Below are positions 1-64,000 of a DNA stretch of 64,000 bases, in pieces. The notes under the pieces were generated by a model, which saw nothing but the letters and a program-made list of their open reading frames with translations, was not told where the DNA came from and did no database searches. The first letter of the stretch is position 1. Every line of letters begins with the position of its first letter. The translations under genes were made by a program, and so were the position numbers. Where the stretch lies: contig NZ_CP101989.1 in NCBI RefSeq assembly GCF_024508275.1, forward strand, positions 3,844,001 to 3,908,000. The letters run 5' to 3'. The DNA comes from Cellulomonas wangsupingiae. Lineage in GTDB: Bacteria > Actinomycetota > Actinomycetes > Actinomycetales > Cellulomonadaceae.

Positions 1-3000
1 GTCCGGGGCGAAGCCCGGCACGTCGACGCCGTCGGTGCGCAGCGCGGCCAGGTCGGCCACCGACGACGCCGCGGGTGCGACGGCCCCGATCTCGACCTCG
101 GACACGACCATGTGCGTGTTCTCGTGCGCGGTCATGACGAAGCGCACACCGTGCGCCGTGACGCCGCGCAGGTCGACGGGCACCACGGGCGCGGACCCGT
201 CGGTCGGCGAGTCCACCGTGACCGGGCTGTCCGCCACCGGGGTCCACGCGCCGTCGGCGTCGAGGACCTCGACCGCGATCTCCTGCGCCCAGCTCGTGCC
301 GTCGGGGTAGAAGTACACCGCGGCGTCCGCGAGCTCGATCGGCGTCGCGAACGTGTAGGTGAGCGTGTCGGACACGTTCTTGTCCGACGACTTCCAGTTC
401 GACCACGCCTTGTCGGTGCGCACGCCGTTGCGGGTGCCCTCGATCGAGTAGCCCGGCTCGGTGAAGGTCGCCGAGGCGGTCGTCACCGGGTCCGTCGCGA
501 CGTTGGCCGACGAGCGGGCGGTCACCACGACGTGCAGCGTCGCCGGGACCGGCGCGGCGCCGGCCTCGTTCGACTCGGCGGTGCCCGGCACGGCCACGAC
601 GCCCTCGTCGACGAACGACGCGTCGGTGACGCCCGACCAGTCCCACGTGACGGGTGCGTCGAACGTCGCGGTCGACGCCCCGATGCGGGCGGGGACGACG
701 GACGGCGCGGCGGCCTGCACCGGCGCGAGGCCGGAGCCCACGTACGTCGTGACGGAGACCGGGTCGGTCACCGTGTAGCCGCCGACGTCGACGGTCACGG
801 TGGCGGGCAGCGACGTGCCGAACACGTCCGTCGCCGTGCCGGTCACCGTCACCTGGCCGCGCTGCTCCCACGCGGACGCGGGGACGTCGTCCCACACGAC
901 CGTGGCGGCCGCGCCGGTGCCCCAGCGGTACGTCGGCACGACGGTGGCCGGCAGCGTGGGCACGGCGCCGACCGTCGTGCTCAGGGCGACGGGCAGGACG
1001 CCGGTCGCGCGGGTGTCCCGCGGGTACCAGCGCTGGTGCGCGCCCCCGCCGGAGGTCCAGACCCCGACGCCGGCGTTCTCCTCGGTCGACTGCCCGCCGA
1101 CCTCGAGCGCCTGCCCGATGCCCTCGTTGACCAGCGCGAACGTGAGCGTGTCGGCGGACGACACGATCCAGCGCGTCGCCGGGTCGGCCTTCGCCGCCTC
1201 GACGTCCACCGCCCGCAGGTCGGTCCCCGCGGCCGTCGCCCCGAGCACGCGGCCGTCGGCGTCGGTCAGGACGACGCGCTTGGTGCGGTCGAGGCGCCCG
1301 GTCGCGGGCACCTCGTGCGCGGTCCACACCTGGGTGCGTGCGGCGTCGGCCGTCGTGGCCGGCGTCGTGATGGTCGTCGCCGTGGCGGCGTCGGCCGCGG
1401 CCGTGAGGGCCTTGCCGCTCTGCACGCCGGTGAGCTGGTACGTCGCACCATCGGCGATCGCGGCCGCGTCCGCGGCCACGCCGCTGACGCCGGACAGCTC
1501 GATCGACGTCACGGACCTGGCCGGCAGCGTGAGCGTCACCGTCCTCGCCGCGGCGTCGACCGCCACGGCGTCGCCCTCGACGAGCGCGTTGCGGCTCGGC
1601 TCGTCCGCCGGCGACTCCGTCGTCACGTACGGCGTCGCCGTCGCTCCCGGCGCGATGGTGCCGAAGTGGCGCAGGTCGACCGTGAGCTCGACCGGCTCGG
1701 CCGTCGCGTTGGTGTGCACGAGCACGGTCGACGTGCCGTCGGCCTTGAGGGCCGCCGTCGTGGTGGTGGAGTCCGTGCCGATGAGGCGGTCGCCCGGCCG
1801 GACGAAGTGCGTGAAGTTGCGCGTGGTGTCGTACTTGGTGTTGGTGACGACGCCGCACGGCTCGACCTGCGACAGGTCGCCGTCCGCGTCCTCGACGCGC
1901 CGCTCGGACGCGAAGACCCGGTCCTCGCCCTCGCCGTACCACCGGCAGTCGAGGTCGATGAAGACGCCGCCCCAGTTGAGGTCCTCGCCCTGCGGCTTCG
2001 GCATCTCCATGTTGTAGAGGTCCTCGACCGGCTGCCAGAAGACCCACGCCTCGGGCTCCAGCTCGCGCAGGTCGTCCTGGATGCGGCCGGCGATGCCCAG
2101 GCCGTTGGCGATGCTCGCCGGGTTCCAGCCGTTGACCCAGTTGCCCTCGACCTCGCTCATCCACAGCGGGGTGTCCGCCACCTTGGCCAGGTCGCGGACC
2201 GTCACGCGGCCGCCCGTGCCGTACGTGTGCACGTTGAGCTGGTCGACGTTCGCGCGCGTCTGCGCGTCGTACGCGTTCCAGTTGCGGACGAACGTGCCGG
2301 GGTTGGTCTCGTCCATCGCGGACACGACGGCGTCCGTCGTCGAGCCCTCGGCGCGCAGGCGGCCCGCGAGCGCGTCGATGAGGTCCGCCTGCCGGGCGGG
2401 GCCGACGTGCATGCCCTCCTGCCGGCCGCCGACCGGGACGCCGTCCTCGTCGAGCGTCGTGCCCCAGTAGTTGGTGTTCGGCTCGTTGAGCGGGTCGATC
2501 GTCGCGACCTCGATGCCGTGCGCGTCCTCGAGCGCCTCGCTGACGCGCGCCAGGTACTGCGCGAAGGCGTCGACGGAGTCGGGCCGCAGCTGCTCCGTGG
2601 TCGCGTCGAACCCGCCGGACACGTACCCGTTCTCCGTCATGAACCACGGCGCGGAGTTGGCGAACGTCTCCCAGTGCGTGATCTGCTCGTCGGCCGCGAG
2701 CTGCTCGACCCACCACCGCTGGCCCGCGTCGGCGTCGAGGTCGTAGTACCGGTCGTCCGCCGGGTCGAACGCCTCGCGCACCGCGGCGGCGTTCTCGTGC
2801 GTCGTCGGGGCGCCGTACAGGTCGCCGGTCGCGTCGGCCTGCCACCAGCCCGGCACCGCGCCGCCGGGGCGCAGGTAGTCCTCGACGTCGGACGCGTGCC
2901 CGCCGCCGATGTTGTACCGGGCGATGTTGAGGTCCAGGCCGTCGGCCGTGAACAGCTTGTCGTACAGGTCCTGGCGGACGTCGGCCGGGTAGCCGCCGGT

Positions 3001-3195
3001 CGCGTTCGCGAACCAGACGAGCGAGGTGCCCCAACCCTGGAACGTCTCCCCCGCGTACCAGGGGTTCGGGGTCACGGTGGTCGCCGTGGCGGGGGCCGCC
3101 GCGGCGGGTGAGGCGACGGCCGGGGCTGCCATGAGCCCGGCCGTCAGCGCGAGCACGGCGGCTCCCGCTGTCGTGCGACGTGACGTCGTCGTCAT
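1..3195 (-). CDS. Secreted GH30-type endo-beta-1,6-galactanase, multidomain (3' end cut by window)
   Basis: Open from an ATG at 3195 to the window edge (1065 codons, no stop), so the C-terminus is missing. Residues 1-33 form a signal peptide with an Arg-rich start and an Ala-rich cleavage zone. The GH30-like barrel follows (GWGTSLVWFAN, RYNIGGG). LNEPN (Glu near residue 238) fits the acid/base and LWMSEVEGN (near 347) the nucleophile. After a beta domain come a ricin-type lectin-like repeat (about 575-720, ending QRW), two Ig-like segments (about 735-890) and an F5/8 type C-like module (about 905-1040). The family cleaves beta-1,6-galactan side chains of arabinogalactan. It is the last visible gene of the operon, 49 bp after the GH35 gene, preceded by AGAGGACAGG. 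Galactanase rather than another GH30 activity is inferred partly from the GH35 neighbour. Confidence 0.82.
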   Translation of the reverse strand, partial: MTTTSRRTTAGAAVLALTAGLMAAPAVASPAAAAPATATTVTPNPWYAGETFQGWGTSLVWFANATGGYPADVRQDLYDKLFTADGLDLNIARYNIGGGHASDVEDYLRPGGAVPGWWQADATGDLYGAPTTHENAAAVREAFDPADDRYYDLDADAGQRWWVEQLAADEQITHWETFANSAPWFMTENGYVSGGFDATTEQLRPDSVDAFAQYLARVSEALEDAHGIEVATIDPLNEPNTNYWGTTLDEDGVPVGGRQEGMHVGPARQADLIDALAGRLRAEGSTTDAVVSAMDETNPGTFVRNWNAYDAQTRANVDQLNVHTYGTGGRVTVRDLAKVADTPLWMSEVEGNWVNGWNPASIANGLGIAGRIQDDLRELEPEAWVFWQPVEDLYNMEMPKPQGEDLNWGGVFIDLDCRWYGEGEDRVFASERRVEDADGDLSQVEPCGVVTNTKYDTTRNFTHFVRPGDRLIGTDSTTTTAALKADGTSTVLVHTNATAEPVELTVDLRHFGTIAPGATATPYVTTESPADEPSRNALVEGDAVAVDAAARTVTLTLPARSVTSIELSGVSGVAADAAAIADGATYQLTGVQSGKALTAAADAATATTITTPATTADAARTQVWTAHEVPATGRLDRTKRVVLTDADGRVLGATAAGTDLRAVDVEAAKADPATRWIVSSADTLTFALVNEGIGQALEVGGQSTEENAGVGVWTSGGGAHQRWYPRDTRATGVLPVALSTTVGAVPTLPATVVPTYRWGTGAAATVVWDDVPASAWEQRGQVTVTGTATDVFGTSLPATVTVDVGGYTVTDPVSVTTYVGSGLAPVQAAAPSVVPARIGASTATFDAPVTWDWSGVTDASFVDEGVVAVPGTAESNEAGAAPVPATLHVVVTARSSANVATDPVTTASATFTEPGYSIEGTRNGVRTDKAWSNWKSSDKNVSDTLTYTFATPIELADAAVYFYPDGTSWAQEIAVEVLDADGAWTPVADSPVTVDSPTDGSAPVVPVDLRGVTAHGVRFVMTAHENTHMVVSEVEIGAVAPAASSVADLAALRTDGVDVPGFAPD

Positions 3196-3244
3196 CCTGT
3201 CCTCTTCTCTGAGGTGGGGTGCTCCTGCGGTGGTGCGGTGGTGC

Positions 3245-4996
3245 TCAGAACTCGGTGTGCCCGAGGTCCGGTGCGTCGACGAGCTCGAGCGCGGCCGCTC
3301 CGCCGAGCAGCTCGAGGACGACGACGTGGTCGCCGCGCCCGGTCACGACCGGGGCGGGGACGTACAGGGTGGTCTGGGGGCCCTTCGACCAGTACCGGCC
3401 GAGCGACGTGCCGTTGACCCACACGACGCCCTTGCCCCAGCCGCGCGTGGACACGAACAGGTCGGCCCGCGGCAGGTCGGTCTCCCAGACGCTGAACGAC
3501 GGTCCGGCGACGGGGCCCGTGGCCGGTGCCGCGTCGAGCGCGGGCGACGACGCGAGCGCGTCGACGTCCAGCGGCAGCACGCGCCACCCGGTCAGCTCGC
3601 GCCCGCCGAGCGTCGCGGGGCCGATCAGGCCCTTGGCCTCGCCGATGCGGGGCCCGTAGTTGACGCGGCCCTGGTCCTCGACGAGCACGTCGAGCCGCCC
3701 GGTCCCGGCCGGCAGCGTGAGGGACGTCGCGCGCTCGGACCGGTCGACGACGCCGACGGGGCGGCCGTCGAGGAACACCTGGGCGCGGTCGCGGACCTCG
3801 GTGAACGCGAGGACCGCGGGGGCCGCCAGGTCGACGTGGGTGCGGTGCAGGACGAACCCGCTCGACGCCCCGACCTGCTCGTGCGTCGGCACGTGGTGCG
3901 CGTCGACCCAGCCGTCCAGGCCGTCGACGAGCGACCACAGCCCGACGGTGCGGCGCCCGGCGTCGAGCGTGGCGGTCGGCGCGGGCCGACGCGCCGGGGC
4001 GGTGTCGCCGGGCAGGTCCACGTACCTGCCGAGCACCTCGCGGAAGGCGTCGTACTTGGCGGTGCGGGTGCCGTCCTCCGCGAGCGGGGCGTCGTAGTCG
4101 TACGACGTCACGGTCGGCTGGTAGACGCCCTTGTCGTTGGCGCCGTTGGTGAACCCGGCGTTGGTGCCGCCGTGGAACATGTAGACGTTGACGGACCCGC
4201 CGGCGGCGAGCAGCGCGTCGAGGTCGCCGGCCGACGCGGCGGGGTCGGTCGTGTGGTGGTGCGCGCCCCAGTGGTCGAACCAGCCGCACCAGAACTCCAT
4301 GCACATGAGCGGCCCGGTGGGCTGGTGGCGGCGCAGCACCTCGAGGCGCTCGGGGGTGCGCGACCCGAACGTCGCGGTGCGGTGCAGCTCGGGCAGGCCG
4401 CCGCGCCCGAGCATGGCGTCGTCGGCCTGGTCGCAGGTCAGCAGCGGCACGTCGATGCCCTGGGCGCGGTTGATCGCGACGAGCGCACGCAGGTAGTCCT
4501 GGTCGTCGCCGTACGCGCCGTACTCGTTCTCGACCTGCACCGCGATCACCGGGCCGCCGCGCGTGACCTGACGCGCGGCGACGATCGGCAGGACCTGCTC
4601 CAGGTACCGCTGCACGGCGGCCATGTACGTCGGCTCGTTGCGGCGCACGCCGACTCCGGGCAGGCGGAACAGCCAGGCGGGGAACCCGCCGTTGTCCCAC
4701 TCGGCGCAGATGTACGGCCCGGGCCGCACGATCGCGTGCATCCCCTCGGCGGCGACGAGGTCGAGGAACCGGCCGAGGTCGCGCGGGCCGCTCGTGTCGA
4801 ACACGTCGGGCGCCGGTGCGTGCACGTTCCACGCGACGTACGTCTCGATCGTGTTGAGCCCCATGAGCCGCGCGGACCGGATCCTGTCGGCCCACAGGTC
4901 GGGGTGGACGCGGAAGTAGTGCAGCGCGCCGGACAGCACCTGGTGGGGGCGGCCGTCGAGCAGGAAGTCCTGCTCGCCGATCTCGAACGTGGGCAT
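3245..4996 (-). CDS. GH35 beta-galactosidase
   Basis: 583 aa; releases terminal beta-galactose from galacto-oligosaccharides. The N-terminus carries the GH35 signature GALHYFRVHPDLWADRI. VENEYGAYG (Glu about 156) matches the acid/base and CMEFWCGWFDHWG (Glu about 233) the nucleophile. Beta-sandwich regions follow, including a jelly-roll with GWGKGVVWVNG and LGRYW near the C-terminus, typical of family 35. There is no signal peptide, so it probably acts in the cytoplasm on imported oligosaccharides. I chose the ATG at 4996 (MPTFEIGEQDF) over the upstream ATG at 5071 because GAGGAGAG lies just upstream and GH35 proteins begin near FLLDG. It sits between the binding-protein gene and the secreted GH30 gene in the same operon. 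Confidence 0.93.
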   Translation of the reverse strand: MPTFEIGEQDFLLDGRPHQVLSGALHYFRVHPDLWADRIRSARLMGLNTIETYVAWNVHAPAPDVFDTSGPRDLGRFLDLVAAEGMHAIVRPGPYICAEWDNGGFPAWLFRLPGVGVRRNEPTYMAAVQRYLEQVLPIVAARQVTRGGPVIAVQVENEYGAYGDDQDYLRALVAINRAQGIDVPLLTCDQADDAMLGRGGLPELHRTATFGSRTPERLEVLRRHQPTGPLMCMEFWCGWFDHWGAHHHTTDPAASAGDLDALLAAGGSVNVYMFHGGTNAGFTNGANDKGVYQPTVTSYDYDAPLAEDGTRTAKYDAFREVLGRYVDLPGDTAPARRPAPTATLDAGRRTVGLWSLVDGLDGWVDAHHVPTHEQVGASSGFVLHRTHVDLAAPAVLAFTEVRDRAQVFLDGRPVGVVDRSERATSLTLPAGTGRLDVLVEDQGRVNYGPRIGEAKGLIGPATLGGRELTGWRVLPLDVDALASSPALDAAPATGPVAGPSFSVWETDLPRADLFVSTRGWGKGVVWVNGTSLGRYWSKGPQTTLYVPAPVVTGRGDHVVVLELLGGAAALELVDAPDLGHTEF

Positions 4997-5040
4997 GGCA
5001 GAGCTCTCCTCGGGGACGTGCGGGTGCCACGACGGGCCGG

Positions 5041-5069
5041 GCCGCACGCCCGTGCGTCGGGCGTGCGGC
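5041..5069 (-). terminator. Intra-operon hairpin between binding-protein and GH35 genes
   Basis: A perfect 12-bp inverted repeat (GCCGCACGCCCG, 5-nt loop) begins 14 bp after the binding-protein stop codon and ends about 45 bp before the GH35 start. There is no U-tract, so it is more likely an mRNA stabiliser or partial attenuator than a full terminator. Such hairpins often raise binding-protein levels above those of downstream genes. Confidence 0.5.
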
Positions 5070-5082
5070 ACGGCGGCCGTGC

Positions 5083-6399
5083 TCAGTCGACCGTGAAGCC
5101 CTGGTCGTTGCCGTAGGTGACGAGCTGGTCCTGCCAGGCGGCGAGGCCCTCGGTCAGCGTCGTCCCGGAGACGTACGCCTGGCCGACCGTGTCGTTGAAG
5201 ACGCTGTTCGCGTACACCTGGAAGGGCAGGTACTGCCAGCCCTCGGCGACGTCGCCCGCCGCCTGCGCGAGCACCTCGTTGATCTTCTGGCCACCGAAGT
5301 ACTCCGACTCCTGCGCCAGGTACTCCTCCGACTCCAGGTCCGCGACCGTGGCCGGGAAGCCGCCACCCTCGAGGCGCAGCGCGACGCCGTCACCGGACGA
5401 CGCGAACTCCAGGAAGTCGTACGCGAGGGCCTTGTTCTCCGATGCCTCCATGACGGACATCGCGGAGCCGCCGTTCTCGGCGGAGACCGACTCGCCCTCG
5501 GTCCACTGCGGCATGGGGGCGACGCGCCACTTGCCCGCACCCTCGGCCACGCCGGACTCGAAGTTGCCCGGCATCCACGCGCCGGTGACGAGCGTGGCGA
5601 TGGTGCCGTTGCCGAGGCCCTGGTACCACTCGTCGCTCCACGCGCTGATCGGCGCGACCAGGTCGTCGGTGACGAGCTGCTGCCACAGCGTCGCGAACCT
5701 CGCGCTGCCCTCGTCGGCCAGGTCGATCGTCACGGTGGTGCCGTCGACCTCGAACGGGCGGCCGCCGGCCTGCCAGATCATCGAGGTCGCGAAGCCGGCG
5801 TCGCCGGTGTCGGCCGTGATGTACGCGTTCGGGTCGGCGGCGTGCAGCGCGGTCGCGGCAGCCACGTACTGCTCCCACGTCGTCGGCACCTCGATGCCGT
5901 GCTGCGTGAAGAGCTCGGCGTTGTAGAACATCGCCATCGGGCCGGAGTCGAGCGGCAGGCCGTAGATGCCCTCGCCCTGGTTGACGGCCGACCACGGGCC
6001 GGGCGTGTAGGTGCCCTCGAGGTCACCGGCGCCGAGCTCGGTGATGTCGGCCAGGGACTCGCCGATCGCGAACTGCGGGAGCGCGTAGTACTCGATCTGC
6101 GCCAGGTCGGGGATGCCCGACCCGGCACCGATCGCGTTCTGCAGGGCCGTGTACTGGTCGTTGCCCGTGCCGGCGTTGACGAGCTCGATCGTCACGTCGG
6201 GGTTCGCCTCCATGTAGGCGTCGGCGATGGGCTCGACCGTCGGGTCCCACGCCCAGACCAGGAGCTCACCGCCCTCCTCGGCGGCGGCGTCCGGGGCCGC
6301 GTCGTCGTCGCCGCCGCTGCTGCAGGCGGCGAGCGTCAGCGCGAGCGCGCCGACCAGGGCGGCGCCGCGGACTGCGGCGCGGCGGGTGGTGCGGGTCAT
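5083..6399 (-). CDS. Sugar ABC transporter solute-binding lipoprotein (family 1)
   Basis: 438 aa. An Arg-rich start, hydrophobic stretch and lipobox LAAC (Cys about 26) are followed by a flexible Ser/Gly/Asp linker, so it is a membrane-anchored lipoprotein outside the cell. The mature part has the family 1 fold pattern: GGELLVWAWDPTVEP at the first strand, YMEANPDVTIELVNAG, and a C-terminal FQVYANSVFNDT region. It should deliver an oligosaccharide to the two permeases encoded just upstream. The GH35 and GH30 neighbours point to galacto-oligosaccharides, which is an inference. Confidence 0.92.
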   Translation of the reverse strand: MTRTTRRAAVRGAALVGALALTLAACSSGGDDDAAPDAAAEEGGELLVWAWDPTVEPIADAYMEANPDVTIELVNAGTGNDQYTALQNAIGAGSGIPDLAQIEYYALPQFAIGESLADITELGAGDLEGTYTPGPWSAVNQGEGIYGLPLDSGPMAMFYNAELFTQHGIEVPTTWEQYVAAATALHAADPNAYITADTGDAGFATSMIWQAGGRPFEVDGTTVTIDLADEGSARFATLWQQLVTDDLVAPISAWSDEWYQGLGNGTIATLVTGAWMPGNFESGVAEGAGKWRVAPMPQWTEGESVSAENGGSAMSVMEASENKALAYDFLEFASSGDGVALRLEGGGFPATVADLESEEYLAQESEYFGGQKINEVLAQAAGDVAEGWQYLPFQVYANSVFNDTVGQAYVSGTTLTEGLAAWQDQLVTYGNDQGFTVD

Positions 6400-6458
6400 G
6401 AGGGTGTCCTCTCACGTCGTCGTGCTGGGAACGCCGGGTGGGCGCGGGGGGTGGTGCG

Positions 6459-7397
6459 TCACTCCTTGACGGAACCGGCGGCCAGGCCGGACTGCCAGTA
6501 GCGCTGCAGGAAGAGGAAGGCGACGACCAGCGGGACGATCGTCAGGACGGACCCGGTGATGACGAGGTGGAAGATCGCCTCGCCGCCCGCGGTGGCGGCC
6601 TGCGCGTTCCACGCGTTGAGGCCGAGCGTCAGCGGGTACCAGTCGGGGTCCTTGAGCATGATCAGCGGCAGGAAGTAGTTGTTCCACGTCGCGACCATCG
6701 TGAAGAGCAGGACCGTGACGATGCCGGGCGCGAGCAGCGGCAGGCTGACCTGCGCGAACGTCCGCGCCTCGGTGGCGCCGTCGATGCGCGCGGCCTCCAG
6801 CAGCTCGGTGGGGACCGCCTCGGCGGCGAACGTCCACATCAGGTAGAGGCCGAACGGCGAGATCAGCGACGGGATGATGACGGACCACGGCGTGTTGGTC
6901 AGGCCCAGCTGGCTGAACATGAGGAACGTCGGCACGGCCAGTGCGGTCCCGGGCACGGCGACGGCGCCGATGACGACGGCGAACACGCCGCGCTTGCCGG
7001 GGAAGGTGAACTTCGCCAGCCCGTACCCGCCGATCACGGCGAGCGCCGTCGCACCACCTGCCCCCAGCGCGACGTACAGCACAGTGTTGAGGAACCAGCG
7101 GACGAAGATGGCGTCGTCGTAGGTGAGCGTCTGGCCGATGTTCGTCAGCAGCGCGAACGAGTCGCCGAACCACAGGCCGAACGACGAGAACAGGTCGCCC
7201 TGCGTCTTGGTGGCGTTGATGACGAGCCACGCCAGCGGCACCAGGGAGTAGAGCAGGACGATCCCCGTGAGGACCGTCAGGAGGACGGACCGGCGCGGCC
7301 GGTCGACGCTGCGCCCGCGGCCGCGCGTGCTGCGCAGGCGCGGGGCGGGCGCGCGACGGGGCGTCGCGGCGGCCGGCGACGGGGTGGCGGTGGTCAT
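6459..7397 (-). CDS. Carbohydrate ABC transporter permease (MalG-like)
   Basis: 312 aa with about six membrane segments after a basic N-terminal tail of roughly 40 residues. The EAA loop that docks to the ATPase is LLEAARIDGATEARTFAQVS followed by LPLLAPG. The C-terminus QRYWQSGLAAGSVKE is typical of MalG-type subunits. It starts 3 bp after the MalF-like gene stop, so the two are surely cotranscribed and pair in the membrane. No ATPase gene is present in the operon. Confidence 0.94.
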   Translation of the reverse strand: MTTATPSPAAATPRRAPAPRLRSTRGRGRSVDRPRRSVLLTVLTGIVLLYSLVPLAWLVINATKTQGDLFSSFGLWFGDSFALLTNIGQTLTYDDAIFVRWFLNTVLYVALGAGGATALAVIGGYGLAKFTFPGKRGVFAVVIGAVAVPGTALAVPTFLMFSQLGLTNTPWSVIIPSLISPFGLYLMWTFAAEAVPTELLEAARIDGATEARTFAQVSLPLLAPGIVTVLLFTMVATWNNYFLPLIMLKDPDWYPLTLGLNAWNAQAATAGGEAIFHLVITGSVLTIVPLVVAFLFLQRYWQSGLAAGSVKE

Positions 7398-7400
7398 CGC

Positions 7401-8327
7401 TCACGCCTCCTTGCGCATGCCGCGCAGCTGGACGACGTAGGCGATCACCATGGTCAGGACGCCCATGATGATGGCGACCGTGGCCGAGTAGTTGTACTGC
7501 TGCCCGGAGAACGACAGCGAGAACGCGTACAGGTTGGGCGTGAAGTACGTGGTGATGGCGTTGGGCGCCAGGTTCTGCAGGATGCTCGGCTCGTTGAACA
7601 GCTGGAAGCTGCCGATGATCGAGAAGATGCCGGCCACGACGAGGGCGCCGCGGATCGCGGGCAGCTTGATCGCCGTGATGACGCGCCACTGCCCGGCGCC
7701 GTCGATCTGCGCCGCCTCGTACAGCGACGTCGGCACGGTCCGCAGCGCGGAGTAGAAGATCAGCATGTTGTAGCCGACGAACTCCCAGGTCACGATGTTG
7801 CCGATGGCCGCGAGCACGAGGTCGGGCGACAGCGGGTTGGGCACGCTGATCCCGAACGCCTCGTTGATGTTGCCGACCAGGCCGAAGCGCGTGCCGTACA
7901 TGAAGCCCCACATGAGGGTCGCGACGACCGCCGGGACGGCGTACGGCAGGAAGATCGAGATGCGGAAGAAGTCCCGCCCGTAGAGGCGGCCGCTGTCCAG
8001 CGCGAGCGCGACGAGCAGCGCGATGCCGAGCATCACGGGGACCTGCACCACGAGGAAGACGCTGACGCGGCTGAGGGCCGACCAGAACTGCGGGTCCTGC
8101 AGGGCCCGGGAGTAGTTCTCGAGGCCGACGAACGCCGTGCCGCCGACGAGCTGGGTGCGGAACAGGCTGATCCAGAGCGAGTACGCGATGGGCGCGAGGA
8201 ACACGAGCGTGAAGACGGCCATGAACGGGCCGACGAACCCCCAGCCGGCCCACGACGGACGTGAGCGCCGCCGGGGCAGCGCCTCACCGGCGGGCGGCGC
8301 CGCGATCGGCACGGCGGTCTGGGTCAC
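7401..8327 (-). CDS. Carbohydrate ABC transporter permease (MalF-like)
   Basis: 308 aa, six predicted membrane segments. The EAA loop reads SLYEAAQIDGAGQWRVITAI followed by KLPAIRG. The start is GTG at 8327 with GGAGT 5 nt upstream. It is the first gene of the galactan operon (permease, permease, binding protein, GH35, GH30), and a palindromic operator ends 22 bp before its start codon, so repression here would control the whole operon. Confidence 0.94.
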   Translation of the reverse strand: MTQTAVPIAAPPAGEALPRRRSRPSWAGWGFVGPFMAVFTLVFLAPIAYSLWISLFRTQLVGGTAFVGLENYSRALQDPQFWSALSRVSVFLVVQVPVMLGIALLVALALDSGRLYGRDFFRISIFLPYAVPAVVATLMWGFMYGTRFGLVGNINEAFGISVPNPLSPDLVLAAIGNIVTWEFVGYNMLIFYSALRTVPTSLYEAAQIDGAGQWRVITAIKLPAIRGALVVAGIFSIIGSFQLFNEPSILQNLAPNAITTYFTPNLYAFSLSFSGQQYNYSATVAIIMGVLTMVIAYVVQLRGMRKEA

Positions 8328-8348
8328 GGGACACTCCTTCGTGTGCCG

Positions 8349-8366
8349 GATGTTGACGTCATCATC
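8349..8366. promoter_or_regulatory. LacI-type operator O1 for the galactan operon
   Basis: GATGTTGACGTCATCATC is an imperfect palindrome (8 of 9 pairs). It shares the core GATGnTGACGTCAnCATC with O2 at 8432-8459 and lies just upstream of the MalF-like start codon. The position suits steric repression of the minus-strand operon. Confidence 0.75.
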
Positions 8367-8431
8367 GGCGACAGAGGCACGTTGTCACCGGATGTCCGAT
8401 CCTGTCAAGAAGTTGCAGCATCTCTGCAGGT

Positions 8432-8459
8432 CACAAGATGGTGACGTCACCATCTTGTG
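8432..8459. promoter_or_regulatory. LacI-type operator O2, perfect 28-bp palindrome
   Basis: The half-site CACAAGATGGTGAC is followed directly by its exact reverse complement, with the CG dyad at 8445/8446. The inner 18 bp match O1. Centre-to-centre distance to O1 is 88 bp, about 8.4 helical turns. It lies upstream of lacI (start 8515) and between the divergent promoters, which suggests autoregulation and possibly looping. Confidence 0.85.
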
Positions 8460-8502
8460 CCGGTGCGACGCATCAGACCCCGGATGGCGACGTCGCCACT
8501 GC

Positions 8503-8508
8503 TACGCT
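8503..8508 (+). promoter_or_regulatory. Probable -10 element of leaderless lacI transcript
   Basis: TACGCT fits the actinobacterial TAnnnT -10 consensus and lies 6 nt before the ATG at 8515. No Shine-Dalgarno sequence is visible, so the transcript probably starts at or next to the start codon. Confidence 0.5.
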
Positions 8509-8514
8509 CCCGCC

Positions 8515-9534
8515 ATGTCGCAGGCGACCCGCACCGGCCCCTCCATCGCCGACGTCGCGCGGCTCGCGGGCGTCTCGCAGCAGACCGTCTCGCGCGTCTC
8601 GACCGGCGCCACCAACGTCCGCCCGCAGACGCGCGACCGGGTGCTGGCCGCCATGGACCAGCTGGGCTACAGCCCCAACCACGCCGCGCGGGCCCTGCGC
8701 TCGGGCGCCTTCCACGCGATCGGGCTCATCGCCCACCGCCTGACGCGCACCGGCGAGTCCCGCACCCTCGAGGGCGTGGTCGAGGCCGCCCGCCAGCACG
8801 GGTACACCGTCAGCCTCGTCGACGTGCGCACGCCGTCGTCGTCCGACGTCTCCGACGCCGTGCGCCGCCTCGACCACCAGGCCATCGACGGGCTCATCGT
8901 CATCCGCGCCGAGGACGCCACCCCCGCCACCCTGGCCCTGCCGCCGCGCCTGCCCGTCGTCGTGTCCGACTCCCGGTTCGTCGGCCACCACCCGGCGGTC
9001 GGCACCGACCAGGCGGAGGGCGCGACCCTCGCCGTCCAGCACCTGCTCGACCTCGGCCACCCGACCGTGCACCACGTGGCCGGCCCCCCGGACTCCACCC
9101 CGGCGCGCGTGCGGGCCGACGCCTGGCGCACCCGGCTGCGCGCCGCGGGCAGGCCCGTCCCCGACGAGTGGCACGGCGACTGGTCCGCCGCCTCCGGCTA
9201 CCGCATCGGCGCGTCCGTCGCCGCGGACCCCGAGGTGACGGCGGTGTTCTGTGCCAACGACGAGATGGCCGCGGGCGTCGTGCGGGCGCTGCACGAGGCC
9301 GGGCGCCGCGTCCCGCAGGACGTCTCCGTCGTCGGCTTCGACGACATCCCGCTGGCCGAGTACCTGTGGCCCCCGCTGACCACCGTGCGGCAGGACTTCA
9401 GCGCGATCGGCGCCGAGCTGGTCGAGCTGCTCGTGCGGCAGATCCGCGACCACGCCCGCCTGCCGGGCCACCACGTCGTGGTGCCGACGAGGCTCGTCGT
9501 GCGCGGCAGCACGGCACCGCCGCGGCCGCGCTGA
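8515..9534 (+). CDS. LacI-family transcriptional regulator of the galactan operon
   Basis: 339 aa. The N-terminal helix-turn-helix is SIADVARLAGVSQQTVSRV (residues about 10-28), followed by a hinge helix (YSPNHAARALRSG) and a periplasmic-binding-protein-like effector domain ending in a VGFDDIPLAEYLWPPLTTVRQ segment typical of LacI/GalR members. The longer upstream reading frame starting at 8137 is rejected because it would run antisense through the permease gene and both operators. It is divergent from the galactan operon across the O1/O2 pair and is the obvious candidate to bind both. The inducer is unknown, presumably a galacto-oligosaccharide or galactose. Confidence 0.94.
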   Translation: MSQATRTGPSIADVARLAGVSQQTVSRVSTGATNVRPQTRDRVLAAMDQLGYSPNHAARALRSGAFHAIGLIAHRLTRTGESRTLEGVVEAARQHGYTVSLVDVRTPSSSDVSDAVRRLDHQAIDGLIVIRAEDATPATLALPPRLPVVVSDSRFVGHHPAVGTDQAEGATLAVQHLLDLGHPTVHHVAGPPDSTPARVRADAWRTRLRAAGRPVPDEWHGDWSAASGYRIGASVAADPEVTAVFCANDEMAAGVVRALHEAGRRVPQDVSVVGFDDIPLAEYLWPPLTTVRQDFSAIGAELVELLVRQIRDHARLPGHHVVVPTRLVVRGSTAPPRPR

Positions 9535-9540
9535 CGGGTG

Positions 9541-10149
9541 CTACCGCGGGACGGTGAACGCCCACCCCTCCCCCCGCAGCCGGGGGATCAGACGCGCCAC
9601 CGCCGCGACCGTCTGGCTGCGGTCGCCGCCGCCGTCGTGCAGCAGGACCACGCCGCCGGGCTCGACGCCGCCCAGACGCCGGACCAGCTCGTCGACCCCC
9701 GGCGGCACCCAGTCCTCGACGGCGAGCTGCCAGTCGAGCGTGCGCATGCCGAGCTCGGCGGCGACGACGATCGCGTGCCCGTAGTGCCCGAACGGCGCAC
9801 GGAAGAACGGGACGGGAGCGTCGGGGACGACCGCGTGGATCGCGTCGAGCGTGCGCGTCAGGTCCGCGCGGACGGCGTCGGGCGTGAGCTGGGAGAGGTT
9901 GTCGTGCCGGAACGAGTGGTTGGCGAGCACGTGCCCGTCGGCGACGATCCGCCGCACGACGTCCGGGTGCGCCTCGACCTGCTGCCCGACCAGGCAGAAC
10001 ACCGCCGTCACCTGCTCGCGTGCCAGCAGGTCGAGCAGCGTGACGGTGTCCGGCGGGTTGGGGCCGTCGTCGAACGTCAGGACGGCGGTGGGTGCGGCGG
10101 GGTCCGGATCGACGTAGCGGATGACGTCGGCGAGGCCGGGAGTGTCCAT
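9541..10149 (-). CDS. Polysaccharide deacetylase (NodB homology, CE4-like)
   Basis: 202 aa. It has the NodB motifs in order: TFDDGPN (catalytic base and metal Asp), HSFRHDNLSQL (metal His pair), FFRAPFGHYG, a DWQ segment and the final LLHDGGG. The family removes N-acetyl groups from GlcNAc polymers such as peptidoglycan or chitin. No signal peptide or membrane anchor is visible, unusual for a wall-active enzyme, so a cytoplasmic or oligosaccharide substrate is possible. The ATG at 10149 avoids overlap with the upstream GH13 gene, which ends 19 bp away; an ATG at 10188 would overlap it. It is convergent with lacI. Confidence 0.85.
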   Translation of the reverse strand: MDTPGLADVIRYVDPDPAAPTAVLTFDDGPNPPDTVTLLDLLAREQVTAVFCLVGQQVEAHPDVVRRIVADGHVLANHSFRHDNLSQLTPDAVRADLTRTLDAIHAVVPDAPVPFFRAPFGHYGHAIVVAAELGMRTLDWQLAVEDWVPPGVDELVRRLGGVEPGGVVLLHDGGGDRSQTVAAVARLIPRLRGEGWAFTVPR

Positions 10150-10168
10150 CCCCGCATCCTGCCGCAGC

Positions 10169-11647
10169 TCAGGCGGTGAGGTCCGCATCCGTCAGCACGA
10201 CGCGCTCGCCGTCGTCCCCGGTCGCGCGCACCTCGAACGAGCCGTCGGCGACGTCGAACGTCAGCGTCGCGCGGGCGGCGCCGGAGGTCCGCACGAAGGT
10301 GCCGCGCGTGCCGTCCAGGTCCCACGTGAAGTCGCCGTCGAACGCGGGGTGCGTCGACCGCAGCCGCAGGCCGGCGAGCTGGCCGCGGACGGCCGGGGCG
10401 GTCAGCGCCGCCTCGACCTCCGCCGCCGTGTAGTGGTGCCGGTTGACGTCACGGCCGACGCCCGTGCGCGCCAGGAGGTCCATGTCGTTGGACCCGGCAA
10501 GCAGCCCCACGTAGTAGACCTGCGGGATCCCGGGGACGAACAGCTGCAGCAGCCGCGCGAGCACGAGGCGACGGTCGTCGCGGGCCAGCGCGTCGTAGAA
10601 CGTGCAGTTGACCTGGTAGAGGTCGAGGTTCGACGCCGCGGCGCCCGTGGCCTGCCGGGACGTCCCCCCGGAGTTCTCGTGGATCCGCTCGACGAGCGCG
10701 TCGATCCGCTCCGGGGCCAGCAGGCCCGGCTCGCCGGGGCGCAGGTCGGAGGGGCCCACGTCGACGATCCCGATGCCGTCGTGCGTGTCCAGCACGGTCA
10801 CCGCGTTCGCGGGTCGGATCCGCAGCCAGCCCGCCAGCGGCTCGAGGTCGCCCGCGGTCAGCGCGTGCAGCACCAGCGGCGGCAGCGCGAAGTCGTAGAC
10901 CAGGTCGACCTTGCGGGCGATCTCGATCTGCTGCGTGTGGTGCCCGTGCACCTCGACCAGCACCTGCGCCCCACGGGCCCGCGCCTGCTCGACGATCCGC
11001 TCGGTGTACGCGTCGGTCGCCGGCGTCATGAAGCAGTCGGTGCCCGCCTCCTTGCCCGTGTACCCGACGGCGTCCAGCCGCAGCATCGTCACGCCGCCGG
11101 ACGTCAGCGCGTCGACCACCGACGTCAGGTACTCCCACGCCTGCGGCGTCCGCAGGTCGATGTCCACCTGGTCGGGTGTGAACGTCGTCCACACCAGCCG
11201 CCGCCGGCCACCCAGCGTCATCACCGTGAACGGCAGGCCCGGGCGCGGGCGGTAGATGCGCGCGAGGTCGTCCTCGGTGGCGCCGTCGGGGAAGACCGCG
11301 CCGAGCGTGAGGAACATCGGGGCGTGCGGGGAGGCGTCACCGTGCTCGCGGACGTCCCGGAACCGGGCCGAGTCCGCCGACACGTGGTTGACGATGACGT
11401 CGGCCATGACGTCGCGGCCCTGCGCGAGCGCCCGCACGTCGTCCCACGTGCCCAGGCGCGGGTCGACCTGCGTGTGGTCGCGCGGGTCGAAGCCGGCGTC
11501 GACGCCGTCGAACGGCGTGTAGAAGGGCAGGACGTGCACCCCGTCGAACGCGCCGGCGAGCGCCCCGTCGAGCAGCGCCCGCAGTCCGGGCAGGTCGCCC
11601 GCGAGGCGGTCGGCGTAGGTGATGAGCTGGGGGCCGTGGTGGGTCAC
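10169..11647 (-). CDS. Sucrose phosphorylase-like glycoside phosphorylase (GH13_18)
   Basis: 492 aa, near the usual size of the subfamily. The start LITYADRLAGDLPGL matches sucrose phosphorylases, which begin with a short N-terminal strand and lack a separate carbohydrate module. Catalytic motifs: MLRLDAVGY (nucleophile Asp), LVEVHGHH (acid/base Glu), DTHDGIG (transition-state Asp). The family splits sucrose or a related glucoside with phosphate into glucose 1-phosphate. Glucosylglycerol, glucosylglycerate or sucrose 6'-phosphate phosphorylase are alternatives I cannot exclude. It is followed by the deacetylase gene and appears independent of the ABC operons. Confidence 0.88.
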   Translation of the reverse strand: MTHHGPQLITYADRLAGDLPGLRALLDGALAGAFDGVHVLPFYTPFDGVDAGFDPRDHTQVDPRLGTWDDVRALAQGRDVMADVIVNHVSADSARFRDVREHGDASPHAPMFLTLGAVFPDGATEDDLARIYRPRPGLPFTVMTLGGRRRLVWTTFTPDQVDIDLRTPQAWEYLTSVVDALTSGGVTMLRLDAVGYTGKEAGTDCFMTPATDAYTERIVEQARARGAQVLVEVHGHHTQQIEIARKVDLVYDFALPPLVLHALTAGDLEPLAGWLRIRPANAVTVLDTHDGIGIVDVGPSDLRPGEPGLLAPERIDALVERIHENSGGTSRQATGAAASNLDLYQVNCTFYDALARDDRRLVLARLLQLFVPGIPQVYYVGLLAGSNDMDLLARTGVGRDVNRHHYTAAEVEAALTAPAVRGQLAGLRLRSTHPAFDGDFTWDLDGTRGTFVRTSGAARATLTFDVADGSFEVRATGDDGERVVLTDADLTA

Positions 11648-11734
11648 GCGTCGGGCTCCGTCGTCGTCCGGCGACCATCGTCGCCTGGGTGGGCAGCGGC
11701 CCGCACGTGCGGGACCGGCGTTCGGGGAGGGGGA

Positions 11735-11775
11735 CCCGTCGGTGCCCGCCTCGGGGGAAGGCGGGCACCGACGGG
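11735..11775. terminator. Hairpin terminator candidate after the esterase operon
   Basis: A perfect 16-bp inverted repeat (arms CCCGTCGGTGCCCGCC and its complement, 9-nt loop) begins 2 bp beyond the esterase stop codon. No U-tract follows on the minus strand. It also separates that operon from the GH13 promoter region. Confidence 0.65.
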
Positions 11776-11777
11776 CG

Positions 11778-12746
11778 TCAGGGGGTCACGCCACGCCGGC
11801 GGACGCGCGCGAGCCAGCGCGCCCGGGCGACGCGGGCGTCACGCGAGACGGGTGCGTCGGGCACCAGCCCGTCGAAGCCGTGGCACCCGCCGGGCCACAC
11901 GTGCAGCTCCGCGTCGCCGCCGTCGGCCCAGATCCGCGCCGCGTACTGCACGCACTCGTCCCGGAAGGTCTCGGCGGAGCCGACGTCGACGTAGGTGCGC
12001 GGCAGACCGCCGAGGCGGGCCGCGCGCGCGGCCGACGCGTACGGCGGGGTGTCCGGACCGCCGGCGGACTCGCCGAGGTACGCCGCCCACGCGGTCGCGT
12101 TCGCCGTCCGGTCCCAGGACCCGACGCCGGCCATCTGGTGACCGGACGCGCTGTCGTTGCGGTCGTCGAGCATCGGGCACACCAGCAGCTGCCCGGCGAT
12201 CGCCGGACCCCCGCGGTCCCGCGCCAGCAGCGCCAGCGCGGCGGCCAGGCCGGCACCGGCGCTGACGCCCGTGACGACCACGCGGGTCGCGTCGAGCCCG
12301 AGCGCGGCCGCCTGTCCGACCAGCCACACGAGTGCGGCGTACGCGTCCTCGACCGCGGCGGGGTACCGGTGCTCGGGTGCGAGCCGGTAGTCCACGGACG
12401 CGACCGCCCAGCCGGGCCCGGTGGCGGCGGACGCGGCCACGTCGTCCGACACCGTGCCGACGACGAGTCCGCCGCCGTGCAGGTGCAGCAGGACGGGCAC
12501 GGGCCCGTCGCCCGCGGGCCGCAGCAGCGCGACGCGCACGTCCCCGGCGGGCCCGGGCGCGGCGTGCCACGTGAGGGTGCGGCGCGACGCCGTCGCGACC
12601 TCGTCGAGGTCCGGCGGCTCGGCACGCGAGCGCAGCGCGTCGATCTCGTCCGGCGCGAGCCTCGTGACCACGTGCTCGGGCCGGTCCGTCAGGGCGGCGG
12701 CGATCGCGGGGTCGAACGGCGGGCGCGCCGTCACCGCGGTGGTCAT
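11778..12746 (-). CDS. Alpha/beta hydrolase, HSL-type esterase
   Basis: 322 aa. It carries the hormone-sensitive-lipase oxyanion motif HLHGGGLVVG, the nucleophile elbow GVSAG, the Asp region VDVGSAETFRDE and the final HGFD histidine, a complete catalytic set. There is no signal peptide. The ATG at 12746 overlaps the upstream permease stop (ATGA), so it is the translationally coupled last gene of the second sugar ABC operon. Deacylation of imported, naturally acetylated oligosaccharides is a reasonable inference. Confidence 0.9.
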   Translation of the reverse strand: MTTAVTARPPFDPAIAAALTDRPEHVVTRLAPDEIDALRSRAEPPDLDEVATASRRTLTWHAAPGPAGDVRVALLRPAGDGPVPVLLHLHGGGLVVGTVSDDVAASAATGPGWAVASVDYRLAPEHRYPAAVEDAYAALVWLVGQAAALGLDATRVVVTGVSAGAGLAAALALLARDRGGPAIAGQLLVCPMLDDRNDSASGHQMAGVGSWDRTANATAWAAYLGESAGGPDTPPYASAARAARLGGLPRTYVDVGSAETFRDECVQYAARIWADGGDAELHVWPGGCHGFDGLVPDAPVSRDARVARARWLARVRRRGVTP

Positions 12747-13567
12747 CCCTTCAGCGCCCCCTGCATGAGCGCCGACACGAACTGCCGCTGGAAGGCCAGG
12801 AACACCAGCAGCGTCGGGGTGAGGATGAGCAGCGAGCCCGCGCACAGCAGCGGGATGTCCGTGCCCCACTGCCCCTGGAAGGCGCCGAGCGCACCGGCCA
12901 TCGTGCGGTTCTTCGGGTCGTCCACCAGCACCACGGCCAGGAGGAACTGGTTCCACGTCCACAGGAACATGAGGATGCCGAGCGACGACAGCGCGGGTCG
13001 CGACAGCGGGACGTGCACGCGGGTGAACAGCTTCCACGTGTTGGCGCCGTCGATGCGGGCGGCCTCGGACAGGTCCGGGGGCATCGTCACGAAGTGCGCG
13101 CGCATCCACATGACGGCGAACGGCATGTACAGGCCGAGCAGCGGCAGGATGATCGCCCACCGGGTGTTCAGCAGCTGCATGTCCCGCATCTGGTAGTACA
13201 GCGGGACGATGATCGCCTGGAACGGCAGCGTCAGGCCGAGGACGAACGCCAGGAAGATCCACCGGTGGCCCGGCGGGCGCAGGTGGCCAAGCGAGAACCC
13301 GGCGAGCGTCGCGATGAGCAGCGCCGCGGGCACCACGCCGAGCTCGATGAGGAAGCTCGACCACAGCAGCGCCCACATGTCGGCCGCCTGGAAGGCGTCG
13401 ACGAAGTTCGACCAGTACGGCGTCTCGGGCCACGCCAGGCCCGACGGGTACGTGCCGGGCTTGTGCAGCGCGGTGACGAACAGGCTGATGAACGGGACGA
13501 CCGTCACGGCCATCAGCAGGACCAGCAGCGCGCGGCCGAGCCACGCCTCACGGCGGGAGACGATCAT
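12743..13567 (-). CDS. Carbohydrate ABC transporter permease (MalG-like), second system
   Basis: 274 aa, six predicted membrane segments. The EAA loop is LSEAARIDGANTWKLFTRVH followed by VPLSRPA. The C-terminus is QRQFVSALMQGALKG, typical of MalG-like subunits. The ATG at 13567 overlaps the preceding permease stop by one base (TGATG). Confidence 0.94.
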   Translation of the reverse strand: MIVSRREAWLGRALLVLLMAVTVVPFISLFVTALHKPGTYPSGLAWPETPYWSNFVDAFQAADMWALLWSSFLIELGVVPAALLIATLAGFSLGHLRPPGHRWIFLAFVLGLTLPFQAIIVPLYYQMRDMQLLNTRWAIILPLLGLYMPFAVMWMRAHFVTMPPDLSEAARIDGANTWKLFTRVHVPLSRPALSSLGILMFLWTWNQFLLAVVLVDDPKNRTMAGALGAFQGQWGTDIPLLCAGSLLILTPTLLVFLAFQRQFVSALMQGALKG

Positions 13568-14532
13568 CAGTCCTCCTCCTTCGTCAGGCGCTGGATCGGC
13601 AGGACCACGGCGAGCACGAGCGCCATGAAGACGACGGCGAGCGCGGAGGCCTGGCCCACCTCGCGGGAGAAGAAGCCGAGGTAGTAGATCTCCAGGCCGG
13701 GGACGAGCGTCGAGTTGGCGGGCCCGCCCTGCGTGGAGATGTAGACGATGTCGAACGCGGCGAGCGCGGCGATGACCGTCACGGTGACGCACACGCCGAT
13801 CTCCTGGCGCACGCTCGGCAGGGTGATCGCGAAGAACTCGCGGACCGCGCCGGCGCCGTCGATGCGCGCGGCCTCGAACAGGGCCGGGTCGATCTTCGTC
13901 ATGCCGGACAGCAGCAGCAGGAGGCACAGGCCGAGGGCGACCCACGCGCCGATGACGCCGACGGCGCCGAGCGCGGTGCTCGTGTCACCCAGCCAGGCAC
14001 GCGTGACCGAGCCCAGGCCGACGGCGCGCATGAGCTCGTTGACGACGCCGTCCGTGGCGAGCATCCACGTCCACATGATGCCCGCCGCGACGAGCGGGAT
14101 GACCTGCGGGAGGAACAGCACGGTGCGCGAGAGGAGCGCGAGGCGGCTCGCCGCGAACTTGCGGATCGTGGCCGCGGTGAGCAGGCCGAGGATCACGGGG
14201 ACGAAGCTGAAGTAGATGATCAGCTCGAGCGCGTTGACGATCGAGCCGAGCAGCTCCGGCTTCTCGACCAGGCGGGTGTAGTTCTCCGCGCCGACGAACG
14301 TCGAGGCGCCGACACCGTTCCAGTCGTAGAACGAGTACTGCACCGTCAGCACCAGCGGGCGCAGCACGAACAGCACGTAGAAGAAGGCAGCCGGGACCAC
14401 GAGGCCGAGAGCGGCCCAGCCCCGGCGCAGGCGCCGCGCCTTGAGAGCGCGGCGCCTGGCCTCGAGGCTGGTCGACGCCTGGGCGGCGACCTCGCGGCGA
14501 CCGGGTGCACCGGTCGTCCGCATCTGGGTCAT
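13567..14532 (-). CDS. Carbohydrate ABC transporter permease (MalF-like), second system
   Basis: 321 aa. A basic, probably cytoplasmic N-terminus of about 38 residues precedes six membrane segments. The EAA loop is LFEAARIDGAGAVREFFAIT followed by LPSVRQE. The start codon overlaps the binding-protein stop by one base. It pairs with the MalG-like subunit encoded next. Confidence 0.94.
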   Translation of the reverse strand: MTQMRTTGAPGRREVAAQASTSLEARRRALKARRLRRGWAALGLVVPAAFFYVLFVLRPLVLTVQYSFYDWNGVGASTFVGAENYTRLVEKPELLGSIVNALELIIYFSFVPVILGLLTAATIRKFAASRLALLSRTVLFLPQVIPLVAAGIMWTWMLATDGVVNELMRAVGLGSVTRAWLGDTSTALGAVGVIGAWVALGLCLLLLLSGMTKIDPALFEAARIDGAGAVREFFAITLPSVRQEIGVCVTVTVIAALAAFDIVYISTQGGPANSTLVPGLEIYYLGFFSREVGQASALAVVFMALVLAVVLPIQRLTKEED

Positions 14533-15905
14533 CAGCCGTCGATCTCGCTCTCGTAGTCGGCCTGGACGGCCTGCAGCAGGCCCTCCGCCGTCTGGTCACC
14601 CGCGACGAGCTTCTGCAGGTTCGGGGTCCAGCTCTTGGCGTAGATGGCACCGGTCGCGTTGGCGATGAACTCCATCGCGCCGTTGTCCTCGGCGATCGTC
14701 GCGCCGGCCGACAGGGTCTGGCCGGTCACGGACTCGGGGTCGACCTCCGGCATGAAGGCGTCGGCCGGGCCCATGGGGTGCGAGCCGCCGACCTCGACGG
14801 CGAGCGCACGGGCGTCGTCGTTCGTGGCGATCCAGTCGAAGAAGAACGCCGCGCACTGCGGGTTCGCCGCCTTGGACGAGATGCCGAACGTCAGCGGGGC
14901 CGACATGGCGCCGACCTTGCCGCCCTCCTCGAGCGGGGGCATGAGGAAGAAGCCGGCCTTGCCCGCCATCTGGGTGTCGAGGTTGCCCGACTCCCAGTCG
15001 CCGTTGAAGATGAACAGGCTCTTGCCGTCGATGAACTGGCCCATCATCTGCGAGTAGTCGAGCGAGTTGATGTCGTCGGCGAAGTAGCCGGCGTCGATCC
15101 ACTTCTTGAGGTGCTCGGCCGCCTTGATGTTGTCCTCGGTGTCGATGCGCGAGCCCGGCTTCTGGAAGGTCCAGTCGTTGATCGGGTCGACCGAGCCGTA
15201 GGACGCCATGAGGAGCTGCAGCGGGAACGCCAGGCCACCGGTGGCGCCGCCGTTGAACTGGTTGGACGGGGTGATGCCGGCGTCCTTGGCCTTCTGCATC
15301 CACTCGTCGAGCTCGGCGAGCGTCTTGGGCGCCTCGGTCATGCCGATCCGGGCGGCGAGCTCGGTGTTGTAGAAGACACCGGTCATCGAGTAGTTCTTGC
15401 CCATGGCGTACAGGGGGCCGTTGCCACGGCGGCCGTCCTCGTCGACCCGCATCTGCGCGAGCTGCGAGGCGGGCCACTCGGTCCAGCCGAAGTGCTCGGC
15501 GGCCTCGTCGAGGTTGTAGAGCAGGCCGTCGCCGACGAGGTCGGACATCTGCGGCAGACGCATGAGGTCCGGCGGGTTGTCGGCCAGGACGCGGGGCGCG
15601 TTCTGGGTGATGACGGCGAACTGGTCCTCGCGGACGTCGAACGTGACGTTGGGGTGCTGCTTCTCGAACTCCTCGAAGAGCGCGGTCGAGAGCGGGAAGC
15701 CGGTCTCGAGGTACGCCTCGAGCGTCACGTCGTCCGTGCCGCAGGTCCAGTCGCCCTCGGCGGTGGCGGCTCCGTCGCCGTCGGCCGTGGGCTCGTCGGT
15801 GGTGCTCGCGCCGGGGGCGCTGCACGCGGTCAGTGCGAGGATGCCGGCCACGAACAGCGACGTGGCAGCAGCCGCCTTCCGGGACCTTCCTGTCGTACGA
15901 GACAC
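14532..15905 (-). CDS. Sugar ABC transporter solute-binding lipoprotein, second system
   Basis: 457 aa. The start is GTG at 15905, preceded by AAGGAGA at good spacing. The signal peptide ends in lipobox LTAC, followed by an acidic/Thr linker. The mature protein has features of family 1 binding proteins (QHPNVTFDVREDQFAV, YNTELAARIGMTEAPKTLAEL, MGKNYSMTGVFYN). It is the first gene of the operon: binding protein, two permeases, esterase. The ligand cannot be told from sequence. Confidence 0.92.
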   Translation of the reverse strand: MSRTTGRSRKAAAATSLFVAGILALTACSAPGASTTDEPTADGDGAATAEGDWTCGTDDVTLEAYLETGFPLSTALFEEFEKQHPNVTFDVREDQFAVITQNAPRVLADNPPDLMRLPQMSDLVGDGLLYNLDEAAEHFGWTEWPASQLAQMRVDEDGRRGNGPLYAMGKNYSMTGVFYNTELAARIGMTEAPKTLAELDEWMQKAKDAGITPSNQFNGGATGGLAFPLQLLMASYGSVDPINDWTFQKPGSRIDTEDNIKAAEHLKKWIDAGYFADDINSLDYSQMMGQFIDGKSLFIFNGDWESGNLDTQMAGKAGFFLMPPLEEGGKVGAMSAPLTFGISSKAANPQCAAFFFDWIATNDDARALAVEVGGSHPMGPADAFMPEVDPESVTGQTLSAGATIAEDNGAMEFIANATGAIYAKSWTPNLQKLVAGDQTAEGLLQAVQADYESEIDG

Positions 15906-15951
15906 CGGTGTCTCCTTCTCCGTCGGGCGGGGCCCGGAGGGCGCGGACCCT

Positions 15952-15969
15952 TGCTAAATCGTCTTAGCA
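15952..15969. promoter_or_regulatory. LacI-type operator of the second sugar operon
   Basis: TGCTAAATCGTCTTAGCA has 7 of 9 bases paired around a central CG, the usual LacI-family form. It lies 46 bp upstream of the binding-protein start and 180 bp upstream of the divergent lacI. It is an AT-rich island in an otherwise GC-rich region. Confidence 0.7.
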
Positions 15970-16148
15970 CGGTCATGCTCGCCACTGCGCAACGGCCGTG
16001 TCAAGCCAGGTCAGGTCACGGATCGGTGACGGAGCGACCGTGTTTCCGGAGCACTCGGACAATGGCCCGGATGGGAGCGTCACCACCGCTCCGGCGCCCC
16101 GACAGGCAGCCGGCGACCCGTAGGATCGCCGCGACGGAAGGATCGACG

Positions 16149-17207
16149 TTGACCCGACGTGTGACGCTCGCCGACGTCGCACGCGCCGCCGGGGTGTCGT
16201 CGACGACGGCCTCTCTGGTGCTCTCCGGACGCGGTCCGGAGCTGCGCATCTCGCAGACCGTGCAGGAGCGCGTCCGCGACGCGTCGTCCGAGCTGGGCTA
16301 CCGCCCCAACATCCTGTCCGTGGGCCTGCGCAAGGGCACGACGCGCACGCTCGGGCTCGTCTCCGACACCGTCGCCACGGGCCAGATGGCCGGCGACATG
16401 ATCAAGGGCGCGATCGAGGCCGCACGGGACCACGGGTACATGCTCTTCATCGGCGAGACCGAGGGCGACCCCGCCATCGAGCGCGCGCTCATCGACGCCA
16501 TGCTCGACCGCCGGGTCGACGGCATCATGCTGACCTCCATGTTCACGCGCACGCGTGCCGTGCCGGCCGAGCTCGAGCGGCTGCCCACGGTGCTGCTCAA
16601 CACCCTGCCCTCCGGCACCACCCGGGCACCGGCCGTCGTCCCGGACGAGGTCGAGGCGGGCCGTGCCGCCGCCCGCGTGCTGCTGGACGCCGGGCACCGC
16701 GAGATCCACCTGGTCGGCGCCGGGCCCGGTCTGGGCGACGTGCCCCCCGACACCGTCGCGGGCGTCGAGCGGCTCACCGGCATCCACGAGGTGCTCGCGG
16801 CCGCGGGCCTGGCACCCGCCTCCGGCCACCTGTGCGACGACTGGGTGCCGCCGCAGGGCTGGGCCGCGACCCACCAGCTCCTCGCGCAGCACCCGCGCCC
16901 GCGGGCCGTCATCTGCTTCAACGACCGCCTCGCGTTCGGCACCTACCAGGCGCTGCAGGAAGCGGGCCTGCGCATCCCGGACGACGTGTCCGTGGTGTCC
17001 TTCGACAACTACCCGATGGCCGACTGGCTGCGGCCGGGGGTCTCGTCGTTCGCCATCCCCCACGAGCAGCTCGGGCGACGCGCGGTCGAGCTGCTGATCG
17101 CCGAGGTCTCCGGGGACCCGTCACCGGAGCGCGTGCACCGCCTCCCCGTGCCCCTGCGGGCGCGCGGGTCCGTCGCGACCCTGCGCGAGGGCACTCCGCC
17201 GGCCTGA
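16149..17207 (+). CDS. LacI-family transcriptional regulator, second system
   Basis: 352 aa from a TTG start with GGAAGGA 6 nt upstream. The helix-turn-helix is TLADVARAAGVSSTTASLVLSG, near the N-terminus. The effector domain shows LGLVSDTVATGQMAGDMIKG and the usual VSVVSFDNYPMADWLRPGVSS segment. It is divergent from the second ABC operon with a palindromic operator between them. No ATG lies between the SD and the HTH; the open frame extends far upstream only as an antisense artefact. Confidence 0.92.
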   Translation: MTRRVTLADVARAAGVSSTTASLVLSGRGPELRISQTVQERVRDASSELGYRPNILSVGLRKGTTRTLGLVSDTVATGQMAGDMIKGAIEAARDHGYMLFIGETEGDPAIERALIDAMLDRRVDGIMLTSMFTRTRAVPAELERLPTVLLNTLPSGTTRAPAVVPDEVEAGRAAARVLLDAGHREIHLVGAGPGLGDVPPDTVAGVERLTGIHEVLAAAGLAPASGHLCDDWVPPQGWAATHQLLAQHPRPRAVICFNDRLAFGTYQALQEAGLRIPDDVSVVSFDNYPMADWLRPGVSSFAIPHEQLGRRAVELLIAEVSGDPSPERVHRLPVPLRARGSVATLREGTPPA

Positions 17208-17320
17208 CGCCCGCACGACGCCGTGGCCCCGGCCCCCACGGTGCGCGCAACCTCGGCCTGCCGGTGCGCTCGGCGCGCCCGTGCGTCTCGACCGGCCGGC
17301 GGTCGGAGGGTCCCGTCATC

Positions 17321-18055
17321 TCAGCGCGGCGCGTCGACGGCCCGGCGGGCCCGCGCCCGCAGCACCCACCACACGATCCCGCCGATGAGCGCGGCCATCC
17401 CCGCCGCACCCAGGCCGATGACGAGGAACACCCCCAGCACCGTCCCCCAGATCGAGGCGAAGAACGGCGCGAACGCGGTGTCGGGCGTCACCGCGACCCA
17501 CGCGTCCTGCACGGCTGCCGGGGGCGCCGTGACCTCGTACGTCCCGGACTCGGGGGCCGTGAACGCCCCGACGCTCGCCGCGGTCCACCCGCCCGCACGG
17601 GAGGTCGACGTCACCCCCGGGGACCCGTCCGCCGCCACGACCTCGCCCGAGGGCGCCAGCAGCAGTACGGCCTGGTCGAGTGTGGGTCGCTCGTCGCGTC
17701 CGAGGGCGCCGGCCGGGACGACCAGGTGCACGGCGTAGCGCTCCCCCGCCGTCAGCTCGACGCTCGTCGTGCCCGGGGCCGGGGCTGCCGCCAGGACCTC
17801 GGGTCCCGGGCTGCCGTCGGACGCCAGGACGCCGGTGGCCACCGCGCCCATGAAGGTCACCGCCGTCGCGGTCGCGGCGACCACCGTGCCGAGCAGCAGC
17901 ACGACGCCGAGCACGGTGACGAGCACCGGCCCGGTCAGCGACGTGGTCCGCGGCCGTCGCAGGCCCGGGAGAGGCGCCGCGGCCGGGCCGGGCGCACCCT
18001 CCGGCCGGCCGGGGACGGGAGGGCCGGCGGGCGTCACGCCGTGCGGGGAGCTCAC
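17321..18055 (-). CDS. Two-TM membrane protein of unknown function
   Basis: 244 aa from a GTG start. The N-terminal 45 residues are Pro/Ala-rich; the first membrane segment is about residues 48-75. A roughly 120-residue extracytoplasmic beta-rich region (VELTAGERYAVHLVVPAG; ESGTYEVTAPP) precedes a second membrane helix near the C-terminus (GTVLGVFLVIGLGAAGMAAL) and a basic tail. The middle resembles a small jelly-roll or pre-peptidase-like domain, but I cannot assign a family. It is convergent with lacI. Confidence 0.7.
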   Translation of the reverse strand: MSSPHGVTPAGPPVPGRPEGAPGPAAAPLPGLRRPRTTSLTGPVLVTVLGVVLLLGTVVAATATAVTFMGAVATGVLASDGSPGPEVLAAAPAPGTTSVELTAGERYAVHLVVPAGALGRDERPTLDQAVLLLAPSGEVVAADGSPGVTSTSRAGGWTAASVGAFTAPESGTYEVTAPPAAVQDAWVAVTPDTAFAPFFASIWGTVLGVFLVIGLGAAGMAALIGGIVWWVLRARARRAVDAPR

Positions 18056-18105
18056 GGACGGGAACCTACCGCCCCGACGCGCGGTGGACCGGGCGTCCGC
18101 CGGCA

Positions 18106-18200
18106 CCCGCGGTGCGTCGGACGGCCTCCCCTGCACGCCGCTGCGGGTACGCGTCATCGCGACGTCCCAGCTCACGCAGCCGGTGGTCGCGCTCGCCGCC
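18106..18200 (-). pseudogene. Decayed copy of the helicase gene 3' end
   Basis: Positions 18149-18192 match the helicase gene at 19221-19264 with one single-base insertion and three substitutions over 44 bp. The matched part encodes helicase motif VI (intact copy: LRELYVAMTRARDGLW). Here the frame is broken after LREL, and the residual reading gives VAMTRTRSG. Flanking similarity fades outside. It has the same minus orientation as the intact gene, about 1.07 kb away. Confidence 0.7.
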
Positions 18201-18339
18201 TGACGTGCGCGGGCACATCCTCCTGTCGCGATCCTCGCGCACTGCGCTGCTCGGGTGGTTCGCCATGAAGCGCCTGACCCGTGCTCACGCGCCGGTCTAC
18301 CGTCCAGCCGACAGCGCAGCAGCGGAGCAAGGGGGCAGC

Positions 18340-18816
18340 GTGCGGGCAGCAGTCAGCACCGCGCTCGCGGTGCTCGTCGTCCTCACCATGGCTGCCTGCG
18401 GGCCAGCCAACACCGCGGACACCCCGGACACGCGCACACCTGTCGCCGCCCCGAGCGATGACGAAGAGGCGACGTTCGAGGACTACTGCGCCACCGTCCA
18501 CCAGGTCAACTGGGTCCAGGCCGAGCAGACCCCCGACGGGGTGCTCGTCACCTGGGACTCCTCACAGACGATCGGCGTACCGGAGCCGTTCGTGGTCTAC
18601 CGCCGTCCCGCCGGCACCACCGCGTGGCAGCGCGTCGAGCAGGTCGAGCGCCTCGACGACAACTTCACCTACGTCGACACCCAGCCGGCCGAGCAGCCCG
18701 GGGTCGCCTACGAGTACTGGGTGACGTTCGTCGTGCCCGAGTGCGGCGGCGAGAGCGAGCTGTGCCCCACGTTCGTGTGCGACCCGCCACCCGCGGCCAC
18801 ACCCCGCCAGAACTGA
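18340..18816 (+). CDS. Small lipoprotein with FN3-like domain
   Basis: 158 aa from GTG with a GGGGG-type SD just upstream. The hydrophobic signal ends in lipobox TMAAC, followed by a Thr/Pro/Asp linker. Residues about 60-140 look like one fibronectin type III-like beta sandwich (GVLVTWDSSQTIGVPEPFVV; TYVDTQPAEQPGVAYEYWVT). Four Cys residues in the mature part may form disulphides. An in-frame ATG at 18265 exists but would place 25 extra residues before the signal. It lies between the two helicase-derived segments. Function unknown. Confidence 0.68.
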   Translation: MRAAVSTALAVLVVLTMAACGPANTADTPDTRTPVAAPSDDEEATFEDYCATVHQVNWVQAEQTPDGVLVTWDSSQTIGVPEPFVVYRRPAGTTAWQRVEQVERLDDNFTYVDTQPAEQPGVAYEYWVTFVVPECGGESELCPTFVCDPPPAATPRQN

Positions 18817-18875
18817 CGCCGCCGCCCACCGGCCGCCACCTGCCACCCGCACCGACCCGACCCGGCACCCGCCCG

Positions 18876-19187
18876 GTGGCGGTGGACGCCCGGATCCTGC
18901 CCGGGCACAGCCGTCCGCTCGGTGCCTCCTTGGTCCGCGCGTCCGACGCGAGGCTCACCGTGATCGGCGAGCGCGTCGAGCGGCTCGAGGTCACGGGGGC
19001 GACGGCGGTCGTCGAGTCCCGTGTCCTCGTCAACGGCCGGCCGGGCTACCGGCAGCGCGTCACGCTGGTCGACGGGTTCCCCGCCCGCACCCGGATCCAG
19101 GTCTGGGACCCGGTGCGCGGTGGACCGGACGTCACGGCGGCGGTGCTGCTGGACACGACGGGTGGAGACGCACGCGCCCGCGGTGCG
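18876..19187 (+). pseudogene. Coding-like remnant without a stop, abutting the helicase gene
   Basis: This frame has strongly GC-biased third positions and protein-like content (LVRASDARLTVIGERVERLE; VTLVDGFPARTRIQVWDPVR). It has no own stop and runs into the antisense of the helicase 3' end. Its possible GTG start at 18876 lacks a clear SD. It looks like the 5' part of a gene truncated by the rearrangement that also duplicated the helicase tail. It fills most of the gap 18817-19187, where I see no other gene. Family not recognised. Confidence 0.4.
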
Positions 19188-21278
19188 TCAGATCGCGGCG
19201 ACCCACAGCCCGTCACGCGCACGCGTCATCGCGACGTACAGCTCGCGCAGCCGGTAGTCGCGCCGCTCACGCTCGACGTCGTCGAGCCGGTCGGCCTTCT
19301 CGCTGAGCCACGACGCGTACGGGTCGACGACGAGCACCTGCTTGAACTCCAGGCCCTTGGCGCGCTTCACGGTGCCGACCTTGACGCGGTTGTTCGGCAC
19401 GCCGTCGTACTTCTCGAGGTTGACGACGGGCACGCCGGCCTTCGTCAGGGAGTCGATGGCCGCCTCGACGCCGCGCCGCGACAGCGAGAGCACGCCCACG
19501 TCGCCGAAGTTGGTGCCGACCTCCGCGACGACCTCGTGCACGCGCAGCACCAGGCGACGCTGCCGGTCCGCCTCGGTCGCGCAGCGCACGTACACGGGCT
19601 TCGCCCCGGTGCGCGCGACCTCGGTGGGGCGGTCCCCCCGCGCGGTCGCGCCCTCGATGTCGGCGAACTCGTCGTCGCGCACCAGCACCGACGCGAACTG
19701 CAGGATCTCGCGGGTGTTGCGGTAGTTGACGTCCAGGACCACGCCGCGGCCCGCCACGGACACCCCGGCCTCCGCGAGCGTGAACCCGCCCGGGTAGATG
19801 GTCTGCTGGCCGTCGCCGACGAGGGTCAGCCCGTCGGGCCCGTCACCGACCAGCGCGTGCAGCATGCGGATCATCACGCACGTCAGGTCCTGCGCCTCGT
19901 CGACGACGACCGCGGTGTACCGCTCGGCGGGCGGCTCGCGCCGCAGCTCGGCCTCCGCCAGGGAGATCTGGTCGGCGAAGTCGTGCACGCCGCGGGCGCG
20001 CAGCTCCTGCTGGTACGCCTCGTACAGGTCCCACACGACGCGGCGCTGCTGCGGGCCCAGGCGGTGACGCCGCCCCAGGCGCGGCAGGTCGGCGTACTGC
20101 TCCCAGCGGGTCAGCCCGCGGCCCTTGATGACGCAGCTGACCTCGTCGTGCCAGTAGTCCTGCTCGTGGCGGTCGGTGTCGATGATGCTGCCGCCGGCGA
20201 CCTTGCCCCATGCGGCCGTCCACGCCGCGGCGATCTGCCGGCCGTCGATGCGGTGCGTGACACCCCGCTCGTCGAGGATCCGCTTGGCGGTCTCGTGCAC
20301 GCCGGCGAACTCGACGCGGTCGACCACGTCGGGCGCGAGCCGGGTGAGCTGCTGGCGCAGCACGTCGGGCAGCGTGCGGATGTACGTCGTGACCAGGACC
20401 TTGCCCTGGCGGGTGCGCGCCAGGTACGCGGCGCGGTGCAGGCCGACGACCGTCTTGCCGGTGCCCGCGGCCCCCCGGATCCGTGCCGGGCCGTTGTACG
20501 AGCGGCGCACGACACGCGCCTGCGCGGGGTGCAGGAACGCCATCCACTCCTCGACGGGCGCGGCCATGAGGCCCTCGAGCATGACCTGCTGCACCTCGTC
20601 CTCGGTGAGCAGGGCCTCCGGCTCGTCGACGGGGACGGGGCCGCGCGGTGCGGGCAGCACCGGCTCGGGCAGCGTCGTGCTCACCGGGGCCGGGTCGCCC
20701 ACCTGCCGGAACCACTCGAGGCACCGCGCGAGGACGGCGTCGACCTGCCGGGGACCCAGCCGCGACCCGCGGCGCGCGATGTGCCGCAGCACGTCGCGCT
20801 CGCCCAGGACGCGGACCGGCCCGACCCGCTCGTCGACGCCCGACCGCCCTGCGAGGACCGCCACGGCGTGCACCTCGCCCGGCGCGAGCCCGACCTCGGC
20901 CAGCTCCCCCTCCGTGCGGTACGCCAGGTCCGCGAGCGCCATGAGGTCGTCGGTGACGTCCTCCTGGCCGCGGTGGATGCGGTCCTCGGTGATGGACACG
21001 TCGGCCCACGCCTTGGTGTCGACGACGAAGACGCCGCCCGGGCCGACGACGACCAGGTCGACCTGCGCGCGCCTGCTGCCGGGCCACTGCCGGTCGGCGA
21101 GGAGGTGGTAGCCCGCGGCGGCGAGCGGCGCGAGGGCACGGGCCGTGCGCTGCTCGGTCGCGGACGCGACGCCGTACCGCGACGCCGTCGCGCGTGCGTC
21201 GGCCGCGGCCTTGTCGTGCGCGGCGGCGAGCGCGAGCTGGCGGCTCGCCTCGTGCGCCGCGGAGTCGCCTGCAGGCAT
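19188..21278 (-). CDS. NERD-domain UvrD/PcrA-like superfamily 1 helicase
   Basis: 696 aa. The N-terminal NERD nuclease-related domain spans about residues 35-140 and includes AQVDLVVVGPGGVFVVDTKAW with the D...DxK pattern of restriction-endonuclease-like folds. The helicase part has Walker A GAAGTGKT, Walker B VVVDEAQD, the GDGQQTIYPGG motif, the NYRNT motif, GTVKRAKGLEF and motif VI LYVAMTRARDGLWV. I chose the ATG at 21278 because GGAGGA precedes it; an ATG 33 nt upstream is possible. It probably acts in DNA repair or defence against foreign DNA. No restriction or defence partner is adjacent. A broken duplicate of its tail lies downstream. Confidence 0.9.
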   Translation of the reverse strand: MPAGDSAAHEASRQLALAAAHDKAAADARATASRYGVASATEQRTARALAPLAAAGYHLLADRQWPGSRRAQVDLVVVGPGGVFVVDTKAWADVSITEDRIHRGQEDVTDDLMALADLAYRTEGELAEVGLAPGEVHAVAVLAGRSGVDERVGPVRVLGERDVLRHIARRGSRLGPRQVDAVLARCLEWFRQVGDPAPVSTTLPEPVLPAPRGPVPVDEPEALLTEDEVQQVMLEGLMAAPVEEWMAFLHPAQARVVRRSYNGPARIRGAAGTGKTVVGLHRAAYLARTRQGKVLVTTYIRTLPDVLRQQLTRLAPDVVDRVEFAGVHETAKRILDERGVTHRIDGRQIAAAWTAAWGKVAGGSIIDTDRHEQDYWHDEVSCVIKGRGLTRWEQYADLPRLGRRHRLGPQQRRVVWDLYEAYQQELRARGVHDFADQISLAEAELRREPPAERYTAVVVDEAQDLTCVMIRMLHALVGDGPDGLTLVGDGQQTIYPGGFTLAEAGVSVAGRGVVLDVNYRNTREILQFASVLVRDDEFADIEGATARGDRPTEVARTGAKPVYVRCATEADRQRRLVLRVHEVVAEVGTNFGDVGVLSLSRRGVEAAIDSLTKAGVPVVNLEKYDGVPNNRVKVGTVKRAKGLEFKQVLVVDPYASWLSEKADRLDDVERERRDYRLRELYVAMTRARDGLWVAAI

Positions 21279-21416
21279 GCTCGGTCCTCCTCCCCGTCGT
21301 CGAGCCTTCATCGGCCGGGGCGGCGCCCGTCATGAGAGCGCGACCGTCTCACCACCCCGTTGCCGGAGCGGGTACCACGCACGGGTCACGCGGGGGTGAT
21401 GCCGGCAGGGCGCTCC

Positions 21417-22637
21417 TCAGACCCGGCTGCGGTCGGCGCCGCGGACCGCCAGCGTCGCAGGGCGGTCGAACCGCGGGACGACCAGCAGCGCGGGGATCAG
21501 CAGGACCGCGGGCACGACGAAGGCCGGCCCCAGGCCCGTGACCTCGGACAACAGGCCCAGCGCCACGGCGCCGACGAGCGCACCGGCGTAGTTGAACAGG
21601 TTGATGCGCGCGACCACGTCGTCGCGGCGCTCGGGCGCGAGCTCGGCCGCCGCGGAGAACGCGAGCGGCAGGAGCGTCCCGGCGCCCACGCCCGCGAGCG
21701 CGAACCCGACGATCGCGGCCGCCGGGCTGGGGACGAGCACGACGACGAACAGGCCGACCGCCGCCACGACGACCGTGGGTCCCGCGACGCGCGCGCGGCC
21801 GAACCGGCGCACGAGGGGGTCACCCGCGAGCCGGGCGACGAGCACGGCGCCCTGGTAGGCCGCGTAGCCGAGCGGTGCGACGGCCCCCGTCGCCCCGAGC
21901 CCGTCGTGCAGGTACACCGTGCTCCAGCTGCTGACGGCCGAGTCGACGACGAACGCGACCGCGACCATCGCACCGAACAGCCAGATGCCGGCGCGCGGCA
22001 GGGGTGTGCGCTTGACCGGGGCCGCGTCGGGCGGCGTGACGGCCACGTGCGCCGTCGGCGCGGGGGCGTCGGCGCCGCGCACCAGCCCCGGCCGTACCGC
22101 GAGCGCGACGGCAGCGGCCACGCCGGCCGCGACCAGCAGCGCCGCGACGGCCCCGGTCGTGGCGCCCAGCCGGGCGAGGCCGGACTGCACCAGGGCGGCG
22201 GCGACGGCCGCACCCGTGAGGCACGCGAAGAGCGTGGACATCAGGGGCCGGCCGACGCGCTGCTCCAGCGCGACGCCCTGCATGCCGGCGGACGCGTCGA
22301 CCATGCCGAGGCCGAGCGCGAAGACGACGAACGCACCGAACAGCGGGGGCACCGAGGTGACGGTCGTGACGAGGACCAGGCCGGCCGCCTGGGCGAGCAG
22401 GCCCACGACCACGGGCGTGCGGCTGCCCGACCGCCGCGCGAACCGCTCGGCGAGCATCGAGCCGACGGCGGCGAGCACGGCCCCGAGCAGCAGGACGATC
22501 GAGATGGTGCCGTCGTCGATGCCCGTGCGTGACTTGAGCCCCGGCATCGCGGTGACGACCGTCGCGTACCCGAACCCCTGCGCCGCGTACGCGGCTCCGA
22601 CGGACACCCGGGTCCGTCGCGCGACAGCCTGCTGCAT
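21417..22637 (-). CDS. MFS transporter
   Basis: 406 aa, about 12 membrane segments with a longer central loop near residues 190-220. The cytoplasmic loop ERFARRSGSRTPVV matches the MFS loop 2-3 position. The ATG at 22637 has AAGGGGG 7 nt upstream. The substrate cannot be inferred; it resembles actinobacterial MFS proteins related to sugar or drug export. The MATE gene starts transcription in the same direction upstream, 101 bp away. Confidence 0.87.
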   Translation of the reverse strand: MQQAVARRTRVSVGAAYAAQGFGYATVVTAMPGLKSRTGIDDGTISIVLLLGAVLAAVGSMLAERFARRSGSRTPVVVGLLAQAAGLVLVTTVTSVPPLFGAFVVFALGLGMVDASAGMQGVALEQRVGRPLMSTLFACLTGAAVAAALVQSGLARLGATTGAVAALLVAAGVAAAVALAVRPGLVRGADAPAPTAHVAVTPPDAAPVKRTPLPRAGIWLFGAMVAVAFVVDSAVSSWSTVYLHDGLGATGAVAPLGYAAYQGAVLVARLAGDPLVRRFGRARVAGPTVVVAAVGLFVVVLVPSPAAAIVGFALAGVGAGTLLPLAFSAAAELAPERRDDVVARINLFNYAGALVGAVALGLLSEVTGLGPAFVVPAVLLIPALLVVPRFDRPATLAVRGADRSRV

Positions 22638-22738
22638 CAGTCCCCCTTCAGCGGGTGCCCCGCGGCACCGAGGAGACCCTACGGCGTGCGGCCCGCCGCC
22701 GGGAGTCCCGGCGTGGGCGCACGTCGCGGGGTCGGGCC

Positions 22739-24238
22739 TCAGCTGCTGACGCGCTCGCGCAGCTCGCCCGCGTCGTCGGGGCACGCTGTGTGCTCCTGCC
22801 CGGGTCGGGGCTGCGGGACGACGGCGTCGACGACCTGCGACCCGTCCGACGGGCCCTCGAGCGAGACGGGCACGGGCGTGGCCTCGACCTGCGCCATGGG
22901 GGCGATCGGGTCCTGCGCGAGACGCCGGTGCGCCCGCAGGTACGCCGGGATCAGCAGCGCGACGGCGCCGAGCCAGGCGAGCGGGTTGCCCCACACGACA
23001 CCGCCGAAGCCGTACGCGGCGCCCAGGACGATCGCCGCGCCGACGCGGCCGACGAGCTCGACGAGGCCGGTGGCCGTCGGCACGAGCGTGTAGGCCAGGC
23101 CCTGCAGCGCGCCGCGCAGGACGAACAGCACGCCGAGCACGGCGTACAGGGCGCCGTTGACGAGCAGCAGGTACGCGGCCATCGCGACGACGTCCTCGGC
23201 CCCGTCACCGACGAACAACCGGACGATCGCGGCGCCGGAGGTCACCAGGACCGCCCCGATGACGACCGACCCGGCGATGGACATCCACACCGCCTGGATC
23301 ACGCCGGCACGGATGCGGTCGGGACGGCCGCCGCCCTTGTTCTGGGCGACGAACGTCGACACGGCGAGACCGAGCGAGGCGAGCAGCGCCACCGCGAGGC
23401 CGTCGACGCGGGTGGCCGTCGTGTAGGCGGCGACGGCGTCGGAGCCGAGCTCGTTGAGCCGCACCTGCACCGCGAGCGTGCCGATGGCGATGATCGAGGC
23501 CTGGAAGCCCATCGGCAGGCCGAGGTGCAGGTGGTGCGCGAGGTCGGCCCGCGTCACCTGCCAGTCCGCGCGGCGCACGTGCAGCACGGGCACGCGGCGC
23601 CGCACGTACGCGAGGCACAGGACGACCGAGACGCCCTGCGCGACGACGGTGGCCAGGGCCGCACCGCCGACGCCGGTGCCGAGGCCTCCGACGAGGCCGA
23701 CGACCAGCACGATGTTGAGCACGCAGCTCACGGTGAGGAAGATCAGCGGCGTGCGGGAGTCGCCGATGGCGCGCACGATCGCGGCGAGGAAGTTGAAGAA
23801 CATCGTCGCCGCGGCGCCGAGGAAGCTGATGACGGCGAACGTCGTCGCCTCCGGCAGCAGCTCCTCCGGGGTGCGCAGCAGGCGCAGCGCCGGGCCGGCG
23901 AGCAGCGGGGCGCCGATGGTCAGCAGCAGCGTGACGGCGCCCGTCAGGATCGCGCCGGAGGTGACGGAGCGGCGGACCGCGGCCAGGTCCCCGGCGCCGA
24001 ACGCCTGGGCCGTGGGGATCGCGAAGCCGGACGTCATGCCCCAGGCGAACCCGATGAGCAGGAACAGCAGACTGCCGGTCGCGCCGACCGCGGCCAGCGC
24101 GTCGACCCCGAGGGTGCGGCCGACGACGAGGGCGTCGGCGAAGTGGTAGAGCTGCTGGACGACGTTGCCGATGAGGAGCGGGACGGCGAACTTCGCGATG
24201 ACGCGCCAAGGGCTGCCGACGGTGAGGGACGGGGACAT
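22739..24238 (-). CDS. MATE-family multidrug/Na+ antiporter
   Basis: 499 aa with about 12 membrane segments in two related halves. The N-terminus is typical of MATE proteins (FAVPLLIGNVVQQLYHFADA; GVDALAAVGATG; GMTSGFAIPTAQAFGAGD). The last 50 residues form a soluble tail rich in Pro, Asp and Glu. A 16-bp perfect palindrome 77 bp upstream suggests that a dedicated repressor controls it, but no regulator gene is next to it. Confidence 0.92.
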   Translation of the reverse strand: MSPSLTVGSPWRVIAKFAVPLLIGNVVQQLYHFADALVVGRTLGVDALAAVGATGSLLFLLIGFAWGMTSGFAIPTAQAFGAGDLAAVRRSVTSGAILTGAVTLLLTIGAPLLAGPALRLLRTPEELLPEATTFAVISFLGAAATMFFNFLAAIVRAIGDSRTPLIFLTVSCVLNIVLVVGLVGGLGTGVGGAALATVVAQGVSVVLCLAYVRRRVPVLHVRRADWQVTRADLAHHLHLGLPMGFQASIIAIGTLAVQVRLNELGSDAVAAYTTATRVDGLAVALLASLGLAVSTFVAQNKGGGRPDRIRAGVIQAVWMSIAGSVVIGAVLVTSGAAIVRLFVGDGAEDVVAMAAYLLLVNGALYAVLGVLFVLRGALQGLAYTLVPTATGLVELVGRVGAAIVLGAAYGFGGVVWGNPLAWLGAVALLIPAYLRAHRRLAQDPIAPMAQVEATPVPVSLEGPSDGSQVVDAVVPQPRPGQEHTACPDDAGELRERVSS

Positions 24239-24314
24239 GCAGGGGTACTCCGCGCTGGTGGTGTGGCTGGGGCAGTGCGCGGTGGTCGGTCGTGCCGGGT
24301 CGCGTCAGGGGAAC

Positions 24315-24330
24315 ATCGTATCGATACGAT
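24315..24330. promoter_or_regulatory. Perfect palindromic operator upstream of the MATE gene
   Basis: ATCGTATCGATACGAT is a perfect 16-bp palindrome in a GC-rich background, 77 bp before the MATE start. The form fits TetR-, MarR- or PadR-type operators. The rest of 24239-24528 shows no gene. Confidence 0.65.
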
Positions 24331-24528
24331 CGCGCCTGACCAGGGGAATTCACCCGCTCGGGGGCGCGCTCCGCAACTCGGTCCACGGCCAGGGAAAGCC
24401 CGCCCCACAGCTGTGCCAACGGCGCGCCGCACTCTGGTGGTCGCGCGTCCAAGTACGCGGGTGCAGCGCGCCGGGCACGGGTCGTGACCGCCCGGGACCC
24501 GGCACGCCCTTGACCGAGGTGATCTGCG

Positions 24529-24822
24529 TTACGCCCGCACGACCGAGCCCTCGGGCGTGATCTCGTCGGCGTCCGCCTCGTCGAACCACCGCCCGCTCGC
24601 GCCCAGGTACCGGAACCGGACCGTCGAGCCGGCCGGCACGACCACCGACGCGCTGGCCGTCCCGTTGCTGCGCCGCCGCAGGGGGTGCGCCCCCGGCGTC
24701 CAGTCGTTGAAGGTCCCGACGACGCTGACCGGACCGTCGAGGGCGGTGGTCGGCAGCGCGAACGTCAGGGTGCAGGTGGCGGACCTGGCGGAGGGTGACT
24801 TCTTGAGCACGGGCGGATCCAC
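24529..24822 (-). CDS. Stand-alone CBM48/AMPK-type glycogen-binding domain protein
   Basis: 97 aa from a GTG start. The core VSVVGTFNDWTPGAHPLRRR followed by VPAGSTVRFRYLGASGRWFDEADAD is the isoamylase N-terminal/AMPK glycogen-binding fold, with the conserved FNDW and a RFRYL strand. Only this domain is present; no catalytic part is adjacent. Such small proteins occur in actinobacteria and may bind alpha-glucans. GAGGAA lies close to the start, so an internal GTG 12 nt downstream is an alternative. Confidence 0.8.
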   Translation of the reverse strand: MDPPVLKKSPSARSATCTLTFALPTTALDGPVSVVGTFNDWTPGAHPLRRRSNGTASASVVVPAGSTVRFRYLGASGRWFDEADADEITPEGSVVRA

Positions 24823-24971
24823 TTCCTCGCGGGCGACACGGACGGGTGAATCGTGGCGCCACGATGTTTCCTGCGGCGCCGCGACACGCGTGGGCGTGTG
24901 ACGCGTCGGTGACGACCCGGCGTGTCGACCTGGGCGTGGCGGGCCGGCCTGCGGCCCGGCCCGCGCCCGGG

Positions 24972-26369
24972 TCAGGGCGACGCGTACGCCGTGTACTGCG
25001 TGTCCTCGGGCAGCACGACGAAGAAGTCCGCGTCGAACTGTGCCTCACCGCCCGCGCGCAGCTTGTCGACGTACCCGCGGGCACCGCCCAGGATCCGTCC
25101 GTCGGGGCTGCGGGCGACCACCACGACCCGCGCCATGTCCAGGTCGGTCGCGGACTCGCTGCGCACCACGCCCTCGACGTTCACGCCCCACGACGACGCC
25201 GTGGCCGTCAGGTCCCCGGTCGTCAGCGGCGCCCCGTCCGGGGCGTGCTCCACGTCCTGCAGGACCGGTACGCGGACCTCCACGTGCGCCGGCTCGAGGC
25301 CGGCCAGGTCGTGGAACGTGCCCGTGACCGCCACCGATCCCGGCGCCGCGTCGACGTACTCCCCGCGCGAGAGGAGCAGGGTGCCCTCGGCGTCGACGGC
25401 GTCGACGAAGACCTCCGCGAGCGGGAAGACGTGCTCCGGGTTCGGGTTGTCGATGACCACCACGTACCACCAGGCGTCCGGGAGCTCGGGGTGCGGGCCG
25501 TGCGCGACCTCGGCGACGACGAGCGGGCGCACGTCCGTCGGGGACACGAGGTCCGCGGCGCCGCCGTCCTCGCCCGTGAGGTCCTCCTGCACGACGCCGT
25601 CCTGCTCGGCGCCGTCCTGCGCGCCCGACGACTCGTCCCCGTCGACGCCCGCTGCGATCACCGTGCCGATCGCGACGACCACGGCGACCACCGCCACGAA
25701 GGCACCGACCGCTCCCGCCGCCGCACCGCGACCCGCGCCGTTGATCGCGCGCATCCCGGCGACCACGGCCAGGACGAAGGCGGCGGCCGCCAGCAGCACC
25801 GCCATGACGGTGCCCCCGCCGGCGGGCCCCAGGGCCACGACGAGAGCCGTGAGCCCCAGCATCACCGACGCCGGCGCCGCCGGGTTGCGACGGCGCCCCT
25901 CGGCCGGTGCGACACCGCCCGCGGACGGCGTGCCCCACGGCTGCGCACCGGTCGACCCCGCGCCGGCCGCCGGAGGCGTCGTCACCCCTGCCGCACCGCT
26001 CACCGCCGGCGTCGCGGCACCCGGGGGATCCGGCACCGGCGCTTCCGGCGCCGCGTCGTCCCCCGCCACCGCGTCGTCCCCCGCCACCGCGTCGCCCTCC
26101 GGCACCGCGTCGTCCTCGGGCTCCGCGTCGTACAACGACGGGCCGGCGGCCGCCGGGGACGGCGTGCCGTAGAGCGGAGCCGTGTACACGGACGGCGGCG
26201 GGGTGTACGCCGGCGGCGGGACGTACGCCGGCGGCGGTGTGTAGACGAGCGGCGCCGGGTACGGCGAGGTGAGCGACGGGGCGGGCGGCTCGTCGGCCGA
26301 CGGGCCCGAGGGCGGCGGAGGGACGGGCCCCACCCCGTCCGGCGTCGTCGTCGGGTCCTCGGTGCTCAC
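24972..26369 (-). CDS. Proline-rich membrane protein with C-terminal FxLYD-like domain
   Basis: 465 aa. Residues 1-165 are disordered: PPP-rich repeats (YTPPPAYVPPPAYTPPPS) and an acidic hexapeptide repeat (AVAGDDAVAGDDA). Three membrane segments lie at about 168-260. The extracytoplasmic part (about 300-465) is beta-rich (WWYVVVIDNPNPEHVFPLAE; VEVRVPVLQDVEH), resembling FxLYD-type domains of cell-surface proteins. Function unknown. It is probably monocistronic. Confidence 0.75.
   Translation of the reverse strand: MSTEDPTTTPDGVGPVPPPPSGPSADEPPAPSLTSPYPAPLVYTPPPAYVPPPAYTPPPSVYTAPLYGTPSPAAAGPSLYDAEPEDDAVPEGDAVAGDDAVAGDDAAPEAPVPDPPGAATPAVSGAAGVTTPPAAGAGSTGAQPWGTPSAGGVAPAEGRRRNPAAPASVMLGLTALVVALGPAGGGTVMAVLLAAAAFVLAVVAGMRAINGAGRGAAAGAVGAFVAVVAVVVAIGTVIAAGVDGDESSGAQDGAEQDGVVQEDLTGEDGGAADLVSPTDVRPLVVAEVAHGPHPELPDAWWYVVVIDNPNPEHVFPLAEVFVDAVDAEGTLLLSRGEYVDAAPGSVAVTGTFHDLAGLEPAHVEVRVPVLQDVEHAPDGAPLTTGDLTATASSWGVNVEGVVRSESATDLDMARVVVVARSPDGRILGGARGYVDKLRAGGEAQFDADFFVVLPEDTQYTAYASP
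26053..26124 (-). repeat. Tandem 18-bp repeat inside the proline-rich protein gene
   Basis: Four 18-bp units: the first two are identical (26053-26070 and 26071-26088), the third and fourth diverged. They encode the acidic AVAGDD-type hexapeptide repeat and may vary in copy number between strains. Confidence 0.75.
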
Positions 26370-26540
26370 GCTTCTCCTCGGGTCGGGCGGGTCGCCTCAC
26401 GCGTCGGTCGCCGGCCCGGCGCGGGCGCCCCGACGACGCCTGCATGGTGGCCGATCCCGACGGGTCCCGTCGCGCGATCACGCAGGATGCACACGCCGCA
26501 CGCTGCCGACCCGGGGCGACGCCACCCGGTCGGCCCAGGG

Positions 26541-28574
26541 TCAGCGCGGCGCGTCGCGGTCCGCGAGGCGGCCCAGCATGGCGTTGTACTCGTCCATCTC
26601 GTCGTCCCCGTCGCGGTCGACGCGGCGGTCCCGACGGCGTGCGGTGCGCTCGTCGTCGCGGGTCCACTGCACGGCCACGACGACGGCGAGCGCGAGCGTG
26701 GGGATCTCCCCGATTCCCCAGGCGATGGACCCGCCGATCTGCTGGTCGCGGATCGCCGACGACCCCCAGTCACGGCCCGTGAGCCCGAACCAGTCGGCCA
26801 CGAGCAGGCCCTCGCCGCCCACCAGCGCGACGCCGAAGAACGCGTGGAACGCCATGGTCGCGAACAGCAGCAGCAGCCGCATCGGGTACGGCGGGCGCGT
26901 CGGGCCGGGGTCGACGCCCGCGAGCGCGTTGGCGAACAGGTACCCCGCGAGCGTGAAGTGCACGACCATCGCCAGGTGCCCGACGCCGGTGCGCAGCGAC
27001 CACTCGAACAGGCCGGAGTAGTAGAACAGCACCATCGACCCGGCGAAGTTCACCGCGGCCACCAGGGGGTGCGCGAAGAACCGCCCGACGTGGCTGTGCA
27101 CGAGCGTGAGCACCCACTCGCGCGGGCCGCGCGACGCGTCGTCCCGCAGCGTCGCGGCGCGGGCCGGCACGGCGCGCAGCAGCAGCGTCACGGGCGCCGA
27201 CAGCGCGACGAACAGCGGCACGACCATGACGAGCACCATGTGCTGGATCATGTGCGCGCTGAACAGCACGTGCCCGTAGACGGACGGCCCGCCGGACGTC
27301 GTCCACGCGAACAGCAGCATGCCCGCGACCCACGACGCGGTGCGCGCCCACGGCCACGCGTCCCCGCGGCGCCGCAGGCGGCGGACCCAGCGCAGGTACA
27401 CGACGATGCCCGCGGCGGCCGCGCACGCCATGAGCACGTCCCAGCGCCACTCGGTGAGCCAGCGCAGCGCCGTGGGCTCGGGCGGCAGCGGGTGGCCGGT
27501 CAGCAGGTAGGCCGGCGACGTGTCCGTGGCGGGGGCGTCCGGCACGGGCGGCGGCGAGGAGCCCAGCGCGACGGCGACGCCGGAGACGGCCCCCATGACG
27601 GCGAGCTCGACGAGCACGATCCGCCAGAACAGCAGGGCCCCACCCTCGCCGGCGAGCCGCGGGATCGTCGCACGGCGGTGCGCGAGGCCCAGCAGCGCCA
27701 GGGCGCCGAACAGCAGGATCTTGACGATCAGCAGCACGCCGTAGCGGGTCTCGAGGCCGTCCCACCCGCCGAGGCGCACGACGCTGTTGACGGCACCCGA
27801 GACGGCGACGCCCGCGACGCACCACCCGGCGACCACCGAGTACCGCGCGACGGCCGGCACGACGTCGGCACCCAGCCTGCCCACCAGGATCGCGAGCGCC
27901 GTGAGCGCCCCGATCCACACGGCCGCGCTCACCAGGTGCAGCACCATCGCGGACGTCGCGAGGTCGTGGCCGGCGGCGCCCGCGGCGTGGCCGGTCTGCC
28001 CGAGCTGCCACAGCGCGACGAGCGAGAGCGCGGCGGTCCAGGCCGCACCCGTGGGCGTCGCGACGACGAGGGCCAGCGCCGTGACGACCGCGGCGACCGT
28101 CGTGACCGACAGCAGCGTCCGCCCCAGGTCGATCTGCGTGACGAACAGCACGAGCTCGTCACCGAACGACGGTGCCGTGGGAGGCACGCCGGCGACGGAG
28201 GCGTACGCGAGCACGAGGTGCACGACCGACAGGACGGTCCACGCGCCGGCCGCGACCCCCGCGAGCACCAGGCTGCGCGGGTAGGCGGACCCGTCGGCGG
28301 CGGGGCGGTCCGACGTCGGCGTCCGCGCGGGCGCCGACGTGCGGCGCGGCAGCACGCACACCGCCAGCACCAGCGCGCCGACGGTCAGCGACGCGGCGAG
28401 CTCGGTGAGGGTCTCGACGACGGGCAGGCCCCACCGCACCAGCGCACCGGGGTCCCCGAGCAGGACGGCCGCGCTGCTGCCGGTGAACGCCACCCCGGCG
28501 AGGACCGCCACGACACCCGTCGCGGCGAGCACGCCGAGGGCTCCCCGGCGCGCCAGGCTCACGGGTTGGTCCAC
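26541..28574 (-). CDS. CopD-CtaG fusion membrane protein
   Basis: 677 aa, about 14-16 membrane segments. Residues about 1-350 match the CopD copper-resistance domain (LHLVSAAVWIGALTALAILV; ARYSVVAGWCVAGVAVSGAV). Residues about 390-640 match CtaG/caa3-type oxidase assembly factors (HMIQHMVLVMVVPLFVALSA; FAWTTSGGPSVYGHV; LAGYLFANALAGVDPGPTRPP), with conserved His residues suited to copper. The CopD-CtaG arrangement is known in actinobacteria. It probably moves copper across the membrane for cytochrome oxidase maturation. It follows the CopC-like gene, same strand, 71 bp apart. Confidence 0.92.
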   Translation of the reverse strand: MDQPVSLARRGALGVLAATGVVAVLAGVAFTGSSAAVLLGDPGALVRWGLPVVETLTELAASLTVGALVLAVCVLPRRTSAPARTPTSDRPAADGSAYPRSLVLAGVAAGAWTVLSVVHLVLAYASVAGVPPTAPSFGDELVLFVTQIDLGRTLLSVTTVAAVVTALALVVATPTGAAWTAALSLVALWQLGQTGHAAGAAGHDLATSAMVLHLVSAAVWIGALTALAILVGRLGADVVPAVARYSVVAGWCVAGVAVSGAVNSVVRLGGWDGLETRYGVLLIVKILLFGALALLGLAHRRATIPRLAGEGGALLFWRIVLVELAVMGAVSGVAVALGSSPPPVPDAPATDTSPAYLLTGHPLPPEPTALRWLTEWRWDVLMACAAAAGIVVYLRWVRRLRRRGDAWPWARTASWVAGMLLFAWTTSGGPSVYGHVLFSAHMIQHMVLVMVVPLFVALSAPVTLLLRAVPARAATLRDDASRGPREWVLTLVHSHVGRFFAHPLVAAVNFAGSMVLFYYSGLFEWSLRTGVGHLAMVVHFTLAGYLFANALAGVDPGPTRPPYPMRLLLLFATMAFHAFFGVALVGGEGLLVADWFGLTGRDWGSSAIRDQQIGGSIAWGIGEIPTLALAVVVAVQWTRDDERTARRRDRRVDRDGDDEMDEYNAMLGRLADRDAPR

Positions 28575-28645
28575 CCGGACAGCCTAGGCGTCCCGCACGG
28601 GTCGTCCGGGCGGGCGGCGGCCCTGCGCCGGCCCCGTGGCGGGTC

Positions 28646-29344
28646 TCACTCCGCGGTCGTCGGCCCGGGCCCGGCGCCGTCCGCGGCCGGCGCGCCGTCG
28701 GCCCGCGCGCGGCGACGCGCGACGACCGCGGCGATGACCCCGCCGCCCAGCGCCGCCAGCGCCCCGAGCCCCACCGCGATCCAGACCCCGGCGGACGGCC
28801 CGTCCGCCGGCGGCGGCGCTGCGGGCGTGGGCACCGCCGTGACCGTGGACTCGACCGCCGCGTCCTCCGTGGGCTCGTCGGCCGGCACGTCCTCCGCCGA
28901 GGGCTCCGGCGTGGGCGCGGCGTCCGCCGTCGGCACCGCGCCGCCCACGGCGTCGGTGGCCGTGAACGTGAACGCGCCGGACAGCGGGTGCCCGTCGGCC
29001 GACGTCACCCGCCAGTCCACGGTGTACGTCCCCGCGGGCAGCTCCGCGACGAGCGGCTGGACGACCGACGCGTCGACGAGCTGCGCGGCGCCCGCGCTGA
29101 GCACCGCACCGTCCGGTCCCGTCACGACGACCTGGGTGCCCAGCTCCGTCGCCGGCTGGTCGAAGGTCAGCGTCACCTGCGCCGGTGCCGTCGCGACGGT
29201 GGACCCGTCCGCCGGGTCCGTGGACCGCAGGGTGTTGTGCGCGGCGGCGGGCGAGGCCCCCAGTGCCGTGAGCAGCAGCACGAGCGCGGCGAGCGCGGCG
29301 GTGCGCCGCGCGGCACGCGCGCGGGGGGACGGGACGGACGGCAC
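28646..29344 (-). CDS. CopC-domain copper-binding membrane-anchored protein
   Basis: 232 aa from GTG with AGGAAGG 8 nt upstream. A signal peptide ends at AAAHN, leaving His as the mature N-terminal residue, the usual CopC Cu(II) ligand. The CopC fold follows (STDPADGSTVATAPAQVTLT; VDWRVTSADGHPLSGAFTF, where the His in DGHP is a second ligand). A Pro/Thr/Glu linker leads to a C-terminal membrane helix (WIAVGLGALAALGGGVIAA). It should pass copper to the CopD-CtaG protein encoded next. Confidence 0.92.
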   Translation of the reverse strand: MPSVPSPRARAARRTAALAALVLLLTALGASPAAAHNTLRSTDPADGSTVATAPAQVTLTFDQPATELGTQVVVTGPDGAVLSAGAAQLVDASVVQPLVAELPAGTYTVDWRVTSADGHPLSGAFTFTATDAVGGAVPTADAAPTPEPSAEDVPADEPTEDAAVESTVTAVPTPAAPPPADGPSAGVWIAVGLGALAALGGGVIAAVVARRRARADGAPAADGAGPGPTTAE

Positions 29345-29421
29345 GACGACCACCTTCCTGGAGGGACGACAGCGCCCCGATCCCATCACGCCCGCGCCGC
29401 GCGCGGCCAACCGCCGCCCGG

Positions 29422-30252
29422 TCACGCAGGCGCGGCTGCCCACGGCACGGCACGTCCCCGGCGGGCGGGCAGCCGCAGCGCGGTGTGCGCGAGCAGCGCC
29501 GTGGCCAGCACGGTCACCCCGAGCGCCGCCTGTCGTCGCGCGGCGGTGTCGGTCGTGGCGGGCGGCGCGTCGGCGGTGGTGGCGGCGGGCGGGTCGGCGG
29601 CCGGCGGCGGGTCCGCAGCCGCGGCCCGGTCGGCGGCCGCGACCAGCGCCGCCACGGTGTGCGGCGCGTGGGGGTCGGTCGGGTCGAGTCCCGCGGCCTC
29701 GAGGGTCGCGGCGTCGAGCCCGGCCGCGACGAGCGCGTCGAGGTCGGTCCCGGCCGCGCGCACGGCGTCGAGGTCGAAGCCCGCATCGCGCAGGGCGGCG
29801 AGGTCGATCGGCGTGGCGGCGTCGTCGGTGGAGAGGGCCTCGTCCGCCGTCCCGAGATCGTCGCCGGCCCCTCCCGCCGGGGTGGCGCCGTGCTCCGCGT
29901 GGCCACCGGCCACCGTCACGCTGCCGGCGGCCGGGGCCGCCAGCATCGCGAGCAGCGGCTGCAGCGCGACGGCCAGCGCGGCCGCACCGAGCACGGCGGC
30001 CAGCCGCGTGCTGCGCCCTGCGGCCGTGCGGGCGCCGAGCACTCCCGCCACCAGGACGAGCGCGGCGACGGCACCCAGCAGGGCGGGCCCGGGCACGTGA
30101 CCTCCGGCCAGGCAGTGGCCGCCGACCGCGCCGGCGAGCACGGCAGCGGTCAGGCCGACCCCACGGGCGAGCACGAGCGGGCTCCGGCCCGGTACGCGGT
30201 ACTCGTCGGCGGGCACCGGCCGAACATCGCTCCCGGAGCGCCCGCGGTCCAT
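29422..30252 (-). CDS. Membrane protein with four tandem decapeptide repeats
   Basis: 276 aa. Membrane segments lie near residues 29-46, 55-73, 82-105 and 249-266. The long loop between the last two contains a His-containing stretch (GGHAEHG) and, at residues 151-190, four exact-length repeats LAALRDAGFD, LDAVRAAGTD, LDALVAAGLD, AATLEAAGLD. No known family is recognised. It is upstream of and codirectional with the CopC and CopD-CtaG genes, so a role in copper handling or oxidase assembly is possible but unproved. Confidence 0.68.
   Translation of the reverse strand: MDRGRSGSDVRPVPADEYRVPGRSPLVLARGVGLTAAVLAGAVGGHCLAGGHVPGPALLGAVAALVLVAGVLGARTAAGRSTRLAAVLGAAALAVALQPLLAMLAAPAAGSVTVAGGHAEHGATPAGGAGDDLGTADEALSTDDAATPIDLAALRDAGFDLDAVRAAGTDLDALVAAGLDAATLEAAGLDPTDPHAPHTVAALVAAADRAAAADPPPAADPPAATTADAPPATTDTAARRQAALGVTVLATALLAHTALRLPARRGRAVPWAAAPA
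29683..29802 (-). repeat. Four tandem 30-bp coding repeats
   Basis: The DNA encodes four consecutive 10-residue units of consensus L-D-A-L-x-A-A-G-x-D. Each unit is exactly 30 bp. They lie in a loop predicted between membrane segments 3 and 4. Confidence 0.75.
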
Positions 30253-30333
30253 CCACGGAATCGTTTCAGCACTCCGCCGGGGCGGCAGCGCCGCATCGAG
30301 GTCCCGCGTCCCACCCCCCGGGACGCGACCCGG

Positions 30334-31839
30334 TCAGCCCCAGACCAGCGCCTGCGCCGGGTCCGCCAGGACCGCCGCGACGTCGGCCAGCACGCGGCTG
30401 CCGAGCTCGCCGTCGACCAGCCGGTGGTCGAAGCTGAGCGCGAGCTGCGTGACGTCGCGGACCTTGATCTTGCCCTTGTGCACCCAGGGCTGGCGACGGA
30501 TCGCCCCGAACGCCAGGATCGCCGCCTCGCCCGGGTTGAGTATCGGCGTGCCGGTGTCGATGCCGAACACCCCGACGTTGGTCAGCGTGATCGTGCCGTC
30601 GGACATCGCGGCCGGCGACGTGCGGCCCGCGCGCGCCGTGGACGTCAGCTCGCCCAGCGCTCGCGCCAGGCTCAGCAGGTCCAGGCGGTGCGCGTCCTTG
30701 ACGTTCGGCACCACCAGGCCCCGCGGCGTCGCGGCCGCGATCCCCAGGTTCACGTAGTGCTTGTAGACGATCTCCTGCGACGCCTCGTCCCAGGACGCGT
30801 TGATCTCGGGGTGCCGGTCGACGGCCAGCAGCAGCGCCTTGGCAGCGATGAGCAGCGGCGTGACCCGCACGTCGGCGAACTCGCGGTCCGCGCGCAGCCG
30901 CTCGACGAGCTTCATGGTGCGGGTGACGTCGACCGTGTGGAACACCGTGACGTGCGGCGCGCTGAACGCGCTCGACACCATCGCCTCGGCGGTCCGCTTG
31001 CGGACCGACTTCACCGGCACGCGCGTCTGGCGGCCGTCGGGGCTGACGGTGCCGCCCGCGGCCCACGGGCGGTCGTCGCCCGGGTACGTCGCGAGCGCGC
31101 GGCCCTCGGCGCGCACCGAGTGGGCGAGCACGTCCTCGCGCGTGACGATCCCTCCCGGGCCGGTCGGCGTGATCGCGTCGAGGTCGAGCCCGAGGTCCCG
31201 CGCGAGCTTGCGCACGGGCGGCTTGGCGAGCGCGTGGCCCGTCCGGCCGTCCGGTCGGGGCGCTGCGTCGCCGCCGGTGCGCGGGGCCGTCGCGGGCGCG
31301 GGGGCTACGGCCGTGGCGGTACCACCCGGCACCGCGCGGGCCCGGCGCGCCGTGCCGGCGTCCGCGACGCCGTAGCCGACGAGCACCGCACCGGAGCGGG
31401 CACCGTCGGCCGGGGCCAGGTCCTCGCGCGCGGCCTCGATCTCGTCCGCGCCGCCGGGCTCGGCCGACGACCTGGTGGGGTGGGGGTGGCGGGCCCGCAC
31501 CCCGTCCGCCGGGTGGGCGACCGGCGCGGCCGCAGCGGCGTTGGCCGGCGCTGCGGCGCCCGGCGCTGCGTCCGCCGGTCCGGCCGCCCCGTCGGGGTCG
31601 GTGTCGACCTCGATGATCGGCGTGCCGACCTCGACGGTCGTGCCGACGTCGACGAGCAGCCGGGTCACGACGCCCGTCCACGGGCACGGCAGGTCGACGA
31701 GCGACTTGGCCGTCTCGATCTCGACGATCGTCTGGTTGACCTCGACGCGGTCGCCGACGGCGACGTGCCAGGTGACGATGTCGGCCTCGGTCAGGCCCTC
31801 ACCGGCGTCGGGCAGGGGGAACTGCTGGTACGTGGGCAC
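30334..31839 (-). CDS. 2-oxoacid dehydrogenase E2 (dihydrolipoamide acyltransferase)
   Basis: 501 aa from GTG (GGAGA 6 nt upstream). Domains in order: one lipoyl domain with the modified Lys in EIETAKSLVDL (Lys about 45); a long Ala/Pro/Asp linker; an E1/E3-binding domain (PPVRKLARDLGLDLDAITP, GPGGIVTREDV); and the C-terminal acyltransferase domain ending SFDHRLVDGELG with the active-site His. It forms the core of a pyruvate or branched-chain 2-oxoacid dehydrogenase complex. It is the last gene of the E1alpha-E1beta-E2 operon; no E3 (lpd) is present here. Confidence 0.93.
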   Translation of the reverse strand: MPTYQQFPLPDAGEGLTEADIVTWHVAVGDRVEVNQTIVEIETAKSLVDLPCPWTGVVTRLLVDVGTTVEVGTPIIEVDTDPDGAAGPADAAPGAAAPANAAAAAPVAHPADGVRARHPHPTRSSAEPGGADEIEAAREDLAPADGARSGAVLVGYGVADAGTARRARAVPGGTATAVAPAPATAPRTGGDAAPRPDGRTGHALAKPPVRKLARDLGLDLDAITPTGPGGIVTREDVLAHSVRAEGRALATYPGDDRPWAAGGTVSPDGRQTRVPVKSVRKRTAEAMVSSAFSAPHVTVFHTVDVTRTMKLVERLRADREFADVRVTPLLIAAKALLLAVDRHPEINASWDEASQEIVYKHYVNLGIAAATPRGLVVPNVKDAHRLDLLSLARALGELTSTARAGRTSPAAMSDGTITLTNVGVFGIDTGTPILNPGEAAILAFGAIRRQPWVHKGKIKVRDVTQLALSFDHRLVDGELGSRVLADVAAVLADPAQALVWG

Positions 31840-31856
31840 GCGGGGTCTCCGGGGGG

Positions 31857-32927
31857 TCAGAACGCGAGGGTGCGGTCGACGGCGTCGAGCAGCCGGTCGA
31901 GCCCGGGCAGGTAGTCGTGCTCGATCTTGGCGACCGGGTACGGGGTGTGGAACCCCCCGACGCGCAGCACGGGTGCCTGCAGGTGGTAGAAGCACTCCTC
32001 GGTGATCCGGGCCGCGACCTCGCCTCCCGTCCCGTAGAGGACGGGCGCCTCGTGGACGACGACGCAGCGGCCGGTGCGCCGCACCGACGCGGCGACGGTC
32101 GCGGTGTCGAGCGGGGAGATCGTGCGCAGGTCGACGACCTCGATGCTCGTGCCGTCAGCCGCGGCCGCCTCGGCGGCCTTCAGCGCGGTCGCGACCGTCG
32201 GCCCGTACGCGACGACGGTCACGTCCGTGCCCGGACGCACGACGCGCGCGTGGTCGAGGTCCGTCGGGCTGCCGTGCGGTGCGGGCAGGGGTGCGTCGAG
32301 GTCGACGTCGCCCTTCTCCCAGTACCGGCCCTTCGGCTCGAGGAAGATGACGGGGTCGGGCGAGGCGATCGCCTGCTGGATCATCGTGAAGGCGTCGGAC
32401 GCGGTCGACGGGGACACGACGCGCAGGCCCGGGGTGTGCGCGAACAGCGCCTCGGGCGACTCGCTGTGGTGCTCGATGGCCCCGATGCCGCCGCCGTAGG
32501 GGATGCGGATGACGACGGGCAGCCGCAGCCGCCCCTGCGAGCGGTAGTGCATGCGCGACAGCTGGGTCGTGATCTGGTCGAACGCGGGGAACACGAACCC
32601 GTCGAACTGGATCTCGCACACCGGCCGGTACCCGCGCAGCGCGAGGCCGATCGCGGTGCCGACGATGCCCGACTCCGCGAGCGGCGTGTCCACGACGCGG
32701 TCGTCGCCGAACTCCGCGAAGAGCCCGTCGGTGACCCGGAAGACGCCGCCGAGCCGCCCGATGTCCTCGCCCATGAGCAGCGTGCGCGGGTCGTTCGCCA
32801 GCGCCCGGCGCAGGCCGAGGTTGAGGGCCTTGGCCATGGGGAGCCGCTGCGTGCCCGTCGGGAACGGGGGCGGGGCGGGTGCCGGCGGCAGGTCGGTGAG
32901 GCGTGCGCGCTCGCTGGTGACGCTCAT
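31857..32927 (-). CDS. 2-oxoacid dehydrogenase E1 beta subunit
   Basis: 356 aa. It has the transketolase-type pyrimidine-binding domain (LLMGEDIGRLGGVFRVTDGL; TPLAESGIVGTAIGLALRG) and the transketolase C-terminal domain (EVVDLRTISPLDTATVAASV; VVVHEAPVLYGTGGEV). It pairs with the alpha subunit, whose stop overlaps this start by 4 bp (ATGA). The heterotetrameric form is shared by branched-chain and Gram-positive pyruvate dehydrogenases, so substrate is uncertain. Confidence 0.93.
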   Translation of the reverse strand: MSVTSERARLTDLPPAPAPPPFPTGTQRLPMAKALNLGLRRALANDPRTLLMGEDIGRLGGVFRVTDGLFAEFGDDRVVDTPLAESGIVGTAIGLALRGYRPVCEIQFDGFVFPAFDQITTQLSRMHYRSQGRLRLPVVIRIPYGGGIGAIEHHSESPEALFAHTPGLRVVSPSTASDAFTMIQQAIASPDPVIFLEPKGRYWEKGDVDLDAPLPAPHGSPTDLDHARVVRPGTDVTVVAYGPTVATALKAAEAAAADGTSIEVVDLRTISPLDTATVAASVRRTGRCVVVHEAPVLYGTGGEVAARITEECFYHLQAPVLRVGGFHTPYPVAKIEHDYLPGLDRLLDAVDRTLAF

Positions 32928-34087
32928 CGGTGGCCTCCTGCCGTCCGGCGGCCGTCGTGGTCGACGAAGGACTGCTCGTACTGCGTGAACCAGGCGCGCT
33001 CGGCGTCGACGACGGCGTTCGGCGTGGCGTAGACGTGGTCGAACATCGTGTGCGGCGACGGGTGGCCCATCGCGCGGACGGTCGTGCGGATGTGCTCGCC
33101 GAACGCGTCGGACTCCGCGGCCAGCTGCGCCTGGAAGACCTCGGGCAGCTCGCCCGTGCGCTCGAGGTGCACGCGCAGCCGCTCGATCGGGTCGCGGCGG
33201 CGCCAGTACTCCTCCTGCTCCGACGTGCGGTAGCGGGTGGGGTCGTCCGACGTCGTGTGCGCGCCCATGCGGTACGTGTACGCCTCGATGAACGTGGGGC
33301 CGCCGCCGCTGCGGGCCCGCTCGAGCGCCTGGCGCGTGACGGCGTACGACGCGACGACGTCGTTGCCGTCGACCCGCACGGACGGGATGCCGAAACCGGG
33401 TGCGCGGGCCGCGAGGGGGACGCGCGCCTGGCGCGTCGTCGGCTCGGAGATCGCGAACTGGTTGTTCTGGCAGAACAGCACGACCGGTGCCTGGTTGACG
33501 GACGCGAACACGAGCGCCTCGCTGACGTCGCCCTGCGCGGTCGCGCCGTCACCGAAGTACGCGACGACCGCGGTGTCGCGCGCCGGGTCGCCCGTGCCGA
33601 CGAGGCCGTCGCGCTGCACGCCCATCGCGTAGCCGGTCGCGTGCAGCGTGTGCGAGCCGATGACGAGGGTGAACAGGTGGAAGCCGTGGTCGGCCGGGTC
33701 CCAGCCGCCGTGGTCGACGCCGCGGAACAGCCGCAGCAGGTCCGTCATCTCCAGTCCGCGGACGTGCGCGACGCCGTGCTCGCGGTACGAGGGGAACACG
33801 TGGTCCTGGGGGCGCAGCGCGTGGCCGGAGCCGACCGCCGCGGCCTCCTGCCCGAGCGACTGCGCCCAGAGCCCGAGCTCGCCCTGGCGCTGCAGGGACG
33901 TCGCCTCGTTGTCGAAGCGGCGGGTGAGGACCATGTCGCGGTACATCGCGCGCAGCCGGTCACCGTCCAGGTCGGCGGCCCACCGGTCGTACTCGGGGTG
34001 ACCGACGCGCTCACCCGTGGGGGTGAGCAGCTGGACGAGACCGTCGTCGGTCAGGGGGCCGTCGGCCGCGGGAACGGTCGTGCTCAC
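32924..34087 (-). CDS. 2-oxoacid dehydrogenase E1 alpha subunit
   Basis: 387 aa. The thiamine diphosphate motif is GDGATAQGDVSEALVFASVN ending in QNNQFAIS; FPSYREHGV and YRMGAHTTSDDP (the phosphorylation-loop region of the family) are also present. It binds ThDP and decarboxylates the 2-oxoacid. It is the first gene of the operon, with a dense palindromic operator region just upstream (34113-34147). Branched-chain (bkdA-like) or pyruvate (pdhA-like) substrate cannot be settled by eye. Confidence 0.93.
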   Translation of the reverse strand: MSTTVPAADGPLTDDGLVQLLTPTGERVGHPEYDRWAADLDGDRLRAMYRDMVLTRRFDNEATSLQRQGELGLWAQSLGQEAAAVGSGHALRPQDHVFPSYREHGVAHVRGLEMTDLLRLFRGVDHGGWDPADHGFHLFTLVIGSHTLHATGYAMGVQRDGLVGTGDPARDTAVVAYFGDGATAQGDVSEALVFASVNQAPVVLFCQNNQFAISEPTTRQARVPLAARAPGFGIPSVRVDGNDVVASYAVTRQALERARSGGGPTFIEAYTYRMGAHTTSDDPTRYRTSEQEEYWRRRDPIERLRVHLERTGELPEVFQAQLAAESDAFGEHIRTTVRAMGHPSPHTMFDHVYATPNAVVDAERAWFTQYEQSFVDHDGRRTAGGHR

Positions 34088-34112
34088 GCGGTGCTCCTTC
34101 GCTGGGGAATCG

Positions 34113-34147
34113 AACCTACGTCAGCGTAGGCTACGGATCCGTAGGTT
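34113..34147. promoter_or_regulatory. Nested palindromic operator of the 2-oxoacid dehydrogenase operon
   Basis: In 35 bp, CTACG occurs four times in alternating orientation. CCTACG-TCAG-CGTAGG is followed by CTACGGATCCGTAG (perfect 14-bp palindrome), and the outermost AACCTACG/CGTAGGTT also pair. It ends 26 bp before the E1 alpha start, a likely repressor or tandem-dimer site. Confidence 0.72.
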
Positions 34148-34174
34148 ACGAGGGCCCGGTCCGGACAACGCTCG

Positions 34175-34213
34175 CGCGGCCCCGCTTGTGGGATCCCCAC
34201 AAGCGGGGCCGCG
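34175..34213. repeat. 18-bp perfect stem with 3-nt loop in a divergent intergenic region
   Basis: The arm GCGGCCCCGCTTGTGGG plus one outer C-G pair is followed by ATC and the exact complement. It has no U-tract and lies between two divergently transcribed genes (starts 34087 and 34277), where no terminator is expected. Confidence 0.75.
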
Positions 34214-34276
34214 TGCGGTGGCACGACGCCGCCCGGTGCGCGACGCTCGATGGTCCCACCCCCCGCCGGAGGCGTC

Positions 34277-34750
34277 GTGACCGCAGACCTCGCGCCCACG
34301 TCCGCCCGCCGCCGGTCCGCCGGTGCCGCCGCGCTCGTCGGCGCCGGGGTCATGGCCGCGGTCGACGAGATCGTCTTCCACCAGGTCCTGGCCTGGCACC
34401 ACTTCTACGACCGCGGGACGCCCGACGTCGCCCTGCTGTCCGACGGGCTGCTGCACGCGGCCGAGCTCGTCGCGCTCGTCGCCGGCTTCTTCCTGCTGGC
34501 CGACCTGCGCCGTCGCGGCGCCCTCGTCGTGCCCGCCGCGTGGTCCGGGTTCTTCCTCGGCGCCGGGGGCTTCCAGCTCGTCGACGCGCTCGTCGACCAC
34601 AAGCTGCTGCGGGTCCACCAGATCCGGTACGGCGTCGACCTGCTGCCGTACGACCTGGCGTGGACCGCCAGTGCGGTCCTGCTGCTCGGGATCGGTGCGG
34701 TGCTGTGGCGGCGGGCGCGGCGGGCGGTGCCCGCGCGCGCGGCGGCGTGA
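34277..34750 (+). CDS. DUF2243 membrane protein
   Basis: 157 aa from GTG with GGAGG 5 nt upstream; an in-frame ATG at 34250 is less well placed. Four membrane segments. Conserved DUF2243 features: VDEIVFHQVLAWHHFYD, LLSDGLLHAAELV, FQLVDALVDHKLLRVHQIRY, with several membrane-associated His residues. The stop overlaps the following ctaG start (GTGA). The family is often encoded beside CtaG, consistent with metal or oxidase assembly, but its biochemistry is unknown. Confidence 0.88.
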   Translation: MTADLAPTSARRRSAGAAALVGAGVMAAVDEIVFHQVLAWHHFYDRGTPDVALLSDGLLHAAELVALVAGFFLLADLRRRGALVVPAAWSGFFLGAGGFQLVDALVDHKLLRVHQIRYGVDLLPYDLAWTASAVLLLGIGAVLWRRARRAVPARAAA

Positions 34751-35649
34751 CCGTGGCCGTCCCGTCCGGGGTCGTCTCGTCCGTGGTCGCGTCGCCGGTG
34801 CTCGCCCACGGCGGCGACCACGTCGCGCCCGCGCAGGCCTGGGGTGCGCAGACGATCGTGCCGGTCGTCCTGGCCGTGGCGCTCGTCGCCGCGTACGTGG
34901 CCGCGACCGCGCGGTACGGCCGGCGGATGCCGCGCCCGTGGCGGGCGGGCCGCACGCTCGCGTGGACGACGGGGTGCGCGCTGGTCGCCGTCGCCCTCTC
35001 CCCGGCCCTCGCCGTCGTGCCCGGCGACGCGACCCGGCACATGGTCCAGCACCTGCTGCTCGGCATGCTCGCACCGCTCGCGCTGGTCCTGGCGGCGCCC
35101 GTGACGCTCCTGCTGGGCGCCGGGTCGCCGGGCGTGCGGCGGGTCGTCGGGCGCGTGCTGCGCGCGCGTCCCGTGCACGTCCTGAGCCACCCGGTGACGG
35201 CGGCCGCCCTGCACGTCGGCGGCCTCGCCGTCCTCTACCTGACGCCGCTGTACGCGCTGACCACGCGGTCGGCGCCCGCGCACGTGCTCGTCCACGCGCA
35301 CTTCCTGCTCGCCGGGTACCTGTTCGCGTGGGCCCTCGCCGGGCCGGACCCGGCCCCGCGGCGGCCCGGGACGGCGACCCGGCTCGTGGTGCTCGTGGCG
35401 GCGGGCGGCGCGCACGCCGCGCTGGCCAAGCTGCTGTACGCGCACGCCGACCGGCTGCCGCCGGGCGGCGTCCACGCAGCGGCCGACGTCGAGGCCGCGG
35501 CGCAGTGGATGTACTACGTCGGGGACGTCGCCGAGGTGCTGCTGGCGGTGGCCGTGCTCGCGGCCTGGTACCGCGCCCACGACACCCGCGACGTGGCGGG
35601 CGCGCGTCTCACCGCCGCGCCACCCACCGCCGCGCCGGTCGCCACCTGA
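34747..35649 (+). CDS. CtaG-family cytochrome c oxidase assembly protein
   Basis: 300 aa with about seven membrane segments. Conserved CtaG-like motifs: DATRHMVQHLLLGMLAPLAL, LVHAHFLLAGYLFAWALAGP, and a His-containing tail helix (AAQWMYYVGDVAEVLLA). The GTG at 34747 overlaps the DUF2243 stop by 4 bp. It is a second, stand-alone CtaG in addition to the CopD-CtaG fusion 6 kb away, and probably helps deliver copper to a terminal oxidase. Confidence 0.9.
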   Translation: MTVAVPSGVVSSVVASPVLAHGGDHVAPAQAWGAQTIVPVVLAVALVAAYVAATARYGRRMPRPWRAGRTLAWTTGCALVAVALSPALAVVPGDATRHMVQHLLLGMLAPLALVLAAPVTLLLGAGSPGVRRVVGRVLRARPVHVLSHPVTAAALHVGGLAVLYLTPLYALTTRSAPAHVLVHAHFLLAGYLFAWALAGPDPAPRRPGTATRLVVLVAAGGAHAALAKLLYAHADRLPPGGVHAAADVEAAAQWMYYVGDVAEVLLAVAVLAAWYRAHDTRDVAGARLTAAPPTAAPVAT

Positions 35650-35699
35650 CGGCGACGACGACGCGACGCGCGCCCGCTCCCCGCGGCGCGGGGGGTGCC

Positions 35700-36767
35700 T
35701 CAGCGCGGGCCGTGCGCCTCGGCGACCGCGAGGAAGATGTCGGTGGCCTCGCGCTCGCCGACGCTGACCCGCACCCCGTCCCCGGCGAACGGGCGCACCA
35801 GCACCCCCGCGTGCGCGCAGCGCTCGGCGAACCCGGCGGCGCGGTGCCCGAGCGGGAGCCACACGAAGTTCGCCTGGCTGTCGGGGACGTCCCAGCCCTG
35901 GGCGCGCAGGCCCGCGAGCATGCGGGTGCGCTCGGTGACGATCGCGTCGACACGGGTCAGCAGCTCGCTCTCGGCGCGCAGCGACGCGAGCGCCGCGAGC
36001 TGCGCGACGTGCGAGACGCCGAACGGCGTGGACGCCGCGCGGATGCCCGCAGCGAGCCGCGGACGGGCCACCGCGTACCCGACGCGCAGCCCGGCCAGCC
36101 CGTACGCCTTGGAGAACGTGCGCAGCAGCACCACGTTGGGGTGCTCGGCGAACAGCGCGAGGGCGTCGGGCGCCTGCGGGTCGCGGACGAACTCCACGTA
36201 CGCCTCGTCGAGGACGACGACCACGTCGCGCGGCACCGCGGCGAGGAAGTCGCGCAGCTCGTCGTCGCGCACCGCGGGACCGGTCGGGTTGTTGGGCGTG
36301 CAGACCAGCACGACGCGCGTGCGCTCGGTGACGGCGGCGGCCATGCCGGGCAGGTCGAGCCGCCCGTCGGGGCCCACCGGGACGCGCACCTGCCGGGCGT
36401 GCGCGAGCGCCACCGCGATCGGGTACGCCTCGAACGACCGCCACGGCATGACCACCTCGTCGCCGGCCTCGCAGACCGCCGCCAGGACGTGACCCAGCAC
36501 CGCGACCGACCCCGTCCCGGCGACCACCGACTCCGGCGCCACGCCGAGCCTCCCCGCGACGGCCGTCGTCAGCTCGGTCGCGTGCATGTCCGGGTAGCGG
36601 TTGACGTCCGCGGCGCCGTCGACGATGGCCGCGACGACGGACGGCAGGGGCGGGTACGGGTTCTCGTTCGACGACAGCTTGTAGGCGGCGGCGCCGACGG
36701 CGGCACGTGCGCCCGGCACGTACGGCGGCAGCTCGGCGAACACACGGCGCAGGGGGACGCGACTCAC
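35700..36767 (-). CDS. HisC/Pat-type aminotransferase (histidinol-phosphate or aromatic amino acid)
   Basis: 355 aa from GTG, class I/II PLP fold. Motifs: YKLSSNENPYPPLPSV, NRYPDMHATELTTAVA, substrate-loop CTPNNPTGP, LDEAYVEF, and the PLP-binding Lys in RTFSKAYGLAGLRVGY. GTGSVAVLGHV and PWRSFEAYP resemble actinobacterial Pat enzymes (phenylalanine/tyrosine aminotransferase) more than HisC. It is stand-alone with no histidine-operon neighbours, which also favours Pat. The region just upstream is a palindromic repeat array. Confidence 0.85.
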   Translation of the reverse strand: MSRVPLRRVFAELPPYVPGARAAVGAAAYKLSSNENPYPPLPSVVAAIVDGAADVNRYPDMHATELTTAVAGRLGVAPESVVAGTGSVAVLGHVLAAVCEAGDEVVMPWRSFEAYPIAVALAHARQVRVPVGPDGRLDLPGMAAAVTERTRVVLVCTPNNPTGPAVRDDELRDFLAAVPRDVVVVLDEAYVEFVRDPQAPDALALFAEHPNVVLLRTFSKAYGLAGLRVGYAVARPRLAAGIRAASTPFGVSHVAQLAALASLRAESELLTRVDAIVTERTRMLAGLRAQGWDVPDSQANFVWLPLGHRAAGFAERCAHAGVLVRPFAGDGVRVSVGEREATDIFLAVAEAHGPR

Positions 36768-36800
36768 GCGGCCAGCATGCCACCGCCCACCCCACCCCCA

Positions 36801-37069
36801 CCCGCGAGAGCGCAATCCAGTCCCCACCCCACCCGCGAGAGCGCAATCCAGTCACCCGCCCCAGGACGCAGACGTGACTGGATTGCACTCTCACGCCAGA
36901 AGGGGGGGTGTGGGGGTGGCAGTCCAGGGCCCTCAACCCGCCCGCGAGAGCGCAATCCAGTCACCCGCCCCAGGACGCAGACGTGACTGGATTGCACTCT
37001 CACGCCAGAAGGGGGGGTGTGGGGGTGGCAGTCCAGGGCCCGGGCCCGCACGTGAGAGAGCGATCCAGT
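36801..37069. repeat. Tandem palindromic repeat array (two 101-bp copies plus two half copies)
   Basis: Two near-identical 101-bp units lie at 36832-36932 and 36941-37041 (109-bp period). Each contains an inverted repeat with arms GAGAGCGCAATCCAGTCAC and GTGACTGGATTGCACTCTC (18 of 19 paired) around an 18-nt GC-rich loop, then a G-run tail (AAGGGGGGGTGTGGGGGTGG). Half copies of the left arm occur at 36801-36821 and, diverged, at 37051-37069. A further half copy sits inside hemD at 59781-59801. The array fills the gap between the aminotransferase gene and the gene at 37147. Confidence 0.93.
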
Positions 37070-37134
37070 ACCCGTCGCTGGGGCCGCTGCGCGGCGCGCC
37101 GGGCGTCCGGCCTGTGCAAACGGCCAGGAAGGGG

Positions 37135-37140
37135 CACTAT
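37135..37140 (+). promoter_or_regulatory. Probable -10 of a leaderless transcript
   Basis: CACTAT lies 6 nt before the ATG at 37147, with a weak -35 (TGTGCA) 16 nt upstream. No well-spaced SD is present. Confidence 0.45.
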
Positions 37141-37146
37141 CGGACC

Positions 37147-37530
37147 ATGGGATTCGTCGTCCGCGTGCTCATCAACGGGGTCGCCATCTGGCTGGCCACC
37201 CTGATCCTGCCCGGCCTGGTGGTCGTCGGCGGCGAGACCACGACGCAGACCGTCGGGATCATCCTGGCGGTCGCGCTCGTCTTCGGCCTGGTCAACGCGA
37301 TCGTCAAGCCGGTCGTGGCCCTGCTCTCGCTGCCGCTCTACATCCTCACGCTCGGTCTGTTCACGCTCGTGGTGAACGCCCTGATGCTGCTGCTCACGGA
37401 GTGGATCACGGAGCGCACGACCTGGGGGCTGCGGATCGACGACTTCGGCACGGCGATCATCGGTGCGCTGATCATCTCGGTCGTCAGCTTCGTGCTGTCG
37501 TCGATGACGTCGTCGTCGCGGGACCGGTAA
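37147..37530 (+). CDS. Four-TM phage-holin-superfamily IV (PF04020-like) membrane protein
   Basis: 127 aa, four membrane segments. Diagnostic features: FVVRVLINGVAIWLATLILPG, VFGLVNAIVKPVVALLSLPL and ILTLGLFTLVVNALMLLL. Despite the family name, chromosomal copies like this one are widespread and are not evidence of a prophage; function unknown. Its 3' end overlaps the convergent hydrolase gene by 47 bp. Confidence 0.9.
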   Translation: MGFVVRVLINGVAIWLATLILPGLVVVGGETTTQTVGIILAVALVFGLVNAIVKPVVALLSLPLYILTLGLFTLVVNALMLLLTEWITERTTWGLRIDDFGTAIIGALIISVVSFVLSSMTSSSRDR

Positions 37531-39085
37531 CTCCCACCGCGGGGCCACCCAGGACCTCCGGCGTCGGCAGAACCCGCGGGGCCGGCGGCCACCCGGGCGC
37601 GCCGCCCGGCGAGCCGGCGGGCCACGACGTCGGTCGCGCCGGGTCCTCCGGACGGGCGACCGTGACGGTGACCTGCGTGGTCGTCGCGACGGTGGGCGCG
37701 GGGCCAAGGACGTCAGCGAGCGCGCGGCGCACCGGGTCGTCGGCCGCCAGGTCGGGGAGCGCCGCGTCGACCATCGCGCCGGTCCGGACGTAGCCCGCGA
37801 CGGTGTGCGCGGTGCTGAACGACGGGCGGGCGGGGCCGCCCGTCGTCGCCAGGTCCCGGACCACCGACAGCGCAGCCGCTCCCCCGCGCTCGCCGACCCT
37901 GCCGTCGAGGACGGTCACCGCGTCCTGCCGGTGCCGCAGGGTGACGGTCGCGACACCCGGCGGGACCGTCGCCGGGACGTCCGGGGACCCCGCGGTCACG
38001 ACGAGCCGCACGGCGTACGCGCCCGCCGTCGCCGCCGCGACCTGCGTCGCGACCATGCCGCCCTGGCTGTGCCCGACGAGCGCGACGGGCTCGTCCGCGC
38101 CGATCCCGGCGGCGGCCATCGCCTCGACGACCGCCCGGCTCATGACGTCGGGCACGCCGCCCTCGAGCGCGAGGTTGGTGCCGTTGTCGGTCGGCACGTC
38201 GCCCGTCAGGCCGGCTGCACGGGTGCCGGGCACGGCGACGACCCACGAGCGGGTGCCGTCGGTGTGGTCGAGGGCCTGCACGGTGATCGTCGCCACCGGC
38301 GTGCCGGGCTCCCCGGTCGCCGTGCCGTCGTCGTAGGTGCGCGCGACGAGGTCGACGAGGTCACCGATCCCGCGGGGCGCCGGCAGGTCCGGCGGGTCGG
38401 TGCGCGGCACGAGCCGCACGTCGCGCGCCGGCAGCAGACCCGCGACGTGGGCGGAGAACCGTCGCACCGGGTCGAGCTGCGGGGCGTACGCGCCGGTCAT
38501 CGACCCGAGCGCCGCGGCGAGCAGCTGCAGGACGAGGGCACCGCGTCCGTCGTCGACGACCCGCTGCGGCACGGAGGCGATCCGCTCCGCGTCCTCCCTC
38601 AGGCCCCCGATCGACGGCCAGCCCGACGGACCGCCCACGAGCCGGCCCGCCTCCTCGATCAGCAGGTCCCCGACGGCGACGCCCACCGCAGCGCCGGTCA
38701 GCAGGGCCGGCCCCACCGGCCCCGCCCCGACCACGAGTCCGAGCATCCCGACGACCCGCGCCCACCGGGCCTGGGCGTCCGTCTCCGCGAGGTCGTAGAC
38801 GGCGGCGGCGTCGCGGGTCCGCGTCGCGAGGTCGTGCAGGTCACGGGCGAGGGCGGCCGGCCCGGCCGACGCCACCCGCAGCGCGTCCACGGCGTCCTGC
38901 AGCGCGCGGGCCTCGGGCGAGCCGGCCGCGAGGCCAGCAGCCCATGCCGCGACGCCGAGCCGCCCGTCGGCCCGGTCGAGCCCGTCCGCGGCGTCGCGCA
39001 GCCGGTGCGCCACCAGGGCGAGCTCGCTCGCGTCCACCAGCACGCGGCGGCCACCGTCCAGGGTGAGCGACCGCCCGTCCCTCAC
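37484..39085 (-). CDS. Large alpha/beta-hydrolase (lipase-like) with helical WXG-type N-terminus
   Basis: 533 aa from GTG. Residues about 1-110 are an Ala-rich helical region resembling ESX/WXG-type substrates (DASELALVAHRLRDAADGLD). A Gly/Ala-rich segment lies at about 115-150. The hydrolase domain follows, with nucleophile elbow VALVGHSQGGMVATQ and HRQDAVTVLDG near the acid residue, and the final His near FSTAHTVAGYV. The C-terminal 60 residues are Pro/Thr-rich. The start overlaps the stop of the small upstream gene (GTGA), so the two are coupled. Export by a type VII-like system is an inference; no secretion genes are in the window. Confidence 0.75.
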   Translation of the reverse strand: MRDGRSLTLDGGRRVLVDASELALVAHRLRDAADGLDRADGRLGVAAWAAGLAAGSPEARALQDAVDALRVASAGPAALARDLHDLATRTRDAAAVYDLAETDAQARWARVVGMLGLVVGAGPVGPALLTGAAVGVAVGDLLIEEAGRLVGGPSGWPSIGGLREDAERIASVPQRVVDDGRGALVLQLLAAALGSMTGAYAPQLDPVRRFSAHVAGLLPARDVRLVPRTDPPDLPAPRGIGDLVDLVARTYDDGTATGEPGTPVATITVQALDHTDGTRSWVVAVPGTRAAGLTGDVPTDNGTNLALEGGVPDVMSRAVVEAMAAAGIGADEPVALVGHSQGGMVATQVAAATAGAYAVRLVVTAGSPDVPATVPPGVATVTLRHRQDAVTVLDGRVGERGGAAALSVVRDLATTGGPARPSFSTAHTVAGYVRTGAMVDAALPDLAADDPVRRALADVLGPAPTVATTTQVTVTVARPEDPARPTSWPAGSPGGAPGWPPAPRVLPTPEVLGGPAVGVTGPATTTSSTTARS

Positions 39086-39354
39086 GGCCACGTCCCGCCG
39101 CCCGCGGGCACGAGGGCACGGCCCGGGACGCACCGCTGCTCGGCGCGGCGCGCCTGCAGAACCAGCCGGTCCGCCGCGTCGAGGGCGTCCAGGCAGCGCC
39201 GCAGGTCGGTCAGCAGGTCCTGGCGCCGCGCCTCCGCCGCGTCGGCGGCGACGCCCGTCCACGTGACGGTGCCCGCGCGCACGACCGCGACCTGCGCGGC
39301 CCACACCGCCGCGCGCACGTCCGCCAGCGCGGGCCCGATGACCGTCGTCGACAT
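39082..39354 (-). CDS. WXG100-like small helical protein
   Basis: 90 aa, two helices around VTWTGVAADAAEARR, in which TWTG fits the W-x-G turn of ESX-type proteins. Coupled by GTGA overlap to the lipase-like gene, so they probably form a pair, as WXG100 chaperones do with their larger partners. The final Gly/Pro-rich tail (VPAGGGTWP) is atypical. Family assignment rests on shape and context. Confidence 0.62.
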   Translation of the reverse strand: MSTTVIGPALADVRAAVWAAQVAVVRAGTVTWTGVAADAAEARRQDLLTDLRRCLDALDAADRLVLQARRAEQRCVPGRALVPAGGGTWP

Positions 39355-39473
39355 GTGCTCGACGCTAGGAGCGCGGCGCAGGTCGCGGGCCGCCCGCGGC
39401 CCGACCTGGGGACGCACCCGCCGCCGGCGGCCCCTGGGGTCGGCTCACCGGCCCGCGGGCGTCCCCCGCGGGC

Positions 39474-40100
39474 TCAGGGCGCCGCGCGCCACCACGGCCG
39501 CGCGGGCGGCGCGATCGCGAGCGTCGCCAGGCCGAGCACGACGACGAGCCCCACGACGTGCCACCCCGTCCCGGCGTCGGCAGCGGAGGCCAGGCCGGCC
39601 ACCAGGGCGAGCACCTGCGCGCCGGCCTGCGCGGCGAGCGCCGCGGGGAGGTCGTCGCGCAGCACCGCCACCTCGACGTCCGTCCGCCACCCCGTGCGCG
39701 CCGCGACGGGGGCCAGCCGCAGCACGACGTGCACCAGCAGCACCAGCGCGGCGAGCACGAGCGGCGGCGCCGGGTCCGCGACGAGCAGCCGGACGCCCAC
39801 GACCAGCAGCAGCAGCGCCGTCAGCGGGAGGCGCGGCGCGACGGCGGGCGCGGCACCGACCAGCACCATCAGCCCGAGCAGCGACACGGGCACCACCCGC
39901 CCGGGGGCCGTCGCGGCCACGACCACCGCCGCCACGCCGGCCACCGCGAGCGCCGCCCGCACGGTCACGGCGGGGACGGTGCGCCCGGTGCGCACGTCCA
40001 CCTCGGCGGGCTCGCCACGGCGCCGCGGCGCGCGTCCCAGCGGCCCGAGCAGGTCCTGCACCCGGGCCCCGAACCCCTCGGAGCCGAACCGCGCGCTCAT
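39474..40100 (-). CDS. Multi-TM membrane protein, last gene of MoxR operon
   Basis: 208 aa, about six membrane segments, no recognised domain. The ATG at 40100 overlaps the DUF58 gene stop (ATGA). Small membrane proteins at this position are common in MoxR-DUF58 operons but have no assigned biochemistry. Confidence 0.75.
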   Translation of the reverse strand: MSARFGSEGFGARVQDLLGPLGRAPRRRGEPAEVDVRTGRTVPAVTVRAALAVAGVAAVVVAATAPGRVVPVSLLGLMVLVGAAPAVAPRLPLTALLLLVVGVRLLVADPAPPLVLAALVLLVHVVLRLAPVAARTGWRTDVEVAVLRDDLPAALAAQAGAQVLALVAGLASAADAGTGWHVVGLVVVLGLATLAIAPPARPWWRAAP

Positions 40101-41470
40101 CGCGGCACCCCCGCGCCGGGCCGGCGCTGCGCCCGGCGTGCGAGCACCCGCAGGGCGACGGCCGGCTGGCCGCGCCACGTCACGACCTCGACGTCCTGGT
40201 CGGCCAGCTCGGCCATGCGGTCCTCGCGGGTCAGGGTCATCAGGCGCACCGCGAGACGCTCGCGGTCGTACAGGCCGGACGTGCGCAGCGCGGGCAGCAC
40301 GTCGACCGCGACCACCCGGTGGCCGGCGTTCCGCCACCGTGCGGCGACCCGGGCGGACTCGTCGTCGAGGAACGTCGAGAACATCACGACGAGCGCTCCC
40401 GACGGCACGCGCGGCGGGCGCAGCCGCGCCGCGGGCTCACCCTCGGGGGCCGTGAGGGCCAGGGCGTGGCGGATCCGGTCGAGCTGCCGCCGGCCGCCGC
40501 CGGGCGGCACGGGCCGGCGGCGCACCCCCAGGTCGTCGAGACCGACGCGGTCGCCGCCGTCGAGGTAGGCGCGCGCGAGCGACGCGGCCGCCTGCCGCGC
40601 GCGGTCCAGCGATGTGGCGTCCTGGGGGCGGGGCGCGAGCGCCCCGCGCCAGGTGCGCGGGTCGGGGCCGACGTCGTCGCGCGAGTCGACGACCAGGACG
40701 ACGACGGCCTCCGCCTGCGCGTGCTCGCGCCGCACGTACAGCTCGCGCAGGTCGGGAGAGCGCCGGGCCGTGACGCGCCAGTCGATGCGCCGCAGCCGGT
40801 CCCCCGGCGCCCACGGGTGCACGTCGCGCAGGCCGCCGCCCTCCCCGGGCCGGCGCGACTCGTGCGGGCCCGTCAGGCCGCGCAGCCGAACAGGCAGGGG
40901 CAGGTCGAGCAGGGGTGTCGTCGACGGCAGGACGGTCGTGCGCCGCGTGACCGACGGCGTCGGCTCGGCCACCGACGCGCCGTCCGGCCCGACGCCCTGC
41001 ACGTCGGCCGTCGCGACCTCCTGCGGCCCCGTGCGCACGGTCCGCGCGACGACGGGCAGCGACCGCTCGTGCCGGACGCGCACGAGCACGTCGGCGCCCG
41101 GCCGGTCCTGCCGTCGCACGACGACGCGCGCCCACGACCCCGGTCCCTCCAGGCCCAGCCGCGCGCGCACGCCCCCGGGCGCGCCCGTCCCGTCGGGATC
41201 GTCCCCGGTCACGTCCGGCTCGAACCAGGCCCGCAGCGCGCCGGCGGGACGACGGGCGAGCGCCCGCACCGCGAGCACGAGCGGGGCCGCGCCGAGCACG
41301 GCGACGTCCGGGCGCGCGGCCAGCACGCCGGCCACCAGCAGCACCAGGCACGCGGCCGACGCGCACGTCACCGAGAGCGCGGGCGTCCACCGCCCGGCGG
41401 GGGCGGCCTCCACGACGGCGTCGTCCACCCACGTGGGGGGACGCGCCGGCGGCGCCTCGGGCAGGCTCAC
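40097..41470 (-). CDS. DUF58 domain protein
   Basis: 457 aa from GTG. Two membrane helices near residues 30-75, then a Pro/Arg-rich region. The DUF58 core is PGEGGGLRDVHPWAPGDRLR followed by RIDWRVTARR, with a von Willebrand-like continuation (AEAVVVLVVDSRDDVG). It starts with a 4-bp overlap (GTGA) with the MoxR stop. DUF58 proteins work with MoxR AAA+ ATPases in metal insertion or envelope assembly in other bacteria. Confidence 0.9.
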   Translation of the reverse strand: MSLPEAPPARPPTWVDDAVVEAAPAGRWTPALSVTCASAACLVLLVAGVLAARPDVAVLGAAPLVLAVRALARRPAGALRAWFEPDVTGDDPDGTGAPGGVRARLGLEGPGSWARVVVRRQDRPGADVLVRVRHERSLPVVARTVRTGPQEVATADVQGVGPDGASVAEPTPSVTRRTTVLPSTTPLLDLPLPVRLRGLTGPHESRRPGEGGGLRDVHPWAPGDRLRRIDWRVTARRSPDLRELYVRREHAQAEAVVVLVVDSRDDVGPDPRTWRGALAPRPQDATSLDRARQAAASLARAYLDGGDRVGLDDLGVRRRPVPPGGGRRQLDRIRHALALTAPEGEPAARLRPPRVPSGALVVMFSTFLDDESARVAARWRNAGHRVVAVDVLPALRTSGLYDRERLAVRLMTLTREDRMAELADQDVEVVTWRGQPAVALRVLARRAQRRPGAGVPR

Positions 41471-42447
41471 GCGCGGCGTGCCGTCGTCGGCCCGGCCACC
41501 TGCGTGAGCACCTCCCGCACGACGGCCTCCGGCGCGAGACCCGCGGCCCACGCCTGCGGCGTCAGCGACAGCCGGTGCGCGAGCGCGGGCACGGCGACGG
41601 CCTTGACGTCCTCGGGCGTCACGTAGTCCCGCCCGTCCAGCACGGCCAGCGCGCGGGCCACCAGGACGAGCGCCTGCGACCCGCGCGGCGAGGCGCCGAC
41701 CTCGACGGCGCGGTGCGTGCGGGTCGCCGCCGCCAGGTCCACGCAGTAGGCCAGCACGTCCGCGTCGACGTCCACGCCCTCGACGCCGGCCTGCATGGCC
41801 AGCAGCGTCTGCGCGTCCACGACCTGGCGCACCGACGCGCCCTCCTGGCGGCGCGCGAGGCGGCGCCCGAGCACGTCGACCTCGGCGTCCCGGTCCGGGT
41901 AGCCGACCGCCAGGCGCACCATGAACCGGTCGAGCTGCGCCTCGGGCAGCGGGTACGTGCCCTCGTACTCGACCGGGTTGGACGTCGCGACGACGTGGAA
42001 GGGCGCGGGCAGCGCGTGCGTCGTGCCGTCGACGCTGACCTGGCGCTCCGCCATCGCCTCGAGCAGCGCGGACTGCGTCTTGGGGGCGGTGCGGTTGATC
42101 TCGTCGGCCAGCAGCAGGCCCGTGAAGACCGGCCCGGGACGGAACGTGAACTCGGAGGTCACCGGGTCGAAGACGCTCGAGCCCGTGACGTCGGACGGCA
42201 GCAGGTCCGGGGTGCACTGGATGCGCCGGAAGTCCAGCCCCAGGGCGGTCGCGAGGCTGCGGGCGGCGAGGGTCTTGCCCAGCCCCGGGACGTCCTCGAA
42301 CAGCACGTGCCCGCCGGCCAGCACGGCCGCGAGCGCGACGCGCAAGGGCTCGGCCATGCCGACGACGGCGGTGGCGACCTCGTCGAGGACGGCACGGCCA
42401 CGTGCCGCGGCGTCCGCCACGGCGAGGGGCGCGGGGGTCTGGGTCAT
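41467..42447 (-). CDS. MoxR-family AAA+ ATPase
   Basis: 326 aa. Walker A FEDVPGLGKTL, Walker B LLLADEINRTAPKTQ, sensor 1 VVATSNPVEYEGTYPLPEAQ with the arginine-finger region LDRFMVRLAVGYP, and a C-terminal lid (GASPRGSQALVLVARA). It is likely a chaperone-like ATPase for the DUF58/DUF4129 products of the operon. Confidence 0.95.
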   Translation of the reverse strand: MTQTPAPLAVADAAARGRAVLDEVATAVVGMAEPLRVALAAVLAGGHVLFEDVPGLGKTLAARSLATALGLDFRRIQCTPDLLPSDVTGSSVFDPVTSEFTFRPGPVFTGLLLADEINRTAPKTQSALLEAMAERQVSVDGTTHALPAPFHVVATSNPVEYEGTYPLPEAQLDRFMVRLAVGYPDRDAEVDVLGRRLARRQEGASVRQVVDAQTLLAMQAGVEGVDVDADVLAYCVDLAAATRTHRAVEVGASPRGSQALVLVARALAVLDGRDYVTPEDVKAVAVPALAHRLSLTPQAWAAGLAPEAVVREVLTQVAGPTTARRA

Positions 42448-42989
42448 CGCTGGTTCGTCCTCAGGTTCGCCGGGTCGGGGTCGGGGTCGGTGCGGTCACG
42501 GGTGGCGCCGAGGCGCTCCAGGACGCCGAGGGCGTGGCTCAGGTCCCCGACGGTCGGCAGCGGGTGACCGCGGCGGGTGAGCGTGCCGTACGCGCGGGCG
42601 CCGACGAGCCGGGCGACGGCGTCCGCCTGGTCCGGGTCGCCCAGGTCGAGGCCGTGCCGGGCGATGCGGCGCGCGGCCGCGTCCCGCAGGCGCCGCAGCG
42701 CCCGCTCACCGGCCCGTCCGTCGCGGCCCACCATGGTCCACGCGAGGTCGTGCACGTCCCCGCGCGCCCCCTCGTGCCGGGTGGCCACGGCGCGTGCCGG
42801 GCGCGGCTCGGCACGGCCGTCGACCCGCAGCACGACGGCGGCGAGCGTCACGACGGCCAGCGCGAGGACGACGGCGGACGCGACGGTCATGCCCAGCGCG
42901 AGCGTGACGCCCGCGACGAGGCCACCGGCGGCGAGCGGCCGCCACATCAGGTCCCAGCCCCGGGCGAGGGCCTCGCGCACGCCGCTCAC
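42444..42989 (-). CDS. Membrane protein of MoxR operon
   Basis: 181 aa from GTG. Two membrane helices at about residues 18-60, then a basic, probably cytoplasmic, helical domain (GERALRRLRDAAARRIARHG). No family recognised. The start overlaps the DUF4129 stop (GTGA) and its own stop overlaps the MoxR start (ATGA). Confidence 0.78.
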   Translation of the reverse strand: MSGVREALARGWDLMWRPLAAGGLVAGVTLALGMTVASAVVLALAVVTLAAVVLRVDGRAEPRPARAVATRHEGARGDVHDLAWTMVGRDGRAGERALRRLRDAAARRIARHGLDLGDPDQADAVARLVGARAYGTLTRRGHPLPTVGDLSHALGVLERLGATRDRTDPDPDPANLRTNQR

Positions 42990-43735
42990 GGTGCGGGCTC
43001 CTGCGTCGCGGGCCCGTCCTGCTCGTCGCGCGGCACGAGGCCGCGCGCCACGACGGCCAGCAGGTCCCGCGCGCGGCGCACGTCGTCGACGGTGACGGGG
43101 TGCGCACCGAAGCGCGCCTCCAGGTACAGGCCGAGCAGCTCGCGGGTCGCCGCGGGGTCCGCGCGGGTCGCGCCGAGCACGTCGACGGCGAACTCGCTCG
43201 CGGTCTGCGCGCGGTCCCGCTCGACGCCCGTGCGGGCCGCCGCCGTCTCCACCGCGACCCACGCCCCGATGACGGCGTCACCGGGCGGCACGTCCTCGTC
43301 GAGCGCGCGGGTCGCCGCGGCGACGCCCTCGCGCAGCGCGGCGACGGCCGTGACGGACAGCTCGCTGCTCTCGCCGTCGCCGGGCGGCACGTCGTCCTCG
43401 TCGTCGGTGCCACGGTCGAACCGCCACCCGCGTGCGGCGTGCCGCAGCAGCAGGAACAGCGCGAGCCCGAGCAGCGCCACGGCCAGCACCTGGACCACGC
43501 GGACCACCCAGACGGCCCACCAGGGCGTGGTCGGCGGCTCCTGGTCGGCGGTCTGCTCCGACGGAGGTGTGTCGGACGGCAGGACGGGCAGCTCGGTCAG
43601 CTCGGGCATGACGACGGGGACGTCGGGCGTCCCCTGCAGCGACAGCGGGCCGACGAGCGCGGCGGCGAGGACCCCGACGACCACCAGGACCGCGGCCAGT
43701 GCGGTCGCCGCGGCTGCGGCCTGGCGGGTCGGCAC
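42986..43735 (-). CDS. DUF4129 domain protein
   Basis: 249 aa from GTG. A signal-anchor helix, a Pro-rich extracytoplasmic segment and a second helix (VWVVRVVQVLAVALLGLALF) precede a cytoplasmic helical domain with the DUF4129 pattern (AVIGAWVAVETAAARTGVER; TASEFAVDVLGATRADPAAT). The domain also occurs at the C-terminus of TgpA-type transglutaminases. First gene of the MoxR operon. Confidence 0.88.
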   Translation of the reverse strand: MPTRQAAAAATALAAVLVVVGVLAAALVGPLSLQGTPDVPVVMPELTELPVLPSDTPPSEQTADQEPPTTPWWAVWVVRVVQVLAVALLGLALFLLLRHAARGWRFDRGTDDEDDVPPGDGESSELSVTAVAALREGVAAATRALDEDVPPGDAVIGAWVAVETAAARTGVERDRAQTASEFAVDVLGATRADPAATRELLGLYLEARFGAHPVTVDDVRRARDLLAVVARGLVPRDEQDGPATQEPAP

Positions 43736-43841
43736 CGTGGGCTCCAGGGGGTCGGCGGCCGACCGTCGGTGGCGGGCCGACGCTCAGGCTATCTGCCGAC
43801 GCGGGCGGGGACCCCGTGGCGCGGACCGGGCGCGTCCCTCG

Positions 43842-46631
43842 CTACCAGCGGTTGTGCACGTCCTCCGCCCACCCGACGACGTCGCGCACCGCGACCCAGG
43901 TCCCGCCGGCGTCGCGGACCCGCCCCGACCAGTGGCCGAAGCACTGGTGCGTGCGGGACACGACGACCTTGAGGTCCGTGGCCGACTCCTTGAGGTGGAA
44001 CGGCGTGAGCGTGAGCTCGACGTCGGTGCCGGTGACGCGCCACGGCGCGAGCCAGTCCTGGGGGTCGTAGTCCCACACGAGCTCCTCGCTGATCTTCGTC
44101 AGCCGTCCGTCGACGAGGAACGAGTTCTCGACCGATCCCGTCCCGTCGGTCCACCGCCCACCGACCTGCAGGCCGACGACGCGCCCGTCGGTGCGCCCGG
44201 ACCCGGCGCCCCAGTTCCACCGCGCGTCGTAGGGCCAGCGGCCGCGGCCGTGGTCGAGCGTCGCCCACGAGTCCCCCGCCGGCACGTCCGACGCGACCCC
44301 GTCGACCCACACCGTGCCCGTCGCGGGGCGCGCGACGTCCTTGACGGTGTACTGGAAGAGGGTGTCGGACCACGCCACGACGACGCCCAGGGACTCGTGC
44401 CCGTCGGGCCGGTGCGCGACGACGTCGACGCGCACGCGCTCCCCCACCGCGCGCAGGCGGGTCCCGCCGGGGACCTCGTCGATCGCGATCCGCACCGCGC
44501 GCGTGGCGGCGCGCACCGGCCCGCGTCCGAGCGTCCCGGGCAACCGCGCCGAGCCGGTCAGCGCGCCGATCGCGTCGTGCGCCACCGCCTCGCCCGTGGT
44601 GCGGTCGAGCACCCAGATGCCGTGCAGCGCCGCGTAGTCGAGGGCGGACACCACGAGCGCGACGACGTGCGTCGGCGTGGTGACCGCCCAGTACTCCCAG
44701 CGCTTGTTGCGGCCCCGCCCGCGCAGCCCCCGCCCGACCCCGTCGGTGTCGACGAGCGGCGTGCGGGTCCAGCCCACGGCGGCGGGGTTCAGCCGGCCGT
44801 CCGGCAGCGTGAGGCTCACGGGAGCGGTGATCTCCCGCTCCGTGACCGCGAGCGGACGCGGTGCGTGCAGGCCCGCGGCGACGTCGTGCCGCTCGCGCAG
44901 CCGCCGGTTCGACGCGCGGACGGCCTCGGCGTCGACCTTCACGACGCGCCGGTCGTACGTCAGCAGGCCGTTGGTCTCCTCCTCGACGTCCGCGAGCTGG
45001 GTGTAGACGAACGCCGCGAGCCCGTCGTCGACCGCCGGCCCGACCTGCGCGTGCTGCAGCCGCAGGTACGCGCGCTCGAAGGCGTCGCGGTCGCGGAAGC
45101 GCCGGTACCCGAACTCCTTGTCGGACCACGTGTGGCCCTCGACGCGGTGCGAGTAGCCGCCGTACTCCGAGAGCACCGCGGCGCGCGGGTCGGCCGCGTC
45201 GGCGCGCGACAGCCGGTAGGGACGGAAGTAGACGTGCCGGCTGACCAGGTCCCCCGCGCCCTGGTCGTGCCAGCCGGACGCGTGGTCGACGGGCCGGGTC
45301 GGGTCGAGCGCCGCGACGCGCGCCGCGACCGCCGCGGCGTCGAACTGCCCCCACCCCTCGTTGAACGGCACCCACAGCGCGACGGACGGCACGCTGCGCA
45401 GCAGCTCGACCGTCGCGTCGGCCTCGGCGAGGAACTCCTCGCGGCCCTCGGCGTCCTGCCGGCCGAACGCGCGGTACCGGGAGTCGTCGAGCCGCAGCGG
45501 GGTCAGCACCGGCGCGGTGACGACGGCCGGGTGGTACGTCCGCCCGCCGTTGACCATGTCCTGCCACACGAGCATCCCGAGCCGGTCGCAGTGGTGGTAC
45601 CAGCGCAGCGGCTCGACCTTGATGTGCTTGCGCAGCATCGTGAAGCCCAGGTCCTTGGCGGTGCGGATGTCGTGGACCATCGCGGCGTCCGACGGCGGCG
45701 TGTACAGCCCGTCGGGCCAGTAGCCCTGGTCCAGCAGGCCCGCGTGCAGGTACGGCTCGCCGTTGAGCAGCAGGCGGCTGCGGCCGTGCGCGTCGGGTCC
45801 GACGCCGAACGAGCGCATGCCGACGTAGCTGGTCACGCGGTCGTCGCCGAGGCGCACCTCGACGTCGTACAGGTAGGGGTCGTCGGGGCTCCACGGGCGC
45901 ACGTCGGGGCCGAGGGGCAGGCGCGTCGCGACGCCCGTCGGGACGGTGCGACGCACGACCTCGCGCCCGTCGGCCGCGACCGTGACCTCCGCCTCGCCGG
46001 CGCCGCCGCCCGCGACGACCGTCACCTCGACCTCACCCGTCGCGAGGTCGGGCGCCAGGACGAGCCGGTCCACCCACCGCGCCGGCACGGACTCCAGCCA
46101 GACGGTCTGCCAGATGCCCGACTGCGGGGTGTACCAGATGCCGCCCGGCTCGAGCTTCTGCTTGCCGCGGCTGCGCCAGGAGGTGTCGGTGACGTCGCGG
46201 ACGCGCACGACGACCTCGTGCTCGTCGCCGACCAGGGCGTCCGTGACGTCGAGCGTGAACGGCAGGTACCCGCCGCGGTGACCGCCGACGTCGGTGCCGT
46301 CGACCCGGACCTGCGCGTCCTGGTCGACGGCGCCGAGGTGCAGCAGGACGCGGTCGCGGACGAACCCCGCGGGCAGCGTGAACGTGCGGCGGTACCAGAG
46401 CGCCTCGTCGGGCTGCAGCGTGCGGCCGACGCCGGACAGCGGGGCCTCGGGAGAGAACGGGACGAGGATCGGGCCGTCCCACACCTGCGGGCGCTCCTCG
46501 TCGGTGGCGTGCGTGACCGCGTGGTCCCAGCGGCCGTTGAGGTTGAGGTAGGAGTCGCGCACGAGCTGCGGGCGCGGGTGCTCGGGGAGGACCGCGTCGG
46601 GGTCCAGGGCCTCGCCCCAGGGCGTCATCAC
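43842..46631 (-). CDS. GH2-like glycoside hydrolase fused to DUF2804
   Basis: 929 aa. Residues about 20-590 form a GH2 enzyme: sugar-binding jelly-roll (SGIWQTVWLESV), Ig-like domain, and a TIM barrel with VALWVPFNEGW (acid/base Glu about 424) and AVLSEYGGYSH (nucleophile Glu about 488). Residues about 600-929 match DUF2804 (WNWGAGSGRTDGRVVGLQVG; DGTGSVENSFLVDGRLTKI). The reading frame is continuous. No signal peptide, so likely cytoplasmic. GTG at 46631 overlaps the MFS stop; ATG at 46628 is an alternative. Cotranscribed with the MFS gene, suggesting import then hydrolysis of a beta-glycoside. Substrate unknown. Confidence 0.9.
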   Translation of the reverse strand: MMTPWGEALDPDAVLPEHPRPQLVRDSYLNLNGRWDHAVTHATDEERPQVWDGPILVPFSPEAPLSGVGRTLQPDEALWYRRTFTLPAGFVRDRVLLHLGAVDQDAQVRVDGTDVGGHRGGYLPFTLDVTDALVGDEHEVVVRVRDVTDTSWRSRGKQKLEPGGIWYTPQSGIWQTVWLESVPARWVDRLVLAPDLATGEVEVTVVAGGGAGEAEVTVAADGREVVRRTVPTGVATRLPLGPDVRPWSPDDPYLYDVEVRLGDDRVTSYVGMRSFGVGPDAHGRSRLLLNGEPYLHAGLLDQGYWPDGLYTPPSDAAMVHDIRTAKDLGFTMLRKHIKVEPLRWYHHCDRLGMLVWQDMVNGGRTYHPAVVTAPVLTPLRLDDSRYRAFGRQDAEGREEFLAEADATVELLRSVPSVALWVPFNEGWGQFDAAAVAARVAALDPTRPVDHASGWHDQGAGDLVSRHVYFRPYRLSRADAADPRAAVLSEYGGYSHRVEGHTWSDKEFGYRRFRDRDAFERAYLRLQHAQVGPAVDDGLAAFVYTQLADVEEETNGLLTYDRRVVKVDAEAVRASNRRLRERHDVAAGLHAPRPLAVTEREITAPVSLTLPDGRLNPAAVGWTRTPLVDTDGVGRGLRGRGRNKRWEYWAVTTPTHVVALVVSALDYAALHGIWVLDRTTGEAVAHDAIGALTGSARLPGTLGRGPVRAATRAVRIAIDEVPGGTRLRAVGERVRVDVVAHRPDGHESLGVVVAWSDTLFQYTVKDVARPATGTVWVDGVASDVPAGDSWATLDHGRGRWPYDARWNWGAGSGRTDGRVVGLQVGGRWTDGTGSVENSFLVDGRLTKISEELVWDYDPQDWLAPWRVTGTDVELTLTPFHLKESATDLKVVVSRTHQCFGHWSGRVRDAGGTWVAVRDVVGWAEDVHNRW

Positions 46632-47947
46632 GAGGGCACCTCCACGTCAGGGGTCTCGTCGGGCAGGGGCACGGGCACGGGCACGTCGCGCAGCCGTCGC
46701 GCCGGGACGACGACGAACGCCACCACGACCGCCGCCGCGACGAACACCCACGGCGTCGGCACCTGCTTGACGACGCCCAGGTCGACGTACGTCTCGTCGG
46801 CGCCCGCGATCACGGCCGCGCCGAGGAACGGGCCGACGACCATCGGGACGAGCACGGCGAACACCATCCGCAGGCCCTGCACCTGGCCCGCACGGTCCGG
46901 CGGGGTCAGGTTGCGCACGGTCGCGGAGACGGCCGCGACTCCCAGCATGAACCCCGACATCATGACGATCCCCGCGCCGATGACGGCGAGCATGCCGCGC
47001 GCGGGGAACATCAGCAGCAGCCCGACGGCGTACACGCCCGCCACGGGCAGGATCGCGCGGTGCGGCCCGACGCGGTCCAGCACGCGCCCGCCGAGCACGC
47101 TGACCACCGCGGCGCCCAGCAGCACCGACGCCAGGACGACCGGGTACCCGTCGATGTCGAGGTAGCGCTGCACGTAGATGATGAGGAACGGCATGAACAC
47201 CTGCGTGCTGGTGCCGAGCACGGCCCACGCCGCCAGCGCGACGTACAGCCGCGGGTGCGCGCGCGCGGTGCTCGGCCGCAGCCCGTGCACGAGGCTCGCG
47301 AGGTAGGTGCCGCCGGGGCGCGGCGTCGGCGCCTCCTTCAGGCCGAACCACGCGACGACGCCGACCACCACCGTGGCCCCGCCGACGACCGCGAAGAAGA
47401 CCGACCAGCGGCCGTCGCGCGTCAGCGGGTCGAGCGCGCCGAACACCAGCAGCATCGCCAGCAGCGGCAGCGTCGCGAGCACGCCGTCGACCCGGCCCCG
47501 GTGGGACGCGTCGGTGGAGTCCGTGACCCACGCGTTGAACGCCGCGTCGTTGGCCGTGGCACCGAACACGCTCATCACGCAGTCGAGCAGCACGATCCCG
47601 ACGACCGCGACGACGACCGCGTCGAGCGCGGGCGCCAGGGAGGCGGCCGTGTCGACGCCGACCAGGCCGAAGGCCGCCGTCGACGCACCCCACAGCACGT
47701 ACCCGCCCGCGATGAACGGCCGCCGCCGGCCCACCCGGTCCGACCACGCCCCGGCGAGCAGCGTCGTGACCGTCGCCGCCACGGCGCTGGCCGCGACGAT
47801 CGTCGCCAGCACCGTCGGGGAGTCCGTGATCGTGTCGTGGACGAACACGTTGAGGTACATGTTCTCGACCGTCCAGGCGAGCTGTCCGGTCAGCCCCAGC
47901 AGGACCACCCAGACCCACAGCCGACGGCCCGCGTGGCTCCGTTGCAC
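46628..47947 (-). CDS. MFS transporter (sugar/glycoside type)
   Basis: 439 aa, 12 membrane segments. Features include GLTGQLAWTVENMYLNVFVH, AGAWSDRVGRRRPFI (loop 2-3) and LGGRVLDRVGPHRAILPVAG (loop 8-9). The GTG at 47947 places the first helix about 10 residues in; an upstream ATG at 48034 would run into the hipB operator region. Upstream partner of the GH2-DUF2804 gene. Confidence 0.88.
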   Translation of the reverse strand: MQRSHAGRRLWVWVVLLGLTGQLAWTVENMYLNVFVHDTITDSPTVLATIVAASAVAATVTTLLAGAWSDRVGRRRPFIAGGYVLWGASTAAFGLVGVDTAASLAPALDAVVVAVVGIVLLDCVMSVFGATANDAAFNAWVTDSTDASHRGRVDGVLATLPLLAMLLVFGALDPLTRDGRWSVFFAVVGGATVVVGVVAWFGLKEAPTPRPGGTYLASLVHGLRPSTARAHPRLYVALAAWAVLGTSTQVFMPFLIIYVQRYLDIDGYPVVLASVLLGAAVVSVLGGRVLDRVGPHRAILPVAGVYAVGLLLMFPARGMLAVIGAGIVMMSGFMLGVAAVSATVRNLTPPDRAGQVQGLRMVFAVLVPMVVGPFLGAAVIAGADETYVDLGVVKQVPTPWVFVAAAVVVAFVVVPARRLRDVPVPVPLPDETPDVEVPS

Positions 47948-48052
47948 GAGGGGACTGTAACCAGCGGGGACGTCAGCCCGGACGTCCCGCGCACCCGCCG
48001 CGCCGACGGGACACGCGACCGCCACCTCGACCACTGGTCAGTTGGAAGCGCT

Positions 48053-48119
48053 GATATCAGCCCATCCGGGTCATGGGCTGATATCCTCGCATCGATCGCA
48101 TGCGCAGATATCAACCCAT
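48053..48119. promoter_or_regulatory. HipB-type operator with three 13-bp half-sites
   Basis: GATATCAGCCCAT (48053-48065) and its exact complement ATGGGCTGATATC (48073-48085) form a perfect inverted repeat with a 7-nt spacer. A third half-site GATATCAACCCAT (48107-48119), one mismatch, lies directly against the hipB SD. This fits autorepression by the HipB/HipA complex. Confidence 0.82.
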
Positions 48120-48131
48120 GGAGGAGCCGGC

Positions 48132-48368
48132 ATGGCTGAGCAGGACCGGCCCGCCTGGGCCTCGGTGAACAGCGCCGCCGAGCTCGGCGCCTTCCTGAGG
48201 CTCGTCCGCGAGCGGCGCGGCCTCTCGCAGGACGCGCTCGCCGACGCGCTCGGCATCGACCGCCGGTACGTCTACCAGATCGAGTCCGGCACGCCGACGC
48301 TCTACACGCGACGCCTCTTCGCGATGCTCCGAGCCCTCGACGTGCGCATGGAGGTGCACGAGCGGTGA
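48132..48368 (+). CDS. hipB: HipB-like XRE-family antitoxin
   Basis: 78 aa from ATG, GGAGGAG 7 nt upstream. The helix-turn-helix is LGAFLRLVRERRGLSQDALA, then DALGIDRRYVYQIESG. Short C-terminal strand RMEVHER. The stop overlaps the hipA start (GTGA), so the two are translated together. Expected to bind the palindromic array just upstream and to neutralise HipA. Confidence 0.92.
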   Translation: MAEQDRPAWASVNSAAELGAFLRLVRERRGLSQDALADALGIDRRYVYQIESGTPTLYTRRLFAMLRALDVRMEVHER

Positions 48369-49603
48369 GCGTCCGGACGCTCGACGCGTGGCTCTACGGG
48401 ACGCTGGCCGCGCAGGTCGAACGCGACCGTGACGACCGCGTCCGGCTGCGCTTCACCGACGACGCCCTCACACGCTGGGGCCACGGCTCGGCGGTGCTGT
48501 CCGGGCTGCTGCCGCTCTCCGACCGCGCGCCGTCGCCGGTCGCCGTGAGCGCCTGGCTCCGCGGTCTCATGCCGGAGGGTCGCGCCCGCAGCCACCTCGC
48601 GCGCCGCGCCGGCGTGGCCCCGGACGACGTGGTCGGCTTCCTCGCCGTCCACGGGCGCGACACCGCCGGCGCACTCGCGCTCGTCCCGGAGGGTGCAGCG
48701 CCCGACCGGCCGCGCGTCCCGCTGCGCACGCTCGACGACGGCGAGATCGGAGCCCTCCTCGACGAGGCGACCGAGCAGGGCACGGCGGACCAGCCGACGT
48801 CCATCGCGGGCCTCGAGTCGAAGATCGTCCTGGCCGCGACCTCCGACGGCTTCGCGCTGCCGACGCCCGACCGCCCGTCCACGCACATCCTCAAGGTCGC
48901 CCGTCCTGCCGACTCCCGGTCGGCGGACCTCACCGACACCGAGGAGGCGTCCCTCGCGCTCGCGCGGGCGTGCGGTCTCGGCGACGTCGAGGCGTACCAC
49001 CGGACGTTCGCCGGGCGACGCGCCCTCGTCGTGCGCCGGTACGACCGCGTCGTCGGCCCGGAGACCACCGAGCGGGTCCACCAGGAGGACGCCGCCCAGC
49101 TGCTGGGGCTCGACACGACCGACCCCGAGCGCAAGTTCCAGTACGGCAGGCGGCTGCCGTCGCTCCGCGAGATCGCCACGCGCCTCGAACGGCTCGGCGT
49201 CCCGCTCGACGGGCTGCTCGCACTCACGACGTTCAACGTGGCGGTCGGGAACACCGACGCCCACGCCAAGAACCTGTCGGTGCTGCACCTGCCCGACGGC
49301 ACGCACCGTCTGGCGCCCGCCTACGACGTCGCGATGCACACGCACCACCGGCACGCCGAGACGCGCGTCGCGATGGACGTCGACGGGGTCCAGGAGATCG
49401 ACGCGCTCACGTCCGCCCACCTCGCGGCCGAGGCCGGCGGCTGGGGCATGCCCCCACGGCTGGCCGCGCGCGTCGTGAGGGAGACGCTCGAGCGGCTCGG
49501 TGCCGCCCTGCGCGGGCTCGATCGCGGCGCGTACCCCGGGGTCGGCGACACCGCGTGGGCGGCGGTCGACCGGCGCGTCGTGCGGCTGCTCGCCGGGTCG
49601 TGA
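48365..49603 (+). CDS. hipA: HipA-type Ser/Thr kinase toxin
   Basis: 412 aa from GTG, standard HipA length. N-terminal subdomain LMPEGRARSHLARRAGV. Kinase features: Gly-rich loop TSIAGLESKIVLA (Ser146), ATP-binding Lys in HILKVAR, VRRYDR, HQEDAAQLLG, catalytic loop GNTDAHAKNLS (Asp298, Asn303) and LAPAYDV (metal Asp321). All key residues are present, so it looks active. HipA kinases phosphorylate aminoacyl-tRNA synthetases and cause growth arrest. Toxin of the hipBA pair. Confidence 0.93.
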   Translation: MSVRTLDAWLYGTLAAQVERDRDDRVRLRFTDDALTRWGHGSAVLSGLLPLSDRAPSPVAVSAWLRGLMPEGRARSHLARRAGVAPDDVVGFLAVHGRDTAGALALVPEGAAPDRPRVPLRTLDDGEIGALLDEATEQGTADQPTSIAGLESKIVLAATSDGFALPTPDRPSTHILKVARPADSRSADLTDTEEASLALARACGLGDVEAYHRTFAGRRALVVRRYDRVVGPETTERVHQEDAAQLLGLDTTDPERKFQYGRRLPSLREIATRLERLGVPLDGLLALTTFNVAVGNTDAHAKNLSVLHLPDGTHRLAPAYDVAMHTHHRHAETRVAMDVDGVQEIDALTSAHLAAEAGGWGMPPRLAARVVRETLERLGAALRGLDRGAYPGVGDTAWAAVDRRVVRLLAGS

Positions 49604-49639
49604 CGAACCGCGGTCGCCGTCATCCTGCCCGCGGCGCTC

Positions 49640-49894
49640 GGCCTCGTCATCGACCGTTCGAGCGAGCGGGTTCGCCGTCGTCGCCTGCGACGTCACGAAG
49701 CCGCCTCGGAGACCTCCCCAGTCGGGCGGCCCGGCTGCCCGGTGCCGCTCGAGGACCTGCGGTACGTGCGTCCGGCCCACCACGACGTGACGGGTCGGGT
49801 GGTGGACGGTGAGCTCGTCGTGCACGCCGACCTGGCCGACGTACTGTGCGGACGCGCTGGGCGCGAGCGTCACCCGCAGGTAGCGGCAGCGCAT
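49640..49894 (-). pseudogene. Possible gene remnant with strong SD, truncated towards hipA
   Basis: ATG at 49894 is preceded by AAGGAGGG at ideal spacing. About 85 codons follow with strong third-position GC bias (MRCRYLRVTLAPSASAQYVG; LTVHHPTRHVVVGRTHVPQV), but no stop comes before the frame runs antisense through hipA to 48302. It looks like the 5' part of a gene cut by acquisition of hipBA or by a local deletion. Family not recognised. The rest of 49604-50123 holds no gene I can support apart from the leader ORF at 50101. Confidence 0.4.
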
Positions 49895-50087
49895 GATGCC
49901 CTCCTTCTCGCCGGTCGTCGGTCGGGCGGGGACCGGGCGGTTCCCGACCCTCGGACGGAGGAGCGCGCGGCACGCCGCCGCGACAAGTCCGTGCGCCCGG
50001 CCGCAGGCCACGGCGGTCGCGACGCCCGATCCTCGGTGCCCGACACTGCTCGGCGCACCCCCGGTCCGGCCGCCCACCCCGCGTTGC

Positions 50088-50093
50088 TAGCCT
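50088..50093 (+). promoter_or_regulatory. -10 element of leaderless transcript for the methyltransferase locus
   Basis: TAGCCT matches TAnnnT and lies 7 nt before an ATG at 50101, so transcription should start at or near that ATG. Confidence 0.5.
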
Positions 50094-50100
50094 CGACCTG

Positions 50101-50127
50101 ATGACCCGACCCCGGCGTGCGCGATGA
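50101..50127 (+). CDS. Leaderless 8-codon Arg-rich leader ORF
   Basis: The peptide MTRPRRAR has four Arg of eight residues, using CGA, CGG, CGT and CGA, mostly non-preferred codons at this GC. Its TGA overlaps the ATG of the methyltransferase gene (ATGA). With the -10 7 nt upstream, the ribosome would begin here and reinitiate. Too short for conservation tests by eye. Confidence 0.4.
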   Translation: MTRPRRAR

Positions 50128-51254
50128 GCGACGTCCTCGACGAGCTGCGCCGCGACCCCGACCTCGACGGACCGAACCTCCACGCCGTCGACGCGACCGA
50201 CCGTCTGCTGCTCGACGAGGCCGCGCCCGAGCTCGCTGCGGCCGGTGACGGCACAGTCGTCGTCATCGGTGACCGGTACGGCGCGCTCACCCTCGGGGCG
50301 ATCGCCCGGTACGGCGTCAGCGGGGTCCGCACCCACCAGGACCGCCTCACCGGCGAGCTCGCGCTGCACGCGAACGCCGGGCGCCTGGGGATGACGGGCG
50401 GGTTCACGTCGCACGGCCTCACCCCGGAGCTCCTGGCGGGCGCACGGCTCGTGCTCGTGCAGCTGCCTCGCGCGCTCGACGCGCTGGACGAGGTCGCCGC
50501 GCTCGTCGCGGAGCACGCCGACCCTGACGTCGTCGTCATGGCCGGCGGCCGGGTCAAGCACATGACCCACGCGATGAACGACGTGCTCGGCCGGCACTTC
50601 TCGGAGGTCCGGGCACGCCTGGCGCGGCAGAAGTCGCGGGTCATCGTCGCCTCGTCCCCGCTGCCGGCGTCGCAGCGACCGGCACGGCGCTGGCCGGAGT
50701 GCGTCGAGCACCCGGACCTCGGGATCACCGTGTGCGCGCACGGCGGCGCGTTCGCCGGCACCGGGATCGACATCGGGACGCGGGCGCTGCTCGCGCACCT
50801 GGATGACGTCCCGCACACCACCGGCACCGCCCTCGACCTGGGCTGCGGCACCGGGGTCCTCGCGGTCGTGCTCGCCCGGTCACGGCCGGGCCTGACCGTG
50901 ACGGCGACCGACGAGTCCGCAGCGGCCGTCGCGTCCGCGCAGGCCACCGTCGAGGCGAACGGCCTCACCGAGCGCGTGCGCGTCACCCGCGCCGTCGGGA
51001 CCGCCGGCATCCCCGACGGGAGCGTCGACCTCGTCCTGCTCAACCCGCCGTTCCACGTCGAGGCCACCGTGCACCCCGGCGTCGCGCGCGCCCTGTTCGT
51101 CGACGCCGCCCGCGTGCTGCGCCCCGACGGGCAGCTCTGGGCCGTGTGGAACTCCCACCTTCGGTACCGCCCGACGCTCGAGCACGTCGTCGGCCCGACG
51201 CGTCAGGTCGGCCGGGGGCCGAAGTTCACGGTGACGGTGTCGACGCGGGGTTGA
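50124..51254 (+). CDS. Class I SAM-dependent methyltransferase (RsmC/RlmG-like)
   Basis: 376 aa. The N-terminal half is a degenerate methyltransferase-like domain (VVVIGDRYGALTLGAIARYG); the C-terminal half is catalytic with ALDLGCGTGVLAVVLARSRP (SAM loop) and VLLNPPFHV, the NPPF motif of N2-guanine rRNA methyltransferases. The two-domain layout matches RlmG/RsmC. It likely modifies 23S or 16S rRNA. No SD is seen; translation appears coupled to the leader ORF. Confidence 0.86.
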   Translation: MSDVLDELRRDPDLDGPNLHAVDATDRLLLDEAAPELAAAGDGTVVVIGDRYGALTLGAIARYGVSGVRTHQDRLTGELALHANAGRLGMTGGFTSHGLTPELLAGARLVLVQLPRALDALDEVAALVAEHADPDVVVMAGGRVKHMTHAMNDVLGRHFSEVRARLARQKSRVIVASSPLPASQRPARRWPECVEHPDLGITVCAHGGAFAGTGIDIGTRALLAHLDDVPHTTGTALDLGCGTGVLAVVLARSRPGLTVTATDESAAAVASAQATVEANGLTERVRVTRAVGTAGIPDGSVDLVLLNPPFHVEATVHPGVARALFVDAARVLRPDGQLWAVWNSHLRYRPTLEHVVGPTRQVGRGPKFTVTVSTRG

Positions 51255-51334
51255 GGCGCAGACGTCCACGCCGCGTCCCGTGGCCCGGCGGACGTCCGGC
51301 GCCTCGCCACCCCCGCCTCTGAAACACTGACCCC

Positions 51335-52783
51335 ATGCCGATCGACGACGCCTCTTCGCCCCGCGTCCCCCTCGCCGACGTGACTCCGCCGATCGCGCTG
51401 GGCCCGCTCGACGGCCGCTACCGCCCGACCGTCGCGCCGCTGGTGGACCACCTCTCGGAGGCGGCGCTGAACCGCGCGCGCGTCGAGGTCGAGGTCGAGT
51501 GGGTCATCCACCTGACGTCGCACGCCGTGGTCCCGGGCGCCCCGGCGCTCGCCCCCGATGAGGAGCGTTACCTGCGCGACGTCGTCGCCACGTTCGGCGC
51601 GGACGAGATCGCCGAGCTGGCCGAGATCGAGCGGACGACGGTGCACGACGTGAAGGCGGTCGAGTACTTCCTCAAGCGCCGCATCGCCGCGGCCCCGGAG
51701 GCCCTGCGCCCCGACACCGTGCTGCCGCAGGTCAACGAGCTCGTGCACTTCGCGCTGACCAGCGAGGACGTCAACAACCTGTCCTACGCGCTCATGGTGC
51801 GCGGCGCGGTCCGGGAGGTCTGGTTCCCCGCGGCGGTCGCGCTGAGCGACGAGGTCGCGGCCCTGGCGGCCGAGCACGCCGCCGTCCCGATGCTCGCGCT
51901 GACGCACGGCCAGCCCGCCACCCCGACGACGCTCGGCAAGGAGATCGCGGTCCTCGCGCACCGCCTGCGCCGCCAGCTGCGCCGCATCGCGTCCGACGAG
52001 TACCTCGGCAAGCTCAACGGCGCGACGGGCACGTACGGCGCGCACCTCGCGGCCGTCCCCGACGCCGACTGGCAGATGGTGTCGCGCACGTTCGTCGAGC
52101 ACCTGGGCCTGACGTGGAACCCGCTGACCACGCAGATCGAGTCCCACGACTGGCAGGCCGAGCTGTACGCCGACGTCGCCCGCTTCAACCGGGTGCTGCA
52201 CAACCTGGCCACCGACGTGTGGACGTACATCAGCCGGGGCGTCTTCACCCAGATCCCCGTGGCGGGGGCGACGGGCTCGTCGACGATGCCGCACAAGGTC
52301 AACCCGATCCGCTTCGAGAACGCCGAGGCGAACCTCGAGATCTCGTGCGCGCTGCTGGACACGCTCGCCTCGACGCTCGTCACGAGCCGGCTGCAGCGCG
52401 ACCTCACCGACTCCACGACCCAGCGCAACATCGGCCCGGCGTTCGGCCACTCGCTGCTCGCGATCGACAACGTCCGTCGCGGCCTGCGGGCCCTGTCGGT
52501 GGACGAGGAGCTGCTGGCGCGCGAGCTCGACGGCAACTGGGAGGTGCTGGGCGAGGCCGTGCAGTCCGCGATGCGCGCGGCGTCCGTCGCGGGGGTGGCC
52601 GGCATGGACAACCCGTACGAGCGGCTCAAGGAGCTGACGCGGGGCCGCCGGCTCACCGCGCAGGACATGCGGGAGTTCGTCGACGGCCTGGGCCTGCCGG
52701 CCGAGACCACCGAGCGGTTGCGAAACCTCTCGCCGGCGACGTACACCGGTCTGGCTACTGCGCTCGTCGCCCACCTGGAGTAA
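51335..52783 (+). CDS. purB: Adenylosuccinate lyase
   Basis: 482 aa. Fumarase/ASL superfamily signature GSSTMPHKVNPIRFENAE, plus TSEDVNNLSYALMVRGAV and TLTHGQPATPTT-like ALTHGQPATPTTLGKEIAV. It cleaves SAICAR and adenylosuccinate in purine synthesis. Length and motifs match the E. coli-type enzyme. A weak -10-like AACACT lies 6 nt before the ATG, so it may be leaderless. Confidence 0.96.
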   Translation: MPIDDASSPRVPLADVTPPIALGPLDGRYRPTVAPLVDHLSEAALNRARVEVEVEWVIHLTSHAVVPGAPALAPDEERYLRDVVATFGADEIAELAEIERTTVHDVKAVEYFLKRRIAAAPEALRPDTVLPQVNELVHFALTSEDVNNLSYALMVRGAVREVWFPAAVALSDEVAALAAEHAAVPMLALTHGQPATPTTLGKEIAVLAHRLRRQLRRIASDEYLGKLNGATGTYGAHLAAVPDADWQMVSRTFVEHLGLTWNPLTTQIESHDWQAELYADVARFNRVLHNLATDVWTYISRGVFTQIPVAGATGSSTMPHKVNPIRFENAEANLEISCALLDTLASTLVTSRLQRDLTDSTTQRNIGPAFGHSLLAIDNVRRGLRALSVDEELLARELDGNWEVLGEAVQSAMRAASVAGVAGMDNPYERLKELTRGRRLTAQDMREFVDGLGLPAETTERLRNLSPATYTGLATALVAHLE

Positions 52784-52980
52784 GGTGACGTCCGTTTCGT
52801 CCGGCTCACGGGCGGAACGTCCCCCGGTTGCCTCACCCGTTCGGCCTAATTGCGGCCCCGGGAGTGGGAGCGGTCCCTGTCGAGACGTTTCGACACCTGG
52901 ACATGTGCCCTGGATCGGGTCAGAATCGTCGGCGTCGTCGGAATCCTCCCCTTCAGTCCGATCCGGCAAGGAAGCCACAC

Positions 52981-53844
52981 GTGACACTGATGCAGAAGGC
53001 GATCACACCGTCGCTGGCGCACGCGCACCTCACGCAGGGTCACGACCGGATCGCCGGTTACGTGGTCCGGGCGGAGGACGTCGCGTTCGCCACGACGCCG
53101 GCACAGCTCTTCGAGGTGCACGGCCTGGGCTACCCGGGGTCCCCGTTCAGCCCGTACGACCGCTCGATCGACATCCTGCGCTTCGAGTCCTCGCCGCAGC
53201 TGCAGTACCGCGACGTGCCGGGCTACATCGTCCCGCTGTGGTGGCTGCGCCACTCGCGCATCCCCCCGGGTGCCGAGCTCATCCGCGTCCACGACGACGG
53301 CACCTCGACGCTCCTCGCGCGCTACGGCGACGTGGGCACCGGCTGGACCGTGACGCAGCTCGGCGCGCCGCGCCCGGCCCTCGCGTCGCTGTCGCGGTGC
53401 GTCGGGCCCGTCGCGAAGTGGCACGGTGCGTACCTCGAGGCGGACGTCGTCGACGGCGGGCACACGGTCGTGCTCGCGCTGGCGAACCCCCCGCTCGCGG
53501 AGACCGGGTTCCACCAGTCGCCCTCGGGCCGCTGGTACCGCCGGGTCGCCCGGGAGGACGTCACCGAGCTGTTCGAGCTCGACCTGACGGCACGGTGGAA
53601 CGGGCTGTCGGTCCGCGTGGTCGACCAGTGGCAGGATGCGCAGCGGTACGTCGTGGCGCGCATCTCGCACCTGGGCGACGACATCGAGCGGGCCGAGCGG
53701 CTGCACCTCGAGCGCGTCGAGGCCGGCGTCTACGAGGCGATCGTCTACGCCGCCGAGCTCACCGACATCGAGACGAACCAGGTCGTGCCGCACACGTGGG
53801 CCCCCGGGCCGGCGGCGCAGCAGCGGCACTGGGCGCACTCGTGA
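52981..53844 (+). CDS. Protein of unknown function
   Basis: 287 aa from GTG with AAGGAAG 6-7 nt upstream; a second in-frame ATG lies at 52990. Soluble, no signal or membrane segment. Several Trp/Tyr-rich strands (DVPGYIVPLWWLRHSRIPPG; ARYGDVGTGWTVTQLG) suggest a beta-rich fold. A 197-bp leader precedes it and an inverted repeat plus candidate small RNA follow. No family is recognised and its neighbours give no hint. Confidence 0.8.
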   Translation: MTLMQKAITPSLAHAHLTQGHDRIAGYVVRAEDVAFATTPAQLFEVHGLGYPGSPFSPYDRSIDILRFESSPQLQYRDVPGYIVPLWWLRHSRIPPGAELIRVHDDGTSTLLARYGDVGTGWTVTQLGAPRPALASLSRCVGPVAKWHGAYLEADVVDGGHTVVLALANPPLAETGFHQSPSGRWYRRVAREDVTELFELDLTARWNGLSVRVVDQWQDAQRYVVARISHLGDDIERAERLHLERVEAGVYEAIVYAAELTDIETNQVVPHTWAPGPAAQQRHWAHS

Positions 53845-53854
53845 CATCTGATCT

Positions 53855-53866
53855 GTGAATATTCAC
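53855..53866. promoter_or_regulatory. AT-rich perfect palindrome
   Basis: GTGAATATTCAC is a perfect 12-bp palindrome, an AT-rich island 11 bp after the preceding stop and about 22 bp before a TAGCAT -10-like box. It may be an operator for the candidate small RNA. Confidence 0.45.
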
Positions 53867-53899
53867 CCACGGGACGCCGCGTTCGCGTAGCATCCCAGA

Positions 53900-54021
53900 C
53901 ATACCGGCACGAACCCGAGCGGTGCTCCACGAAGCATCCCGGTCCGGTCGGCCCCTCGGGGCCGGCCCACAGACCGCACCGGGCCTGGTCCTCCCCCCCG
54001 ACCAGGCCCGGTGCGCTTTTT
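53900..54021 (+). ncRNA. Candidate intergenic small RNA (about 120 nt, C-rich terminator loop)
   Basis: A TAGCAT -10-like box at 53888-53893 would start a transcript near 53900. It would fold into one hairpin (GGTCGGCCCC paired with GGGGCCGGCC, loop at about 53957) and a terminator hairpin at 53976-54014 with a loop of seven C residues, then CTTTTTCTT. C-rich hairpin loops recall the actinobacterial 6C RNA, but I cannot test the match. Alternatively this is just the 3' end of the upstream gene. Confidence 0.42.
53976..54021 (+). terminator. Rho-independent terminator
   Basis: Perfect 15-bp stem (GCACCGGGCCTGGTC), 9-nt C-rich loop, then GC and a T-rich tract (54017-54021). It ends the plus-strand gene at 52981 and/or the candidate small RNA, and faces the convergent SRPBCC gene. 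Confidence 0.9.
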
Positions 54022-54064
54022 CTTGCGGGTCGTCGTCGCCCTGGACGCACCGGACCGCGGGGTG

Positions 54065-54532
54065 TCAGGGCATCGGGTGCCCGTCGCGCACGGTGCCGCG
54101 CCAGGCGCCGGTCTCCGTGCGGCGGGACTCGATGAACTCCTTGAACTTGTGCAGGTCCTTCTTCACCTGCCGGTCGTCGGCGCCCACGGCGGCACCGACC
54201 TTCTCGACGAACGACTCGGGCTTCCACTCGATGTGCGCCGTCACCCGCGTGCGGCCCGGCCCCAGCGGCTCGAAGGTCACGCGGCCCGCGTGCATCGTGC
54301 CGTCCACGCTGGCCCACGCGACCACCACGTCGGGCTCCTGCTCGAGGATCGTCGCGTCGAACTCGCGGTCGACGCCCTGGATCTCCGTGGCCCAGCGCGT
54401 CAGCGTGTCGCTGATCTGCCGGACCTCCTTGACCCCCTCCATGAAGTGCGGGAACTCCTCGAACTGCGTCCACTGGTCGTACGCGGTGCGGACAGGGACG
54501 TCGACGTCGATGGTCTGGTCGATCGTGCTCAT
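54065..54532 (-). CDS. SRPBCC (START-like) family protein
   Basis: 155 aa from ATG. Helix-grip features of the polyketide cyclase/dehydrase family: VPVRTAYDQWTQFEEFPHFM, VKEVRQISDTLTRWATEIQG, and a C-terminal helix HKFKEFIESRRTETGAW. Soluble and likely binds a small hydrophobic ligand. No adjacent pathway gene gives a substrate. Confidence 0.9.
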   Translation of the reverse strand: MSTIDQTIDVDVPVRTAYDQWTQFEEFPHFMEGVKEVRQISDTLTRWATEIQGVDREFDATILEQEPDVVVAWASVDGTMHAGRVTFEPLGPGRTRVTAHIEWKPESFVEKVGAAVGADDRQVKKDLHKFKEFIESRRTETGAWRGTVRDGHPMP

Positions 54533-54630
54533 GCCGTCTCCTTGGCGCCGGGCGGTCAGGTGCCCGGCCGACGCTACGGCGCGCTCGGCCACCCCGCCTC
54601 CGCAACGAGGCGCACCGCGGGAAGGCGGCG

Positions 54631-55899
54631 TCAGGCGCTGACGTCCGGGACGGGCACGGCGGCGAGGTCGGCGAGAGCGCGCGCGTACCCGGCGGCGTCC
54701 CCCACGCGGGCGGCCGCGCGGGCCGCGACCGTCGGCCCGTGCAGGAGCCTGCGCGTGCGCCGACGCAGCGTGCGGGCGCGTGCCTCGTCCCGGGCCTCCG
54801 GCGGCACGGCGGCCAGCGCGGCCTCCAGCGCACCGAGCACGCGGGTGCGCTCGGCGACGACGGCCGGGTCCCACTCGCGGACGCGGCGGTCGGCCTCGAA
54901 GTCCTCCGCCGCCTCCAGGACGACGTCCCGCGCGCGGCTCAGCGCCGCGTGCTCGGCGGGGGCGTGCTCCGCCACGGACTGCAGCGACACCAGCGCGACA
55001 CCGGGCAGGGTGCGGACGTCGGGGTCGACGTCGTGCCGCAGCGCCAGGTCGACGACGGTCAGCGGCTGCGCGGACCCGCGTCGGGCGGCCGCGAGCGCCT
55101 CGACCCCCAGGACGGTGCCGGCGGCGCCGGAGCAGGCGACGACGAGGTCGGTGCGCGCCAGCTCGGGCAGCAGGTCCGCACCGGCGGGCAGCCCCGTGAC
55201 GCCGCGGGCGGCGGCGAAGGCGCCGGCCCGCCCGCTGGGCGAGTACACGCGCACGTCGTGCACACCGCGAGCCTTCAGGGCCGCGAGGCTGGCGCCCGCG
55301 TAGGAGCCCGTGCCGACCAGGACGCACCGGACGGCGGACCAGTCGACGCCGGCCTCCCCCTGCGGCAGGGTCCGCGCGGCGAGGTCGAGCGCGACGCCGA
55401 CGACGGAGCGGCCCGTCGAGCCCAGGCCCGTCGACGCCTCCACCGCACGCGACGCGCGGGACGCCGCCTGGAACAGCGCCTCGAGCGTGGACGTCGTCGT
55501 CCCGTCGCGGCGCGCGGTGGTCAGCGCCCGCCGCACCTGCCCCGCGATCTCCCGCTCCCCGACGACCATCGACTCGAGACCCGACGCGACGGCGAACAGG
55601 TGCTCGCTCGCGTCGGCACCGACGAGCGGGCGCAGGTGCTCGGCGACGTCGTCGGGGCTGTACCCGGAGCGCGCCGCGACGGCCTGCGCGACGGCCCGAC
55701 GGGCGCGCGGGGCGTGGGCGGTGTCGTCGACGTCCAGGTACAGCTCGAACCGGTTGCACGTCGCGAGCACGACGGCACCGGTGACGGCGTTGGTCGCGGC
55801 GACGACCTCGCGACCGACGGCGTGGACGTCGGACTGCAGACGCTCGAGCACGGTCAGGTCCAGGTCGTGGTGGCTCGCGACCAGGGACATGAGCACCAC
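54631..55899 (-). CDS. hemA: Glutamyl-tRNA reductase
   Basis: 422 aa. Catalytic Cys48 in LATCNRFELYLD; GLESMVVGEREIAGQVRRAL; NADPH-binding CVLVGTGSYAGASLAALKAR; VVDLALRHDVDP; a C-terminal dimerisation helix rich in Arg (RDEARARTLRRRTRRLL). First committed step of heme synthesis by the C5 route. I chose the GTG at 55899 so that the first strand (VLMSLVASH) aligns with HemA; ATG at 55890 or 55917 are alternatives. Divergent from hemE with under 50 bp between starts. Confidence 0.94.
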   Translation of the reverse strand: MVLMSLVASHHDLDLTVLERLQSDVHAVGREVVAATNAVTGAVVLATCNRFELYLDVDDTAHAPRARRAVAQAVAARSGYSPDDVAEHLRPLVGADASEHLFAVASGLESMVVGEREIAGQVRRALTTARRDGTTTSTLEALFQAASRASRAVEASTGLGSTGRSVVGVALDLAARTLPQGEAGVDWSAVRCVLVGTGSYAGASLAALKARGVHDVRVYSPSGRAGAFAAARGVTGLPAGADLLPELARTDLVVACSGAAGTVLGVEALAAARRGSAQPLTVVDLALRHDVDPDVRTLPGVALVSLQSVAEHAPAEHAALSRARDVVLEAAEDFEADRRVREWDPAVVAERTRVLGALEAALAAVPPEARDEARARTLRRRTRRLLHGPTVAARAAARVGDAAGYARALADLAAVPVPDVSA

Positions 55900-55933
55900 G
55901 GGAACCGATTGAATCATCCCGGGAAATGTCGGG

Positions 55934-55939
55934 CACAAT
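55934..55939 (+). promoter_or_regulatory. Probable -10 of leaderless hemE transcript
   Basis: CACAAT lies 7 nt before the hemE GTG (55947), with TTGAAT at 55909-55914 as a possible -35. No SD is present. The element sits between the divergent hemA and hemE starts. Confidence 0.5.
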
Positions 55940-55946
55940 CGATCGG

Positions 55947-57011
55947 GTGAGTCTTCCCCCACACCATCCTCTCGTCGACGGCCGCACCACCGGTTCCGCG
56001 CTGGTGCGCGCCTATTCCGGGGACCGCCCGGAACGCCTTCCCGTGTGGTTCATGCGTCAGGCCGGCCGGTCGCTGCCGGAGTACCGCGCGTCCCGTGCGG
56101 GCGTCGCGATGCTCGACGCGTGCCTGGACCCCGAGCTCGCGGCCGAGATCACGCTGCAGCCCGTCCGGCGCCACGGCGTGGACGCGGCGGTGTTCTTCTC
56201 GGACATCGTCGTCCCCCTCAAGCTCGTGGGGGTCGACGTCGAGATCGTGCCCGGCACGGGTCCGGTCGTCGCCTCGCCGGTCCGCACGCTCGACGACGTC
56301 GCGCGCCTGCGCGACCTCGGCCCCCTCGACGCCGCGCGGCTCGCCCCGGTGACGCACGGCGTCGCCCGGACCGTCGAGCAGCTCGGCGGCACCCCGCTCG
56401 TCGGCTTCGCGGGTGCGCCGTTCACGCTCGCGGCGTACCTCGTCGAGGGCGGCCCGTCGCGCGACCACCTGGCCGCGCGGCGCCTCATGCACGCCGACCC
56501 GGCCGCGTGGACGGCGCTCATGGACTGGACGGCCGAGGTCACGGGTGCGTTCCTCGCCGCGCAGGTCACGGCCGGCGCCAGCGCGGGTCAGCTCTTCGAC
56601 TCCTGGGCGGGCGCGCTGTCGCTCGCGGACTACACCGCGCACTGCGCGCCCGCGTCGGCGCGCGTCCTCGCGCAGGCCCGCGCCCTCGGCGTGCGGACCG
56701 TGCACTTCGGCGTCGCGACCGGTGAGCTGCTGGTCGCGATGCGCGACGCGGGCGCCGACGTCATGGGCGTCGACTACCGCGTGCCGCTCGACGAGGCGTC
56801 GGCGCGGCTGGGTGGCGCGACGCCGCTGCAGGGCAACGTGGACCCCGCGCTGCTGGCGGCGCCGTGGGACGTCCTGGAGGCGCACGTGCGCGACGTCGTC
56901 CGACGCGGCACGGCGGCGCCCGGGCACGTCGTGAACCTCGGCCACGGCGTGCCGCCGGACACGGACCCGACGGTGCTGACGCGGGTCGTCGAGCTGGTCC
57001 ACTCGCTGTGA
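55947..57011 (+). CDS. hemE: Uroporphyrinogen decarboxylase
   Basis: 354 aa. The first UROD signature PVWFMRQAGRSLPEYRASR is present, and ADVMGVDYRVPLDEA plus LQGNVDPALL near the C-terminus. It converts uroporphyrinogen III to coproporphyrinogen III. GTG at 55947 was preferred over ATG at 55926 because of the leaderless promoter and alignment. It begins the plus-strand hem operon and overlaps hemG by 4 bp (GTGA). Confidence 0.95.
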   Translation: MSLPPHHPLVDGRTTGSALVRAYSGDRPERLPVWFMRQAGRSLPEYRASRAGVAMLDACLDPELAAEITLQPVRRHGVDAAVFFSDIVVPLKLVGVDVEIVPGTGPVVASPVRTLDDVARLRDLGPLDAARLAPVTHGVARTVEQLGGTPLVGFAGAPFTLAAYLVEGGPSRDHLAARRLMHADPAAWTALMDWTAEVTGAFLAAQVTAGASAGQLFDSWAGALSLADYTAHCAPASARVLAQARALGVRTVHFGVATGELLVAMRDAGADVMGVDYRVPLDEASARLGGATPLQGNVDPALLAAPWDVLEAHVRDVVRRGTAAPGHVVNLGHGVPPDTDPTVLTRVVELVHSL

Positions 57012-58465
57012 GCGAGGCCGCGACCGGGCCGGACGCCGGCTCGCCCGCCTGGGAGGCCGTGGTCGTCGGGGCCGGCGTCGCAGGCCTGGTCGCGGCGCGC
57101 GAGCTTGCCCGGGCGGGCCTGCGCACCCTCGTGGTCGACGAGCGCGACGCGCCCGGCGGCGCGGTCCGCGGGCATGACGTGGCGGGCCTGCGCCTCGACG
57201 CGGGTGCCGAGTCGTACGCGACCCGCAACGGCTCGGTCGCCGCGCTGCTGGCCGACCTGGGGCTGGCCGACGACGTGGTCACCCCCGAGCCGCGCGGCGC
57301 GTGGGCGCACCTGACCAGCGGCGACGGTCCTCTGCCGCGCACCGGCCTGCTCGGCGTGCCCGCGTACCCGCTGGCCCCCGACGTGCGGCGGACGCTGGGC
57401 ACGCGCGGGGCGCTGCGGGCGGCGCTCGACCTGGTCCTGCCCGCCCGTGCGGGCGCGGGCGCGACGACGCTGGGTGCGCTGGTGCGGGCCCGCATGGGCG
57501 ACGCGGTGGTGGCACGCCTGGTGCACCCCGTGGTCGGCGGGGTGCACGCGGCCGACCCGGACGACGTGGCCGTCGACGCCGCCGCACCCGGTCTGCGCGA
57601 CGCGCGCGACGCGGCCGGCGGCTCCCTCGCCCGTGCGGTGCGCCGGATGCGCGCGTCGGCGCCCGCGGGCACCGCCGTCGAGGGCGTCGCGGGTGGCGTG
57701 CACCGCCTGGTCGACGCGCTGGTCGCCGACGTGACGGCCCACGGCGGCGTCCTGCTGACCCGCACGAGCGCGGTGTCCGTCACCCGGGAGCCGGACGGTG
57801 CCCTCGTGGTCGGCACGCAGGACCGTCACCTGCCCCCGCGGGCGTCGCGCGACCTGCGGACGGCGCGGCTCATCGTCGCCACGCCGGGTGCCGCGACGCT
57901 GCTCGACGGGCTCGACGACGCCGACCTGGGCGACGTGCGGCTCGACGACGGGGCTCCGGTCACACTCGTCACCCTGGTGCTGGACGCCCCGGCGCTCGAC
58001 GCCGCGCCGCGCGGCACCGGCGTCCTGGTCGGCCCGGGCGTGGGCGACGTGCGCGCCAAGGCCCTGACGCACGCGACGGCCAAGTGGGCCTGGACGGCCG
58101 CCGCCGCGGGCCCGGGCCGGCACGTGGTGCGGCTGTCGTACGGGCGGATGACCGGCGCGGCGGTGGACCCCGCGCTGCCGGCCGGCGATGCGCTGGTCGA
58201 CCTCGCGCTGCGCGACGCGTCGACGCTGCTGGGCGCCCCGCTGCGGCGTGACGCGCTGGCCGGGTCCGCCGTGGTGCGCTGGACGCAGTCGCTGCCGCGG
58301 CCGAGCGCCGCGCACCGGGCCGCGGTCGCGGCCGTGCGCGCGGCGGCCGGCGGGATGCCGGGGGTCGCCGTGTGCGGTGCCTGGGCGGCGGGCAACGGGC
58401 TGGCGTCGGTGGTCCCCGACGCCGTGGCGGCGGCACGCTCGGTCGTCGGTCCGCCGGGAGCGTGA
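57008..58465 (+). CDS. hemG: Coproporphyrinogen/protoporphyrinogen oxidase (HemG/HemY/CgoX type)
   Basis: 485 aa from GTG. FAD-binding VVVGAGVAGLVAARELARAG and a typical second motif (VDERDAPGGAVRGHDVAGLR); final FAD-contact region VCGAWAAGNGLASVV. Flavin oxidase of the HemY type. In monoderms this enzyme makes coproporphyrin III, after which HemH and HemQ act; neither is encoded in this window. Confidence 0.93.
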   Translation: MSEAATGPDAGSPAWEAVVVGAGVAGLVAARELARAGLRTLVVDERDAPGGAVRGHDVAGLRLDAGAESYATRNGSVAALLADLGLADDVVTPEPRGAWAHLTSGDGPLPRTGLLGVPAYPLAPDVRRTLGTRGALRAALDLVLPARAGAGATTLGALVRARMGDAVVARLVHPVVGGVHAADPDDVAVDAAAPGLRDARDAAGGSLARAVRRMRASAPAGTAVEGVAGGVHRLVDALVADVTAHGGVLLTRTSAVSVTREPDGALVVGTQDRHLPPRASRDLRTARLIVATPGAATLLDGLDDADLGDVRLDDGAPVTLVTLVLDAPALDAAPRGTGVLVGPGVGDVRAKALTHATAKWAWTAAAAGPGRHVVRLSYGRMTGAAVDPALPAGDALVDLALRDASTLLGAPLRRDALAGSAVVRWTQSLPRPSAAHRAAVAAVRAAAGGMPGVAVCGAWAAGNGLASVVPDAVAAARSVVGPPGA

Positions 58466-58475
58466 CAGCGTCCCG

Positions 58476-58546
58476 CAATTGTTGCCAGAATGACGTCGGT
58501 CACGTTCGGGACGGGCTCGCCGTGGCATTCTGACGAATTGTCAGAA
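58476..58546. promoter_or_regulatory. Inverted-repeat regulatory region upstream of hemC
   Basis: TTCTGACGAATTGTCAGAA (58528-58546) has perfect 7-bp arms around GAATT. A related sequence in opposite orientation (CAATTGTTGCCAGAATG, 58476-58492) lies 35 bp upstream. The region between hemG and hemC (164 bp) is AT-rich for this genome and may hold an operator and a second promoter for hemC-hemL. Confidence 0.55.
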
Positions 58547-58629
58547 CGATGTCCGCCGGCGCATTTGCGGGGACCCCGGAGCCGCCCTGCGGTTTCGACA
58601 TCCGCCCGCCCGGCGACGACACTGGACGC

Positions 58630-59655
58630 ATGTCTCAGCAGGTTCTGGTCGGCACGCGCGCGAGCGCCCTGGCCCTCACCCAGACGGGCCACGTGGCCGA
58701 CGCGCTCGCGGCCGCCGGCGGCCTGGCGGTCGAGACGGTCCGCGTCCGCACCGAGGGCGACCGCGTGCGCGCGTCGCTCGCGACCCTGGGTGGCACGGGC
58801 GTCTTCGTCACCGCGCTGCGCGACGCGCTACTGGACGGCCGGTGCGACGTGGCGGTGCACTCCCTCAAGGACCTGCCGACGGGCCCCGCCGACGGGCTCG
58901 TCGTCGCCGCCGTCCCGCCCCGGGCCGACCCGCGGGACGCCCTGTGCGCCCGCGACGGCCTCACCCTGGCGACCCTGCCCGCGGGAGCCCGCGTCGGCAC
59001 CGGCTCGCCCCGCCGCGCGGCGCAGCTGCGGGCGGCACGCCCGGACCTCGACGTCGTCGACATCCGCGGCAACGTCGGCACCCGCCTGGGGCGCGTGCGC
59101 GGGCTCGACGGCACGACCGTCGCGACCGGCCGGCACGTCGGGCCCCAGGCCCCGCACCCGGGCGTCGCGACCGACGCCCCCCGCGGCGACCTCGACGCCG
59201 TGGTGCTGGCCGCGGCCGGTCTGGCCCGGCTCGGCCGCCTGGACGCGGTCACCGAGCTCTTCGAGGCCGACGTGCTGGCCCCCGCACCCGGCCAGGGCGC
59301 GCTGGCCGTCGAGGTCCGCGCGGCCGACGCCGCCGACGACACACCCCTCGCGGCCGCCCTGCGCGCGCTCGACCACGCGCCCACCCGTCGCGCGGTCGTC
59401 GCCGAGCGCGCGGTCCTGGCCCGGTTGGAGGCGGGCTGCGCGGCGCCGATCGGCGCCTGGGGACGGCTCGACGCGACCGGCGCCCTCACGCTCGACGCCG
59501 TCGTCGCCGCCGTGGACGGGTCCCGCGTGGTGCGGCTCGGCACGCACGGCCCCGCCCCCGACGACGCCGCCGCCGACGCACTCGGCCGTCGCCTCGCCGA
59601 GGACCTGCTGGCCGCCGGCGCCGCCGACCTCGCCCCCCTCGGGACGACCCGGTGA
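58630..59655 (+). CDS. hemC: Porphobilinogen deaminase (hydroxymethylbilane synthase)
   Basis: 341 aa. Dipyrromethane-cofactor Cys270 in [23 protein letters not shown] and [16 protein letters not shown] motifs; [13 protein letters not shown]. It links four porphobilinogens. A GACACT -10-like box 6 nt before the ATG suggests a leaderless start inside the hem cluster. Confidence 0.96.
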
Positions 59656-60644
59656 CCGCCACGGACGGCAGCCCCACCCCCGACCCGCCGCCCACCGGCA
59701 CCGTCCCGGGCCCGCTGAGCGGCTGGCGCGTCCTGGTCCCCCGCCCCCCGCTCGACCCCGCCCTCCCCCCGCCCCACCCCCCCGCGAGAGAGCGATCCAG
59801 TCGCGCAGCCGCCGGTCCCGCGGCGGTCAGCCCTGCCGCGGTCGCCCTCGCGGCCGTCGGCGCGGAGCCACTCGTCGTGCCGCTCGTCCGGACGGTCCCC
59901 CTCGACGACCTCACGCCGCTCGACGACGCGCTCCTCGCGCTCGGAGCCCGCTGGTACACCTGGCTCGCCGTCACGAGCCAGGCCGCCGTGGCCGTGCTGG
60001 CGGAACGCGCCGCGGCGCACGACGACGGGCTCGCGGCGCTGCTCGCGCGCGGCGGCGTCCGCGTCGGCGCCGTCGGGCCCGGCACGGCGCGCGCGCTGGA
60101 GGCGCTGGGCGTGCGCGTCGACGTCGTGCCGCCGGTGCGCTCGACGGCCGTCGACCTCGTCGCCGCCCTGACCGCGGCCGACGCACGAGGGGCCGGCACC
60201 GCACCCGACGCCCCGACCCCCGCCGCTCCCCGCGCGCTGTTCCCGCGCGGCGACCTGGCGGCCCGCACCCTCGCCGACGGGCTCACGTCCGCCGGGTGGG
60301 ACGTGGACGACGTCGTCGTCTACCGCACGGTCCCCGCCGGACCGCCGGAGCCGCAGGTCACGCGCGCGTGGGCGGCGGGCGACGTCCACGCGGCGCTGCT
60401 GACGTCCGCGAGCAGCGTGCGCGCGCTGCTCGACCACCTCGGCCCCCCGCCGGCCGCCACCCGCGTCGTCGTCATCGGCCCCAGCACCGCGGCCGAGGCG
60501 CGGCGCCTGGGCGTCCGCGTCGACGCCGTCGCCGCCCGCCAGACCCTCGCCGGCCTCGTCGACGCGCTCACCGACCTCGTCGCCCGCACCGGCGCCACCC
60601 CCGGCTCACCCCCGCCACCGACCCCCACGGAGGACCTCCCGTGA
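59652..60644 (+). CDS. hemD: Uroporphyrinogen-III synthase with a repeat-derived insert
   Basis: 330 aa from GTG overlapping the hemC stop (GTGA). HemD features: [10 protein letters not shown] at the start, [73 protein letters not shown]. Between the first strand and AVGAEP there is an extra low-complexity stretch, [15 protein letters not shown], whose DNA (59771-59801) matches the dispersed palindromic repeat near 36.8 kb. It extends the protein by about 25 residues without a frameshift. It closes hydroxymethylbilane to uroporphyrinogen III. Confidence 0.9.
59781..59801 (+). repeat. In-frame copy of the dispersed palindromic repeat half-unit inside hemD
   Basis: The 21 bp CCCGCGAGAGAGCGATCCAG plus T match the half copies at 36801-36821 and 37051-37069 (same CGATCCAGT form as the latter), also preceded by a C-rich run as in the array. 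Confidence 0.8.
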
Positions 60645-61633
60645 CCACTCCCGGTCCCGGCCGGCTGCGCCCGCGCCGCCTGCGCCGCACCCCGGCGCTG
60701 CGTCGCCTCGCCGCCCAGACACGTCTGCACGCGGCGGACCTCGTCCTGCCCGTGTTCGTCCGCGAGGGCCTGGACGCCCCGCGCCCGCTGACGTCGATGC
60801 CCGGCGTCCTGCAGCACACCCGCGCGTCGCTGCGCCAGGAGGCGGCGCGAGCCGCCGAGGCGGGCATCGGCGGGATCATGCTCTTCGGCGTGCCCGCGCA
60901 CCGCGACGCGACCGGGTCGGGCGCCACCGACCCCGACGGCATCCTCAACCTCGCGATCGCGGACGTGGTCGCGGAGGTCGGTGACGCGCTCGTCGTGCAG
61001 GCCGACCTGTGCCTGGACGAGTTCACGGACCACGGGCACTGCGGTGTCCTGACCTCCTCCGGGGCGGTGGACAACGACGCGACCCTCGAGCGGTACGCCG
61101 CGATGGCCCGCGCGCAGGCCGCGGCGGGCGCCCACCTCGTCGGGCTGAGCGGCATGATGGACGGCCAGACGGGCGTCGTCCGCGACGCGCTGGACGCCGC
61201 CGGGCACCAGGACGTCGCCGTGCTCGCCTACGCCGCCAAGTACGCGTCGGCGTTCTACGGGCCGTTCCGCGAGGCCGTGGAGTCGCAGCTGCACGGCGAC
61301 CGCCGCAGCTACCAGATGGACCCCGCCAACCGCCGCGAGGCGGCACGCGAGGTCGCGATCGACGTGGCCGAGGGCGCGGACGTCGTCATGGTGAAGCCCG
61401 CCATGTCGTACCTCGACGTGCTCGCGGACGTCGCGGCGACCTCAGCCGTGCCCGTCTGGGCGTATCAGGTGTCCGGTGAGTACGCCATGATCGAGGCGGC
61501 GTCCGCGCAGGGGTGGATCGACCGTCGGAGTGCTGTCACGGAGTCCGTGCTCAGCATCCGTCGAGCCGGTGCCGATGCCATCCTGACCTACTGGGCGACG
61601 GAGCTGGCCGGGTGGCTGGCGGAGGAGCTGTGA
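60641..61633 (+). CDS. hemB: Delta-aminolevulinic acid dehydratase (porphobilinogen synthase)
   Basis: 330 aa from GTG overlapping the hemD stop. Schiff-base lysines in [16 protein letters not shown] and [13 protein letters not shown] (Lys252). Metal-site region [14 protein letters not shown] has Asp where zinc enzymes have Cys, pointing to a Mg-type or mixed metal site. It condenses two 5-aminolevulinates. Confidence 0.96.
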
Positions 61634-63006
61634 TGACGCAGGTGGAGGACGACGCCACGGTTGCTCCCGGGTACGGCCCGGCCTGGGCCGGCAGCAGCGC
61701 GGAGGCGTTCGCGCACGCCACGGCCGTGATCCCCGGCGGCGTGAACTCGCCCGTGCGCGCGTTCGGGTCCGTGGGTGGCACCCCGCGGTTCCTCGCGTCG
61801 GCGCGCGGCGCGTACGTCACGGACGTCGAGGGCCGCGACTACGTGGACCTCGTCGGGTCGTGGGGTCCGGCGCTGGTCGGGCACGCGCACCCGCAGGTCG
61901 TCGAGGCGGTGCAGGAGGCGGCCGCGCGCGGTCTGGGGTTCGGTGCGCCGACGACGACCGAGGTGGAGCTCGTCGACGAGATCCGCGAGCGCGTGCCGGT
62001 GGCGGAGCGCGTGCGCCTGGTCTCGACGGGTACCGAGGCCGTGATGACCGCGCTGCGGCTGGCCCGCGCGTGGACCGGTCGCGACAAGATCGTGAAGTTC
62101 GCCGGCTGCTACCACGGCCACGTCGACTCCCTGCTGGCGCAGGCCGGCTCGGGTGTCGCCACGCTCGCCCTGCCGGGGTCCGCGGGCGTGACGGCGGCCG
62201 TCGCCGCCGAGACCATCGTCGTGCCGTACAACGACCTCGACGCCGTGCAGGCCGCGTTCGACGAGCACGGGTCGTCGATCGCCGCGGTCATCACCGAGGC
62301 CGCGCCCGCCAACATGGGCGTCGTCCCGCCGATGCCGGGGTTCAACCGCGAGCTGCGTCGCATCACCCAGCACCACGACGCGGTGCTGATCCAGGACGAG
62401 GTGCTCACGGGCTTCCGCGTCGGCCGCGCCGGCTGGTGGGGCCTGGAGGGTGCCTCCGAGCAGTGGGCGCCGGACCTGCTGACGTTCGGCAAGGTCATCG
62501 GCGGCGGGCTGCCCGTCGCCGCGGTGGCCGGGCGCGCGGACATCATGGAGCAGCTCGCGCCGGTCGGGCCGGTCTACCAGGCGGGCACCCTGTCCGGGAA
62601 CCCCGTCGCGACGGCCGCGGGCCTGGCGACGCTGCGGCTGGCCGACGCCGAGGTGTACGCGCGCGTCGACGCCGCGTCGGCGCACCTGCGTCGCGCCGTG
62701 ACGGCCGCCCTGGCCGAGGTCGGTGTGCCGCACGCTCTGCAGTGGGCGGGCAGCCTGTTCAGCATCGTGTTCGGCGAGCAGGCCGCGGCCGAGGGCGCGC
62801 GCGACTACGCCGCGGTGCAGGCCTCGGAGCACTGGCGGTACGCGCCGTTCTTCCACGCCCTGCTCGACGCCGGCGTGCTGGCGCCCCCGTCGGCGTTCGA
62901 GGCGTGGTTCGTCTCGGCCGCGCACGACGAGGGCGTGCTGGACCGCGTCCTGGAGGCGCTGCCGACGGCGGCCCGGGCAGCGGCCGCAGCCGAGCGCCCG
63001 GAGTGA
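61633..63006 (+). CDS. hemL: Glutamate-1-semialdehyde 2,1-aminomutase
   Basis: 457 aa. PLP fold: [45 protein letters not shown], and Lys287 in [17 protein letters not shown]. Start overlaps the hemB stop by one base (TGATG), GGAGGAG just upstream. It makes 5-aminolevulinate and completes the C5 branch with HemA. Last gene of the hem operon, followed by a bidirectional terminator. Confidence 0.96.
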
Positions 63007-63049
63007 CCCGCCCGGGCTGAGGCGTCCACGTCCTGAGACCCGGGACGCG

Positions 63050-63105
63050 CGAGACCGGGCTCAGGTCGCTGACCGCAGTCGATGAGCGACCTGAGCCCGG
63101 TCTCG
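63050..63105. terminator. Bidirectional hairpin terminator between hemL and TauE gene
   Basis: A perfect 21-bp inverted repeat (arm begins CGAGACCGGGCTCAGG, 14-nt loop) lies in the convergent gap between hemL (end 63006) and the permease (end 63150). No U-tract; strength comes from the stem. Its CGCGAGA edge resembles the palindromic repeat family at 36.8 kb, but the core differs. Confidence 0.75.
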
Positions 63106-63149
63106 TGGCGAGCCTGTCCCGGAGTGTGGACCGGCTCGGCAGGACGAGG

Positions 63150-64000
63150 TCAGCGAGTCGGCGGTGCCGGGTCCGCGTCGGCCGCGACGAGAGCCGGTGC
63201 GTCTGCGCTCGGGACGGCCGGGTCGGCGGCCCCGTGGCCCACCGCGGCGACGTCACCGCGACCGGCGGCCAGGTCGTTGCGGTACGCCCGGACCGACCAC
63301 GTGATCGCGGCGATCCACACGAGCGCGATCACGCCGAGCACGATGCCCTCGGTCGGGGTGTCACCCTGACCGATCCAGTCCGAGCGCAGCAGCGTGCGGG
63401 CGTTCGTCAGCACGATGACTCCGCCGACCGCGGACCCGAGGACGCGGCCCGGCACCTTGCGGACCAGCCACGCGGCGATCGGCGCGGCGATGAGGCCGCC
63501 GATCAGCAGCGCCGCCACCCACGTGAAGTCGATGCCCTGCGAGCCGATCGCGAACAGGAAGCCCAGGCTCGCGGCGATCGCGACGAGGAACTCCGAGGTG
63601 TCGATGGACCCGACGACCTTGCGCGGCTCGAGACGGCCGCTGGCGAGCAGCGCGGGCGTCCCGACCGGGCCCCAGCCGCCGCCGCCCGTCGCGTCGACGA
63701 AGCCCGCGACCAGACCCAGCGGCGCGAGGAAGCGCGAGCGCAGCGGCAGGTGCAGGCGGTCGGTGCGCAGCCCCTTGAGCGTGAAGCGGACGAGCAGGTA
63801 GACGCCGAGGGCGAGCAGGATCAGCGACATCACGGGCTTGGCGGCGTCGGTCGAGAGGTTCGACAGGACCGTCGCGCCGGCGAACGCGCCGATCGCGCCG
63901 GGGACGCCGACCCGCAGGACGACCTTCCAGTCGACGTTGCCGAACTTCCAGTGCGAGACGCCCGACGCGAGCGTCGTCCCGATCTCCGCGAGGTGGACCG
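63150..64000 (-). CDS. TauE/SafE-family membrane permease (5' end cut by window)
   Basis: The visible 283 codons run from the window edge without a start, so the N-terminus is missing. Features of the family: EIGTTLASGVSHWKFGNVDW, AGFVDATGGGGWGPVGTPAL (second half-motif), VVGSIDTSEFLVAIAASLGF. About seven membrane segments are visible, then a soluble Ala/Asp/Pro-rich tail. Members export sulfite, sulfoacetate or similar anions; substrate here unknown. Confidence 0.88.
   Translation of the reverse strand, partial: VHLAEIGTTLASGVSHWKFGNVDWKVVLRVGVPGAIGAFAGATVLSNLSTDAAKPVMSLILLALGVYLLVRFTLKGLRTDRLHLPLRSRFLAPLGLVAGFVDATGGGGWGPVGTPALLASGRLEPRKVVGSIDTSEFLVAIAASLGFLFAIGSQGIDFTWVAALLIGGLIAAPIAAWLVRKVPGRVLGSAVGGVIVLTNARTLLRSDWIGQGDTPTEGIVLGVIALVWIAAITWSVRAYRNDLAAGRGDVAAVGHGAADPAVPSADAPALVAADADPAPPTR

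Follow-up and report, generated by a model that had tools for sequence, protein, structure and literature searches.

The uroporphyrinogen-III synthase (HemD) encoded in the window, the whole 64,000-nucleotide stretch of Cellulomonas DNA analysed here, probably contains, in translated form, a copy of a dispersed repeat specific to one clade, which would have spread within the genome and be kept in a tolerant loop of the protein. The repeat is dispersed in the genome and lies in frame within five kinds of protein; tandem units advance by whole codons, and the repeat is absent from relatives.

The hemD open reading frame (59652-60644, + strand) encodes 330 residues matching PF02602 (E 9.8e-51) over positions 4-230 of 231, that is, over the whole domain. 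HemD chains are among its PDB matches (best E 2.7e-19), and in the best match, 4es6, the profile runs through the place of the insert with no insert there. The gene stands in a row of haem genes, the neighbours at 58549-59652 (PF01379/PF03900), 60641-61630 (PF00490) and 61630-63003 (PF00202) having Pfam matches that fit hemC, hemB and hemL. The insert lies in a variable linker (59757..59828, + strand; residues 36-59), which holds a C-rich tract (59757..59782, + strand; 85% C over 59757-59783) preceding a solitary 20-bp repeat unit in sense orientation (CGCGAGAGAGCGATCCAGTC; 59783..59802, + strand), read in frame 2 as A R E R S S; the C-rich stretch and the repeat copy end before SPAAVAL. The initial annotation had placed a half-unit of a dispersed repeat in frame just 3' of the first beta strand, and this was borne out, with the reading frame staying open through the repeat. 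In an AlphaFold2 model of HemD built from 48 sequences (mean pLDDT 90.7), pLDDT falls to about 57-63 over residues 31-60, which have no secondary structure, and the repeat is predicted to sit in the loop between beta1 (26-30) and alpha1 (61-68), a low-confidence coil, where it would be a disordered and probably neutral passenger.

The repeat word is 20 bp long (SGYGAGAGNGCNATCCAGYC), and its hemD copy is identical at 17-18 of 20 positions to the six units of an array near 36.8 kb (36803-37070, both strands), which lies in the divergent gap between a PF00155 aminotransferase gene (- strand) and a PF04020 gene (+ strand). Units 1, 2, 4 and 6 of this array lie on the + strand (36803..36822, 36834..36853, 36943..36962 and 37051..37070) and units 3 and 5 on the - strand (36876..36895 and 36985..37004), unit 2 being the hairpin partner of unit 3. 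The sequence GAGAGHGCRATCCAGT has seven exact matches in the window, six in the array and one in hemD, and nine matches with up to three mismatches, against 2.28 expected in shuffles, none of 100 of which reached nine. Across the window's genome (G000) there are 192 matches to the 16-bp core with up to one mismatch and none to the reversed pattern. The consensus of 159 copies (core with up to one mismatch, from the fetched stretches of this genome) is a C-rich tract (57-76% C at positions -15 to -7) followed by SGYGAGAGWGCRATCCAGYC. A concern had been that the hemD match was too short to be more than coincidence: outside some 21 bp and the C-rich tract there is indeed little further identity. 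A second-order Markov model built on a repeat-rich sample nevertheless predicts only 0.002 chance matches per genome for the 20-bp motif, and a chance origin of the motif is refuted.

By inspection of the same consensus, a single unit is not self-complementary, and units are often solitary or in same-strand runs; palindromes arise because units pair in inverted orientation. Among the five stretches folded, a 44-nt inverted pair forms a perfect hairpin (-39.7 kcal/mol, z -9.6), followed by a second inverted pair (z -8.7), the array (z -3.5) and the stretch from hemD (z -2.6); a pair on the same strand folds no better than shuffles (z -0.84). A known RNA family was rejected as an identity for the repeat, the single match being sub-threshold and outside the array.

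High copy number is limited to one clade of Cellulomonas. Among 81 genomes of the genus, 12 carry 4-291 copies and the other 69 carry none or one; the single matches are background, because the reversed control likewise matches once in each of six genomes. When one genome per species was scanned with a 19-bp pattern (84,980 species), 41 stretches were found, 31 of them from Cellulomonas (C. iranensis, C. avistercoris, C. phragmiteti, sp. B6 and MAG N5CT), with the remaining 10 having one match each in unrelated organisms. Two genomes with 4-5 copies, G061 and G093, are nested within the bearing clade, which suggests erosion of the repeat; this reading is tentative because branches within the clade are in part weakly supported.

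Among 80 genomes of the genus, 75 yielded a HemD, and 32 loci were examined (30 fetched and two more), 17 of them read in detail. Relatives lacking the insert align on both sides of it, as the initial annotation had anticipated. In the 15 more distant loci the loop is short (for example VLVPRPTAGRSPA) and there is no exact core. With the motif defined as the core with up to two mismatches, it is present in 7 of the 17 loops read in detail (G000, G003, G016, G019, G058, G059 and G067), all from repeat-rich genomes, with 1-6 copies each. The 24 copies comprise 16 without mismatch, seven with one and one with two; the exact core, which requires T at its last position, scores in only 4 of the 30 fetched loci. 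The motif is absent from all seven repeat-poor genomes among the 17. None was found in the loops of G061 and G093 or of G053, G081 and G082, whose genomes are free of the repeat, in the 50-53-residue loops of G006 and G011, or in G007 and G043, which are repeat-rich but have loops of 9 residues, and the G086 loop consists of four tandem 42-nt units in which the motif is only degenerate, beyond two mismatches. Tandem steps of 33 nt (G016 and G059) and of 42 nt (the degenerate G086 units) keep the frame. Since the loops of G006 and G011 are long without the motif, loop growth needs no repeat, and since loop length varies across the genus even where the repeat is missing, the site was a tolerant one. 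The presence of the motif in 7 of 17 loops makes it older in HemD than several species, and the idea that the hemD copy was a private, fresh hop is contradicted. Separately, HemD of G043 and G007 (L115 and L116) has a long insert between the protein halves, around residues 186-189 of the window's HemD.

Copies in other coding genes, which had been proposed as a check, were found in CopA, an AAA ATPase, HrpA and UreF. The CopA loop 3' of the EHP motif carries 1-6 copies in 8 of the 13 loops read (that of G016 contains a run of N, and CopA of G007 lies at a contig end); the motif is absent from all four loops of the repeat-poor G053, G061, G082 and G093, and the G086 loop has only look-alikes beyond two mismatches. 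The AAA ATPase linker carries the motif in 9 of 11 whole linkers, including that of G093; it is absent in G061, G086 again has look-alikes only, beyond two mismatches, and in G043 the gene is split over contigs, with no site in the piece seen. A single variant common to the HemD, CopA and AAA loops of G086 was considered and not borne out in the DNA. HrpA copies in four genomes (G000, G016, G058 and G059) and UreF copies in three (G000, G058 and G059) are examples rather than a census, these genes having been chosen because they bear sites. An amidase gene of G058 (L165:284-1927) also has two in-frame antisense copies (GSLSHAPGGGEG units).

Sense copies are read in frame 2 in 38 of the 40 counted, including all eight in HemD, and give peptides like AREQSS. 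A rule that every sense copy is in frame 2 was ruled out by two UreF copies of G000 in another frame (RECNP). Antisense copies are in frame 0 in HemD (16/16), frame 2 in CopA (6/6), frame 1 in UreF (4/4) and, in the AAA ATPase, frame 2 (nine copies) or frame 0 (three copies, G007). No p-value is given for this bias because copies within a gene and among related species are not independent; at the level of genes, the sense frames agree in five, with the exception in one genome. Part of the bias arises because a GTGAG-type unit in frame 1 gives a TGA stop.

Most copies lie 3' of stop codons, in intergenic gaps. Their context was counted with a simple codon-usage gene caller in the fetched clusters of three genomes: for G000, clusters with exact-core sites plus a few one-mismatch sites from within the 100 places listed, and for G058 (174 sites) and G059 (181 sites), clusters from the first 100 sites of each listing. 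The caller missed the true UreF start, so that UreF sites were counted as intergenic, and the counts carry small errors of this kind. Among these clusters, the 93 gaps with sites comprise 49 same-direction, 36 convergent and 8 divergent gaps, compared with 57, 12 and 17 among the site-free gaps of 60 bp or more in these stretches, giving an odds ratio of 6.4 for convergent versus divergent gaps (p 8e-4) and p 0.05 for divergent versus all other gaps. In the 49 same-direction gaps, the median distance is 23 nt from the stop to the first site versus 92 nt from the last site to the next start (Wilcoxon p 7e-5). In G000, whose chromosome has near position 1 an open reading frame that we take by eye to be dnaA, the half of the chromosome distal to position 1 holds only 3 of 35 exact-core clusters (p 4e-7). 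On the left arm, among the sites listed, the trend is weaker in G059 (3/16, p 0.02) and not significant in G058 (7/23, p 0.09).

At least 13 of 23 clusters listed for G059 and at least 13 of 28 for G058 are orthologous to G000 repeat stretches by flank alignment, with coordinates read by eye, and much of the spread is therefore old. Shared array sites differ between species in the number, orientation and variants of their copies: T stands at position 5 in 40% of G000, 43% of G059 and 4% of G058 copies, and C at position 15 in 26%, 34% and 73%, respectively. Because variants are species-specific although many array sites are shared, homogenisation within genomes appears to have taken place. A gene of about 396 residues without a Pfam match lies between arrays (L086:2054-3244 and L143:1850-3037); its orientation in G058 is the reverse of that in G000, as though recombination between arrays had inverted it.

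These positions also bear on the alternative that selection maintains the 20-bp word as a functional site, such as a 3'-end hairpin, terminator, mRNA stabiliser or site for a chromosome-organising protein, with the coding copies as by-products. This has a real, if minority, chance of being correct. The preference for gene 3' ends and convergent gaps, the persistence of arrays in orthologous gaps, the scarcity of clusters in the far half of the chromosome and the strong hairpins of inverted pairs all agree with it, but unpaired single units and same-strand runs are common, the same-strand pair tested folds no better than shuffles, and the comparison of divergent gaps with all others is borderline. 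The family is also missing from most of the genus and, on a tree with partly weak support, declines to a handful of copies in G061 and G093 inside the bearing clade, and the same 3' bias is described in the consulted part of PMC3733652 for REPs, which are thought to be mobile.

A second alternative is that translation of HemD starts downstream of the insert, the repeat being 5' untranslated sequence. The database proteins P0011, P0013, P0015 and P0020 do begin 3' of the insert, without the first beta strand. However, the codon at which several records start is GTC in G000, CTG in G067 and TTC in G086, none of them ATG, GTG or TTG, and of these only CTG is even a rare start codon. A downstream start would also remove beta1, yet the 12 codons preceding the insert look translated because they are constrained (pN/pS 0.16 over 12 genomes), and the frame is kept through all eight long repeat-type loops printed. 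This alternative is very unlikely, and the short database starts are probably misannotations caused by the insert.

Least credible of all is that the HemD loop reflects ordinary drift of a low-complexity Pro/Ala linker resembling the array by chance, since, although loop length varies in the genus also without the motif and C-rich runs are common in the window's genome, the expected number of matches is far below one per genome, the reversed control gives none, copies recur in CopA, AAA, HrpA and UreF, and antisense copies occur in the same loops, leaving drift as an account only of the flanking Pro/Ala residues.

Under the preferred reading, that of a translated copy of a dispersed repeat, the unit is a C-rich tract plus a 20-bp half-palindrome, occurring singly, in tandem or as inverted pairs able to form 20-bp hairpins. 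It would spread within the genome by duplication, via a trans-acting factor or ectopic copying during repair. Copies would be mostly harmless 3' of genes and survive in the gaps there, and a genic copy would survive only in a tolerant loop, when it brings neither a stop nor a frameshift, and would then grow or shrink by whole codons. The initial annotation had linked the repeat to mobility through the hemD insert; as we infer it here, it follows from the dispersal and the within-genome homogenisation of the repeat, and no transposase candidate held up. In HemD, CopA and AAA, repeat-bearing and repeat-free loops have diverged too far for an empty site or target duplication to be read.

Mobilisation by a RAYT transposase (PF01797) was rejected, as no member of this family was found in the 12 bearing genomes; it was found in 1 of 80 genomes only (G004, repeat-free). 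A PF18741-type endonuclease was first suspected because a gene that combines an AbiEi antitoxin-type domain with a sub-threshold match to PF18741 sits between arrays in three genomes (L095:566-1486 in G000:C1, at about 1.929 Mb; also G059 and G058), and was rejected, the family being present in 80 of 81 genomes and uncorrelated with the repeat. A search for a gene family recurring beside arrays, covering 177 array-side genes in the three genomes, gave two weak within-genome pairs only (28% and 33% identity). A non-RAYT, clade-specific system that copies a C-tract-tagged half-palindrome, homogenises it per genome and acts recurrently on the same core proteins, seeding and remodelling their disordered loops, is a speculative and somewhat doubtful proposal; if true, it would be a natural generator of protein linkers.

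Here, proteins of a free-living, G+C-rich actinobacterium have been invaded by a small dispersed repeat, which in about ten species occupies the same loops of several conserved proteins. The differing copy numbers across species offer a ready series for studying the ways in which proteins accommodate or exploit inserted repeats, and the repeat is a handle for finding a mobilising factor. In practical terms, the HemD of several species in databases starts after the insert and thus drops the first beta strand. Among the titles and abstract beginnings searched, with most subscription journals outside their range, no account of a repeat of this kind in Cellulomonas was found.

The parallel that had been drawn with the Rickettsia palindromic elements (RPE) is apt, and other conserved genes also bear in-frame copies. 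In the part of PMC2229807 available, RPE are described as 105-146 bp stem-loops that occur in intergenic gaps and in frame in conserved proteins, where they are probably tolerated; an RPE-inserted guanylate kinase is active with changed affinity, and the title of a reference listed there concerns palindromic repeats in Wolbachia proteins. Like RPE as described there, the Cellulomonas repeat is a small dispersed repeat found both in gaps and in frame within conserved proteins. Unlike them, its hemD copy is a single 20-bp half-unit with a C-rich tract rather than a 105-146 bp palindrome with terminal inverted repeats, and its host is a free-living, G+C-rich actinobacterium. MITEs such as Correia/NEMIS, ERIC and RUP resemble it in having short inverted pairs, many copies and some copies fused to reading frames (available part of PMC2229807), but for the Cellulomonas repeat no fixed two-ended element was seen and no parent insertion sequence was found.

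Intragenic repeats are not unique to Rickettsia, because REPs lie inside genes in several species. The part of PMC3733652 consulted, in which the term 'actinobacter' does not occur, describes GTAG and CGTC REPs as lying 3' of genes, with some species having them in core regions and several having them within genes, and with no known dedicated transposase for the CGTC type. The REP unit described there is itself a 20-40 bp palindrome, whereas the Cellulomonas unit is not; by inspection of the 159-copy consensus, no GTAG or CGTC tag flanks its core, and no RAYT, the transposase associated with GTAG-type REPs, was found in its bearing genomes. Like REPs and BIMEs as that source presents them, the Cellulomonas repeat has a 3'-end location, inverted pairs, arrays, intragenic copies and, in some species, restriction to core regions, and, as for the CGTC type, no dedicated transposase was found for it; its copies, like those of REPs, lie mostly downstream of genes and more rarely in divergent gaps.
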